Source: Paramacrobiotus metropolitanus
Taxonomy: Eukaryota > Tardigrada > Eutardigrada > Parachela > Macrobiotidae
Assembly: GCF_019649055.1 (NCBI RefSeq)
Contig: NW_026570302.1
Location: 576,990 to 640,989, forward strand
Reading direction: 5' to 3'
Length of the DNA stretch: 64,000 nucleotides
Positions 1 to 64,000 of the stretch are shown piece after piece (the stretch's first letter is position 1; each line of letters starts with the position of its first letter). The translations under genes were made by a program, and so were the position numbers. The notes under the pieces were generated by a model, which did not search any database, was not told where the DNA came from, and saw only the letters and a program-made list of their open reading frames with translations.

Positions 1-1239
1 GTAAAAATCACTTCTTTAATTAGTGAGAGTTTGTAGACGATTTGTGTCATGGTAATAACAAGGGCGGCAGTTTTGGGCACTTTGCCGCGAGTTAAACAGT
101 TCAATAACGCTAATGATGGTATTGGATGTTTTGGTAGTACCTAATTTTGTAGCAGTAGTGTCTGGTTAATACTGTCATAATTATGAATCGAAATAAAGAA
201 GAGATTAATAACAAGGGTGCAATTAGCATTCGGCGACATCAATTAAAATGGAAAGCAGAAGAGTGGCAATAAAATAACTGAGAAGCGTTAAGAGGCAGAG
301 AAGTGGTAGTGAAGTGAAACAAATGAATTTTAGGAAGGGCAGTGGTAAGACTGGCCGAACCATCACCAGTTAAACAATTTTTATCTGGACAGTTCTTCTT
401 CGATGATTTTATTGCAGTAGCTTACATGTCAAGATATATATCGTTTGGTGCTATATATATAAGATATATATCGGTGCAAAAATATATATCGTTTGTGTAT
501 CACTTAAAACGGAAGCAGGCAAATGGCGGGAAAGAACAATTGAAACGCCCTTTGTCTTACGCATATCTGCCGTTGTTGATGACGGGTGGTAATTTAACAC
601 AGCTTTGTAGCTACAGTTTACTTTCGAAATGGATTTTAAGCCGATATGTGCTATTAAAATTATCTGGAGCAGAATGTTATGAACTGTATCAGGAATTACT
701 ATTTGCTTTCGCAATTTCCCGCAACTGTTCCACTGGCCGAAAATTGATGAGACGAACCGAGCAGTTTTGGTCTGATAAAAGAAACGTTTCGTTTTCCTGT
801 GTAAAGGTTATGCAATCATTCCAATGTGCAGTTGTTGTTGTCAGACAGGTATGCAGAGCAACCTGCCAGTTCCAACTGGATCTCTTTGTGCTCTGTGTTT
901 TAGTTTATTCAGTTGCATTTTATAAAAGAGCACGGCGCTTACGTCGTGACAGGCACCGAAAGGCGTTTGAGTCCGATAGAATTTTGTGCATTTTAGGTTG
1001 AAAAATTTAAAACCATTCAGTGTTTCAGTAACTACTTTCGCCGAGCTGTGAATTCCAAAGATAGTACAGATACCTTAGTCATTGTAGCCGCTGGCGAACT
1101 TGCACCACTGTCAGGTCCCACAGCTGCTCGCCCCCTGCCGGCCTTCGCACGCGTTACTGAGAAGATAGACCCAGCATGAAGGGCGTTCTTCATACACCAA
1201 GCTCTGTGGTGCAAGTTCGTCCACCAGTTGCAGTATATA
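1..1239. other. Gene-poor stretch, no supported gene
   Basis: I find no coding signal here. A 219-codon open frame at 342-1001 runs through TATATA-rich sequence (about 430-495) and has no recognisable domain, repeat of a neighbouring family or splice context, so I treat it as chance. The remainder is unremarkable sequence. Confidence 0.5.
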
Positions 1240-1535
1240 ACGTCACCTTTACATCCTTATATGACGTCGGTTGACTCTCTTATTTGACGTAATTTCTATT
1301 CTTATATCGAGATATTTTTTACTTCCTTGTATGACGTCCCTTTTACTTCGTTGTATGATGTCACTTCTCTCCTCGGTATAAAGAGAGATAGAATATTTTC
1401 AATCTCGCGTGAATTAGATGACCTTTGCTGCGCACTGGTCGATGGCGACATTTACTTCCCTTATGCTGTCCTTTTACTTCCTTATATGGCGACATTTACT
1501 TCCTTGTGTGAAGTCATTTTCTTTCTTCCGTAACG
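1240..1535. repeat. Degenerate short tandem repeats with TGACGTC cores
   Basis: Roughly ten imperfect copies of a 20-25 bp unit resembling TTTACTTCCTTATATGACGT follow one another. The 3' units drift (GGCGACATTT, GAAGTCATTT) and end in a GACA microsatellite at about 1537-1552. No gene overlaps. Several units contain TGACGTC, which resembles a CRE/ATF site, but a regulatory role is only speculation. Confidence 0.6.
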
Positions 1536-1809
1536 GACAGACAGACAGACACTTTTTAATTTTGTCTGAATTAGAAGACCTTCGCTGCGCTCCGGTCGAC
1601 TAATATTTTCGAAACACCCTTTAGCTTCAGCAAATGCAGTTAAACACATCGCGTCATTTCTATAGCCGCGTTTTGTTTCTGTTTCGAGGTTGTGCTGTCA
1701 GGTTAACTTTGTTTTCAGGCAGATCCTACTGATTTTCATAAAAACGATTGTTTGGTATTCTTCAGGACCGGAGTCTGCTGACGATTCCAAGTAACTCCAA
1801 ACAACTGCG

Positions 1810-4038
1810 ATGTTCTTCTCTGACCGTGCCTGTCTAACTAACGGCGTTGAGGTTTTGGGGTTACTGTTTCGCAGTGGGCGCGTGGTGGACGTGGCGGACA
1901 ATGGACTCTTAATTGACTTCCGCTGTCCCAGCCGACGCTGCGAATTCACTCCGTTCGGCCGGCTCTTCCACAAGGCAATGTCCGAATCAATGAACGATCA
2001 GCTTCTTGCCACAGTGCACTTATTCGCAAAACCCGGCGTAAACATTCCCGTGGATGTGCTGGTGCGAGAGACACCATCGGGTCCGTGGACCTGGTTCCCC
2101 GCTGAAATGCTCAGTGTGCTGCGCGACCTTTGCCACAAAACCTCCACCGTAGCTGTTGTCCAGTGGATGCGCGATGTGCGTGTACGGATCTGTTTCCGTT
2201 GAAACGCTTGCGCTGGAGAGTACCAAGCAGTTTTTGGGCGACAGTGGGCCGTGAAGTTCCCGTCACGCTCTCCATATCGAATTACTGGCGTGATGATTCT
2301 TCTCATGTAAAGCAACCAGTCACTTGGCTTGAGCCAGTGAAACCAGGCATATTCGAGAAACGCAGTATGCTGTTGCCGGAAGACTTTCGCCACAGGAATG
2401 ACGATCAACTGCTCCTGTACTTGAATGGCGAAGCGATTTGTCGTCCTGCCTCTAACTGCCAGCCGGTTTATTTCGTGGATGTAACGGTTAAGGATGGATG
2501 TGCCAGACTGTCCTCTATTTGGCGGCATCCGGTCGATGATTTGTGGCAACGGACTATGAACCATTTTGGCCTCGCTCAGGAAACCACAAGATCTTGCGAA
2601 TACTTTGAGCCGTCTGAGGTCAGGCTTTTGAAACTGAAGTGCAGTTGTGTTAACTAATTCTTTGATTCCGTAATGCCAATTTTACTGGTAGACTTGCTTG
2701 TGGTGAAAAGTTTTCCGTGCTTCGGATACATCTTATTCTACTTTCATATAATTTGATAACATTTGTTTTACGTCTGTTTTTGCAGTACGAAATCAAAGAA
2801 TGTGAACATGCTATAGCTTCAAGTTTGCGGAACATCAGTTGCCTGCCAGAAAAGGGAATTCAACTGTAGAGCGCGAGGAAATCGATGAGATCCACATGCT
2901 CACGCCAGCTGTGCTGGTGGAAGTGTTTTCCCAGTTGGACACCTGGACGCAGGTCGGACTGCGCACCGTTTGTTTCACGTGGGACGCCATCTTGGAATCT
3001 CCTGTGTTGACGACCTGCATTGTTATTACCAGCCCGCAAAATGACTCCCAACCGAATTGCAGTCAGCTGCATTACTTTCTTACCTCGCCTGTTTTCTCTT
3101 GTCTCCGCAAATCCACGCAGCACCTTATTGTCGATGCCCGCAACAGTGGGATGGATATGGGCGATCTTCAGAAGCTGACGGAGATGACACACTATATCGG
3201 CCAGAAAACAGGGAGCCGATTGCGTACCATCCATTTCGTACGACTCAACCTGAAACTGCAATTTGGCAACATTGGCGATTCCGGTGATCGTGAGGATGCT
3301 CGATGTCAGCTGCACGGTCACAACGCTGACGATTCCAGCGGGTTGTTCTCGTCATTCTATCGTCTCGTCGAATTCATCGAAGCTTGTGGTGAACTGCCAT
3401 GCGATATGATACACCTGGTGACCTGTTCAATGAAATTTGATTTTGCTGATTTACGCCAGTGGAAGGAGACGCTGCTGTCGATTAACCTGACAGCGGTTCG
3501 GCTGCCGATGAGTGGGGGTATGAGCAGCGCGTTGTGGGATGCCCTGGAGTCCAACATGATTATGCCCACTGCCAAACAGCTCGGATTCTTGTCAACATGG
3601 CTGGCATCCGTCATCGACAGTGCACATCCCAGAAAGCGCTCTACGCGCGGAATAGCCTGCAGGGCGAGTGCGCTTTTGCTACGTTAAATTAAAGATATCG
3701 TTGATCCACTTCGTTCGAACGGCACTGCTATTGCGGAATTTGACTTTATGTCGCAACGATCCAAGAACAACTCAGTGTTCACCAAATTAGAGGAAACCAT
3801 GAATTAGAGTCCATGAATTAGAGGAAACCGTTCGGAAAGAAAGTAGCTTCGCCTCAAACAGTCAATGTTTATGAACCGTTTCAGTGTTGCAACTAAGCTG
3901 ACAGCGTTTGCGTGGTAAAACGATACTATTTTCGTGCTGGAACTCAGTTTCTGATTGCAGGCGTTGTGCGCGACACAGACAACCGACCCGCGTCCGTCCT
4001 CACATTATCGCGGCAGGAAATGGTGCGCTGACACATAA
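1810..4038 (+). pseudogene. Agenet-F-box family copy 1, three-exon pseudogene
   Basis: The three-exon family layout is preserved. Exon 1 is 1,810-2,579 with two Agenet/Tudor-like modules (GRVVDVADNGLLIDF near residue 25 and PVDVLVRETPSGPWTWFPAE near residue 77). Exon 2 is 2,786-3,663 with the F-box (TPAVLVEVFSQLDTWTQVGL) and the conserved downstream region. Exon 3 is 3,961-4,038 and begins ALCATQTTDPRPSSHYRG. Lesions: a one-base deletion near 2,182 (exon length 770, not a multiple of 3), the exon 1 donor reads GA instead of GT, a one-base loss near 2,835-2,860 (exon 2 length 878), a GC at the exon 2 donor, and a premature stop at 4,036 that removes most of exon 3. The start ATG aligns with the Met of better-preserved copies. 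It is clearly decayed. Confidence 0.85.
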
Positions 4039-5785
4039 CAGTTTCGAAGTGCGGGGCTAAGAGTTACGTCAGTGTGTCACCGCCTTTCATTCTGTCATTT
4101 TTTATTTTCAAAATTCACCGAATTACATATCTCAAAATTAATTCCGGACATTCGCAAATATATGCCGACCCTCGAAACACGATAAGTAATACTGAAGTAA
4201 GTTCAGAAAATAGAACCCTAAGTTACCGGTTGAATGGCCAAACGCGAAGCGCCCATGTTAATTCACCTATACTTGAAGTTTAATTTAGTTTACCTATATA
4301 CCAAACTTAATTTACCTAATTTATCTCCTCCACAATAAAAGCCTCCTCTGCGGTATAAGCCTTTTTCCGGGCACCTTTGAAAATTTAGAATTCTAGGGCT
4401 TGTGATTCGAAAAATACGGTAAGCGGGTCTGGCTCACAAAATACGCTAAATGAAATTCCCCCACTAACGGTTTTCCTTTTACCTACGAAAGAAAGACATA
4501 CCATCTAATCGTTTTCCATAAACGTTTCGTCGTTTCGACATCCCATGTTCTGCCGAAAACGAACCACCTTTACCTAAATCATATCCAATGATTTTTTTCG
4601 AACAATTTTGCGTTAAAATATTTTGCGCAGTTATAAGGAAAGTCTGAATCCGTGTACAAGCTAACAAAGACAATCAGTATCTTAATTCAACAATAAATGT
4701 ATGATTTAGAATAGACTTGTCGAATATCTCTGCGCAAATACCATTTTATTTCGAAGCAATTAACGGTTGCAACTGGATCGAACACATATTAAGTTAAACA
4801 GAAAGGTGGATGACCTTTGCAGAAAGGTGGATGACCTTCATTGAAGATCCACCATCCACCCGTCCACCTTCCTGCCGGCTACAAGCGTCGCTTACTAGCG
4901 CCTTTAGCAGTATAATGTTTTTGGTAAGTGATGTGTAAATTACTGGCTAATAACTAAACCAATAAAATTCACTCCCTCAGCAGTATAAAGCGGCGTTAAT
5001 ACTCCATGCACCTTGTACTAATAGTGAGTCACGAACGTCAGTAGAATGTTACGGAAAGTACATTCTTGAAACCAATATCGTACTCAAGGACTTTGTTATA
5101 TAGATATTACTTACATTATACAGAACAGTGAGTACGGCAAGTACTGTTTCAGTGTGAGCAACTACTTGAACTTATGTCTTAATACGAGTAGTCTTTGCAA
5201 GCAGACCTGAACCTTTGACCCTTTTGGGTTATATTCTCCTTTACTGTTCCTAGCTTCGCTTCGGTCTTATAGTGCTAGCCTAAAGCGGTGCACTTTCCTA
5301 GTTAATATCACTCTATAGCAGCCATTGACAGACCTGTGCTGTTATGGAAAATTTACCCAGAGTTATAGTTTTCGTTTTCTGTTACAGTGCGAGTTACGCT
5401 ACGGGTTACGCTATCCATCCAAGCAAACCGACTTTCGAGTTATTCAGTGAAATACACTACCACAAGCAATTAACCCTTGATTCACCTGTACAGATACATC
5501 GACTTTTGTCAGAACAACAAGTTTGTGTTACGATGTTCAAGTTCAGAACTGTCTTCGCTTTCGCTCCAGTAACGGTAAGATCTGAGTCGGAATCATCAGA
5601 CAAACCAAAAGAAAAAAACATACAACATTTATTTACAATATAAAGTGTATACAGCAGCGTAAATACCGGTAACTGTGCCGACAGGTTCAGCTGTATAGCG
5701 GATTAGCGACTTAACAAAATACACGACAACATTGAATTTAGTGCTTTTAAAAAACAAATGGCGATGGCCTTTTGTAAAAGTTATT
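4039..5785. other. Intergenic, no supported gene
   Basis: No gene is supported. A short direct duplication (GAAAGGTGGATGACCTT twice) lies at about 4,800-4,840 next to an inverted piece. From about 5,480 to 5,760 the sequence matches 45,070-45,345, which is the downstream flank of a second family copy. This shows that the two loci were duplicated with their flanks. The 99-codon frame at 5,344-5,643 lies across that flank and is not conserved. Confidence 0.55.
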
Positions 5786-7615
5786 TCACACACGATCTCG
5801 ACCCCGAAAAAGGACGGTCAAAAAACTCGCCATCCATCGGAAAATCCGCTCCAGAGTAATCATCATCCCAGTCTTCTTCCATCGTCCCAGTTGATTAAAA
5901 TATTCCGCCACCTCGACCAGAAATTGCCGCGCACGCTTATCGGTAGAAGCAAACATAGGTCAGCACATACCCAGCAAATTATTACCCTCTCCGAACGATG
6001 GCTGTCATCAGCAGTGGTTACCTTCAGCCACATCGATAGCATCTCGAGCTGCTCTTCCGTGGGTATCGGGATGGATTTCTCAATAGCATCCCGCATCGTG
6101 CAGCGCACATCAGCGCTCATGGCAAACAAAGTGGTGCAAGGTCGACTTCCAGCTGCATCTCCAGCCCGTCGCCTGTCTTATTATAATCCAAATCGATAGT
6201 GCAGTTTACTAGATGCATGACGTCGCACGGCAGATCACTGCAAGCGGTGATAAAACTGACCAGCCGATAGGTCGGCGAAAAACATCTGATTTTCAATCGA
6301 AGCCCAATGAAATTGATCACTCGCAATCGACTTCCGGTATTCCGGACGGCATAATGTATCATATCAGTCAGTGTTATAAAATCTCCCGTATCCATCAAAT
6401 GGTTACGGTCATCGACAACGATGTGCTGTGTGGATTTGCGGATGCATTTGAAAACAGGTACCGCCAGAAAGTAATGCAGCTGACCGTGATTCGCTTGATA
6501 GTCTTTGTGAGGGCTCGCAACGAGGATGTAAGTCTTCAGCGGAGGTGATTGTATGATCCAATTCCACGCGTTACAAACTCTGCGTAATCCGGTCTGTGTC
6601 CAATTATCCAATTGCGAGGAAACTTCCCGCAGCCCGGATGTCTTTAGTACACGCACATCATCAATCTCCTGGCGATTCGCAGAAAATATTTTTTCTTCAA
6701 TCAGCAACCGATTAATGTATCGAATACGCGAGGTTAGCGCGCCATGATATCGATGAACCTCCTGCTGCAAAAAAAATAATTTAGCGTAGGTTCTTTAGAG
6801 AAGAGCCCGTCAGAGTTTTTGTGAAAGCAGCTTTCCGCTGGAAAATAACTAACAAAGACAGCATTGAAAAGCAGAACGTATTTTGCCGGTACCTGACAAG
6901 ATGACGGAGTCTCTTTACGCTGATATTCAGACCGATGCCGCCAAATGTACGACACACGTCCGTCCTTTACTTCGACGAACGACACCGGCCATCCTTCTGT
7001 GTTACCATTTAGTGATGGAGCAGTTTCTCGACATCCACATCGCGGCAGTCTTTCGGTAACGGCAGACTGCGCTTCTCAAAGGTCCCTGGTTCAACGGGCT
7101 CTGACCATCCGTCCTACCCGATCATCTCCAAGAAGTAGTCATGCCAGGCATCCGACAAAGAATACTTACTGGGCGGGGGGCTGCAAGCCCATATAATCCC
7201 ACCAGTCGCTCGCCGCTCTTCAACGCAGCCCCTCAATGGGAAGCACTTCCGTGTACTGTAATCCATTCTCCCATCGGACCACGGCCACTCTGCAAAACCT
7301 GTGGAGGATACCGCGCGTCACATTCACAATTTCCACCGGAAACCACGTCCACGCACCACCGGGCGACATGCGCATCAATGCGTCGACTGGAATCGGTGTA
7401 CTGGATTCGGTGTATGCGTCGGCCAGGTCTCCCTCTTTTACTGACTTGACATTTCGGAAAACATGATTAAATAGGGTGAATTCGCGGCGTCGATTATAAC
7501 TGAGAAAATCAATGATGAGACCATTGTCCGCCACGTCGACAACCTGTCCGACACGGAATAGACCGTCCTGGCCCAATACCTCCACGGAGTTCGTCCTATA
7601 AACTTTGCCAAACAA
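5786..7615 (-). pseudogene. Agenet-F-box family copy 2, heavily decayed pseudogene
   Basis: Closest relative is the copy at 45.4-47.8 kb, with the same flanks. Exon 1 (7,615-6,893) has the tandem Agenet-like region. Its start codon is TTG where the sister has ATG, the Trp of the conserved RLRWRV motif is TGA, and more stops follow (7,165, 7,105 and 7,010 regions). Exon 2 (6,764-5,971) keeps the F-box (TSGLREVSSQLDNWTQTGL) but has a net one-base loss near 6,120. The second intron and the first half of exon 3, including the ALCATQ motif, are deleted, so exon 2 runs almost directly into a remnant at about 5,938-5,786. The splice sites of intron 1 remain canonical. Confidence 0.85.
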
Positions 7616-7867
7616 CGTTAACGTTGAAGCTGGCAAGTCGTCTGCTCCTGGAAATAGAATATACAAGGCAATCCTTGGATAATTTTACCGTCTATGGATT
7701 GAACAGTCTGGAGAATCCGTAGAAAGTCTCGCACATAAAATTAGCCGCAGATCAGTCAACTGCATCCATCTAATGCTCATAGTTGTAACTGTTTCTGTTG
7801 TACTTAAATTATGTGTTCAGCATTAATACGATTACTAGTAACCTTCACTCTTTAGTCTTTAAAATAA

Positions 7868-8423
7868 GGAAATGGCTATTCTCACCACCCTGACACCACC
7901 TTTGGCTATTGTCACCACCTTTCACCTCGTTTTGGCTATCCGCACAACGTTTTTTATAATATTTTTCACACCACATTTGGCTATTCCCACCCCTTGTGGC
8001 TTTGCTGCTCTAGTGCATTCGGCTATTCCCATCCGTTTCTGAATATACATATATCTTCGCTTTCAGTCACACTTCACTTTTCTGTACTGTTGCGAGCCAA
8101 AAACGTTCGAACAAAACTGGGTGCTGACAGTGGTCGGTGACTACTCTGTTCGCATTGCAGTGCTATGCTGCCAGAAAAAATGCAGATCTATACCACCTTA
8201 GAACAACAACTGGTGCCACTGTCAAAAATTGTGGTCATAAGGCTTACGACATACAGAGCGCAAAGAAACAGTTTTATTAAAACTTGCTTCAAGATTTGTT
8301 AAAGATTTTTAAAACTGTCTAATAAAAAAACATTTCCTACGAAGAAGTGGGAATAGTCAAAAGGTGGTGAACGGTGGTGAGAATATCCAAATGGCGGTGC
8401 GAGGTGGTGGGAATAGCCACACC
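7868..8423. mobile_element. Non-autonomous TIR element, 556 bp, 9-bp duplication
   Basis: The ends are inverted repeats that are themselves built of a repeated GGCTATTCYCACCACC motif: several direct copies inside the left end and inverted copies inside the right end. The element is flanked on both sides by TTAAAATAA (7,859-7,867 and 8,424-8,432), a plausible target-site duplication. The homologous flank at about 47,980-48,010 lacks the insertion, giving an empty site. No coding capacity is visible. A duplication of 8-9 bp would suit a hAT- or MULE-type element, but the family is not certain. Confidence 0.75.
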
Positions 8424-8879
8424 CTTAAAATAATGAGGGTCCGTGTATCCGCATTCGGTATACCTACTGTAGTAGACACTGTGTATTAGTGATTGTAACA
8501 GTCGGCGCATAGACTACAGTACAAATTCTACGTACAATGTAGGACTAAATAGTCGCATAACCCTATACCCAGCATTCTGTGCGCATGCGGCGCAGTGCAC
8601 TTGTACGAACCGGATATTTTGAACTCACTCGTACAGCGCACTGCGCTGCATACGTACTGAATGCGGATATGTTCGGTATGCGACCATTTCGTCCTAAGCT
8701 GTACGATATAGACAATCGACGATTATTTTTTCGACCGCTGTTAGGCGCTGCATACCGGCGGCAGGGTATGGTACCAGTACTGGTAGGAATGAAATCTTTA
8801 TTGATGTTCTTATCACGACATAACAGTCGTAATTCATATCACTACGGCCAACAATGCACAATTAAGAATTAAAACAAAA

Positions 8880-9105
8880 CAAACGAAATCAGTATTATCC
8901 ATCAGTTTATTCTTGCCCGGTAAAGTTCCTAAAACGGCAGCTGCATTGCCTTTAATAATTGCGAGGCTAATACGCGGCTTTAAAAAAGCTGTGGATCTGC
9001 ATTCCCCGGACCTCTCTTTCGTTTTCCGTCCAAGGAAACTGACCATTTCTCTGGCTTCTTCGCCGAGCACTCCCAGGGTTTCCACGGCAAAAGGATAAAA
9101 CCACT
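8880..9105 (-). pseudogene. Relic of an R2-type retrotransposon C-terminus
   Basis: The minus-strand frame contains VETLGVLGEEAREMVSF and later AIIKGNAAAVLGTLPG. These match, in order and spacing, VETLGPLGPDASRLVTE and ISIDVQRGNAASVMGTAP in the larger frame at 63,043-63,915. Only about 70 residues of the extreme C-terminus survive, so it is a 5'-truncated relic, as expected for a non-LTR retrotransposon insertion. Confidence 0.65.
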
Positions 9106-9215
9106 ATTCTTCGCCCAGCTGCCGATAGTTGTATCGCTTCCGGCATTCTGCTTGGTGTGCTTTACCAGTACTGTACTGTTGTAAAAGTCATGTTATTACT
9201 CCTTTTAATCCGAAA

Positions 9216-9349
9216 TTGTCAACTGCGGCGGTATAAATGAAACAGCTGAAAACATTTGACCTGCTGTATACGAATTACGAGGTAACACTTAATCGAATTG
9301 CCACGCATTCATTCGGAATAAAAGTAAACGGGGAGTGGTGTAACTGGTA
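9216..9349. repeat. Left half of a host repeat split by the 11.6-kb transposon
   Basis: This sequence matches about 59,330-59,458 (shared stretches include AATGGTGTAACTGG-like and CATTCA-CGGAAT segments). In the 59-kb copy it continues directly into AGATACTTTTATTCGTATAA. Here that continuation is found only at 21,647, after the transposon. The pair therefore gives an approximate empty site for the insertion. Confidence 0.7.
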
Positions 9350-10040
9350 CGAGGAGGGGGTAAATACACGGGATAGACAGAAAAAACGGCAATAATAAGG
9401 GATAACCATTCACGTGTTGTGCAACACGGCCAGCCACCAAGGGAAGGCAGTTCAGTAACACAGTGCAGAACAGCCGTTGAGACTCCAGTCTCGAGCTGTT
9501 TCTCCGTAGACTTCTATGTTAAATTCAACCACCTTCGTCTTGCACATTTCAGAACTAATCCGCACAATTGATAGCTCAAAAGAACAAGAAAAAATTTACA
9601 AGATTTTTTATACCAAACAACTTGCCACTTACGAAAACTGAAGCAAGATTGAGCCATTTGAGTTTCGTAGACTAAGCATAGGAGTTGGATGGTTTGCTTC
9701 CACGGAGCTCCTATGCTTTGTCTATGGAAAACTTAATTGGCTCTAGCTTGTCTTATTTCTCATAGATCACGGTTTGCGTGGTATCGAAAATCTTGTTAAT
9801 TTTTTCTTGTTCTTTTGAGCCATTGATTGTGCGGTTTAGTCCTGAAATGTGCAAGATGCAGGTGTTTAAGTTTAACATGGAAGCGTACGGAGAAGGCAGC
9901 TCGGGTCTCAAAGCCTGAATTTTATGTAGTGTCGCTGGACTGCCTTCCCTTGGTGGCTGGCCGTGCTGCACAACACGTGAATGGTTATCCCTTGTTATTG
10001 CCGTTTTTTCTGTCTATCCCGTGTATTTACCCCCTCCTCG
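9350..10040. mobile_element. 691-bp fold-back element, TA target duplication
   Basis: The left arm (from CGAGGAGGGGGTAAATACAC) and the right arm (ending in its reverse complement) pair for about 280-300 bp each with scattered mismatches. The whole element can fold into one hairpin, including an inner stem around CTAAGCATAGGAG at 9,672 and CTCCTATGCTTTG at 9,707. TA flanks both ends (9,348-9,349 and 10,041-10,042), as in Tc1/mariner-type insertion. It has no coding capacity. The terminal CGAGGAGGG is shared with the MITE at 11,159-11,449. It sits seven bases outside the left end of the large transposon. Confidence 0.8.
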
Positions 10041-10049
10041 TACTTCAAA

Positions 10050-10092
10050 TATAGGGGGCAAAACTAAACGTGTTCCACGGTTCCCCTGTATT
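10050..10092. repeat. Left terminal inverted repeat of the 11.6-kb transposon
   Basis: These 43 bp match the reverse complement of 21,604-21,646 at 41 positions; the two differences are both A/G transitions. Homology probably continues inward by about 18 bp on the other side of a hairpin inserted in the right copy. Confidence 0.85.
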
Positions 10093-10695
10093 CCCTCGTG
10101 AAAATGAAAGTTACAAAAAAGATCTAGTTAAGAATTCGTGTACTATAGAAGTTACTACTAAACGTTGTAAAATATTTTGTGAGCAGCCGATCCTATGTCG
10201 AAGTTTAATGTAACTTCTCATCTTTGTTTACTTACACTGAATGCTACACAAAACTTCCACGACAGTTCAACATTTTCATTACCACAAATCGAGAACAGAC
10301 GCGGCAAATACTATTCGTAAGAAAATAAAAAAAACAATCAGAACGTCGCAATTATTTGCTAAAGTCTGTCCGAAATTCCTGACTTATTTAAGTAAGCCAG
10401 GAGAAAAACAACAAAGTTATTGATGCGAAACAAGAAATAATAGGGCAAAAATGATGATTGTAGGAAATGAGCATCGTCGAAGAAGGTTTGAACAAATCCA
10501 GGCAGAGGAAATGCGATCGGCTAATTCGAACCAGAAACACCACAGTCGCAGCGGTCACGACGGCATGCGTGTCAAAGCCAAAGGAGCATAAATCTGGAAA
10601 CGAAGAACGTAATATTCTCTAGCGAATTAAAAATTATCAAGTGAAGTTGGACAAGAAAAATCGGAAAAATAGAAAAATATGTTTTGCTTACTTTT

Positions 10696-12576
10696 CTACG
10701 TGTTGCACAAAATGACGAGCTGAGTACTCCCATCCTTCACAGTCTCGTATGTCACCAGCTCGATCAGGTCGTCCGTCGCCGGGATGTTCAGTGGCGGAAT
10801 TTCAAATCGTGTGTGCGGTGGAATCACTCGCCCCTCGTGGCCAGCGGTTGGAAGCCAGAGGACACTCCCGAGCGTTGCACTCAATTGCATGTACAACATC
10901 ACCTTTATAAAAAGGTCCAGACAAAGGAGCGAAGCAGCCTCGGCATTTCAGGTAAAACTTTTTCTGCAGAGAAAGTAGTTCCATCAGCATTAGAATTATT
11001 AGCCAGAACTGGAGTCGACTCCTTAATTCTTACCGCGTGAATCCTCCTCATATGCGTGGTAATATGCAGCCAGTTGATCTTCTCACCGCAGAGGGTACAC
11101 AAGACGTAATAGAACTCCCCCTTTGACCTGCATTAAAGCAGTCATTACAAACTGTATACGAGGAGGGAGTAAGCATCTTCGGTAGCGCGTTCGAATAGTC
11201 AAGACTCTTTGAACACTGTGCGTCAAGTGCGTGACAGCATGATTCATTGAACTGCCAACCGTGGAATGTTGCCCATCGGCGTGCACCTCACCGTCAACCG
11301 TGGATGGTTGCCCTGATTGACAGTGGCCAAGTTAAACGTGGATTGCCAGCCTTCCGCGGTTGACTGTTAAGCCAGATTTGCAGTCAAACGAGTGTTCAAG
11401 GTGTCTTGACTATTCGAACGCGCTACCGGAGATGCTTGTTCCCTCCACGTACTGATGGAGAAAAATCTACACAATTATAACTAACTACCTTTTACGAGCG
11501 TGGTTTAAATAAGAACGGACTTCCGATCTAATCAGACACATCACGCGGTGGCAGGTTGCAGTTTCTGTCCAATGCTTGTGCGGCAGGGACAGGTCGAGCC
11601 GACGGGTGGCGAGGCGACAGAGTCCCACAGAGTCCAGCATACTTTTCGCCGTCTGTTAAATGCGCAAATAAAATGACTGAGAATCGTACAAATTATGACT
11701 TGACCGAACAATTCCTCTACCTCCGGCGAGTTTGAAAGGAACGGTTTAATCCAGTCGTAAACATAACAGGACACCGACGCCTGGTCTTTAACGGATGGCG
11801 GCTTCTGTAGACTGCGGGGGAGGAAGACAGAAGATGCAAGTGTAGGTCGACCTTTGTGTTTTGCCAAGAACTGCGCCCACTCCTGGACCGCCTTTTCCAT
11901 ATCCATTGAGAAGCGAATGAATTTATGGAGCTCAGTGTCCATCAGCTAACAGTCAATGTCGGAGTTTCTGTAAACCCGGCAAATGCTTGATTAATGATGA
12001 TTTTGCAAAAAACTGAAGAAATATTCAGATCTTCATGTTGGACACAAATACTGCAAGTTATTTATGCTCTGGGGAATTCTGCAGTACCCGAAAATTGGGA
12101 CTTCTTTGCTCAGGTAAAACTTCCCCTTGTTTTCGTATCCATCAAAACTGTCTGGAAAAGCGCAGCGGAAAGTATTCAGCGGGAATACAATCGAACTCAT
12201 TCCCGGAAGAGGAATCTCTGGTGCCATGGACACCAACGATACGACTGTGTCTAAATTCTGCACCAGATCCGACATGGCGGTGAATCTCAACGCTGCATAA
12301 AGCCTCCATCCCTCGCTGCAAACCAGAAAGAATTACAGTTTGAAAATGGGTCGACCCAACATAGACTGTTAAAATATATAAGTATTACACGTTGCAATTC
12401 GGACAACGACAGACGATGTCATGATTCTCGTCGGCATTTGCTCCCGGTTGTTTCGCAATCCATTCGTCTGCGCATTTATGACACACTATTCCACTACAGC
12501 ACGGCGAAATTACAAGGCTATGGAACGGACAATCTACGCCAATCATACACTGAACGGAATTCTTCACATCCTGCAA
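10696..12576 (-). CDS. Cysteine-rich RING-like / zinc-finger protein of the transposon
   Basis: A multi-exon minus-strand gene is inferred from consecutive open exons. The first clear one (about 12,576-12,385) encodes a RING/U-box-like cysteine pattern: CMIGVDC, then SPCCSGIVCHKCADEWI, then CRCPNC. It follows a TTTGCAG acceptor. Further open blocks lie at about 12,330-12,033 (a W-x3-Y...MSDLV segment), 11,942-11,541, and 11,102-10,800. The last has a C2H2-type finger (CTLCGEKINWLHITTHMRRIH) read across its cysteines and histidines and a second Cys cluster (CRGCFAPL). Exon joints are not resolved. RING folds usually recruit ubiquitin E2 enzymes; whether this one does is inference. A MITE at 11,159-11,449 falls between exons. 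The exact start is unknown. Confidence 0.5.
11159..11449. mobile_element. 291-bp mariner-like MITE inside the transposon
   Basis: Inverted ends of about 57 bp (left CGAGGAGGGAGTAAGCATCT, right its near complement ending CCCTCCACG) are flanked by TA on each side (11,157-11,158 and 11,450-11,451). There are no open frames. The interior holds imperfect repeats around AACCGTGGATxGTTGCC. The terminal CGAGGAGGG links it to the fold-back element at 9,350-10,040. Confidence 0.8.
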
Positions 12577-12756
12577 ACAAAACAGAAAACCGTAAAAACA
12601 ACTTGTAAATGTCCATGGGATAAGTCGAGAATTAATTTTGAAAAATCTTATGATTTAAATTTTACATTTAAAATCCGTTATTCAAAAATAGCTAAACGTA
12701 CGTATACTGCGTCTAGTAATCTTCTTCGGTGATCTTCCATTTTAGGAGTCGACTCC

Positions 12757-15128
12757 ACGTAGCGCTAACCTGTAACGAGAACCTCCGTTAAACTCTTGAG
12801 ACGATTGCACACCGAAGCCGTCATGAAAAAAAAATCTATAACCTTCTCGAAGTGTAATCACTTAGACCACAATGCACGGTGCGCCCTGCGAGTCTGCAGC
12901 CAACGCTATACAGTACTTACTATAGATAATGCCGATCGAATGAATATGCCAAACGCCAAACCAGAAAACAGTTATGATTACGGAAAGTACCAAGATGCCG
13001 CTTCAATCAAGGACACACTGTGATACATTCATATGATGAGAGAGATCTCCCGGCTTCGATCCCGGCGCGGTTGTATTACCGTCCTGTGGCAGCTGCGGCT
13101 TGTGCGGCACGGACTGCTGATCGGGGAACAATAATATCCAAAGAATCTGCAATCAGGAAACAAACTGCAATAACCTTTCAGAATTCCTTAATGCTTACGA
13201 TCATGTTTCATTTAACACAATGCTCAAACTAAATAATCCCAAATCGGACGCCTACAAAGGCTATTATTTTCAGTAATGAAATTCTCTACTAAATGCGTAC
13301 TCCTGACACATGTCACATTTGAGAAGGAAATCAGAGAGAAACGGATTGTAAACGTAACTATTTACTAGTGATTCATTGTGAAGTTATGAAAAAACGGAAA
13401 AAATGAATGCAGTAATGCTAAATAGCTAACAATAAACAACTACCCATCAATAGCTAACCGGGCGTAAACTATCGCAGGAAAAAAACGCAGACTATACAAA
13501 AATGGAAAAGCGCGTATTTTCAATAAATTATTTTTTTTAAAAAACGCGTAATTTTTATAACCACCGGTAATAATTTACCATGAGCTGAGGAAATTGTATT
13601 GAAGGCTTAATTATCTGTACACAAGTAAAAGTAGTGGCACTTAAAATAAGTGTTTCAGTGAAGCTAGCCTTCATCGTAAGCGGAGCGTTAATAGTACTTT
13701 CGGTCCATCATTATGACGAAAAAAACGTAAGTGTTAAACACAGGAGACTTAAACTTTTTCACCGAAACCTTCCTCGAATAACGGTAACTAATTACCTGAT
13801 CGACAAATTGCGAAAAGCTCCAGCTAACTGCTAGCTGTCAATACGGCCAGGAACCAAGCGTACAAGCACACAGGAACCCGGATCATTGAGATCATAGAGA
13901 CGCTGATCTACAGCAAATTCTCTATTTGGCACAGCCTGCGCTCTACTTTGGCTACAGTGACTACACACCGCCACTGTCGCTTAACGGGTATTTGCAAGTT
14001 TACGATATCTTGCAGCCGTTTTCCTTTCTCTGGCTCTCCGGACTCAGAGTAGTACTTACTTAAAATCCTAGCTTATCGCAAAACTGAATGGTTCTTCAGT
14101 CTTACATTCTGCCGATAAGGACACACGTAACAACTACCCTATTTATTAAACTTAACCGCCAGCGAGCAAAGCACTTACACTACGGTAGGCAAACAGTGAC
14201 GCGCTACGCAACCAAGAAACATCCACTTGGGCCGCTGGGCGCTGGAATCCCTCTTGTTTCGGCTGTAAAAAGGCAATCGCGAAGGCAAGCGTCACTCTAC
14301 AATCAGATCACCCGACTCTTCACCGCAAACCACCACACTACCGCACTCAGCAAATTAAGGAGAACACGAATCAAATAGACACCGCAGTTCCTCGTCCATA
14401 CAAATAACAAATGGGAATATTCGTCACAAGGGGAATGATCAACAGTAGTGATTCTTTAGATCAGCCAACGCTACACATCACTCAATTCAGGAGAATTTCG
14501 AGTTCAACCGTTTATCAGGATGTTATCCAAATTAAGAGTTATTAGTAGCATTTACTCGTCGAAAAGTAAAAGTAAAAAACCCGAATATGTTGCGCAATTT
14601 TTGGTTCGTCAAGTTTTCTGTGCACAACGTTCTCACAGTTCACTGGAAAAACCTGTAAACGGAACCCAGCGGCTTATGCGGCGCGACTCTTTGGCATACC
14701 AAAACCGTCTGACCCGCCACCTACCTATTCTTGACTTGCATTCATTACTCAGTAACGCATAAGTACTCAAGCCTTGTGCTGCTAAAAGCTGCCGGTCTTT
14801 GTCTTGTTTGCAAAAATTGGTGACTGTATCTGCAGTATTTGGAATTTTGTCCCTACAAAGTCTTTTCGTTTTTTTGCTGGTATCTTTTCATCTTGGTGCT
14901 GCTGTTGTTGGGTCGAACCGTGCCAAGTAAGAAACGCCTGCGTTTTGCTGCGAATTTTTGTTCTACAGTAAAGTGTGGTTGTTTTTAGCATGTTGAGCGA
15001 CGATGAATCGTTATTTGAAGGATGCTTTATAATTGATCCCCGACCTTACAAGTCTCAAGAAGCAATCCTCGTAGCCCTGAAAACAGCTACCACAAGGGTT
15101 GTGAAGGAACCGAAAGAAGAGACGAAAA
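12757..15128. other. Palindrome-poor 2.4-kb block inside the transposon
   Basis: No convincing gene is seen. Short open frames (for example at 14,088-14,378 and 14,520-14,762) have no recognisable features. Base composition is more AT-rich than the flanks, with A/T runs at 13,515-13,560. The regular palindrome spacing stops here, with only a degraded GGGTCGAACC at 14,909. It may be a foreign insertion or a decayed part of the element. Confidence 0.5.
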
Positions 15129-15586
15129 AGGTCGACCTACCGTCTGAATAAAATCCGCGTGCCACCGCAACAAGCGATACACCAGAAGATACATGGCAAG
15201 CGCTTTCTGTTCGCGTAAGTGAGGCCCCGTACGATGCAGTGGTGTTATGCATGTTCTGTTTATACAAATTTCCTGTAACTGCACATAGGTTTTGCCCATA
15301 TATTAATAAAGTTAGCTATTTTCTATTTATTTTGTTACTTAATACAATACAATAAATTTCAGGTACCAAAACGTGAAACTTCTATCTATCAAGAGCCGAC
15401 CGGACCGAAAAAGAGCAATGATGAATTCGATGATTTTGATTATGAAAGTCTAGCGTTTGAAGACGAAATTGTCTTACCGAAAAGAAAAAACAAAAGTAAC
15501 GGATAAAATTACTTTTTAAAGTCCATCTTGTTGAAAGCGGTTCTAGGGTCGACCCGTTTTATTTACTCGAAGAGATGTGATTTTAA

Positions 15587-18184
15587 TTACATGATAAATC
15601 GCTTATTCGGTATACAGATATAGAATTCAGGATAATTATGCTTTCCATATATACACACAACAGGTCTAAACAGAATATCGATAGCCACTACATCGTACTG
15701 CTGACAATCCAATCGCAAGAATTTTCTTATAAAAGGCGGATTTGTACCATCTGGTAGTGTAATGGCACTAAACGGCTCAGTTCCGATATGCTCAACAGCA
15801 GCATAAATACTTCGCACAACCGATTCAAAAAATAACGAATTTTAGCAGCTTCAGTATTCTGCCCGTCACCGTTTGGAACCAGTAATTGCACCGCCGCTCT
15901 TTTCTGCGAGTACCGTAACACTCCAGTTCAACGCCAACGCTCCTGATTACTCGGTTTCGGAAGCTGCTTGGACAACCTCCTAGCGCTTCTTGCAAATGTC
16001 CTATCTTTTTTAGAATTTGCAATTCCAAATCCGCATCATACATGGGTCAACCCGCTAATTTATGTCATCACTAGTGCCAGTCGCTGACTGGTGACAGCGC
16101 GAAGCCTCTAAATGTTGATAATTTCGTACAATTTGTTAAGCCACGTCCGTACTGCCATGAACCGATTTCGTTAATCCACCCAAAAAGTCCGCAAAGTAAA
16201 AGGTCGACCATTGATATGCGGGCACCCAGTTTTCTAGGGCTGTAGAGAGATGAATAAGTTGGTGAACGTTAAACAACATCCGTCGCTCTCCGTACAATTG
16301 TTGGAATCGCTGGCAATAACGAAAAATAAGGCCCTGGGCGGTAGCAGCGTGGTCATTTAGTAACCCACCATGATCCAACATGAGATAGTGCATTGCTGTC
16401 ACTAAATCTAGCAGATTGTCACAAAGTACATGAGGCAACTGTCCATCCAATGCATAAAAAGCTCCATACATGAGAAAATTAAGATACTCAGAGGCGTGAT
16501 ACGACGAACATTCCGATATGGGGGGAATTGTGCGGCTAAATTGTGATGGAAAGATGATACGGGAAATTCGCAGGTCGACCTCGATCTGAAGATTAGCAGA
16601 CAAGATCTTCCTTTTTTTGTTGTTAATATTGGTGTAAACAGGAAGAAAACACATGGGGTCCTTCATCCAGTACTTGCACAGCTTTTTGGTGACTCCCAAA
16701 GCAACAGCGTGGAGAAAATCAGGAGGACAGTGCACATCGGGACTGAAAGAGGGGATTCGAAACAAACTGCTTGCACGAATAATTCCATGGCATTGTTTAT
16801 TGTGCTGCAAAGCAACCCGTGCACTGCGGATATACTGCTGACGATCTTTGTTTGCCGAAACACGATCGAAGGGGTACACGCGAACACCATCAACTACTTT
16901 TCCGGTGTGTAGGCACGCAGTGCATCCGTATTCTCCAGCAAAAGATCCATGACACAAGATGTCATTTCTCGCAATGGTATCAGCCACCCATAATGCCGGC
17001 TTTATCGCACTAATTCCGTCCGCTTGGGTCGACCCATTTGCAGTATCTGTAAGTTCCGCTGCAAGGAGTTTTAGGATAATATCCATGTTCGGTTTCGCCT
17101 TTCCCACCGCAAGGGCAAATAAAAACCGGTCACGGTACCGCTTACGCGTAGGAAGCTCGTTGATTATGTAACTAACAACTGTAATTGATCCGTTCAAACT
17201 ACCATTGAACCCAAACGTTTGTCCATCGTCCACATGAAATGTCAGCGATACATCTCTTCCGTGTATATTTAGTCTTTGATATCCCTTCCCCCAAAAAATG
17301 TCCAGATTTGTAAAGCTGTTTCTGAATTTAAATACATCGCCTCCTTTGTCCGATTTTACATAGCGTTCGACAGTGCTACCAGTCGGAAACGTGTAGAAAA
17401 TGCTTCCTCGCTTTCGGTTGTCTTTGATGGTTTTATGGGTCGACCCGCACTCTGCACTCGAACAGCATATTGGATCCCGAAAACTGTTTTCTTCTCCGAT
17501 ATAGTTTTGATGTTCGTAGCAGAAATGATGGATATTGGGATTCAGCAGATAAGGCGTAAGAAACGAATCGAGATAACACAGATTTTCAGGAAACTCCGAC
17601 GTATCCTTGGGTAGTTTCTTGAAAAAGCTCAACATTGCCCCTTGTTGAACGCGAGGCATTTTGTGTTTCCTGCAGATCCGCACGAACTGCATGACATTTC
17701 CCAGGGTGTCGACACCGGAATCACCTTCACCCTCTTCAAGTATATCCGAATCCGAGCTGGCATCTTTTTGAGGTGTTGAAACCACTCGCGAAACATACGC
17801 TCCGTCATCCCAAGTGCCGTCAGGAGACATACTCTTGAAATAAACATTTTACGCACTGAATTACTTTATTTGATAAATATTTCGGATGAAGCGAACAAAA
17901 CATGACTCCTTTTACTTTTAGACGGAACAATTAACATCACTGATAACATGTAAGTTTTTCAAACAATAGCACTCGTAGCATAATAAATTAAAAAATTTAA
18001 TGAGTCAGAATAAAAATACCAGGGAGTCGACTCCTTCCGGCTGCGATTCGCTATCACTTGACTCAACAATTCGAGGGTTGGCCACTTTTCCGCGATTTCT
18101 CCAGTGAGATGTTTTCGGCAATAGTCCATCTTCATACAAGTACGATCGATACCGTTTTCGGCGTTTACGCTGTTTCTCCGCCAT
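15587..18184 (-). CDS. Tnp2-like transposase (EnSpm/CACTA-type)
   Basis: Exon 1 (18,184-18,020) encodes a basic start (MAEKQRKRRKRYRSYL) and an acidic tail. It ends at a GTATTT donor in phase 0. The main exon (about 17,833-16,136) is 564 codons. Landmarks in it are a Cys cluster (C104, C122-C123, C128), a VSLTFHVDDG segment (residues 194-203), ELPTRKRYRD (225-234), YGCTACLHTG (301-310) followed by VYPFDR, and PPDFLHAVALG (369-379). This order matches the transposase_21/Tnp2 domain, where acidic residues at such positions are catalytic. Near the end NVHQLIHL and a KSVHG motif match the DUF4218-like region. Probable C-terminal exons (ADLELQILKKIGHLQEALGG at about 16,037-15,825 and 15,817-15,587) continue the family, but the joints are unresolved and may be frameshifted. 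Four or more GTCGAC palindromes fall in its coding sequence. Confidence 0.8.
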
Positions 18185-18644
18185 TGTTTAAATAATTTAA
18201 AGATGAAATTTGTAACTAAAAAATGAATAATTTAGTCAAAATATCTTCGCGTGAACTGTAGCAGCAAAAAGATAAAGACGCCGCCACTATTGTTGTTTCG
18301 CTTTATCAAGCCGCGCGCATAATAGCCGGCAGCGCTGTTTTTTTTCCGGTTGAACTGAACTGTGTTTGCTTGTGTGCGGCACCAGTTGTAGCAGATAGTC
18401 GCCGCGGGCCGATGGTAACCAAATCTGTATGTACGTATCGAAAGAGAAGGGGTCGACCCCGGTAAACGTAGATGATATGGGTACGCCCGATTCGTGCCGT
18501 CCGCATTTTTTCTTTCAGTCCCACATATGCATGTAGTCTTTGAGTTGTGCGCGGTGAACAGGTTTACGATCTCTGTTCTTCAAATTCTTCGTTTTGTTTA
18601 CTTAGTTTTCTTCGTTTCTTGGTTCTTTCCAGCAACAGCGTACT

Positions 18645-21109
18645 ATGTCTGCTCAAAAAGATAGACCGCCTACTCAAAAGGGTAGAACGCAGCGTGTGAA
18701 GAAAGTTTCCGGATCCTTGAACGAGGACGACATAGAAATGGATGATCTACAGCGTCAACAAAAAGAAATTCATGCCCGACATGACGCTCGAAAAGGTAGC
18801 ATCCAACTCGAAACTGTAAAGATTTCTGGGAGTCGACTCCTGATCAGTTTAGCCGTTTTCTAACAAACCTTATATGATTTCGCATATCTGGAATTAGAAA
18901 TGGTGAAAAACACCAAATCAGAATGTGTTAAAATTCTAACCTTATTTTATCGGCAGTTGGACGTTAACTAGTTATTACTGACATTAACAGCCGTATCGTT
19001 TGTCATCGATTTCACACTAAAAAAAACTTCAGATTTTGAGCTGCTTAAAGGTGCCTGAATGGAATCGACTCCAGTCTGTTTTTTTATTTTTTAACCGAGT
19101 TGTATAGACAAAGGTAACGCAAGTACTTGTTGATGGATACTTGTTCTACTACTAGTAACAATAAGGAATTTTTCAGATTATTGCGTTGTTCAATTTGCTG
19201 AGGACGGTCTTGTTCACATTATTTCTATGGAGCGGCAGTCCAGCAGCGCGGCATGGCGTTTGGAAGAAATGTCCACATATGAATCACTGCTGAAAGAGAG
19301 GGATATTATTAGCGTGAAGGCACCAAAGAACCAAGACGCTCTGCAACGCTTCTTCACGGCTCGGGTTGTTAAGGTCTCTTCAAGTGAAAAAGTTGCTGTT
19401 TCCGTTGCAAAGAATTTGGAATCGCGAAAGGCAAGACAGTGTTGCAAAACGTTCATTAATGCCAATTTATTTTTATTATAATATTTCGTCACTCTTAGAG
19501 TCGCTGTGTAGTTTGTCAGCAAAGCAATGTTTTGCAGAAAGGAAAGGGCGCGCGGACGCTGGAGTCGACTCCATCCAAAAAGAAAAGTCAAGAAGACCTG
19601 CTCAACGAAATCAGTTCAGAGTCTGAATCCCAAACTGATGCTAACAACACCCAGGATCTCAGTTGCAACTGGAGATTCGATCCCTATACCGGAAAGCCCG
19701 TTGGACAATGTAGTCCCGTCGCAGCCGGTAGCGGAAGCATGAAAGGAAAGCAACCAGGTACAGAGAAACTCGGTTGCCGTTACTTTTTGTTTTAAGTTAT
19801 TTAAAATATATATGTAAATTTAGAGTTGCCGGCACATAAGCGGAAAAGACAGGAATTTGAGGAGTCTGATGGTAAGTGGTTCCGATTGCTTTCTAGTACA
19901 GCAGGTCGACCTTTCCATGGTAAGCTCGAGCTGGCGTAAGAACGCTTGAATATTGCCACAAGTCAGCATTACATCTACTAGCCATTAACATGTACTGTAC
20001 GTTCTTGGCAGGAAGTGATGATGACAACTATACATGGTACAGGCTGTCTCCCCCTACGGGCAAACCAAAACTGCCGGCAATTGCGGCCCGAGAATTGTTT
20101 CCTCAAAAGATTATGCGTAGGTTACCCGTCAAAGACCCAAATAATCGCATTTGCATATTCCGGTATTGACATATCATTTAGGAGCCGACAAAGGTGATGA
20201 CGCCGATTGCCCTGCTTACGGCAAGGAGTCGACTCCACCGATGAAAGTTAACAGAACCGTTTGCATGTAAATATGGTGCTCTGATTACTTTCAGCATTCG
20301 CTTGTGCTATTTTTCAATGCATCTCTTCTGTTCGTAGATTTTTACGCTGAGCGACGTGGCGGCTCATCAAAAGTGGAGAAGCAAGCTAGCGGTACAAGTA
20401 CTTATTAAACAATTACCTAACCGTTACACCGGTAAAACCATATTTTTCTAGGCACAAAAAGTGCTGGGAATGCGAAACACAAAGGTGCGGCATATCCTAT
20501 TTCAGATTTTTTCATACAGATGCTGCACAGATAAGCATGGTCTTTTTTCAATAATTTTTAATAAATAACTTTTATTGGATGAGGTCGACCTTTTTCCGTG
20601 AAGTTTTTTTGATGTTTCACATAGATTCTATGATGGAAGAGCAAAGAGAATTGGCTGAGAGCTGTCGACAGCAGCTGAGACTGAAAACCAGAGAGAAGGT
20701 TGCGCTCTATTCTGGATCCGGAGTGTACTTGCCGAAGGGACAGTTCATCAGTTTCGAGGCCCGCTTAAAGCCAAAGAATGCCCTCATGGACGGTGTCAAC
20801 CATGCGGCGATGTTTTTCCGCAATACAGAAACGGCAACCCGGATCTTTCGGGGAGACCATTATGGCTTGAAGTCTGCGCTGGGGACAGATCTGATGGGCG
20901 AATTGATGCTTATTATTTAAAATTTCAAAAACCGCTTATGACATTATCACCATGGAAAATTTTTGATCGTAGCTTACATCAATGGATACCATCCAGCTAC
21001 GGCCGGGAAACAGTTGAAGATCCAGGAAGCAGAGCTGATCCGGGCTTTCAGCCATAAGCTGTACTACCTGCGTAATCATGGGAAGGGGTCGACTCCACGC
21101 AAAGGTTAA
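18645..21109 (+). CDS. BEN-domain protein of the transposon
   Basis: Exons fit in phase: 18,645-18,795; 19,177-19,430 (GC donor, GCAAGA); 19,538-19,757; 19,824-19,871; 20,012-20,116; about 20,182-20,250; short linker exons near 20,340-20,395 and 20,453-20,484; 20,624 to about 20,900; and about 20,970-21,109. The exon 2 opening DYCVVQFAEDGLVHIISMER resembles the small module that often precedes BEN domains. The middle is charged and low-complexity. The last two exons give a BEN-like fold: KVALYSGSGVYLPKGQF, a helical NHAAMFFRNTE region, then NGYHPATAGKQLKIQEAEL. BEN domains bind DNA, in known cases palindromes, so this protein is the prime candidate reader of the GTCGAC sites. The palindrome itself encodes ESTP twice and GSTP once here. 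The middle exon joints and the penultimate donor are tentative. Confidence 0.7.
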
Positions 21110-21485
21110 GCGTTTCCTACGAAATCAGTGTTAACTTTGGCGCGATGATGTTTTATTGGCAATTTTACCACTGGCGGAATACGTCGATTTAGCGTTTTGC
21201 ATTTATGACACCCACTAGCATATTTTTGATACCTTACGTGAATACCAAAAGTGCACGCGATGTTTTATTTTTATGCACTTTTTGGGTTCGTTTCCTGTAT
21301 CTTTAGTCTCCGAAATGTGTTGCACTGTTACCTACAAGTGTTACTGCGAAACTTACAATAAAACTTCTAAAAACGAGTTCCAGATTAAGTTGGTAATTGT
21401 AAGTTCTACACTAACTTTGTGGCACAAAAAGGTATAGCTGCTGTTCAAAAATTGTTACAAAAAAACTTATACATTTTCGCGGGGG

Positions 21486-21606
21486 ATTGCTACCGTCACC
21501 CGGCTGGTGTTTTACGTTGTGGCTAAACATGGCGCTTATGTACCGCGCCAGATTTAACCATATGTACTGCCGTAACGTCACACTCCAGGCGGGTGACGGC
21601 AGCAAT
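21486..21606. repeat. 121-bp hairpin inserted in the right terminal repeat
   Basis: The outer arms ATTGCTACCGTCACCCGGCT and its near complement lie 80 bp apart. The sequence interrupts the right terminal repeat. Outside the hairpin the repeat reads CAGGGGAACC..., and inside it resumes as CCCCCGCGAAAATG, matching CCCTCGTGAAAATG at the left end. It is therefore a secondary insertion of a small inverted-repeat element. Confidence 0.65.
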
Positions 21607-21646
21607 ACAGGGGAACCGTGGAATACGCTTAGTTTTGCCCCCTATA
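21604..21646. repeat. Right terminal inverted repeat of the 11.6-kb transposon
   Basis: Reverse complement of 10,050-10,092 with 41 of 43 positions matching. It ends CCCCCTATA at the host junction. Confidence 0.85.
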
Positions 21647-21720
21647 TAGATACTTTTATTCGTATAATGTGGGTTACCAATCTAACAATATGGTTGCTCG
21701 CAAACCGCCACGGTAACATG
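21647..21720. repeat. Right half of the split host repeat
   Basis: TAGATACTTTTATTCGTATA and the following ATGGTTGCTCGCA match 59,463-59,540 and continue the repeat begun at 9,216-9,349. Confidence 0.7.
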
Positions 21721-23912
21721 TATTATCAACAGCGCAAGGTTTTCGTCTGACGCTGCAGGCCGAGTAACCGGTTTCGTTTTTTTTCGAAAAGTATCCTCAC
21801 TTCGATATTTATTTCTCAACAGCCGGCCAATTCACTACGTATAAGTTTCGAATACCCGGTCACCTGGATCTTTTGTTATCTATTTCCCAACTCTATCCGT
21901 TAAGAGACCGGATATGGCCGCTAAGCTGGTTTACCTAGTCGTTGTTTGAACGGGGATCAGCAGTTATTTATGCAAAACGTCACAGCTGTTGGACCGGGTT
22001 GTTCATAATGTTGCTGTAAAGTAAGAGTGACCGGTTGAGAAATGTGGAAGTACATATCCTAACGTTCCTCTCATTTTTTCTGCTCACTACAAAGTTCACC
22101 AACGAGGCCTTAGGCCCGTCAAGAACCACCTACTAAATGCATTTCAGCAACCATACTATCCCTGCAAGCTACGAAGTGTCTCGGGGCAACCGTTTTTATT
22201 GGAACTGCAATACTTTGTAATGGTATTGTTGCTTGGAAATGGAATTTCCGTAACAATAACGAAATATCGCGGTAATCGTAATTTTATTTTTTTTTACCCT
22301 TCCTGAAATATGAATGGCCCCCTTGGGGGCCGGGGGTCTCTTCATAACCGCTTTTTTATTTTGTTAATCTGCCCAATAAATTCCACAATAGAAGTAAAAT
22401 CAGACAATGATTCAAATAGTAATCTGGGCCCGCTTTCCTCTTCTAAAAGTACAAAAACTGCTTTGTAAGGTTGAAGCAGCGCGCCTGACGGCAATGTGCA
22501 TTGTGCATAATGCACATAAAATTGTTTGAGTTGAAACAAAACTAATTATTATTTTACTGAGGAGCTTTTGTACCAATCTCGTACGTTTTGCACTAAAAAG
22601 AATTATTAGAATGATGACAAGAGATTATGTACCAAAAATTCTCGTGAACATCCAATAAATTGCAGTTTAATTGCAGTTTTTGAGAATCTGGTCACAGGAT
22701 ATGGCATTGCTAAGGATAATACTTAAAAATTGCAATAATAAGTTGCTGAATATTGTACAAATTTGTGGACGCTAATAAGATGAAGATTCCATTTTGGTGT
22801 CTTCACCTTTGCACCGCATTAAATGGTAGGTCATGCTCGTACTTTTCAGTTTGGATGTACGTCTATACTCTATAGCTTTACAAGCTCGTATTCTCCAGTT
22901 TGCACCGGTTTCAAAACTTTTTTGGTTCGCTCATCTTGTACGCCAGTTCGGTACTAAGCAGTTGTAACTAATGAGTACTTGGTGGAAGCTAATGGTCAAA
23001 GTACTGGGTACAGTAGTGAAAATGCTTAAGCTTTCATTCCAGCAAAAGCTCCGCTGTACCTTATATGTAGTTTCCATGACAATGGTGGCCACACATATTA
23101 CTCACCATGGCACATAGGGGTCCTCCAAATTCAGAAAAATCTCATCTTCTGAAAAAAGATAGTATAGTACCCAAGTATGCTTAAAAAAATATTTTCAGCT
23201 GCTGTAATTCAGATAGGCGTGGCCAGCGCAAATTAAAACAGTACGCAATACCGCATACGTACTATGTTATTTCAATCATCAATGCACAGCGCAGGCTTTA
23301 TTCATACGAGTACATAGCAGTCATTGCAAGACCATTCGCATGGACTCGGGCAGCTGCACAGCACCGAGGCAAGTGAAACCCGCGTGCGGTCGTCCCTGTC
23401 ATCGCTTTCAAATTGCCGACTTTCAAAAATGTGCTATTATCTATCATGTGTTATAATTACACTACGGGTAAAAAATGCGAAAAATTTTCTTGTAATAATT
23501 TAACACACCAATCCAGAAATAAACAAATTTTGAAGTTTGACAGCGGTGGAAGGGACCACCGCAAAAAAATTCAATTAAGAAAGAGAATTTTTTGTTAGCT
23601 TGTGCTGACCATAGGTCAGCGGTGGTGACTATGTTGCCTGCTGACAACAATGCCGATGGACAGTCTACTGCATACAAACGTATAATTTTGTAATAATTAT
23701 AAAAACAGGAAATACGTAAAATCAATAACTTATTTAACTACCCCAAAAAAGTGCTTCAAAACAGTAGCACATAAATGGTCAACAAATTGACCACTGGTCA
23801 GCAAAAAATTAAAACCTGTTGAAACCCTTTTCTTTGCATTTTGACCACTAAGAGTACTAGATATATAAAACATAGAAAACAAGCGATGCTGACAATATTC
23901 CTTCGCAAACTT
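21721..23912. other. Intergenic, no supported gene
   Basis: Nothing coding is supported. Small structures only: a GGCCCCCTTGGGGGCC palindrome at about 22,315-22,330 and A/T-rich tracts. Open frames here are short and unrelated to each other. Confidence 0.5.
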
Positions 23913-24251
23913 TCATCCCTCTCTTATGTGACATTTTACGAAGCAGCCTTTGTGGAATTTAACATTGCACTTGCTGCCTTGATGAACACGCCGAGCCGCC
24001 TTTACACTGCGTGCATCATTCGGACTTGCACGTTTCCTGTGTGGCCGCAGACTCGCAGTGGTGGGTATAGGGAAAGCGGCGGAAATGATCCAGCTGTAAA
24101 AGCGATTGACGCCGAACCAAATATTAGTAGTCACGTGCACTTTTTCTAACACATTATCGGCCGGATCAGGATTTAACCTACATAAGGCTGTCGCAAAGGT
24201 CTTCATCACCAATTTGATCGTTCCAGTTTGCAATCGCCCGAGACTGGCCAA
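23913..24251 (-). pseudogene. Possible piggyBac-like transposase C-terminal relic
   Basis: The minus-strand frame ends with a basic stretch and KCNVKFHKGCFVKCH. This fits the C-x-V-x-(L/F)-H-x2-C-F-x3-H end of the cysteine-rich tail in some piggyBac transposases. No catalytic region is recognised upstream, although adjacent minus-strand frames stay open to about 24,628 in other phases. The assignment rests on one motif and is weak. Confidence 0.3.
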
Positions 24252-26164
24252 AACTCAAAATTCGCATGTTTCTTTAAAGCTGCGCGGCTCCATCGCTTTG
24301 CTTGCCCAAGCGGCATTCGGTATCGAAGGCAGAGAGCAGCAGAGTGCAGGGTTGTGCTGCCATTTCACCGTGCTACGTACAGTGTCGTACACTGGCGGTA
24401 GAATTACAATCAGAACTAAAGCATCAAGACTGCCATGCCGACCGCCCGGGGTGCCGTTCTGGTATCCCATTTTCTGCTAGCTTTCAAAACCAAAACCTCA
24501 TGGCGCATGTTTTGCGTCCGAACCGACAGCAACTTACTCCGTTTACGCAATGAAAAGTATCTGTCGAAAGTGCACCCGCCCGTGTATTCATAACCCTTCA
24601 TGGGCAATGGTGCCGGAAGGCGACACACGTTTTTAACGGATTGTGGCCATCTATGGTTCGACTTTTAGAATCCGCATTAGACATTTTCGAATAAAGCGTT
24701 GTCAGTATTACCTTGCTGATTTATCTGGGTTTAATTATTCATCCACCAATTAGTTAATTAGCAAAACCTACGAGAGGTCAGAAAGTTCAAAATTAGCAAT
24801 TTTCGCTCATCTATTGTTCTTAATTAACTGAAGACACAAGTTCAAATTATGTTTTTTTTGCTGCTTTAAAGTCCCTTATTGCTTATTTCGTTATGGGATA
24901 ACGATTAACTGCTGCCGATCGCTGGGAAAAAAATACCAAACACCTTGTCGCCTCCAGGCACCAATGCCCGTCAACGGGTTAACATTACACACAAACTGAA
25001 CCATTTTAATAAATTTCCAAGCAGTTTCAGCATCAGATTTGTCCGCTGCTTTTAGGATTTCCGGGTTTCCGGTAATCTATTAAATAAAAGCAAAGTTAGA
25101 ATTAAATTAAAACTGAACCAGAATCTGTTCAAGGATTAAACAGTTTGCCGTGAAGGTCAAACCAGCATGCTTGCTTCAGCTTTGGTGCGTTCAAAGCAAG
25201 TTTGTCGATTTCAAGCAAAACAAAATATTTTGTAGCCTGCGTGTCAGTAAAGAGTAGTGCAATATTTCTATACTGTACATTTCCGCTCTTCTGCTACAGT
25301 TACCCGCGAGAGAGACATCTTTTTTATAATATGAAAAGTATCTTCACTGAGCATCAACTTTTGATTTTTTCGGCTTTTTTCGTGTGACTTTTTAGACATT
25401 TTAGCTACAATTTTTTTCGTTCATCACAGGCTGGAGCAAAAATAGCCGGTTCCGCTAGTAATCATAGCCGAAAGACCGTTTTGTGCGAGAAAAGTCAAGT
25501 TTGTCGAGCTTTCCAAGGTGCACTGAAACACAACTGAAGTCAGGTTTTGTTAGCAAACACTGCAGTGCCAAGTTGGGGCAGTTGCACAAGATCGTTAGTT
25601 TTGCCAATGTATTACAGATCTACATTACTGTAATTCCTTTATGCCAGCGCTTAACTGCTTACAGTTTACACAGCGACTGACCCAAAAGATAGTTGAGCTG
25701 ACCTTACATTACTTGTTTTACATTAATATGAAAATGTGATGATCATTCAGCTGAAAATGCTGAGCTCAACTTTGAAATTAAATTTCGGTCCTATTTTCAG
25801 ATAACGTGACTTTTAAAACGGACTTAATAAATTTCGACGATCATATTTTACCTGGAAATAAAAAATTAGATCCATAAAGTATTAAGTACTTTATTAAGAA
25901 TAAAGTATTACATTTTGAAAATCTCTTAAACATTATGGAAAAAATGTTTGCAATGGATGGCTTTCAAAAAAATATAATTAATAGCGTTCGTTGGCGTCGT
26001 TTAGAAGTTCGACAGTAGCTAGGGAAACTCATCCTTATCATCGCACTTTGAAGAGATGCTCCAAAGGGGGCGACTTTTCACTGCCCTCCTGCAGCAATCT
26101 GGGATTCCAGATTACTGACAAGCATGAACGGAACTTACCACTGCCACCAAAAATTTACCTCAAG
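24252..26164. other. Intergenic, no supported gene
   Basis: No domain, family repeat or splice-linked set of exons is seen. Minus-strand frames around 24,255-24,628 could belong to the decayed element to the left. The remainder is AT-rich. Confidence 0.45.
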
Positions 26165-26225
26165 ATGCACAATCATTGAAAACTGGTTTTTAAAATTTAA
26201 AAACCAGTTTTCAATGATTGTGCAT
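26165..26225. repeat. Perfect 61-bp palindrome (30+1+30)
   Basis: The arm from 26,165 (ATGCACAATCATTGAAAACT...) is exactly complementary to 26,196-26,225 around a single central base. It abuts the point where exon 2 of the adjacent F-box copy is cut off. The right arm contains the last surviving codons of that exon. Confidence 0.9.
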
Positions 26226-27231
26226 GTTGCGTATACGCGAGGTCAGTGCCTTATAACACTCATGGTTCTCGTACTGTAAAAGTAAGGTAAACAACCATTA
26301 TAACGCAGAATTAACATAACATTTTTCAGCACTTAAAATTTAGAATAATACCGCTGAGTCACGTGATTGTGTTTAGATCACGACGTTTCCCCTTTCCAGT
26401 ACATAACCCCATTTAAAAACATTTTACGGGAAATCATCTAATGCCAAGGTATAATTATGCACCTAGGGTAGTTCTTATGTTACGCTTACCCGTGAGAAGT
26501 CCAGATAATATTAATTTATCCTGGTACTGAAGTTTAGATCGACATCGCCAAATATAAGACAGAGTTCGGTCTTTAAGGTCCACGAACGAAACCGCGCGGA
26601 TATCATACTCCGTCCGACGAAACGCATTGCCGTTCAACTGTTGCAGCAATTTATCCAGATTCACGTGACTATATTTCGGGAACGGGATTGTACGTTTCTC
26701 GAAACATCCTGGTTCGACTGGCTCAGGCCGAGAGCCCAATCCATGAACCTTATAGTAATCGTGCCAATTGCCCGAAGATGGAAGCTGGGCTGGAGTGGCG
26801 AGGCCTACAGTGGCCCACCAGTCGCGCGCCACTCTCCAACGCAATCGCTCCACAGGAACCAGATCCGTGCGCTGCTCCTCCTGCATCCATTGAACTATGG
26901 CTACCCCGCACCGCTCGTGACGGATACCGCGCGCCACATTGATAATTTCAGCAGGGAACCAGGTCCATGGACCGGAGGGCGTCGCACGCATTAGAGCATC
27001 AACGGGAATGGTCCCATCGGGTTTGCCATAAGCGCTCGCATAGCCAAGACGCCGACGCCTTTCGTCGTGCACTGACTTCAGAACCTTGAAAATTCGAATA
27101 AACGGGGTGAATTCGTGTGGTCGGTTGGGACAGAAGTCAATGAAAAGCCCTTTGTCAGAAACGTCCACCACGCGTCCCCTGCGAAATAGGTTGTCGTCGC
27201 CCAGAACGTCGACATAGCCGGGGTCCGACAT
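26226..27231 (-). pseudogene. Agenet-F-box family copy 3, truncated after exon 1
   Basis: Exon 1 is open from 27,231 (Met aligned with other copies; an upstream in-frame Met lies at 27,294) to about 26,490. It carries both Agenet-like modules: VDVLGDDNLFRRGRVVDVSD with GLFIDF, then IPVDALMRATPSGPWTWFPA with GVAIVQW and VPVERLRWRV. The C-terminal part includes PGCFEKRTIPFPK and AVSFVDLKDRTLSYIW. The donor GGTAAGCG is out of phase with the family (742 bases). An exon 2 stub (YENHECYKALTSRIRN) follows a TTTTACAG acceptor at 26,273, then ends at the palindrome. The F-box and exon 3 are absent. It could still express an Agenet-only protein through the open frame to 26,455. Confidence 0.8.
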
Positions 27232-27294
27232 CCCTGTAACTCGAAAGTATCCAGTCCTCGGCAGGCTCAACACCTGACGAAAACCAAAACCCAT

Positions 27295-28496
27295 AAAAAC
27301 AAAACAATCAGTAACAATCGTACTCCGTATCAGTAACTCCCTGTAACTGCGCGTCTAAAGTTGACAATCGTCGTGCTAAATAGGGAATGTTCAAATGAAC
27401 GCACTCTCCTTCAGCCTGTTTTTCAACGGGCTGCACTTGCATTACGGATCCGATTGGATGACCGATGTCCCACTAGGATAAAATACGATAAACACAGAAA
27501 CAAAAGTTATCAAAATACCCAGCGGAAATTGCAAATGGATATGTTCAAAGCGCCGGTGCCGTAAATGCAGAAGCTCCGAGAACTGCAAGAACTACGCTAT
27601 ACAGCAACTGCGAAGAACTCCTCTGCTGATGTATTGAGTGCTGAGCCGCCTTCAGACCGAGAGCGCACGTGCTAGCAGCAGTGCGTAGCAAGTACGCAGA
27701 GGCAGCTTCGCCTCGAAACATCCTATTCGCTGCATCCGCGGCATTGTTGTAGGACATGGAATGTCATCCTTACGGGCTTTTGCCTTTCAGTTAATGTTCC
27801 ATTTTTTATTTTCACTAGATTTTGGATTTATTGTTGTGTAGTACTGAGTAATCGACAGAAGAAAAGCTCCTCTATGTTCAAGAAAACGAGATTTTTTTTG
27901 TCAAATCGCTCACGTCGGTCCCATTGAAACCAGATTTAATTAAAATTTTTTACTGGGTTTTATTTTTAATATAAAAAATGTATTTCAACAATACTAGGGT
28001 GTGCAACGCTTTAGACTATAAGAGCGAAGCGAAGCCACGAATGCTGATCAAGCTAGTAGTGACAGCCGGTGACGGGGCCGTGATCAGAAAAGTCGAAGAC
28101 AAAGACTGACACAATAGCCATGCGCACTAATGTTCGCAAAAGAAAAGCGCTTAAAGGTCAGATTAAGAGTACGTATAATGAAAAGCAAAATTTAAAAACT
28201 AAGTAACTACTGGCAATTAAGTCGGCGCAATCAGGTGGAATAAGAAAATTAAATTAAACATACCAAGACAACAATGCAGTACGATACCATAATAATTATA
28301 ACGTAGTAAGATACTAATATACACTGGCATTCTAAACCAAAACATGAAAATTTGCAAAAACCTACGACATTCTCTCCACGATCTGATCAGCAGCCATCAA
28401 ACGTCTTCGAACTCATCATCCGCCCGGTAACACGCCCAGGAGAATTACAGTAGGTTACCGCGGTTCCTCGCCATGTTGTCAAAATGTTTATACACC
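27295..28496. other. Intergenic, no supported gene
   Basis: No gene or long repeat recognised. A/T-rich, with short unrelated open frames only. Confidence 0.5.
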
Positions 28497-29285
28497 TCAA
28501 CCAGGAAGTACAAGCGCAATCGAAGACAGCTTCTTCAGCTGCAGATCCTTCAAGCCGTCAATGCACCACTTCTTGCCGCGGTAATGCGAGGCCGGCCGCG
28601 GATCAGTTGACTGCGTCGCGCACAACGCCTACAATGCAAAACCGTTTTGCGTAACATTCTTTATTGCATTGGTACTACTCGCCAAAGGCATTTATTAAAA
28701 GAGCTTGGCTAGAATCTGCTGAACTTTGAACATTTTCCATCGAAAATTATTCCTGTAAGAACTTCACGCATCACAATCGAATTCTTCGGTTTTTAACTAC
28801 GGAAGTTCGCGATGTCTTGCGCATATCTCAGTAAACGTACATTGACACTTGGGACAGGAAAAAAACGAGGAATTTTAGGTATTATTGTTGCCGTCAAAAA
28901 AATTCCCGCAAAAGACAAAATCTGAATGGAAAATTTTCAGTTGAAAAGCATAACGTATGAAAACGCGATTACACTCACCTTGCTGCATTTATGCTCAAAA
29001 TCATGACTCTCAGTATCAGCGTTGTTATTCGTTGTGATGAACGCGAACCAAGCTGACAAGGTTTCGATTACTTGCGCACTGGGCTTCGGCACGCAATTCT
29101 CCAGTGCGTCCCACACCGCGCTGGCCACATCCCCGGTCAATGACAGCCAAATCCCCGACAGCTCAACCGACAGTTGGATCGTTATCGGCTGGCCTGCCTT
29201 AAAAAAATCCCAATCAAAAGTACATTTGACCAGATGCATAGCATCGCATGGGAGACCATTACAGGCTGCACTAAAATCGTTCATG
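28497..29285 (-). pseudogene. Agenet-F-box family copy 4, 3' fragment
   Basis: Only the last third of exon 2 (29,285-28,979: AACNGLPCDAMHLVKCTFD, then ASAVWDALENCVPKPSAQ) and exon 3 (28,628-28,497: ALCATQSTDPRPASHYRGKK) survive. The intron between them keeps a good GTGAGT donor and a TTGTAG acceptor. Exon 3 stops early; the family reading (YFLVEV) continues one frame over. No F-box or Agenet region is found upstream, where homology breaks at about 29,285. Confidence 0.8.
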
Positions 29286-29698
29286 CGATTGTTGTTGGAT
29301 AAAAACCCATCGAATGTGTCAGCCCGTTACGATGCAATTTGCATTTATCATACACATCATCAAAAGCAACAAGAGTTGACCAGACGCACTTCTATGAGTA
29401 GTCCAATTAAAATTATTTATATCTGTAACCGGCATAACCGTCCATCTTTATCGAGAATATGTTGGTATATTTACTGACCAAACGTTACGAACGAAGCTCG
29501 CTTATTGCGAACAAATTCAGTACTAATGTAATAAGTAATACGCTCGCAGTAACAGGAACTGGATGGCAGATGCGGCTGACGGCGAGCAAATCCCCCAGCC
29601 AATAAAAATGCAATTCCGGCTTGGGAAGAAGTTCCAAGATCTGAGTGGTTGCCGCAGGACCATGTGCCAACAAGCGACATTAGACGTTATATAGATGG

Positions 29699-30139
29699 AG
29701 GGAACGCAGTCAGATGCCGGGCTGCTGGTCCGCCACGTACTGGATCATGTCGCACACCAGCATCGCGTAGTCCGTGCCCATCGTCTTGTCAGACACACTG
29801 CAAGACAATCCACTGCGTGCCCGGGCGTAGGCAGTGGTACAGAGTCACCCAGCCGAGGAAAGCTTCCGTTCCGCGTGTGGCGGTGCGGATGACGATAGTC
29901 GAGCGCAGCGCTGCCGCATCCATGATCCGGTTCCACGTTGCGCAGACCGCACGCAGCTACGCCCGGTCCACAGCGTCAAAGTGGGAAAAAACTTCCTGCC
30001 ACAATTCCATCGGCCGCGCCCTCTCGTGTTCTATGGTAGGAGTCGTGTCAGGAAGCCTCTTGGCCGCACGGATAAAACGATCATGGCAGAGGTCATCTCC
30101 ACCCTGAACAGCGCAGCCACACACGGTAGTAGGACACAT
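29699..30139 (-). pseudogene. F-box family copy 5, subfamily B fragment
   Basis: The F-box is clear: PMELWQEVFSHFDAVDRA, then after a TAG replacing Gln, LRAVCATWNRIMDAAAL and STIVIRTATRG. A further TGA follows in the same frame. The closest relative is the intact copy at 31-32.5 kb. The conserved C-terminal part and exon 3 are not seen. Confidence 0.7.
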
Positions 30140-31061
30140 ACAAGGTAGTGCTTCAGCACAAAAACCAGTTTATCACAGAAGCTGAGAGAATCGCTACCTG
30201 GGGGATAACGAAAATTAGCGGACAAACTGCGATTTGCTACGGTCGTGAAATCCTTAAATACTGCAGAAACGGTGTATTGTAAATGTACATGCGCGAAATA
30301 ATACTTCGTAGTTCGTAGAAGTGTACATCATGTACGTGCACTTTACTTCCGAAACGCATTGCAAGTTCCTACTGTACATTATTGCTTCGCTTTCCGCGAG
30401 CCATGCTGTATGCTGTACTATTATTAGTAGGAATGTTTCACAAGGGTTCTGAGTTGTGTCTCAAATAAGACCAGTAAAGTCGGATAAAAAAAATAGAGAA
30501 CCAAAATAAAATTGTGAAGCACGGGATTAATAGGCGCGAAAATGTCACTGACAGAAGCTACTTCCCGTTAAACTGTATGTCGTAAGCGTCTGCACGTCGG
30601 GGAGATGTCGTGACGAACCGACTGAGGCGGAGCCAGTTTATCCACACTCCGCGGATTGGTCAGTCGCACATCTACGAAGTGCATGCGCTAAAACTCCGAC
30701 TCCGGTGCGACCATACAAACACTCGTCAAACAGCTTCGCTACCATAGGAAAATCATGTTATTCTATAAAGGCAATTGTACAGGCACATCTTTGAGCGCAT
30801 TTCTGCAGAGCCACGAATTACGATCACTGAGGGCAGCTGGTGGTACATGTATTTCCCAGATCTTCTTCACCTAAACACAGTTTGTGCAGAAAACCAATAG
30901 TCTAGTATATTAGTTTTATCTTTTTATCTGTTGTAGCTCGTACTAATTGTGCTTCTATCGTGCGTGCACTTAACAGGTTGTGACTTTCCAGTGCGCGTTT
31001 GATTGCCGACGGAACTCTGCTGTAACTTTGGCGTGACCAAAAGGTATCAAAACGCAAGGAA
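30140..31061. other. Upstream region of the intact subfamily B gene
   Basis: No coding exon is recognised, and in particular no Agenet-like exon in front of the gene that starts at 31,062. Any promoter is not identifiable by eye. Confidence 0.5.
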
Positions 31062-32522
31062 ATGGACCGCGCCAACGGAATCCCGCTTCGCACGGCCATC
31101 GTTCCCACACGTCGCACTCGCCGCACTCGTCTAGTTGCGCATCCACATCAAAACGCCTCCTATCACGATTCCGTCGCCCCAGGGACCTTCATTATGCTCA
31201 GTGTGGATCTTGGCCAAGGATTTTGCTCGATGTCCCTTGAAGACTCCAAGGCCCTCATCGAGCAGCTGAACGGCTCCCTGCTGCATCCTTACTGCGGGCA
31301 GTTCTCCGTGGTCAGTCTCGTGGACGCAAAGTTAGAAGGCGGTTGTAAGATGGTGACACAAGCGCATGATTTGCCGGTAGGAGTGAACTCGATCCTGTAT
31401 CCGCCAAATGTTCGGCTCTTTATGGATACTTTTGCTGCAGGGTTTTGCTGATTATCTCCGTGTTCAAGTGTTCCGCAGAATCAAGTATTTGCTGGACCAC
31501 GCTCCAGCAGCTGTTGACGTCACGGTGAAGGGGCTGCCGGTTGAGTTGATGCAGGAGATCTTCTCCCACCTGGACACTGTAAAGCAGAAGCAGCTGCAAA
31601 GAGTGTGCGCCCTGTGGAACCGGATCCTGGTTGCGCCAGCGCTGCGTGGTACGATCGTCATTCGAAGCAACGGACTGACCACATCGGTCCTCGGCTTCAT
31701 GACGGTAATTCGCTGCTTACATCCCTCCACACAACGCCTTATCCTGACATCTTTCGAGCACGGGCAATGCAGCACCAACTACGTGATGATGTTCCTGGGC
31801 AAGGTCTTTTTTGTGGCTTCTAGTCGCGCCGGCATCCGACTGCGTTCCATTCATCTGCACCGCGTCCGACTGAATTTACTCATCAGCCGCGCTGTTACGG
31901 GTGATGGCGCTTGCGTCCAACACAAGTCCTCTCGTGGGGACGAGGATCCGGAAAGCGGATACTACTGGATGCAGGATTTCGTCTTTAAGTGCTGTCGTCT
32001 GCCGTGCGATACCCTCCACATCGGACCGAACGCGCTGGCGTTAATGGCCTGCGACTTTCACACCGATCCGTTCTACCGGCGCATTTATCGACGCAAAGCG
32101 GAGGAATTCACCATTCAGGTCGAAATCGACATTCACGCCACGCGGCTGAAACCGGATGGTGGTTTCGGCTGTGCATTGTGGGAAGCAATGGAGGCGGCGC
32201 TGCCGGTACCCAGCGACGGGGACGTGCACGACCTCTTCCAGCGCTTCAGAGTGGGCGGGGATCTGCGTAACAATAACAAACTGAAGGCACTCCTCTGCAC
32301 GGTACTATTGACAGTTTCTCATTTGCTCTGCTGAGACTGTAAAAATTCGTTTGGCAGGCACTGTGCGCGCTGCAGTCGGCCGATCCGCGTCCGTCGTCGC
32401 ACTACCACGGGAAGAAGTGGTGTGTGGAAGGACTGGAAGAGGTGCAGTTGGAGAACTTGTCGCGCATTTGTCGTCAGCTGCTTATTGAACTGCGAGAGCT
32501 GATGGTGGAACGGCAATGGTGA
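31062..32522 (+). CDS. F-box protein, subfamily B, intact three-exon gene
   Basis: Exons 31,062-31,376, 31,441-32,301 and 32,358-32,522 join in phase 0 through introns of 64 and 56 bp with GT-AG ends, giving 446 residues. Exon 1 keeps only the C-terminal part of the family's first exon (APGTFIM, ALIEQLNG, FSVVSLVDAKLEGG). The Agenet modules are missing, replaced by a basic start with TRRTRRTRL. The F-box is at residues about 136-168 (LPVELMQEIFSHLDTVKQKQ with LQRVCALWNRIL). The downstream region has GIRLRSIHLHRVRLNLL, CRLPCDTLHI and GCALWEAMEAALPVP. Exon 3 has ALCALQSADPRPSSHYHG and KKWCVEGLEEVQLE but no acidic tail. F-box proteins normally link substrates to Skp1-Cul1 ligases; the substrate is unknown. 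Confidence 0.8.
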
Positions 32523-32784
32523 CGTTTGGAAGGGTCTCCACAGTGCTGTTCCGTGTATGATTTGCCATTTCGACGCTAATCTGTGTGTTCGTGAAGACCT
32601 GGTCGGCACCTTGCGTTTATTCGTCTTGTAGAAATTGCAGGCTTCTGGTTGTTCATTTTGTCGGCTCACTCTGCTGTATCCGTAGCTGTCGCATTATGAT
32701 GTCGTATTCATTTCATCTCTTCATTTTTTGCCTCTAATGCTTCGCTGTTACTAGACTTTTTATTTGGTTATGGAAGAACACTGT

Positions 32785-34451
32785 TCAACACACTACAATG
32801 CTTATGGAAGGGTGTTTCTTGTAAACTAGGTACGTAAGTTTGATGAAGCGCGGACCGAAATACAAATGTGTGGAATGTGATTCCATAACGTCGTTTTCCA
32901 TTTTGCGGTTTTTATGGAAACCCCCGCCCACTTTGAAGCGCTGGTGTTGCGTGTCCAGCACCTGCTCACTCAGCCCTGGTAACGCGGCCTGTACTGCATC
33001 CCATAACGCGCAGCCAAAATCACTGCCCAGCGGCAATCGCGCCGTATCGATGTTCATCTGCATCTCCGTTATAAACTCCATGTTTGTGTGCCGCCGATGC
33101 TCCGCGATGATTGGAAAGCTGCAGACTAGGGAAACCCGGCAGTTGGTCATGCGAAGCACGGTACCGCTTGGCAGGCAGCGGCATCGCTTCACAAAATCCT
33201 TCAGCCAAACATAATCGTAGTCCTCATTCGACAGTGACTGGTGCAGGCCGCACTCGCGATACTCCGTGCTGTTCACAGCGCACTGCACCAAAAAGTCAAA
33301 TTGGACACGGTGTAGATGGATACTTGGCAAGCTGATTCGGATTTGATGAGCAGCAGCGTAGCGTACCATGCCGCACGCTATCAACGCTTAGTCATAGCCG
33401 ATTCACCCGGCATCCTTCAGGTGCGTTATGACAACCCGTTGCGTGTCCGGACGTAAGCATTTGTACACCATCGCCAAGCAGAGAATCTCATTTCGATCCT
33501 TGTTCCTCCTCCATGCGGATGACGATAATGGAGTGAAGCGCCGGCGCATCCATGAGAGTCCTTGTGGGGCACTCGGTACGCAGCTTCGTCTGATTTACGA
33601 AGTCCAAGTGGGAAACGACCTCCTGCCACAATTCCATCGGCAGCAGTAACTGCGCCATCTCGTCATCGAATACCTCGGCAGACTCAGAAAGATTCAGGAT
33701 CAGGCTCGGCAGTTCCTCGTGGAGACGGATAATGCTTTCCTGAGAACCACGAAAAACATATTAACTGTACTAATCTGTATTTAATCGGCTAGAGGACTGT
33801 CAAAAACCGTCCAACTATTAAACAGCGTAGCATTCTTCGCATTGTCAAAGCGTCTTATGAGAAGCGCTGCTTTTCTTCAACATTTGTCTGATGGTACGTC
33901 AACTCGCTGGCTACCGTGTCCACCAAATAAACCTGACCGCTGATATGGAGAAGGGGCGATTTAATCGCTGAATAAGTGCCTCGGCTGCTCCCGTGGATAG
34001 CGAGCGGGATTCCTCGGCCAGTTGCGCACTGCGCTTGACGAAGGTGCCTTGAACGATTCGGTCGCGGTGCGAAGGCTTGATAACGTGGTTGTTGACATCG
34101 GGAAGCAGGCGAACGCGTTCCATGGGGACGCGTTCATTTCATTGCGCGCCTAACGCAGTTCATTTCACATGTGACCCAAATCCACGCACCGGAAGGCGTC
34201 TCCGGCACCAGAACCTGAAACCGGAAGGTTCGTCAGTTGTTCGCCAGGGAATCTGATCAGGACGTCGAAGCGCATGAGACGTGGAAGAAGACACTGCCGA
34301 ATGGCGCATGTCCTCGTCGTAGACAGGGACAGCGACAGACGAAGAGACCGCCTTTGGCCACGTCCACGACGCGCCCGAATCGCGTCTGCTGATCGCTGCC
34401 CACAATGCACACGGCCAGCATTCCTCTGGTGAGGTTGACGACGTTGAGCAC
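32785..34451 (-). pseudogene. Agenet-F-box family copy 7, subfamily B pseudogene
   Basis: Exon 1 pieces: an Agenet-like GRVVDVAKGGLFV at about 34,360, VPETPSGAWIW at about 34,220, and QGTFVKRSAQL with AEALIQRLNRP at 34,060-33,930, in different frames. Exon 2 starts at 33,738 after TTCTCAG, with the F-box LLPMELWQEVVSHLDFVNQT. Stops and a frameshift follow around 33,500-33,380. It then reads openly (SLPSIHLHRVQFDFLVQ, CALWDAVQAALPG) to about 32,900. No exon 3 is found. The copy lies tail-to-tail with the intact subfamily B gene. Confidence 0.8.
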
Positions 34452-34548
34452 AAAATGGAGAACGCAGTAGTTGTGGTGAGGATGGACTCGACGGGACTGA
34501 GTTTACAGGGCGCTAAAACGTATCTGACCGTCATATAAAGCGCTTGTA

Positions 34549-35145
34549 ATGGGCGGGGACTGGACGTCCACCCTGTGGGAGGCCATGGAGGAAGTGCTGC
34601 CGGCGCCCAGCTTGGAGGAGTTGCGGACCTTGGCCGAATGGTTGGCGGGGATCCTAAAGGAAAATAAATAAGTTTTTTCACGGGGCTGTCTGCCGAGTAA
34701 AGTGCTGTGTCTCAAAATTCAGACGGGTTTTCGCCAAACGTAACTACTTCATCGAATTTCCTAAAATTTTGGTCACTTCCAGACGTTTTTTTAATTGGTC
34801 TCCGGACGCCAGAATTGCTCACTTTTAGTCTTGTATATTTTTGTAATAAAAAGTTACTATACGCCCGGACATTCCGGTTATATTAATTAGATTTGAAATC
34901 GTTTACGGTGTGATGCGGAGATCAGTCAGTCTTAAACAATCAGACTGGATTTTGTCGTTGCATAGGCTTTGTGGGCTACCCAGTCCCTTGATCCGCGTCC
35001 GTCCGTGCATTACCGCGGGAAGCGATGGTGTGAGAAGGGTCTGCAGGAGCTGCGCTTGGACAGGCTGTCCCGTACCGCCCTACGTTTTCTCCTCATCCTG
35101 CCGGAATTTCTGCGTACAACTACCGATCTACTCCGAATGAATTGA
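34549..35145 (+). pseudogene. F-box family copy 8, 3' fragment
   Basis: The end of exon 2 (34,549-34,671: TSTLWEAMEEVLPAPSLEEL and LAEWLAGIL) and an open exon 3 (34,966-35,145: ALWATQSLDPRPSVHYRGK, RWCEKGLQELRLDRL) are preserved. Exon 2 ends at a stop rather than a recognisable donor. The F-box part is absent: the sequence to the left belongs to the opposite-strand copy, so the two were joined by a rearrangement near 34,450-34,550. Confidence 0.75.
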
Positions 35146-36692
35146 GGGAAAGGTCGGCCATCTGACGGTTTAGTTTTTCCCGTTCCGGTTGAGCGTTCCC
35201 TTTGGGAACGTACGGAGTACGTAAAATGCGAAGTTGTTGTTTCTCCGTTTGTATTTTCAAGATAACTTCGGTGGTTCTCCGCTGAAGGTTATCTTGCTGT
35301 AATTTGTTGTTAGCATATTTCTTTATAGCGGAGTTTATGTATCTTGTGACTCTTGTCATGTGGGCTTCCCGAATTCAAGATCCGCTTAATTGTAAGTAAT
35401 TTGCTTCATTTTGCCAGTCATGATCTGGTTCTAAGAGTTTTGCTTAAGAAAATCTTCCGGAAGTGAAGAGACATCGTTACGGGTACTGCCGTACGCTATG
35501 TTGATACCGGGTATTTGCGTAAATATCCACAGATATTTACTGACCAGTGGTTGATAAATGGTGGTGCCTCAGTTGATTAATACTGACCAGTGGTTAAGCG
35601 CATCTGTGCTATAAAGCATGACCAACCGCTTCGTTTATTATCTTCACGCTTCGTCATTTTGACGACTTACGAACTCTAAATTGCTTCTTACTTGGTATCG
35701 ACACGCATTTCTCGATCCAAAGAAACGGTTTGCACATGCTGTTATCGCCTGCTGACAAGCATATAATAATTTATTATGCATTATACGTACATTCGTCGCC
35801 GGTTAATTACATACTGGTATATGTTACGGTTTGATGATTGCTAGCAAGCCTACCAGTAGCATGATTAACCAAACAATTCTAAGTCGAGAATGGAGGGTGT
35901 CCGAAAGGGAAAGAACGGAAAGAGCCGGCATGTAACTGTGGACAGTCTTTAAGATGAGAATGTGATACGCGGAGACCCGATGGCGGATTCGTATACGGCG
36001 CGATTTCGAAGTCCTCAGGCGCCGCCGCTGAAGTAGCGTCAGACTGGAAAGTGGAAGCCTAAGCTCGATTACTGATTGTTGTCATGATTTTTTTCTATTG
36101 CATGCTAGAAATCTGGCACTTGGTCTACCATCAATGTGACGCTGCAGTTGTTTTACCAAAAGATATCTATAGAAAACTATTACTAACTCGTGCGAATCGT
36201 TGCACTTGCATTTTGTTTCAAGGTTCAACTTCAAAAATTCGCCTACAGCACGTACATTTTAGGAACAGAAGATGGGAGTGTTAAAACATCTATAGGAAAG
36301 TTGCACCGGTCGTATTTGGTCATACTTGACGGGATCTAACAGAACATCGGTGAAAAAGCCACAATTCGGAATTGGATAAGCATGTCATCAAAATGCAGAA
36401 ATTCATAATGTTATACGTCAACATTCTTGGAACCGCCGAAGGGATTCGCTGAAGGACTCCGCGGTTCACTCGGTGAGGGCGCCATCATTCCGGACAGACG
36501 ATGTCCACCGATCTGCCATCCGGCAGGTAGTGCAATAAGGCAATCCAGCAGAATCTGTTCAGCGCACGCAGCTCCAGGTCGGCCAGATCGGACATGGTCC
36601 ATGTGCGACGCCGATAAGAAGAAGAGGGGCGCGGATCACACGACTGGTACTCCCGTAAAATCTGCAGATTTATTCAACCGATTATTATGACG
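35146..36692. other. Intergenic, no supported gene
   Basis: A direct repeat containing TACTGACCAGTGGTTGATA/TAAG occurs at about 35,537 and 35,580. A short minus-strand frame at 36,420-36,600 (LADLELRALNRFCWIALLHY) looks protein-like but stops soon and matches nothing I know. Nothing else is supported. Confidence 0.45.
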
Positions 36693-36694
36693 TA

Positions 36695-37639
36695 CGAGGG
36701 TTACTCGGAAAGTAATGATAATCAGTATCAGTTAATAATCATGAAATTATGCACTAATTTTTTAAAAACTGTAGCATTCATAACTAGATCATAGGGCAAT
36801 GGCCGTGGCCATACCGCCTAAGGTTGGCGGTTGGCAAGGCTCTGAACATGGCTGGGTAGCGCTGATTTTCACTGATCACTGAAAGCGTTGCCTTAATTAC
36901 TGGCCAGTTTTCATGATATTATTTTGAAAAACTGATTTGCAGAGAGAAGTGTAGAATTTTTTCATACTGCATTGCCTGTTCTGTTGCCTTAATAAGGACC
37001 ATTCTTTGCTGATGTTGCCAGCTGGTTCCAGCGAACTCGCACCGAGCACTCCGTTTTGACAACGGTGCTCAAATTTTGGAATATTTTTTTGAGTTTCCAC
37101 TTTCGAAAAGTAATCATAGTCAAAACCCTGATCGAGAAGGATTCTTTTCCCACCCCGAAGCAATAGCAGAGGGTCTAAGCATTATGGAAGAAAAGGTGTC
37201 GAGGGTGTGCTGCAGCTTCTTACTGATAACGCAGAAGAAAATGGTTTCTGACACGGTATCATCCGTGTGGTGCAATATCGCGAAAATCCACAGATAAGCA
37301 CCCCGTCCCTGCTTTAATTTTTTTCTCGGCCTGGAGTAAAAGTATCGTTCCACATTATTTTTCTTAGTTTACCTTAGTCCTTTATCTGTTCCAGATATTT
37401 CCTGGCTTGAAAAAATTGTTGCGTGGCAAAAGTTTGAAATGATGAATAACTGGAAGAAAATATCAGTACACCGATCTCTAAGATACCGCCTAATTTCTTT
37501 TCGAAAACGTTTGATGAGTGGCTGTTTAGTTGTTTGCGTTGTATAGAGATTGAGGGACATTGTTTTGAGAAAATACAAGGAAAACGTTGCTGCAATAAAA
37601 AATTTTGCGCAAATTATCATTACTTTCCGAGTAACCTCG
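36695..37639. mobile_element. 945-bp mariner-like element, TA duplication
   Basis: The left end CGAGGGTTACTCGGAAAGTA and the right end, its complement with one base missing, are flanked by TA (36,693-36,694 and 37,640-37,641). The interior has short minus-strand frames (37,163-36,897 and 37,353-37,120) without a recognisable DDD/E transposase signature, so it is non-autonomous or too decayed to tell. Confidence 0.75.
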
Positions 37640-37860
37640 TATCTGCTGAATATGTAATTACATATTTCCTGAATAAAATCTAATGCAGTACACTAATACA
37701 GTATATGTCACGGTATTTACTAGAGAAAAGGATAGAACTCTCTCTACCAGTAAAAACTACTCGTATTAACCAAAAATTATCAACAATTCACGAAAAGCTT
37801 TTCAGCCATCCCTCGCTTCCAACTTAAAATCCTGCACTTAACCTTTAGGTACCACCGTAT

Positions 37861-38325
37861 TAACGCGGTATGCGTAGTATGCCTGTACTTTGTACGTATG
37901 TCGTAGTTACGTACGGTTTACCTGTGCTTATCTAAAGCTTTTGATCGCTAATTCTATCAGCGATTCTGCTTGTCTTGATGAGTCTGAGTCTTGATGAGAG
38001 TGAGTTGAGTCTTGGATTTGGCAGAGTCTGTGCGCAGTGTGTGCAGATTTGATAGAGTTGGCTGGAGAGTCTGTATGCAGTGTGTGCAGTCTTCAGATTA
38101 TGATTAAAGGTTATGAGATCCTGAGTGACCTTCTTGTGGCGAAAGCATTAGTGTGAAGTGTGTACCTGCAGGAAGTCACATAAGAATCTGGATGACAACA
38201 TCATCCAGATATTTGGTTGTGAGCTAGGAGCAGATCACCGTTCAGAAGAGAGTCCCACTCTACCGACTGTGTGTGGTTGGTCATCTAGTACGGTAGTCGT
38301 GGTGCGACTGCCGTATAGCATGTCA
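37861..38325 (+). repeat. 5' LTR
   Basis: 465 bp, begins TAACGCGGTATGCG and ends AGCATGTCA. It contains a duplicated GTGCAGTGTGTGCAG-like segment and repeated GAGTCTTGATGAG. Confidence 0.9.
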
Positions 38326-38343
38326 TGGCGCCTTCCGGATTTT
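38326..38343 (+). promoter_or_regulatory. tRNA primer-binding site of the LTR element
   Basis: TGGCGCCTTCCGGATTTT lies immediately after the LTR. TGG pairs with a tRNA CCA end. The tRNA species is not assigned. Confidence 0.6.
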
Positions 38344-38828
38344 ACCAACCCCTGGGATTTCTGGACGGTGAGTGATTTTCGATTGTTTGGATTGTTGGTG
38401 TTTTGGTGGCCGAGTTGGTAGTACCACGTGGATCCTCAGAGAGTCCCGTGAGGATACGGTTCCTAAGTGGAACTGTACAGTCGGCCTTGGTTGACCCAAG
38501 TCTCCTTAGAAGGAACTTGGAGGACACGGTTCCTAAGTGAGAGCCAGGTGTCTGGTACGGTCCCAAAGTGAGAACCAGGTACCGGGAGTCTGCGGGAAGT
38601 AGATCTCCGAGTTTGGTTTGGCGTGGGTACGCTTGGTTTGGCGCAGTACAGTAGTGATCTGTACTCGCGGGTTTAGTTATTATAGACGGTACAGGGAGTC
38701 GTAGTGATCAGCCCCGTTATAGTCTGTAGTTAACTTCCGGGTAGACGCTGGCAGTGTCAGCGTTATCTGGATTTGACATCTTGATCTGTTGTCTGTGTGT
38801 CCAGGCATTAACTTCGCAGGCGCTGACT

Positions 38829-40358
38829 ATGGATCGGTCAGTGACAGGTGAATCGCAGTTGGCTGTGGATGGCTTATCTGCACGGGCTGCTGCAGGATGC
38901 AGCAGACGGACTGGTTTAGGGTTCAGTAGTGCTGATCCTGGCCAGGTTAAAGGCACTGTACCTGGTGGTACGGTGAATGGCGGAAGAGAAGTCGTAGATG
39001 AAACATCTATGATCAAGGAAAATTTTGATTTTACTGGTTTACGGGAACTGGAAAAACGGATCATGGAGATTGACCCTGTTTCCGTTCCAGTTGATCAAAT
39101 TGGTTTTGAAGATGATATCGAATTATTTGGTAATAATTTCGTAAATATTGGCAGTGAAATGGCCGATGCTGTGACAGACTTGCAGCATGGAGATGAGTTG
39201 TTTTCGAATTTACCAGATATTCGCCAGCAGAGAAGTGGTGAAGGGCATGGCGAGAGCAATGAACTGCTGGAAGTGTATCAGCAGCTTGTCCTTGATTATG
39301 AGAAGTTACAGGCTGATTACAGGATTTCACAGTCAGATTTGAATACTGTGAAAGCGGATCTGCATTCAGAGAGGGAACATGCTAAAAGGTTAGCACGAAA
39401 GATTGAGAGTTTTGAAACAGAACGTGATGACATCATGCGCCAGAAAGTTGATTTGGCGCATGAATGGAACAGGCAGAAGAAAGAAACAGCTGAAATGCAG
39501 AAGCGATTGAGTGAATGTTCTGCATTGCTGAAACTAAAGGTGAATAATTTTCTTTTGGAAAAGAAATTATTTGACGAAAACTTCGCAAAGTTTAATGCAG
39601 AAAGAAATCTGCATAAGCGACCAGATGTAGAAAAAGGAATTAGAGCGCAGTCAGAGAAGAGTTCTGTGATTGAGGTTGTACATGAACGAGATGTACAGGG
39701 TACAGTAGGTGCTGGTAGGCCTGTGCGTCCTCGAACTCTGTCCGCACAGAAATTGAATGGGCAGACTGTAATTGACTTTTTGGATTTGCGTACTCGGTAC
39801 CATAATCTTCAAGAAGGGTTTGGAATGAATCGTAGTTTGTCTCCTACGATTTCGAATGTTAGTTCAAACGATTTCTATAATATGCAGTTGAAGTTAGCTG
39901 CATTAGAAAAACGTATTGATGCGCAGGAAAAAGCGACGGCTGAAAGGAAAGCTGATGAGTCACTCAGCTTGAACAGTCTGGCACGTGTTTTGAAAGGTGC
40001 ATTCAGGGATGACGTAATGTATCCTGAAAAGTTTAATGGCAAGAAAGGTTCGATGACAGTAGAGAACTTTATCGAAAGTGTTGATAATTGTATCACGCAC
40101 AATGGATGGTATGATAGAGATGTGATCGACAAGTGTCTATCACGGTGTCTCACAGGTACAGCTTTGTGCTGGTACAGCGATAAGTACGAGGATAATAAGC
40201 ATAAGACTTGGAACCACTGGAAAGAAATGTTGGAGAAACATTTCTCAGATGAGAAAGATGTGATGGCGTTAAGGGAAAAAATTGGTAACAGGATGTTTAC
40301 CAGTAAGGATACCCCGAACACATACGTAGACTGGTTTACAACTATCTTTAGAAAGTAA
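38829..40358 (+). CDS. Gag polyprotein, N-terminal part
   Basis: The first ATG of the open frame is at 38,829 (the frame is open from 38,754 without ATG). The product has a long heptad-rich coiled coil around residues 140-260 and then a Ty3-type retrotransposon-gag core (KFNGKKGSMTVENFIESVDN, ALCWYSDKYED, NHWKEMLEKHFSDE). It ends at a TAA just where the gag core would continue. The next frame, in -1 relation, carries the continuation, so a single base change or programmed -1 frameshifting separates them. Confidence 0.85.
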   Translation: MDRSVTGESQLAVDGLSARAAAGCSRRTGLGFSSADPGQVKGTVPGGTVNGGREVVDETSMIKENFDFTGLRELEKRIMEIDPVSVPVDQIGFEDDIELFGNNFVNIGSEMADAVTDLQHGDELFSNLPDIRQQRSGEGHGESNELLEVYQQLVLDYEKLQADYRISQSDLNTVKADLHSEREHAKRLARKIESFETERDDIMRQKVDLAHEWNRQKKETAEMQKRLSECSALLKLKVNNFLLEKKLFDENFAKFNAERNLHKRPDVEKGIRAQSEKSSVIEVVHERDVQGTVGAGRPVRPRTLSAQKLNGQTVIDFLDLRTRYHNLQEGFGMNRSLSPTISNVSSNDFYNMQLKLAALEKRIDAQEKATAERKADESLSLNSLARVLKGAFRDDVMYPEKFNGKKGSMTVENFIESVDNCITHNGWYDRDVIDKCLSRCLTGTALCWYSDKYEDNKHKTWNHWKEMLEKHFSDEKDVMALREKIGNRMFTSKDTPNTYVDWFTTIFRK

Positions 40359-40360
40359 AG

Positions 40361-41083
40361 TTGGACGAATCAGAGCGCGTGTACTATCTGAAGCAAGGGC
40401 TGAAGAAGTGCAGATACGGCTGGTACACGTACATGGAAGAGAATGAAATTCAGGATACTGAAGAGTTCCTGAATGGGTTAAAACTGCAGTACAGGTTGGC
40501 GAAAGAAGATTCAGATGTAGAAGATCTGGATCAGCCAAGCGATAATACTGGTGAGTCCGGTAGAGAAGGCACTGGTGACGATGATGACCAGTCTTCAGCA
40601 GTGAGTGAGGATAAGTCGAGTTCGGATAATGGAAAAATTGTGATTAATTTTTCCAAGTGGTTTCTTCCAAATGGAAAACCGATTTGTTTTAAGTGCCATG
40701 GTTTGCACAAAAGTGTAGAATGCGCAAGTAAAGGGCCGCGTAAGCCTATGTTGGCTGAACCGCCGCCTGAGGTAGTGAAGCAGCACATGTTAAAGTTGAG
40801 AGTGAACCCCGAATGTAACAGCATGGCGGTAGCCCATGTTGGTCGGAAGTTTAAGCCTGGAAGGGATAAATCTGCTGGAAATAAGCAAACGACTTCTAAG
40901 GTTTATTTACCGAAGCGAACGGAAGTGTATTTGCGGAGCTGTAATGCATCCAAGGATGTGAAAGCTTGCATCAGTGGCAGTGTCAGTCAGCAGCAGTTTG
41001 ACACAGTGCATCACAGAGTGGCACCTATTTTGCAGTGGGGGTGCCAAAGCTGGAAAGTTTCCTCTGGCCGTAAATTATCATGA
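40361..41083 (+). CDS. Gag polyprotein, C-terminal part with zinc knuckle
   Basis: This frame continues the gag homology (DESERVYYLKQGLKKCRYG). It then has an acidic linker and a CCHC-like knuckle CFKCHGLHKSVEC with spacing C-x2-C-x3-H-x4-C, one residue shorter than the usual C-x2-C-x4-H-x4-C. There is no ATG at its start, which supports read-through or frameshift expression with the preceding frame, or simple damage. Confidence 0.8.
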   Translation: MDESERVYYLKQGLKKCRYGWYTYMEENEIQDTEEFLNGLKLQYRLAKEDSDVEDLDQPSDNTGESGREGTGDDDDQSSAVSEDKSSSDNGKIVINFSKWFLPNGKPICFKCHGLHKSVECASKGPRKPMLAEPPPEVVKQHMLKLRVNPECNSMAVAHVGRKFKPGRDKSAGNKQTTSKVYLPKRTEVYLRSCNASKDVKACISGSVSQQQFDTVHHRVAPILQWGCQSWKVSSGRKLS

Positions 41084-42077
41084 AAATAAGAATCCATGAT
41101 TTTAGGCTATTTAAACGAACGTTAATTTATGAGCTGAATATAATTCATAGTTACTGGTGAATTATGAATGCTAGTTGGGCAAGCACTTGATGCTTGTGCA
41201 GTTATACTTGACTGAATTTGCAGTTTAGATATTGGCAGTGTTAATATCTAACTTGCTTTTGCTTTGAAACTTTTGGTTTAAAACTATCAGCATTAATTGG
41301 TTTGCTGATTTTCGGATTAAATCAATTAGGTTAAATGAACCGGAAGTAAGTACTGTGTGTTGATGCGTTACTGCGTTGGTGGCAGTTACGTATACAGCAG
41401 TATTTGAAATGCTGTAGTGCAGCATCAGAAATTTTGAATTGCTGAATTACTTAGTTTTTCAGCAGATTAGTTTTCGGAACTGAGCAGTGGTGTAATCTGT
41501 TCACTTTGGCCATGAATCGCAACAGTAAGTGTTTTGCGATGGTTCGGTTGAGGCGTGTAATTGGTGGTTCCATCCTGAAAAGCGAGTACTCAGGATATCA
41601 GTAACTGGCTGTGTATGGCTGCCGTGTGACCATGAAGGAACCTGGCAGAGTGTGGTTCATCGCGTGTGTGCAAGTTTGCAGTGGGGGTGATCCTCATTGT
41701 ACAGTGGATTGATGTTATCCACTGATCGGACTTTTCCTTGGCTTGTGCTGGATGTCGAGCATAATGGATCCTCGAGCTCGGTGTGAGGGAGAGGATGGAT
41801 GAAACGAAGGATTTGGACATTTTGGACCTGGATAACTGATGGATCGTGGACAGATGCGTGTGGAATTGTTGATCATCGGAGGACGAGGACGGACTCAGCA
41901 GCGCTGGACCACCATTTGGACCTCCCGTACCCTCCGGATTCCACACGGACCACGATAACGATCCACCGGAAGTTGGTACTTTCCTGGATTTTGAGTTTGT
42001 TTTGGTTTTGTTCTTCGTAAATTGGCGGACCTTAATGAATGATTTCTTGTGGTTCTACGCGGACGTTAGAACGGTTT

Positions 42078-42087
42078 GCAGTGGGGG
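42078..42087 (+). promoter_or_regulatory. Polypurine tract of the LTR element
   Basis: GCAGTGGGGG directly abuts the right LTR. The same TTTGCAGTGGGGGT string also occurs at about 41,029 and 41,676 inside the element. Confidence 0.65.
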
Positions 42088-42552
42088 TAACGCGGTATGC
42101 GTAGTATGCCTGTACTTTGTACGTATGTCGTAGTTACGTACGGTTTACCTGTGCTTATCTAAAGCTTTTGATCGCTAATTCTATCAGCGATTCTGCTTGT
42201 CTTGATGAGTCTGAGTCTTGATGAGAGTGAGTTGAGTCTTGGATTTGGCAGAGTCTGTGCGCAGTGTGTGCAGATTTGATAGAGTTGGCTGGAGAGTCTG
42301 TATGCAGTGTGTGCAGTCTTCAGATTATGATTAAAGGTTATGAGATCCTGAGTGACCTTCTTGTGGCGAAAGCATTAGTGTGTAGTGTGTACCTGCAGGA
42401 AGTCACATAAGAATCTGGATGACAACATCATCCAGATATTTGGTTGTGAGCTAGGAGCAGATCACCGTTCAGAAGAGAGTCCCACTCTACCGACTGTGTG
42501 TGGTTGGTCATCTAGTACGGTAGTCGTGGTGCGACTGCCGTATAGCATGTCA
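42088..42552 (+). repeat. 3' LTR
   Basis: Same length as the 5' LTR. The visible difference is A to T in the GTGTGAAGTGTG segment (about 38,155 versus 42,382). Confidence 0.9.
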
Positions 42553-42903
42553 GTATCATGGAAGGGTGGGAATCTAGTGAGGCGTCGAAATAATCTCACA
42601 TTAGAAAAGTTCGAAAATGCACCAAGGGATTTATATTACAGCGGTTTACGTTCAAACATTTGATTAGGAGTTTATGGCAACCAATACCATATTCTTTTCT
42701 AAAACTAGCCAACATGTTTTTGCAGCGTGCAAACAGCTTATCGTTTATTAGCGCACGGTTATTGGCTATGTTTATTCGATACTGTCTGCATAAAACCATC
42801 AGCCGAAGAGAATCCGTTTAATGTCGTTACTGTTCTTCGTAAAAAAGATTATCTAGTACGTGCCGAATTATACCCGGCTTGACTACTCAATGAAATCAAT
42901 CAA

Positions 42904-44494
42904 TCAATCAATCAGTACCTCAATCCATTTCCTGGCCTTCACTGCACTGTCAATCCGGACGTCCACGCGCTGCGTGTTGGAGTACAGCTTCGACGGCGGC
43001 CGCACGCGGTAGCGTCGCAGATGCTGTTCCCACAAGTTCACAATGCGCGCCTCATCGACATGCCCCGGGGTGAAGACGGCCGGTGGAATTTTGGCGAACA
43101 TCATGGGCTGCCGATCCCGGTCCATCAGGGCCAAGAAATAATCCGTCCAGATCACCCGGTCACAGCACGCCACGAGCCGGGACAGGTGCGCGGCGAACGT
43201 GGCCGATACCTGGCCCCAACTCCATTCATAACCCGAAAATGCTGCTTCGATCTTGATCAGTCGCTGGTAGATGATGAAACGCTGGATACGGATGCCGGCG
43301 TCGTCCACGAGCTTCTTACTCTCCTCCAGCGTTTCATCGACATCATTTAGGTTCCATCGGTGGAGGTATCTCGTTTCGGTTAGACGCATACAGATGGTGC
43401 GCGTGTTCGGTGTGATGTACTTGAAGAGGCAGGCGTACTTAACGTAATGATTACCCCACTGTCCGGGCAACAAAGGATCCAGCGGGTGCTTTGTGACCCG
43501 CACCTCCTGGGACAGCTCCGCCGACGTGAGAATGGCTTCCCACAGCTGACAAATGCGACGACAGCGCTGACGATCGACGGTGTCCAGTGACAGGAAGACT
43601 TCTTTCAGCACGTCCAATGTCAACGCCAACCCGTCTCTACCGACATCCCGCCGTATTTTTCGCTTGCGTCCAGAATCCGATTTTCCGATTTTCTCCAGTA
43701 ACTGACCGTGAAACAGCGGATGCTGTCGTTTTCTGTCGAACACCCTCGCCTAGGGAAAGATCAAGAAAATTATTATTATTATTGCTATTATTAGGTATAT
43801 AGTAGCACTCTACAGTGCAAACAACAGCGCTGAACTTAGCTTTCATTATGAAACAACAGCAATGACATACCACGTCTTCGGCCGTCAGAGGCGGGTCCTG
43901 GCGTCGTCGCAGAACCAGCATCGTCTGACTGAGCACCTTGGTAAACAGCACGTGGAATTCTCGCTCTACTTGCTTCAACAGCCGCGCCGCAGCAGACGGC
44001 TGCAGAGCCCAGTAACCGTCAGGCACACCACACGACTGGATGCTGAAATGATCCGCAGCAACGAGCTGTGGTTGGCCGCCGTCTCCCGCCGAATTCCGAA
44101 TCTGGCGGTCGGGAACCAGCTCACGACGATGCTCCCCGCCCATCTTAACTTCCACCAGCGACACATCAGGCAGGTTTCTGAACCATCTGCACCGCATTTT
44201 CCCGGGATACCACTTCCACACGCCATCCCCGCCGTCATGCAACAGGACTTCTACAACGGTGCCCATGCCAGCGTCAGCAAATCGCTCGATAGAGCTATCC
44301 CAGATCTTCCCGTATCCCACCACGCAACACTGCAACGGGCTTCCGAAATCAACGATCAGTCGCGACGGAGAGCTATCGTCCCCAGACTTCTCTTCCAGAC
44401 CGATGACATGGCCATGCTGAAGGACCCCGTCAATCTCCACGTCCACAGCATTCCACGCATACACAGATCGCTCATTGTCCTCATACAGATGCAT
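42904..44494 (-). CDS. Agenet-F-box protein, intact two-exon gene
   Basis: Exon 1 (44,494-43,871) and exon 2 (43,749-42,904) join in phase 0 through a 121-bp GT-AG intron, giving 489 residues. The start ATG gives MHLYEDNERS. An Agenet/Tudor-like pair occupies about residues 15-67 (AVDVEIDGVLQHGHVIGLEE, LIVDFGSPL) and 79-133 (VVEVLLHDGGDGVWKWYPGK, SLVEVKMGG, ELVPDRQIR). Exon 2 opens with a basic RKRKIRR patch, then the F-box at about 249-282 (LTLDVLKEVFLSLDTVDRQR, CRRICQLWEAIL). It is the most divergent family member and has no exon 3 motif. A tandem Agenet fold would read methylated or aromatic-cage ligands, and the F-box would recruit Skp1. The combined function is inference. An (ATCA)n run overlaps the stop region. 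Confidence 0.8.
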
Positions 44495-45363
44495 TTTCAG
44501 TTGTCTGGCTTGGTCTTCCCTGAGATGCAGCAAAGAGCAAGAGGGGATGAATTCCGCAGCGATGGTAAACACTGAACCAGTGGGAACAACAGCCAGGTAA
44601 CTGCACGGATTCGGAGGCAGTAAAAAGCTACAGATAATTTACAGTACTAGTACTTCGTTGATCACAGTTCAAAACTCAAATCACAAATGCCTGCGAAAAA
44701 CAGCCATTAATGGTAAAGGACCGTAAAGCAAATACCAAATAATTGCCAGTGGTGCTGTCAAGCTGCAGGCAACAGGTGGTGAGAAATTGGAGTTAACGTA
44801 ACCGCTGCTACAGGGTGCACCGCCCACCGTTACAATAGAGAAATATTTACTTTTCGGCTTCCACTTTTTACCTTTAAAACACACAGATCGCATAATTATA
44901 ATATTTTTATTGTTAAATGCTAGGAGGTGTACATGGTGGATAACTGATCTGTCCTATTGTCCTCTGGTTTGGTGCCCAGCTGATTATGTCACCGAGACAC
45001 CGGCAATAGGTATTATCGCTGGTGTAGTTCAGTGTCAGCAGTGCAATCCACTCATTCTAAACCCTTGACTCTACGTCGACTTTTGTCAGAAGTTAGGAAG
45101 TTCAGAAGTCAGAACTGTCACTGCTTTCGCTCCAGTAACGGCAAGATCTGAGTCGACATCATCAGACAGCCCAAAACAAAAACACAAACAACATTTATTT
45201 AAAGTAACTCAGTAAGTGTATACAGCAGCGTAAATACTGGCGCTTAACTGTGCCGACAGGATCAGCAGCATATCGGGATTAGACGACTTAACAAAATGGG
45301 CGATAACATTGAATTTAGTGCTTTTAAAAAACAAATGGCGATGGCCTTTTGTAAAAATTTATT

Positions 45364-47755
45364 TCACACACGCTCTCGACACCGAAAAGGAACGGTCATC
45401 AAACTCGCCATCCATCGGAACATCCGCCCCAAAGTAATCATCATCCCAGTCTTCTTCCATCGTCCCAGCTGATTAAAATATTCCGCCAATTCGACCAGAA
45501 ACTGCCTCGAAACCGGAGACAGTATCTCCAGTTGCAGTTGCTTCAAGTCGTCATCGCTCCAATCCTTGCCGCCGTAATGCGACGACGGACGCGGGTCAGC
45601 TGACTGCGTCGCGCACAACGCCTACAATGTACAACCGATTTTTAATTAACATCTTGCCGTTCGTCAAAAGCAAGGTCGTATATTAGGAGAAGGCTTTAAT
45701 TTCGGGAGTCTAGATCTGCTGCATATGTGGTTATGGCGGTTTGTTTTTTGCCAAGGATGTGGATGCCGAATGCTTTTTACCGTGCTCCAGCCAAGTTAAT
45801 CCTTCTGCTTAAATAGTTCTACAACTAACAATCCTCCTCTACAGGTATAATAGCTTTCGATAAACTATTCCGTATGGACTTAAACTACATTGAGGTTTCG
45901 TCTATTATTACAAGCAAGCCAGCAGTCAGCAGCCTCACCACTTACCCAGCAGATTACTACCCTCTCCCAACGGTGTGTATCGTCAGCGGTGACGCATTTC
46001 AACCAAATCGACAGCATGTCGAGCTGCTCTTCCGTGGGTATCGGGACGGATTTCTCAATAGCATTCCACACCGTGCAGCCCATATCAGCGCTCATCGGCA
46101 ACCGAACTGCTGAAAAGTCGACTTGCAGCTGTATCTCCAGCCCGTCGCTCGTTTTATTATAATCCAAATCGATAGTGCAGTTTACCAGATGCATGGCGTC
46201 GCACGGCAGATCGCAGCAAGCGGTAATAAAACTAACGAGGCGATAGGTCGGGGAAAAGCATCTGATTTTTAAGCGAAGCCCAATGAAATGGATCACTCGC
46301 AATCGAATCCCGGTATTCTGGACGGCATAGTGTATCATATCAGTCAGTGTTATAAAATCTCCCGTATCCATCAAATGGTTACGGTCATCGACAACGATGT
46401 GCTGCGTGGATTTGCAGATGCATTTGAAAACGGGTGCCGTCAGAAAGTAATGCAGTCGGCTGTGATTCGCTAGATAGTCTTTGTGAGGGCTCGCAACGAT
46501 GATACAAGTCTTCAGCGGAGATGTTTGTAAGATCCAATTCCACGCGCTACATACTCTGCGCAATCCGGTCTGTGTCCAGTTATCCAATTGGGAGAAAACT
46601 TCACGCAACTCGGATGTCTTTAGTACACGCACATCATCAATCTCCTGGCGGTTCGCAGAAATAGTTTTTCTTCGACCAGCAACCGATTAATGTGTCGTAT
46701 ACGCGAGGTTAGTGTGCCATGGTATCGATCAACCTCCTGCTGCAAAAAATCATTTTGCCAACTACGTAAGCCCCTAAATGGCAACTGCTACTAACCAATA
46801 TTATTATGTACTGGTAAACGCCTAAAGGGTAATCATTTTTGCTTCTCGTACGTCCCCGAATCACAACAGTTATTACTAATAGCAAAGATAATATTGTTAA
46901 TAACAGAACGGAAAATTAATTTAGCGTAGGGTCTCTAAAGAAGAGCCCGACAGAATTTTGATGAAAGCCGCTTTCCGCTGGACAATAACTAACAAAACAA
47001 GACAGCATTAAAAAGCATTATACCGGTACCTGACAAAATGACGTAGTCTCTTTGCGCTCATAATCAGACAGATGCCGCCAAATGTACGATACACGTCCGT
47101 CATTAACTTCGACGAATGACACCGGACATCCTGGCGTGTTGTCATTCAAGTGCTGGAGCAGTTTCTCGACATCCATATGGCGGCAGTCCTTCGGTAGCGG
47201 CAGACTAAGCTTCTCAAAGGTCCCTGGTTCGATGGGCTCGGGCCATCCGTCCAACCCGGTCATCTCTAAGTAGAAGTCATTCCAGACATCCCAGAGGGAA
47301 TACTGAGCCGGGAGTTGCAAGCCCATATATCTCCACCAATCGCTCGCCACTCTCCAGCGCAGCCGCTCGACAGGGACGACATCCGTACACTGCAATCCGC
47401 TCCGCGAGCGGACAACGACCACACCGCACGTTCTGTGGCGGATGCCGCGCGTCACGTTCACGATTTTCACGGGAAACCACGTCCACGTTCCACAGGGCGA
47501 TCCGCGCTTCAATGCGTCTACAGGAATCGGTGTGCTGGATTCGGCGTAAGCGTAGGCATGGGTCAGGTCTTCCTCCTTTACTGACTTGACATTTCGGAAA
47601 ATTTTATTGAACGGGGTGAATTCGCGGCGTCGATCAGGAGAGAGAAAGTCAATGATGAGACCAGTGTCCGCCACGTCCACCACCCGTCCGACACGGAACA
47701 GACCGTCCGGGCCCAACACCTCCACGGAATTTGTCCTATAAACTCTGCCAAACAT
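45364..47755 (-). pseudogene. Agenet-F-box family copy 10, nearly intact
   Basis: Exon 1 (47,755-47,030, 242 codons) is open with both Agenet-like modules (RVGRVVDVADTGLIIDF; IPVDALKRGSPCGTWTWFPV, VVPVERLRWRVASDWW). Exon 2 (46,739-45,946) has the F-box (TSELREVFSQLDNWTQTGL) and is open after 46,632. Its length of 794 is one base short of frame, because a T is missing from an A/T-run just upstream of the F-box. Exon 3 (45,621-45,364) has ALCATQSADPRPSSHYGGKD. Its acidic tail, typical of relatives, is one frame away. All four splice sites look good (for example GTAAGT). One or two single-base differences decide whether this is a gene or pseudogene, and assembly error is possible. Confidence 0.75.
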
Positions 47756-48869
47756 CGTTGAAGTATGCCAGCACCCAGTTCGTCAGCTCCGGGCAAGTTG
47801 ATAAAAGGCAATCCTTGGATATTTTTTCAGTAATACAGCAGCCTTAAGACCTTGATTGCCGGTCTCGTAAACAAAATCAATCGTAGATTGGTCAGCTGTA
47901 TACTTACACAGTTACCCTTAATGCTTATAAGTTGTAGCCATTTCTATAATATATTGTACTTTCTGGGTTCAGTGTTACCTTTAGTCTTTAATGATAATCA
48001 CTGTATCCGCATTCGGTATAACCGTATAAGTACACTCTGTAATAGTGATGTAACATTTCTACGCATAGACTATAAATTCTACGTATACTGCCCTATCGTA
48101 TTGAGTCTATTGACGTCTCATGCGCTGTGGACCAGCGGCATCGTATATAAAGTACGAGTGCAAAACAGCAGCTCAGAATTAATGTATCCTAGCCCGCAAG
48201 ACATTCCGGATGGATCAACCGCCCACCGCTTTGAAAACACTTCCCTAGAAAAATTCGGCTAGTTAATTTTGCGAAATCCCCAGATCAGTAATTGAAGTTA
48301 GCGTTTAGTCGCTAACTTGTTTTAACGACGTGAGAGAAACGCCGGCACGGCTGATCTCTCATTCTGCGGCTCACGAACAATATCCTTTGTTCGTATCACC
48401 GATCGTCTTCCGTTGATGGCTTGGAATGTGAAGTTAATTACCTGTTGCAAGGGGAACGCCTGCCTTATTCGTGTCTGCAGCGTTCGAACTGCTACATTTA
48501 CCTGCGTCAGCCAGCCTGGCCAATTCTTCGAAAGCTGCCTGCCTGTTCTCTATCGCTCAGCGGAGGATGGCCTAGTTACGTTGACTGCATTCGAGAAGAT
48601 GGTTATTGGTTGTGTGCCACGATCTGTGTCTGGCATTTTGTTTTTGCACGCGGACTGGAATGATTGTTGGGTGGGCTTTTTGCCGTGTTATTGCAGTTTA
48701 CCCGCCATCTCACCCTGACGCTTGCTTCTGATGTCTTCCAAGATTTATTTTCGTTATGTAGCAAACTTTCTCCGCAGCGCTGTACAAAATTCTGATTAAA
48801 GGTCTGACTTCACTCGCGCAGCTCTCTTCGCTATGGTACGCGCAGAACCGCACCGGAAGGCAGTCTCAA
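47756..48869. other. Upstream flank of copy 10, no supported gene
   Basis: The part to about 48,110 matches 7,616-8,540 apart from the insertion there, so it belongs to the duplicated block. Frames at 48,413-48,718 are open in two phases but show no family signature. Confidence 0.5.
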
Positions 48870-48992
48870 CCCCTGGCCACGAATCAGGTGGTGGTCCCAA
48901 CGCCCTGGGTGAGAGTCACCTGGCCACGTATCAGGTGTCGCCAACCTCCCTGGCCACGAATCAGGGAGGACACCTGGCCACGCATCAGGTGT
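48870..48992. repeat. Four tandem hairpins with covarying stems
   Basis: Four units share the core CTGGCCACGNATCAG. Their flanks differ between units yet stay self-complementary: about CCCCTG/CAGGTGG (48,870), CACCTG/CAGGTG (48,917), CCTCCCTG/CAGGGAGG (48,945) and ACACCTG/CAGGTGT (48,970). The common loop is GCCACGNAT. Confidence 0.8.
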
Positions 48993-50793
48993 CTGCGATG
49001 GCATACACGCGCATCCGCATACGCATACACTACTTCCCGGTTGCCGTGCATGTTCTGACGATACCACGAGACTCCGCGGCCGAGCTGAGGCTGGCCATTT
49101 GCCCCAAACCATTTGTCGGCGTTTCTCGAACATAGGCGTTAATTGACCTTTGACGATTTTATGGATACAAGGGAATGCGTTGCGAGGCGAAGACAACGAA
49201 TGACGTATACAGAAACAGGGTGAGTAGGCGGACTTAGCTGAGTATCGCGGCCTGAGCCTACTCAAGAAAGCATTTCAGTCATTGTAGTCTCTACTGCGAA
49301 TAAGAAAATTGGCCCCGAGTTTTCAGGTGCTAAGTCTTGCATTGCCAGAGCGCCAGCCAAATCAGTTACGAAAATGGCTGTGCTTGTAATTATAAAATCG
49401 TCGTAGTTAGAACAAGATTACAGATGACTCGTAAAAATTGTAATACACACCGGTGACACCGGGGAGAATACGGTACATTGGTACTTAACATAATCATCTC
49501 ATGACTCATTCTTTCCAGTTGCGTAATCAGATCGAAATTTCGAAGTTATTTTATGACTTTGCTCTACATAGTTTTGTCGTTCGAGGGCGTTTGGTATTTC
49601 CGGCGGTGATCGAGAATTTTCAAACATCGCATCTGCACTGGGCCTCCACGGGAGATAGAATGTACATATTTTCTGTTATCGGTTTATTCTAGCAGCCATA
49701 TGATCTTATTTTTAACACTCCTATCTATCATCTTGTTGTTGCTCTGAGTCTGTACTGTTATATTTATTCTTATGCAGTATTTATTGTTATTGTTTGTCTT
49801 CGATTTTCACATCATTTCTTTGCCTCACTTGCATGTTCTATTTTCTAAAGGAAGAAAACTACTCTCCTTGTACGTAATATATAAGGAGCATACATTCTCT
49901 TTATCAGTACAAATTACGCAGTAAAAAGCCTCGATTCCAGATGAGATTTTCTCGGAACTAAGTAGTAAATGCATTTGCTCTTGCACTTCCCTGCATTTGT
50001 CTCGCACTTGTTCCGAAGGCCACAGTAATAGGCCTTTTACTAAGTCGGCAAGCCGAAAGCGCATGTAGCAAATCAGATGGCGCTGCTTCTGCCGGTTGCG
50101 CAGCACGTGCGTTGAACAGTGAACACATACTGAAACAGCAGCTGCCAGTCAAATTACGAGTATAAGTCCCTGTCACGCTGCTGCTGTTTTCTGCTTGCTC
50201 AGTATCTCTCCAGCGACTCTCCTACATCCGAACATCTAAACCGTTTACGTTCAGCAAATTGGGTTATGTTAAATGATTATTTATAATATCATTAATTTTT
50301 TGTTTCGGCGTTTGTTGAATTATCATCGTTTATTATCGAGTCACTGTCAACTGTGCACCAGCCCGAGTCGGAAACTACAGGAATCGAGTCGAACCCATCT
50401 TGCGGAGCTTCGCAATCCGCATCAGAACTGCTGAAAGACGGGCTTATCAGGTACATTGCATATACTGCTTTTCTCAATGCAAACAGCAAACTGTCTTCCG
50501 AATTAGAAATCGAAGAGCCAAAAGCAGGCAGTCAAGTTAGCTTCCAGTTCTGTGCAGCTGACTGACTGTTATTATACCATGCCTGGGGTAGTGCGGAAGA
50601 CGGTAAGACAGTGATGCTATGGTTTACCTCAATTTCTGATCGCAAGTTGTGTAGGTAAACTCACTGTACACCTGCAGTTAGGGCCTTAGTCTCAGAGAAA
50701 TCACAACTGCAGTAATGGCAGTACAGAAATGTAATTATTATGTGGTGTTCGTCAGGTACGGAAGACTGGATACTTCTACTTTCTGCCACAATA
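48993..50793. other. Left flank of a duplicated block, no supported gene
   Basis: From about 49,500 the sequence is paralogous to about 53,840-55,660 (for example CAGATCGAAA near 49,529 and 53,860). At 50,330-50,440 the match to 54,570-54,680 includes a Ser/Asp-rich minus-strand reading (SSSDADCEAPQDG) that is similar in both, but neither is a clear exon. Confidence 0.5.
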
Positions 50794-53031
50794 ATGCCGT
50801 ACAACGATTGCCGAACTAACTGCGTCGATATTTTGAGCGACAACGACCAGTTCCACCGTGGGCGCGTGGTGGATGTGGCCGACAGCGGACTGTTCATTGA
50901 CGTCTGTTCTAACCGCCGGCGTGAACTCATCCCCTTCAACCGGATTTTTCAGAATGTTAAGCCGTTGATGGAAAAAGACCTGGCCGAAGCGTACGCTCAC
51001 GCCCGACCCAACATGACCATCCCGGTGGACGTGCTGGTGCCCGAGACACCCGGCGGTCCATTGGCTTGGTTCCCCGCAGAAATCGTCAACATGATGCGTG
51101 GGTTACGGCATAAAACCTGCAGCACTGTCGTAGTCCAGTGGGTACAAAATGACGTACCGTGTACGGATCTGGTGCGATTGAACCGACTGCGTTGGAGACT
51201 GGCAAGCGATTGGTGGGCCACTATAAGCCGGAAAGGTCCAGTTTTGCGATCGGTTTCGGAGAATTGGCATGATGGTATTTGTGAGTTAGGCAAAATGAGC
51301 ACTTGGTTACAACCAGTTGGACCAGGCGCCTTCGAGAAGCGCAGTGTATCGTTGCCGATAGACTGCTGCCATGTGGATGTCGATAAGCTGATGCAGAACC
51401 TGAAGGGCAAAGCGTGTCGTAGCGCAACCGTAGAGAACGATGACCGCCCAGTTTATTTTGTGGACATAAAAGACGGTCGTGTCTCGTACCTTTGGCGACA
51501 TCTGCCTAAGGGAATTCTGCAGGAGATTATTTGTTTCATTGACTTCGCTCAGGTAAGTAACTCAAAATGCTGCTTACTGAGTGGCTGGGGAAATTTGCGG
51601 ATTAAAGTTTTTAAAAAAATTTTGGGGAAACATCGGTGCAGAAGGAAGACAAGTCGACGTTTTTCGCATTTGGGACATTGTCAGTGGTCGAAAAAATTTC
51701 CTGCGCTTAGACCTTTGATTGATAATCGCTTACTTTTGCAGTACCAGGCTGGTCGATGCCATGACGGACTAATCGCGCGTATCCGACAAATAAGTGGACT
51801 GCTCCCTCAACAAAGGGCTTCCCTTGTGGAGCGCGAGGAATCAGATAATCTACTTGTGCTGTCGACAGCCGTGCTGCTGGAAGTGTTTTCCCAATTGGAC
51901 ACCCACACACAGACCGGATTACATACGTAACGTTTGTGCTGCATGGAACTGCGTCTTGCAGTCCCCTGTGTTGTCGGTCTGCATCGTTGTTGCGAACTCT
52001 GGTGGAAATCGTAACATTTCGCTCGCCGATAAGTTGCACTGCTTTTTGTTGTCACCTGTTCTCAAGTTTCTCCGCAAACCGACACGATACATTGTAGTGG
52101 ACAATCGTAATACCTGGATCGATACCGGGGATTTTCTGGCGCTGGCGGAAATTATGCACTATGTTGGCCAGCGAACAGGGAGTCGATTGCGAACGGTTTA
52201 TTTGGTGGGACTCCGTTTGAAACTCCAGTTCGATAAGATCCTTGACTCTGAGGAGTATAAATATGAAAAATGTCAACTGCATCGCCACAGCGCGGACGAT
52301 AACCTTGGTTTATCCCTGCCCACCTATCGTCTGGTCGACTTCATCGCCGCTTGTGGTAGCATGTGGTGTGATACCATTTACCTGGTCAACTGGTGCCTCG
52401 ATTTAGCTAACGCTAAGTTAGACCGATGGGAAAGGATTCGACTGTCGGTTAAGGTAACGAAGGGCTCATTTTCAGTGAACAGTGATATGGGCAGCGTGAT
52501 ATGGACTGTACTGGAGAAAGGTGTGCCGCAGCCACGTCAGGAGCAACTTAACGTTTTGTCGTCATGGTTGGCGTCCGTCAGTGCTAATGAAAGCCATCGT
52601 TTTGAGAAACTGCTAGCCTGTAGGGTACGTTTGGTGCGCTGACTCTCAGCCCTGTTTTGAAGTAGATAACTCTTCCATTTTCGGTATTGCCTGTAGGGAA
52701 GTTGTAATTTTTATAGCAATGGTGCTCTTCGGGGTTTAGTTATTTTTTAGGTATAATTTAAAACAGGAACGTTTTGTAGGCTCTATGTGCAACGCAGACA
52801 GCTGACCCGCGCCGATCTTTGCATTACCGCGGCAAAGAGTGGTGTGTTGACGGCCTGAAAGACCTGCAAAGGGAAAAGGTGACTCCGGTGGCACTGCACT
52901 TCCTGATCCGACTGGCTGAATATTTTCTTCGACGATTTACGATGGATGACGACTCAAATTATGACGATTACGGCGGTTATGATCATGCGTTTGCGGATGA
53001 TGAGGGTGGAGGGTATCATGATTCAGATTAA
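50794..53031 (+). pseudogene. Agenet-F-box family copy 11, one frameshift
   Basis: Exons 50,794-51,552, 51,742-52,624 and 52,780-53,031 have good splice sites (donors GTAAGT and GTACGT, acceptors TTTGCAG and TTTGTAG). Exon 1 has the two Agenet-like modules (QFHRGRVVDVADSGLFIDV; IPVDVLVPETPGGPLAWFPA, VVVQWVQND, RLNRLRWRL). The F-box in exon 2 (STAVLLEVFSQLDTHTQTGL) is broken by a four-base insertion at about 51,928, making an in-frame TAA. Exon 2 is then 883 bases instead of a multiple of three. Reading resumes immediately (RNVCAAWNCVLQ) and stays open to the end. Exon 3 has ALCATQTADPR and an acidic tail (DDDSNYDDYGGYDHAF). A single recent lesion; otherwise it would be a full-length gene of about 630 residues. 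Confidence 0.8.
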
Positions 53032-54699
53032 GTGTATCAACACATCCAATTTTTATTGGATAGGGTATTAGTTATAAGGACTTACAGTTTTCTTGAACCC
53101 AGACGTAAATTTGCGGTATCGTCTGCTCTAATAATATGGAAGTTGTAAATTGTTTTTTTCGGGCAGTGCGGAAAGCTGTGGTCTGGGCCTGACTGGCCTT
53201 AATTGTTGTGAACTTCAATAGAACAAGCGATATTTCTTTTTTTTATTTGCAACTACTTTGTAATAAACTCTCTGGACTTAACCTGTTAATCTTGGGTAAC
53301 CAGGTAGTGAAGGTACAAGTCTGAAGTTGACAGTAACTGGTGTACTTTTAAGTTTTAATCATATCGTACAATGCGAATAGCGAGTCTAACAATACCATTG
53401 CTTGCAAACTTGGTGTATGGCTACGTGGGAGGCAATCGTACGAAAAAACCGGTGAATGCTCAAAATTTTAACTACTGGGGACAGCATTTTAATTGTGGAT
53501 TCATCCCGTTTGGGAAATGGGTCTATCGTGGGCTGCAACCGGCAGTTATTAGAACGGTTAGCCTCGAAATATCTGTCAAGATCACATCGCAATGCTGCGC
53601 ACTTCCGGACCAAAAAACTATTTGCTAAATTCTTTACGCAACAAAAAATTTAAATTGCACTGCGTCCTATCCAGGTCAGCCTTACCAGTTTTGAGCACTG
53701 TAGTCTGATGTATGTTCCGTATTAGTATTACTCGAATGCATTGTCTGAGGTCACCCTTTTTAGGTTCAGGACACTAATTGTCCCATTTTTCTGTTTTTCA
53801 CAGTCAGCTGACCGGTGTCTATGTTCGTATTATTTCGGCAAGAGTGTAACTTTCGTAACCAGATCGAAACTTCAAAGCTTTGTAATGAACTTTGTTGTAC
53901 ATAATTTTGTATTATAAATGATATTTCCGGCCGTGATCTCCAATTATCACATCGCATCTACACTGGGCTTCCACGGACGGTACAATACATTTTTGATTTT
54001 CTGAACCAGATAACGATATCGGTTTATTTTAGCAGCCCTGCAGCCGTATATCTTATTGTTGGCACTCCTATCAGTCACCTTGTTATTGTTGCTATCATAT
54101 TTTTTCTTATGCAGTATTTAATGTTATTGAATCTCTTCGATTTTTATGGCATTTGTTTGCCTTACTTGCATGTTGGAAAGGGAGAAAATCAGAAAAATAT
54201 TTACGAAGCGGCTGTTTTGCCGCAGTGTTTGCGGCAAAATAGCTAAAGGCTATTTTAACGCAGTGTGCGGCAAAATAGCAAAAGGCTATTTTGACACACT
54301 GTAGAAAACTGCGGCAAAATAGCCTTAGCCAGTATTAAATACTTAGCAAAGGCATACTTCTGAAGTAGGTATCAAATGCAGATGGCGCTGCTTCTCTCGG
54401 TTTGGGCAGCATGTGCGCTCACTGTAATGAACGGCAGCTGCCAGGCAGGTTGACAATGACTGCCACACTGCTGCTGTTTTTCAAATTATCTCTCCCACAT
54501 CCGACATTTACGTCCTGCAAATTAGGTTACGTTAAAGGCTTATTTGCGATATTTTTCAATTTGTTTCTGCGTTATCGAGTCACCGTAGCACTGCGCACCT
54601 GCCCAGGTCGGAAATTACAGAAATCAAGTCAGACCCCTCCTGCGAAGCTTCGTTATCCGCAACAGAACCGCTGGAGCACGAGCTTTTCAGTTACCCGGG
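53032..54699. other. Flank of duplicated block, no supported gene
   Basis: Downstream flank of copy 11 and upstream flank of the next block. The stretch 53,500-53,620 matches 59,610-59,720 (GGGCTGCAACCGGCAGT versus GGGTTGCAACCTGCAAT). No gene recognised. Confidence 0.5.
54231..54325. repeat. 36-bp tandem hairpin repeat
   Basis: Two and a half copies (54,231, 54,267 and a partial copy from about 54,310) of GCGGCAAAATAGCNAAAGGC followed by TATTTT and about ten more bases. Each can fold with AAAATAGC pairing to GGCTATTTT. Confidence 0.75.
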
Positions 54700-55102
54700 C
54701 AGGGCCGTAGCGAGGGTATAGGCGCACTGGCGCGCGCCTACCCCTTCTCGGCCAACTTTTGACTAATATTTGCGCCCGAAACTGGCGCACAGGCGCACGG
54801 GCGCAAAATTTCTGGATTTTTCAAAGGGCGCAGCGGGCGCCACTGGCCATGCGCCCGTGGCGCAGAGTGGACTTTGGCCGATGTGCCTTGGTCTGAGGTA
54901 CGGCGATCAGGAACTATAATAATTAAACTATATTTTATATTACTGTAATTAAAGTAGTAAAGCGCGGCCTGTTTATACGGGCGCAACGGGCGCAGGCTTC
55001 GAAATTTATGGGCACAGTGGGCTCAGACTGACCTTCGAAGCGGGCGCAAATGGCGCAGCCAAATTGCGCCTACCCCATCCCACGGACCTCGCTACGGCCC
55101 TG
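54700..55102. mobile_element. GC-rich hAT-like MITE, 403 bp
   Basis: The ends CAGGGCCGTAGCGAGG and CCTCGCTACGGCCCTG are perfectly inverted, and the CAGGG terminus is common in hAT elements. The flanks GTTACCCG (left, two bases away) and GGTACCCG (right) may be an 8-bp duplication. The interior is rich in GGCGC/GCGCC and codes for nothing. It sits within the duplicated block and is absent from the corresponding place near 50.45 kb. Confidence 0.75.
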
Positions 55103-57429
55103 GGTACCCGTACAGATACAGCAGTGAAGCATATACACAAACTTTCTTTCGAAGCACCCAGAGACTTCAGAAAACTGTTCGTTTTCCATGACATTAACAA
55201 TGTAGCACTAAAAAAGGTTAGAATGACCGTAGTTCCGTGTATCGAAAACTTTGAAATTAGTGACAGTTACAGTGTATAAATGAACGGTTTGCAACTGGAG
55301 CAGTACGCATCCCAGCGACAGTTGGTTCAATATTCTTCAGTGAAGAACTGAAGAATATACTAGATCTGAGCCGACTGTCGTCCGATTTGGAACTCGAAGA
55401 GCTAGAACGTAGACAGTTAAGTTAGCTAAGAGTTCTGTGCAGCTCACTAACTGATATACCAGGCTTATAACGGTAACAGAGTGGTACTACGGTTGATCTC
55501 AATTTAGATTGCAAGTTGTGTAGGTAGACTCACTGCAGGTAAACTAAAGTCCCAGAAAATTCCCAACTGCAGCAATAGTAACAGCTATACAGACATGTTA
55601 TTGTTATTTGGTGTCGTCAGGTGCTGAAGACTGGATACTTTCCACTTTCGGGCACAGTAATGTCTTACAACGATTGTCGAACTAACGGCGTCGATGTTCT
55701 GGATGCCGACAGGCAGTTCCACCGTGGATGCGTGGTGGACGTTGCCGACAACGGACTCAGCATCGACTTTTGTCCCAACCGACGACGTGAATTCATCCCA
55801 TTCAACCGAATCTTCCAGAACCTCAAGCCAATAACAGAGCAGGACCTGGCCGATGCCTACGCTCACGTCCGTGCCAACATGCAAATCCCGGTGGACGTGC
55901 TGATGCCGGAGACACCAGCCGGTCCGTTGGCCTGGTTCCCCGCAGGAATCGTCAGTGTGATGCCCGGTCTACGACGTAAAACATGCAGCATTGCTGTAGT
56001 CCAGTGGGTGCAGAATGACGTACCGTGTACGGATCTGGTTCGGTTGAACCGACTGCGTTGGAGAGTGTCCAGCGACTGGTGGACCACTGTAGGTCGGATA
56101 GCTCCAGTTGTGCTGTCCTCCTCGGAGAACTGGCATGATGGTACCTACATCTTGAATAGAATGAGCACGTGGCTGCAGCCACTGCGACTAGACGCCGTCG
56201 AGAAACGTAGCGTACCTCTGCCAGCAGACTGCTGCCATGTGGATGTCGATAAACTGTTGCAGTACTTGAAGGACCAGGCGGGTCGCCGCTCAGCCACAGA
56301 GTACGATTATTGCCCGATTTCTTTTGTGGATATAGTGGACGGGTGCGTCTCGTACCTTTGGCGACGACGACCTAAGGGAATGCTCCACAGCAGCACTTAT
56401 TGTTATCTTGATATCGCCCAGGTAACCCAGAACTGCTCTTTACTGAATGATTATGATTAAATGCGCATTAGGGTTTTCTCAGAGATAAATCGGTGCCGAA
56501 GCGAATTTGGAAACGTTGGGTTTGATTAGAACTTTTGCCGGTCAAGCCGTTGGTTGACAGTAGCTTTTTTTGCAGTACCAGGTCGATCGATGCCAAGCGA
56601 CCATACTTTCCGATATACGACAATTCAGTGCCCTGCAGATCGAACACAGCATGTCGCTTGTAGAGCCACAGGAAATTGATGATATGCGTGTGCTGACGTC
56701 AGATGTTTTGCTGGAAGTGTTTTCCCAGTTGGACACCAGGACGCAGACCGGATTACGCAGCGTTTGTTTCGCATGGAATTGCATCTTGGAATCACCCGTG
56801 CTGACGGCCTGCATCGTTGTTGAAAACTCTGGGAACTATAAATATTCGGTCGGCGACAAGTTGTACAGTTTTCTGATGGCACCGGTTTTCAAATTGTTCC
56901 GCAAATCCACACAGCACATCGTGGTGGACGCTCGCAATAGTTATACGGATACCGGGGATTTTTTTATGCTAATGGAGATGATACAGTACGTTGGTCAGAA
57001 GACAGGGATTCGACTGCGAACCGTACATGTCGTGGGACTATGTGTGACTCTGCGCTTCGGCAATATTATGAGCTCTGAAGAGTGCAAATATCATAAATGT
57101 CAACCAGGTCGTTTCAACACTGATGAAGGCAGCGGATTATTACCGCCAAACTATCATCTCGGCGATTTCATCACAGACTGTGGTGGTATGCCGTGCGATG
57201 CGATTCGTCTGGTCAACTGTAGTATCAATCTGGATTGTGCTAATATTGATAACTGGATGAGGATCCGGTTGCCCATTAACCTGGCGACGTCTAACTTCCC
57301 CGGGAGCAGTGATCTGGCCAGCATGATATGGGATACTGTCGAGAAATGCCTGCCTAGGCCTCTTGATAAGGATAAGCAGCTCCAGTCGCTGTCAAAGTGG
57401 CTAAAGTCTGTCGCTGCGGATGCGAGCAA

Positions 57430-57756
57430 GGGTTCTGTGCGGAGGTTCGCCGGTGCCGGTTGTTGTGGTACGACCTGGGCTGGTGGCGTTTGTATGGCCG
57501 TTCGGATTGTTGGGTATCCGCGGCCTGCCTTCCCTTCGTACTCCGGCTTTCCGATTGTGTACTGCCGGACATAGTCCCGGAATTCTGCCGGTGACTTTGG
57601 TATCCGGATGTTCAGAGCGCGGCGCAGTTCCGGCTCTTTCACATTCTCTCGCAGGAAGTGGAGAGTCATGGTGTCGTACGTACTGGCGCGAACGTACTGC
57701 AGGGTACGTACTGGCGCGAACGTCCGCTCGCGTGTTTTGTTTCCACATAATTCCAA
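57430..57756 (-). mobile_element. Gag-like retroelement fragment in exon 2 of copy 12
   Basis: The minus-strand frame reads MTLHFLRENVKEPELRRALN, then PKSPAEFRDYVRQYTIG and a Pro/Gln-rich tail. This resembles the capsid end of retrotransposon Gag proteins. It is joined on one side to F-box exon sequence. On the other side lies a doubled GTACGTACTGGCGCGAACGT (about 57,676 and 57,707). No LTR or target duplication is obvious, so the element type is open. Confidence 0.4.
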
Positions 57757-58397
57757 ATTTCCAATATCTGCATTCGAATGGTACTCTATCTGTGCGGAAA
57801 ATCAGATTACATTTTTTAAAATACCGATTGACCTTTTAAGGTTTTACCGTGTCCGCCCCTACTTTAGGGGGAGTAGGAACAGCAAGAAAATTTTCTTACC
57901 TTACGTATGAGTATACGTTAAAAAAATTTTGTTGCTGAGCAGGATATACCGGTATGCAGTACACTTTCTTTAACCCAAGATTATTATGACTACGTATCAA
58001 GCCAAACACAAAACTTCGTTTCGATACATCAGGTATAGCGATTAATAAATTTCAACTATCTATACAATATTTTGGAAGCGGAAAATACTTACGTTGCTGG
58101 GTAGATTAATGATCTCAAACAGGCACCGCGTGTATCTGTATTAGGCACTTTATGACTAAATCTTTATGTCCGTGTTTAATTTCAAATAATATAATTTGCC
58201 CCCGCTTGCACTTCCATTATTCACTTTTCGCTTTCGTTATTCGCTTGCACATTTTGCCATTTATTATTTATACAATCCCGAATAGTTGTAACTTAGTTTT
58301 CGTCCCAACGTTCACGCTGCCGCCACCAGTCTTGATCTGTCGGCAGAATCAATGTGATACTTACTAATTCTACTGTAGGCGTCCGTCTATGAACCAT
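57757..58397. other. Insert-derived or intron sequence, nothing recognised
   Basis: AT-rich sequence between the gag-like fragment and a small MITE. No coding or repeat signal. Confidence 0.45.
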
Positions 58398-58548
58398 ACT
58401 TCGATAAATCGTATCCATGGACTCTCAGCACATTACAGTCACATTTTTGGGCTGCCCGTTATTTAAAACGGCTTTAATTTAATTAGCGGGGAGCCCATAT
58501 ATGTGACTGTAATGTTGTTGGAAGCCCATATATAAGATTTATCGAAGT
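58398..58548. mobile_element. 151-bp inverted-repeat MITE
   Basis: The ends ACTTCGATAAATC and GATTTATCGAAGT are inverted. Inside, TTACAGTCACAT and ATGTGACTGTAAT form a second stem. No coding capacity. It lies upstream of exon 3 of copy 12. Confidence 0.65.
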
Positions 58549-59329
58549 GTACTGTATCCAAATGACCACGTATATGAAAAACGAAAGTAGGCTGGCCAGT
58601 ACGAAAATCCACGACACCAGCAAAGGTCTAGCTATTAACTGCAGCTTTTGCGTTTAATTGTGATGATGGATCATGGGATGTTAATAATTTTGGTAGACAT
58701 TGTGTGCAACACAGACCGCTGACCCGCGTCCATCCTCCCATTACCGCGGCAAGCAGTGGTGCGTTGACGGCCTGAAGGACCTGCAAATGGAGAAGTTGTC
58801 CGCGATCGCGCTTCACTTCCTGGTGGAACTGGCTGGATACTGTCATCGACGGTTGACATGGAATAATGACGATTACGGCAGTTATGATCATGGAGATGAG
58901 GAAGGCTATCTTGATGCAGATTAGTTCATTAAAGCATCCCATTTTTTTGTTGTACACCATGCTGGCTAGGACGACTAGTTTCTGTGGTTTATTTTTGCTT
59001 TCTTCTAGAACCCAGACTTACATTTGCGCTGTCGTCTGGCCTAATAATTTTTTAAAGCTTTTTTGTTTTAAAGGGGGTGATGATTGGTGTGGTATAAGTT
59101 TAAAGTGCGACCGGCCTTAGTTATTGTGTACCACTTCTTCATATAGAAGTATAATACTTACGGTTTTGTACTACGAGTACAGATTCATGTAACGTCCAAT
59201 GTTTTTTTTATGGTTTTGCAATAATTATCGTCTTTGACTTGGACTTACGTTCTAATTATTATACAGTCTTAACGCTGTACGGTGTTGTGTAACATGTAAC
59301 ATATCATTCGTTCTTTTAATCCGAAATAA

Positions 59330-59610
59330 TTAAGTGCAGCGGTATAACTGAAACAGTTAAAAAACATTAATTTTGACCTCTTGTGCATGAGGTCACACTT
59401 AATCGGTTCGCCATGCATTCACTCGGAATTAAAGTTAACAGGGAATGGTGTAACTGGTATACAGTAGATACTTTTATTCGTATAATGGGGGTAGCTAATC
59501 TAGTGACACGGTTGCTCGCAGAATTTTGCGGTTGGGCTTTCATAAATGGTACAACTAATCAAGGAGTATCAAAGAGTTTTCATACGTCTAACAACATTTT
59601 TAAATGATGC
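59330..59610. repeat. Unsplit copy of the host repeat
   Basis: Matches 9,216-9,349 and continues without interruption into the counterpart of 21,647-21,720, so it serves as the reference for the insertion site of the 11.6-kb transposon. Confidence 0.7.
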
Positions 59611-59817
59611 GTTCATTATACAGATTGGGGAAAGGACATTCGGTCGTGGGTTGCAACCTGCAATAACCGCACACTGAACCTCGAAACGATCTTCAAAACC
59701 ATATCGCAATCCTACGCCCTTTGCTTTTTTCTACTTACCCAAAATTTTTAATTCTGATATCACACATGAAGACAAAAAATTTGACTTACAATGCGTTCTA
59801 CTCGGCTAGTCTTGTGC

Positions 59818-60933
59818 TTACCAGTTTTGAGCACTATAGGCCGATTTGCCATAGTCGACCAAGTGAAAGGTGTAAACATTGCGCTGACTATGCGATGTGT
59901 TCTTTTTGCTGCGATGGACGACGTTGCCATGGATGAGGACCAGTGATCCTTTTGGTGCCGGGGCTGCTTCGAAGCGATCCCAAGCATAATCCGGCTGCGA
60001 TCCAATCAGCTGTGTGAGTTCGGTACTCTGGGGATCTGGATTCCTCACAAAGCGGGATGTCGGCGGCACTATAACACATTGCAGTTTCTCGAATTGTGAA
60101 TCGAGCATGCTACCGCTTTGACGTGACATGGAATATTTTTAGAGGAGTACATACAATGTGTCAGTCTTATTGTTAATGGCTGTATAGAGTACTATTAATA
60201 ATTAACAGCTGCAATATAATGCCACGTGTAACGGCTGATTTTACGAACCATGTTGAGATCCTGGAATAAAATACAGACAACCGTTGTCTGTTGTGGCATC
60301 ATCCAGCGGAATCCAGAATCCCAGCAGGCCGGATGGTGGATCCGTGTAGAGAAACGTAGAATCTTGATGGGGCAACACTTCCTGGCCGATTTCTGTTTCA
60401 AGAACGTGGCAGTTGTTAAAAGATGTGCTTGTCTAGGTATTGCTTAATTAACCTGGGTTCTTGAAAATATACATGCTCTGCACGAGACGTGGATCGACCA
60501 GTCCAAGTTGACGGCATAAGGCTTGCATTTTCTGGCTAAAGGTCACATTTTTAAAGGCAGGCTCCAGCCAGCCTAATGCATGGCCTTAAAAGTACCTTGA
60601 ATTAGACAAATAAACAAAAGCAGAGCGCCAAATGCTTTCTGTCGATTAAAGCGATAAAAGTCTACCGATTTTGTTTAGAGCCGAACGTTTTTCTCTGAGA
60701 AGACCACCGTGTTCATCCACAGCATCCGGTTCGAAGAAGTAGCAGATCTTGTCGCCGCTGCTCATGAAGTAATCATCCCGGTGTTTACCATCTTTGGCGG
60801 CTGGACGAAAGACATGCTGGCTGTATTCGTGTGGATCCATTTGGTCTACCAATCGGGCAATGGTGGCTTTCATAGCGTCGATATCGGCATCGCCAACAAA
60901 ATTGGGTATCACCGTGTAGCCATTCTCATGGAA
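59818..60933 (-). CDS. PHYHD1: Phytanoyl-CoA dioxygenase domain protein 1 homologue
   Basis: Four exons (60,933-60,666; 60,584-60,453; 60,392-60,245; 60,115-59,818) join with matching phases (1, 1, 2) at GT-AG sites and give 281 residues. Human PHYHD1 has about 290, so only a short first exon upstream is missing. Landmarks: [12 protein letters not shown] near the start, [27 protein letters not shown], then the iron-binding HQD in [38 protein letters not shown], the second iron histidine in [12 protein letters not shown], and the 2-oxoglutarate arginine region in QRNVYTFHL. The family are Fe(II)/2-oxoglutarate oxygenases; the physiological substrate of PHYHD1 is uncertain. The terminal TAA overlaps a GTAAGC donor-like sequence, so a small last exon is possible. 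Confidence 0.9.
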
Positions 60934-63042
60934 CTACGTATAGAAGAACAATTCAAAACACGACTTTATTCCATCTAATGCTCCACAAATAAATGGCGAA
61001 GTACAGCACGGATATGGTTACTAACTAACTCGTAAGTAATAATATCCGTGCTGTCGACTGTGTCGAGAATATAGGTTTTCTCTAATGTATTTTCGTAAGC
61101 TGTGTTCTTTTAACGAATGTGTTTTCGTAATTACGGAAAGCTTTACTGCCCAAAATATGTACAGTTAATAACTTCACACTTCGTACCTGCTGTAAGTAGA
61201 CGGCGAAATTCATTTTTGCAGCCATTTTCGAAAAAGTTTGAACTCTTTTTTTGCCAAAACGGGCAAAACCAGTATGCTGCTTGTTTTGTCAACTTATCAC
61301 CGCGTGGTTATGCTTGCTTTTACTTTCCAGAGCTTGCCATACGAGCACTTATACGAAGATCAAAATTGTAAGTATATGACTGTCTTCGTGGGTATTTACT
61401 ATTTATAACAGGTGGCAAGGCAATGTACTGTAGATAAGATGTTAACCGCAAAAGTCGACCCTTGTACTTGAACTAATTGATTAGATGCGGATTGATAAGC
61501 AATAACACCTAGCCACAGCATCCAGATCAAGCCTTCTAGAAAACCTAAGCTCAAGATGAACCTGCTACAAACCTATTACAAATTATTGTGCAACTCTGAA
61601 CACGTACAAACAACAATTCCTCAACAATTCGTAAATTTTGAGGCAGGAATTTCTGTGTTTTATATTTAGCAGTCCGGATCAGCAGATTTTTTGCGTGCAT
61701 TAAGCGATAAGGTATTTTCAAATTATTGACCGATAAGACTTTGTAAAAACCGTTGTACAAACTTTTGTAAATTTTATACAAACTATAAACCGATGACATG
61801 TTGTTGATTACTTTAACACAAACTTTACTTTTCCAACGGGTAACAATTTAGATTATCATTTTGCTTCATAAATTATTAAATATATCGACAACTGCAGCAA
61901 GGAATTTTGATTCGGTGGCGTTTGTCTCGTTGCTCGTTTGATTCCGGGTACTAGTAAGAGTAGTGGTTGGTGTGGCTAGTATTGCACATGCTTTTACGGT
62001 GTGCTAAATAACTTCAGGATACGGCATTTCCTATTTTTCCGGTACAAAAGCGTTTTTGATTAAAGTGCTTTCAGAAGGGTTAGGTAGTGACCTAAAAATA
62101 TTTGAACCAAGATACGACATGGTTACTTATATAACCAGCATTTCAACCTTTCAACTATACGTCTACAATTGACACGTTGCAAAGCGGAATCGTGTATTAT
62201 TGCCCTGCATTCTGCAAAGCAAACCAATTACAGATCCACGATTTTATTTTGCATGTTTAATATGCATACGCCACTTACAAAGTATATGCGCGCTTAGGTG
62301 TTTATAAAATCCGATTAATTCAACTTAACCGTAACAGTATAACGGCTGTAACCTGTGCTTACGCCTGGCATGAACTGTATGTGTTAACTGAGGGTTTGCC
62401 ATATTGGGTTACATATTAATATACCCGCGGTGAGTACTCGATATGTATTTGCTTTGGCACTTCGATAAATTACTTCCTTATGGCCTACGGCTCTGCGATG
62501 GTGAAGCTCTGACACTGTAATAGGTATTACTATTAATAAGTTCTAATTACCGAAATATACAGTAAAATATACAATATTATTAAATTATTAGAGTAGACTT
62601 AAATATACTATTACTGCATTAATGCTCGTAATTCGAAATTATAATTTTATTCTCATATGACGGAACGTACACTGCTATGGGCAGTGGTTTTTAAAAGCAG
62701 TTTCATATATTTCCAGTTTTATTCAGGATGTATTAAATACGAGTAGCATCTGTACGTATTCATCGCTGCATCCTACGATGCTATAAAAATGAAAATTATT
62801 TAACGTTTGTAGCACTATGCAGATGCAGTACAACGTGCGTATTGCAATATGTACAAAGTTGTATCTGTAGTTGCTCCTTTCATAGATGTATTGTACAGTA
62901 CGATCGCACATAAAAATCATTATGACATTGTACAGATACTGTTTATTCGTCGTATATCTACCTCCTCGTTTAAATCAATTTGGCGATACAATACCGTCAC
63001 AAGTTTCCATAAAAGTGAAAGAATTGTACTGAATACACAGCC
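60934..63042. other. Intergenic, no supported gene
   Basis: It should contain the small first exon of the dioxygenase gene, which I cannot place. A 13-bp perfect stem (ACAGCACGGATAT at 61,003 with its complement at 61,042) is present. Otherwise AT-rich without recognisable genes. Confidence 0.5.
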
Positions 63043-63915
63043 TCAGCCGACTGCGGAAATGGGTGGCCTAATCACACAGAACATTTCGTCTAAGTTGGCC
63101 GATGCTGGTGCTGTTCCCATGACAGAGGCCGCGTTACCGCGTTGGACGTCAATGCTGATCCGTTGGCGCAAAAACTCCGTCGTCCGTACCTCGCCTGTTT
63201 CCTGTTGTATCATCTTCCCTACTTCGGTCACCAAACGAGAAGCATCCGGTCCGAGTGGTCCAAGTGTTTCGACGCCAAATGCGCGGAACAGGTAATCTCG
63301 AGTGAGTTCCCGATACTTCGCCACTTTATCCTGCTCTGCGCGCGCCGCGGCTGCTCCCGCTTGCTTCGATGTTGCCGCGATGTGCGACAAAGCTACCGTG
63401 CACACACATGTGTCGTCCCAGGTCAACATCTTTCCTCTTTCCCATGGGACCAAAGTCACTCCGTCGGGGCGCTTGCCATTGGTTAGGCAAGTACCAGGTG
63501 GTTCCAGTTCCGTTTCAATACCGGCGGAAGCAAAGGCGCGTTTTAAAGTGACATTGATGCAGCTGTGCCTGGGCTTCCGGCCCCGGCTTTTTTTACAACT
63601 CAGGCCATGGTATCCTCGCGCATCGGCCCATTCACCACAATTGCAACGGTGTGGAATGGTGACTGGTACGCCGAGACGCAGGCCGACAGCAATTCTGAGT
63701 GTGGTGTCGTTTAGGAAGTTACCGAGGGATGCGGCTGGAAGTGCTTCCAGCCATGCGCCATTATCCTTAGTGCTCACACCTCGAAGACGGGCTTCACTTG
63801 ACATGTCTGACTGAGCTGCCGCCAGGAGGGTTTCCACCGTGCCGTGGATGATCGGTTCATCCCAAATCTTCTGGTGTTTTCTGGTTTCGAAGGCCGGAAG
63901 GTCCGCTTTGGTCAT
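63043..63915 (-). CDS. C-terminal R2-type endonuclease domain of a non-LTR retrotransposon
   Basis: The frame is open from about 63,965 (in-frame TAG upstream) to 63,043; the Met at 63,915 gives 290 residues. It has FLNDTTLRIAVGLRLGVPVT, a zinc motif CNCGEWADARGYHGLSC with RKPRH, then KRPDGVTLVPWERGKMLTWD, which fits the PD-(x)n-D active site of restriction-like endonucleases. LFRAFGVETLGPLGPD and a conserved QRGNAASVMG end follow. This CCHC-plus-endonuclease order is typical of the C-terminus of R2-like elements. No reverse transcriptase is seen in the few bases left, and the upstream stop suggests a 5'-truncated copy. Confidence 0.65.
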   Translation of the reverse strand: MTKADLPAFETRKHQKIWDEPIIHGTVETLLAAAQSDMSSEARLRGVSTKDNGAWLEALPAASLGNFLNDTTLRIAVGLRLGVPVTIPHRCNCGEWADARGYHGLSCKKSRGRKPRHSCINVTLKRAFASAGIETELEPPGTCLTNGKRPDGVTLVPWERGKMLTWDDTCVCTVALSHIAATSKQAGAAAARAEQDKVAKYRELTRDYLFRAFGVETLGPLGPDASRLVTEVGKMIQQETGEVRTTEFLRQRISIDVQRGNAASVMGTAPASANLDEMFCVIRPPISAVG

Positions 63916-64000
63916 TTGTTGCCACTCTTCTGCGGCGCCGCAACAATAAATTTCCGGGTCGAAATCACACTAACTCGCTAGTCAGTTTAGCCACTGAGTA

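Follow-up and report, generated by a model that had tools for sequence, protein, structure and literature searches.

The window analysed here, a stretch of 64,000 nucleotides from contig NW_026570302.1 of the tardigrade Paramacrobiotus metropolitanus, contains a DNA transposon, F1, along whose body palindromes with a GTCGAC core recur, and the question is whether this lattice belongs to one element and what keeps it in place. The first-pass annotation had counted six GGAGTCGACTCC palindromes (class A), ten RGGTCGACCY palindromes (class B) and one GGTGTCGACACC, and these counts were correct; its four one-off copies were located at 14909, 16043, 19061 and 21085, and the rest of the window held zero class A or B sites. 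Two further F1 sites had been overlooked, GCTGTCGACAGC at 20661 and the weaker AAGGTCGACCAT at 16200 (Table 1). Among F1 palindromes of at least 10 bp, 18 exact ones had a GTCGAC core versus 9 with all remaining cores together, the expectation for palindromes of any kind being about 12.

F1 spans 10093-21485 and is nested inside another repeat; the segment 10049-21647, previously taken for the element itself, is this outer repeat, the insertion target of F1. The ends were fixed from boundaries common to the copies and from target site duplications (TSDs), which were 3 bp in 8/8 copies read (ATT, ATA, TAT, TTT, CCC, ATA, CGC and ACA, leaving out L058 and the rearranged L017). A 3-bp TSD agrees with the CACTA/EnSpm superfamily; the terminal inverted repeats (TIRs) of that superfamily start with CACTA or CACTG, and the F1 TIR, which starts with CCCTCGTG, does not. 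The 564-aa open reading frame (ORF), judged transposase-like by eye, may resemble tnp2-like proteins; a Pfam scan of it gave no significant family, F1 homologues were absent from the protein database at E 0.001, and viral contigs searched for kin of the F1 transposase and of one piggyBac yielded none. Three long copies were compared, those of the window (W), C105 (A) and C46 (B), and the lattice was found in both of the other copies; its absence from them had been named in the first-pass annotation as an outcome that would speak against it. A MITE-like insertion, missing in C105 and C46, lengthens one site spacing in the window from approximately 535 to 832 bp.

Table 1. Positions of the F1 element, its palindromic sites and associated features in the window
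Feature	Position	Strand	Remark
Left TSD ATT of F1	10090..10092	.	
F1 DNA transposon with lattice	10093..21485	.	TIR CCCTCGTGAAAATG / CATTTTCGCGGGGG
Class A palindrome GGAGTCGACTCC	11011..11022	.	intact in 3/3 long copies
MITE-like insertion nested in F1	11160..11450	.	inverted repeat I3; gap when aligned to other copies
AGGTCGACCT palindrome	11843..11854	.	3/3 copies
TGGGTCGACCCA palindrome	12347..12358	.	3/3 copies
Class A palindrome	12745..12756	.	10-bp palindrome 3/3 copies; full 12-mer 2/3
GGGTCGAACC, degenerate copy of GGGTCGACCC site	14909..14920	.	intact in C105, C46
AGGTCGACCT palindrome	15128..15139	.	3/3 copies
GGGTCGACCC palindrome	15545..15556	.	window + C105 copies
Degenerate GGGTCAACCC	16043..16054	.	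intact in C105, C46
Transposase-like ORF of F1, 564 aa	16136..17830	-	likeness judged by eye
AAGGTCGACCAT, weak, one symmetric flank	16200..16211	.	3/3 copies
AGGTCGACCT palindrome within transposase ORF, frame 0	16571..16582	.	3/3 copies
TGGGTCGACCCA palindrome within transposase ORF, frame 2	17025..17036	.	3/3 copies
GGGTCGACCC palindrome within transposase ORF, frame 2	17436..17447	.	3/3 copies
GGTGTCGACACC palindrome within transposase ORF, frame 0	17705..17716	.	3/3 copies
Class A palindrome	18023..18034	.	3/3 copies
GGGGTCGACCCC palindrome	18449..18460	.	3/3 copies
Class A palindrome	18829..18840	.	3/3 copies
Degenerate class A, GGAATCGACTCC	19061..19072	.	intact in C105, C46
Class A palindrome	19561..19572	.	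3/3 copies
AGGTCGACCT palindrome	19902..19913	.	window + C105 copies
Class A palindrome	20225..20236	.	3/3 copies
Last-exon ORF, probably the BEN protein of the first-pass annotation	20579..20920	+	
AGGTCGACCT palindrome	20581..20592	.	3/3 copies
GCTGTCGACAGC palindrome, possibly fortuitous	20661..20672	.	window; CTGTCGACAG in C105
Degenerate class A, GGGGTCGACTCC	21085..21096	.	GGAGTCGACTCC in C105, C46
Right TSD ATT of F1	21486..21488	.	

The sites run through the body of F1 and its terminal 0.4 and 0.9 kb carry none, which bears out the earlier description of an element-wide rather than subterminal lattice. The regularity claimed for it holds in part: the right block, from 14909 to 21096, is evenly spaced (CV 0.25, 0 of 100,000 random placements), but all 22 F1 sites together are no more even than random (P=0.64), because the 2.15 kb between 12757 and 14908 are site-free, with nothing within 2 mismatches in any one of the three copies. 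The idea that this block is a recent insertion was rejected, as its terminal repeats were unconvincing and it was present in 3/3 copies. Spacing more even than random was found in five arrays in all, mostly near 250-500 bp, the other four being L013 (CV 0.24, P=8e-4), L053 (CV 0.17, P=4e-4), F4 (CV 0.24, P=0.007) and F2 (CV 0.49, P=0.017).

Word counts over the 169.8-Mb host genome, with the reversed word as control, gave 74 versus 4 for GGAGTCGACTCC, 139 versus 13 for GAGGTCGACCTC and 91 versus 41 for TGGGTCGACCC, the GAGGTCGACCTC excess probably being inflated by another repeated coding family, to which 4/5 sampled GAGGTCGACCTC loci belonged. By eye this family looked like a candidate retroelement with integrase, but a Pfam scan of one of its frames found no match at E 0.01. 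Genome-wide enrichment was not observed for RGGTCGACCY (559 versus 913, with a reversed word that lacks CpG), a count that the first-pass annotation had proposed as a check, nor for TAGGTCGACCTA (7 versus 48) or GGTGTCGACACC (8 versus 8). RGGTCGACCY was accordingly rejected as a genome-wide marker, 9/20 sampled AGGTCGACCT loci coming from the other coding family; throughout these 20 loci, arms were rare at non-bait GTCGACs. The places themselves were concentrated: 7/7 of TAGGTCGACCTA lay in F4 copies or L052, 5/8 of GGTGTCGACACC in L053 or copies of F1 (counting C214, whose sequence was not fetched), and all 48 fetched GGAGTCGACTCC sites (48 of 50 among the matches listed, 74 in all) inside stretches mapped as transposon repeats. 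Two lattice motifs also cluster, 99/123 listed sites having another within 1.5 kb, contrary to the equal genomic density that would have spoken against the lattice. The TGGGTCGACCC singletons L045, L046 and L047 were taken as background. Chance as the source of the lattice was rejected on these counts, on the core excess in F1 and on the arm matching described below.

The lattice had been thought confined to one transposon, which is wrong: GTCGAC-core palindromes are common to at least three DNA-transposon kinds, namely F1 with its 3-bp TSD, piggyBac (TTAA, PF13843) and hAT-like elements (8-bp TSD), and sit in coding DNA, in several reading frames, as well as in non-coding DNA. F2, L013 and L053 encode the piggyBac transposase DDE_Tnp_1_7 (PF13843 E values of 3.6e-46 for L014, 8.8e-65 for L013 and 6.3e-59 for L053), and F3 was put in piggyBac from terminal similarity to L053 only; TTAA stood at both ends in 3/3 complete copies read of F2 and 4/4 of F3. 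F4 has an 8-bp TSD in 2/2 copies with both ends (GTTTGCGC in L059 and CATTAATC in C54), and its matches to the hAT dimerisation domain PF05699 (E 3.6e-4, 20.7 bits, under the cut-off of 21.4) and to DUF659 (E 3.8e-5) both fall below the cut-offs for those domains. It is improbable that the palindromes are accessory sites aiding transpososome assembly or synapsis of element ends; other transposons do use repeated internal protein-binding motifs, the TNPA repeats (PMC2613891), but here the sites are common to three unrelated kinds, spread through the body and missing from the F1 termini.

Constraint on the sites is visible within F1. For 12-mers defined in the window, A and B differed at 6/216 bases (2.8%) versus 255/2068 (12.3%) in the flanks (P=2.7e-6), and for sites defined in B, A and W differed at 5/228 versus 312/2156 (P=2e-9); for sites defined in A, the difference between W and B was not significant (10/263 versus 160/2463, P=0.11). 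In none of the three comparisons did CpG bases within sites show greater conservation than those elsewhere. A legacy of another host, in which the families met a common factor before arriving by horizontal transfer, so that the lattice may now be nonfunctional, would fit its presence in some families only (TGGAGTCGACTCC or TGGGTCGACCC lay within 5 kb of 0/27 Tc1/mariner and 0/53 hAT-dimer places listed, F4 not being counted among the latter); we consider it quite unlikely, as constraint persists in copies at 87-95% identity. Sites also turn over in place. Between piggyBacs at about 50-58% nucleotide identity they return at or near equal places with other arms and in other reading frames, and between L013 and L014 (44% aa identity) they lie on average 39 columns apart versus 129 under uniform random placement (P=5e-4), several with altered class or frame. 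Both the conservation above flanks and this return near old places suggest a benefit to the element and make it improbable that the palindromes are a silencing tag, read by a host protein that recruits repression and persisting through recent common origin; such tags should decay, although the concentration of sites in mobile DNA is what they would produce.

The letters beside the core differ from site to site, and the two arms of one site agree far above chance from ±1 to ±3: after removal of bait-type groups, agreement was 28/33, 24/33 and 21/33 at ±1, ±2 and ±3, versus shuffled means of 17.6, 12.2 and 10.0. The arm classes (GGA, YGG, NAG, GGT and others) are mostly the same on both sides, and the 5' arms are purine-rich. 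Outside array elements symmetry was near chance, with 5/52 sites agreeing at both ±1 and ±2 (3.3 expected). Some excess at ±2 was seen there too (22/52, P=0.012); a first count of 23/42 became 22/52 on removing bait sites and the unmasked piggyBac-like repeat L050 and adding L025-L044 and L059-L066. Arm agreement beyond what half-site letters predict could in principle arise from mutation, with quasi-palindrome correction or short conversion equalising arms and no function, but this is very improbable, since F1 has no excess of other palindrome cores, 35/43 non-bait GTCGACs in L025-L044 lack any matching arm base, five arrays are evenly spaced and sites recur between piggyBacs. It is also unlikely that the sites act as RNA or single-strand hairpins, a G-C-closed stem with a TCGA loop read in element transcripts for export, stability or dimerisation via the self-complementary loop. 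The constant loop, the variable yet self-complementary stem, a paired change between orthologous sites of F4 (TGCGGGTCGACCCGCA versus TGCTGGTCGACCAGCA) and F4 stems reaching 7 pairs (6 from the arms and the one that closes the loop) all accord with hairpins. Tolerance of G-U pairs, however, predicts a bias to the mRNA strand, and ±3 T..G pairs at GGGTCGACCC sites were about 3 on the right versus 3 on the wrong strand in a hand check of very few cases, with gene strands judged by eye; loops need no palindromy, yet the core is GTCGAC (the sole core searched across families), and purine-rich arms on the 5' side suggest base readout.

The lattice is an array at the level of DNA. It is conserved above its flanks in F1, and in at least three kinds of DNA transposon that are unrelated to one another it covers a large part of the element body. 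An element-wide signature common to superfamilies without common transposase genes probably reflects dependence on the same factor, and it suggests that one common factor marks all these kinds. Self-recognition by a BEN protein encoded in the element had been proposed; the candidate last exon, to which the comparison was limited, gave no BEN match in Pfam up to E 0.1 or in PDB sequences up to E 10, so this idea is not supported. A single-sequence structure model of this exon had low confidence (pLDDT 48), and a genome search with PF10523 found zero places, as did its control search. Inspection by eye of the piggyBac and hAT-like elements recognised nothing but pieces of transposase and the frames opposing these, so a binder there would have to act in trans.

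We favour, with somewhat less than even confidence, the interpretation that the lattice offers an array of binding sites to a homodimeric factor acting in trans, which would coat the elements and probably license or protect their expression. Each palindrome would be bound by a symmetric, probably homodimeric protein acting in trans on all families, either a host protein or the product of a single family. Judging from the pattern, many evenly spread dimers may coat the element and either keep it in open chromatin or spare it from being silenced, allowing the transposase to be expressed; the lattice would be kept even in coding DNA because elements that lost sites would be silenced, so that selection acts on the element. 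The arm classes might correspond to paralogous homodimers or to a binder requiring matched half-sites. Counting against this interpretation are the strict matching of variable arms, unexpected for one binder with tolerant half-sites, the 2.15-kb part of F1 without sites, and the absence of genome-wide enrichment of RGGTCGACCY, TAGGTCGACCTA and GGTGTCGACACC as words. Because CpG is not depleted (O/E 1.08 in the window and 1.13 in the element), the lattice probably does not counter DNA methylation, as the nearest precedent does. More doubtful is a broader interpretation as an address code across transposons, convergent in unrelated kinds of one host, in which selection would act on the spacing and arm matching of GTCGAC palindromes and not on fixed letters, lattices would be rebuilt near old positions after site loss and across transposase frames, and one trans factor or a fold-back structure would read symmetry and spacing and decide between survival and silencing of the element.

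If the same factor serves all these transposons, the lattice would open a direct way to study how DNA transposons evade or tolerate silencing where the genome shows no CpG depletion. It would also be a rare case in which unrelated parasites of one host have converged in sequence design. The system lends itself readily to testing, through synonymous site removal and binder capture with a 12-mer.

A literature search by titles and abstract openings found no such array described. CACTA (En/Spm) elements carry subterminal repeats bound by TNPA-like proteins (PMC2613891); F1 is likewise a large element with a 3-bp TSD and repeated short motifs (protein-binding in CACTA, putatively so here), but its TIR is CCCTCG, its termini are site-free and most of its body is covered. 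In C. elegans, PATCs (periodic An/Tn clusters) form a distributed DNA signature able to prevent germline silencing (PMC7725773); the lattice is also distributed, whereas PATCs are A/T clusters in non-coding DNA and ours are GTCGAC palindromes in transposons. The VANDAL/VANC system of Arabidopsis (PMC5735166) is a sequence-specific anti-silencing system with an encoded binder that counters DNA methylation, and its motif YAGTATTAY is in single orientation, mainly non-coding, family-specific and spread by tandem repeats. Unlike this one-family pattern of tandem non-coding repeats, the sites described here are palindromes, dispersed and mostly even, in coding and non-coding DNA of three unrelated kinds, with no CpG depletion and a putative binder. 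The two systems would share recognition of the whole element through many short motif copies in one transposon, with evolving variants and a density that matters.

We showed that the GTCGAC-core palindromes are a DNA-level feature, dispersed along elements (the lattice), conserved above their flanks in the window's DNA transposon F1, and common to unrelated DNA transposons. F1 carries 18 such palindromes of at least 10 bp, compared with 9 for all other cores combined, where about 12 with any core would be expected. The GTCGAC list of the window bore out the exact sites of the first-pass annotation and their absence from the remaining 52 kb. The element ends given there belong to an outer repeat (see table). 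The F1 copies on contigs C105 (copy A) and C46 (copy B) each start with CCCTCGTGAAAAT and finish with CATTTTCACGGGGG, flanked by 3-bp duplications, and shorter relatives of about 2 kb have the same ends, a 3-bp duplication and some sites in common. One wide F1 spacing is due to the insertion in the window copy (copy W).

Features of F1, its surroundings and related loci (window positions unless a locus is named)
Feature	Position	Details
F1, window copy	10093-21485	duplication ATT; sits within outer repeat
Outer repeat hosting F1	arms 10049-10092 and 21604-21647	TIR ATATAGGGGGCAAAAC; inverted-repeat search
Region containing a separate inverted repeat	21486-21606	
Insertion in window copy of F1	11160-11450	~290 bp; not in C105, C46
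Palindromic MITE-like repeat	9347-10043	arms 115 and 166 nt; adjoins outer repeat; end sequence TTACCCCCTCCTCGTA has an inverted 94%-alike copy at 11157-11172, edge of the insertion
F1 block without site or match within 2 mismatches	12757-14908	2.15 kb; all three long copies; parts just ~79% identical, window vs C105 copy
Strong G over C strand bias	38001-42000	skew ~+0.26 across 4 kb; no tandem repeat reported by repeat search
Lone perfect palindrome GCTGTCGACAGC	51858-51869	outside any array
Lone 14-bp palindrome GGATGTCGACATCC	L062:61-74	near Tc1/mariner-type transposase domain
Steadily narrowing site gaps, 5' to 3'	L013 2803-5053	438 to 236 bp
Steadily narrowing site gaps, 5' to 3'	L053 12-1822	403 to 254 bp
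F4 members (hAT-like)	L049+L061, L054, L056, L059, L060	

Within this single genome, the 12-mer GGAGTCGACTCC occurs 74 times and its reversed word 4 times. RGGTCGACCY, which the first-pass annotation had put forward for counting, showed no such contrast (559 vs 913 for a control word without CpG). All 48 GGAGTCGACTCC places fetched (from 50 listed) lay within mapped transposon repeats; for two of these stretches (L017 and L019) the mapping relies on partial similarity, and for L013 on the coding region together with bounds set by us. The supposed confinement to one transposon thus fails, as unrelated elements carry the lattice too. The piggyBacs comprise F2 (L014, L016, L020; 3.35 kb), L013 and L053, with PF13843 detected in L014, L013 and L053, and TTAA flanks the repeats of both F2 and the 1.4-kb F3. 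F4 has 8-bp duplications in both complete copies, weak hAT domain matches and intact palindromes of 14-18 bp. A comparable run of sites was present on contig C214 among the matches listed. For the arm classes TGGAGTCGACTCC and TGGGTCGACCC alone, neither occurred within 5 kb of 27 DDE_3 (Tc1/mariner) places or 53 hAT-dimer places (F4 not among them), and four of five fetched Tc1 stretches had no GTCGAC, the fifth having one palindrome. Unrelated kinds of element thus share the lattice, though apparently it is not universal.

Nine of 20 sampled AGGTCGACCT loci (L025-L028, L031, L032, L037-L039) were inside another repeated coding family, which resembles a retroelement by eye and had no match in a Pfam scan of one frame (E 0.01). 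In three pairs within this family, two regions ~11-13 kb apart each hold a AGGTCGACCT-type palindrome, and four of the loci contain GAGGTCGACCTC. GTCGAC density was 22.7 per 10 kb within array elements and 2.25 outside, the former inflated because loci were chosen by bait motifs. Absolute frequencies are biased by this choice; the tests of symmetry, conservation and spacing were designed to avoid or state the bias.

For the symmetry test, homologous sites were merged to 66 groups, of which 33 were dropped for including a bait-type site from outside the window. In the 33 left, the arms were alike at ±1 in 28, ±2 in 24 and ±3 in 21 (shuffled halves 17.6, 12.2 and 10.0), with matching at chance level from ±4 to ±6. 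Among 52 control GTCGACs outside arrays, 12 were alike at ±1, 22 at ±2 (14.0 expected, P=0.012) and 5 at both (3.3 expected). An orthologous F4 site reads TGCGGGTCGACCCGCA in L054 and TGCTGGTCGACCAGCA in L049 and L056, a paired change. Paired arm changes would also fit palindromes acting as RNA hairpins, but the few G-U cases, checked by hand, show no preference for the transcript strand.

The three long F1 copies are 87-95% identical. Base divergence between A and B is 2.8% in the 12-mers defined in W (flanks 12.3%); between A and W it is 2.2% when the sites are those of B (flanks 14.5%), and between W and B it is 3.8% when they are those of A (flanks 6.5%; not significant). Four one-off copies in the first-pass annotation are intact in both other copies, and CpG bases within F1 sites are no more conserved than those outside. 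The core lies in frames 0 and 2 of the F1 transposase-like ORF and in all three frames of piggyBac coding DNA; therefore, protein constraint alone is insufficient as an explanation. In five arrays the gaps were more regular than under random placement, a result to which the choice of sites matters: the F1 right block was chosen without a 2.5-kb gap and the copy A site at 10761, the L053 set includes one weak site and the F4 set one mutated site, and otherwise a GTCGAC was counted only if it had at least two symmetric flanks. Taken over all 22 F1 sites, the gaps were no more regular than random placement gives (P=0.64).

In the piggyBac coding alignment (L013, L053, L014, L016), the GRP codons at one shared place are CGAGGTCGACCTC, CGGGGTCGACCCC and AAGGGTCGACCCA. 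The RSTS site of L013 (GAGGTCGACCTC, core place same in L053) and the GVDS site of L014 (GGAGTCGACTCC) are one base out of register where the protein alignment is ungapped. The KAGVD place has GGTGTCGACACC in L053, GGAGTCGACTCC in L016 and GGAGTCGACTCG in L014; L013 has lost this site and has one 47 columns onward, in sequence unique to it. At a C-terminal place the L013 and L014 palindromes differ, and L053 has a degenerate one. By columns read by hand, the mean distance from an L013 site to the closest site in L014 is 39 columns (uniform random 129, P=5e-4; rotated 85), and to L053 sites it is 10. Common descent accounts for part of this recurrence; the evidence that sites turn over lies in the changed classes and registers.

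We propose that a symmetric trans-acting binder would read the palindromes, and that the sites would benefit the element, most likely by letting it be expressed despite silencing. Since CpG shows no depletion, the sites are unlikely to act against DNA methylation. Nor does the binder have to be encoded by the element: the last exon of the BEN candidate from the first-pass annotation had no BEN match in Pfam (up to E 0.1) or PDB sequence (up to E 10) searches, and its predicted structure was poor.

A literature search covering titles and abstract openings turned up no description of a palindromic lattice common to different transposon superfamilies. In CACTA elements, the TNPA repeats occupy subterminal positions (PMC2613891). 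The nearest system in principle is VANDAL/VANC, where many motifs mark one recognised element; this system differs from the lattice in motif type, placement, the tandem-repeat origin of its motifs and family specificity (PMC5735166).
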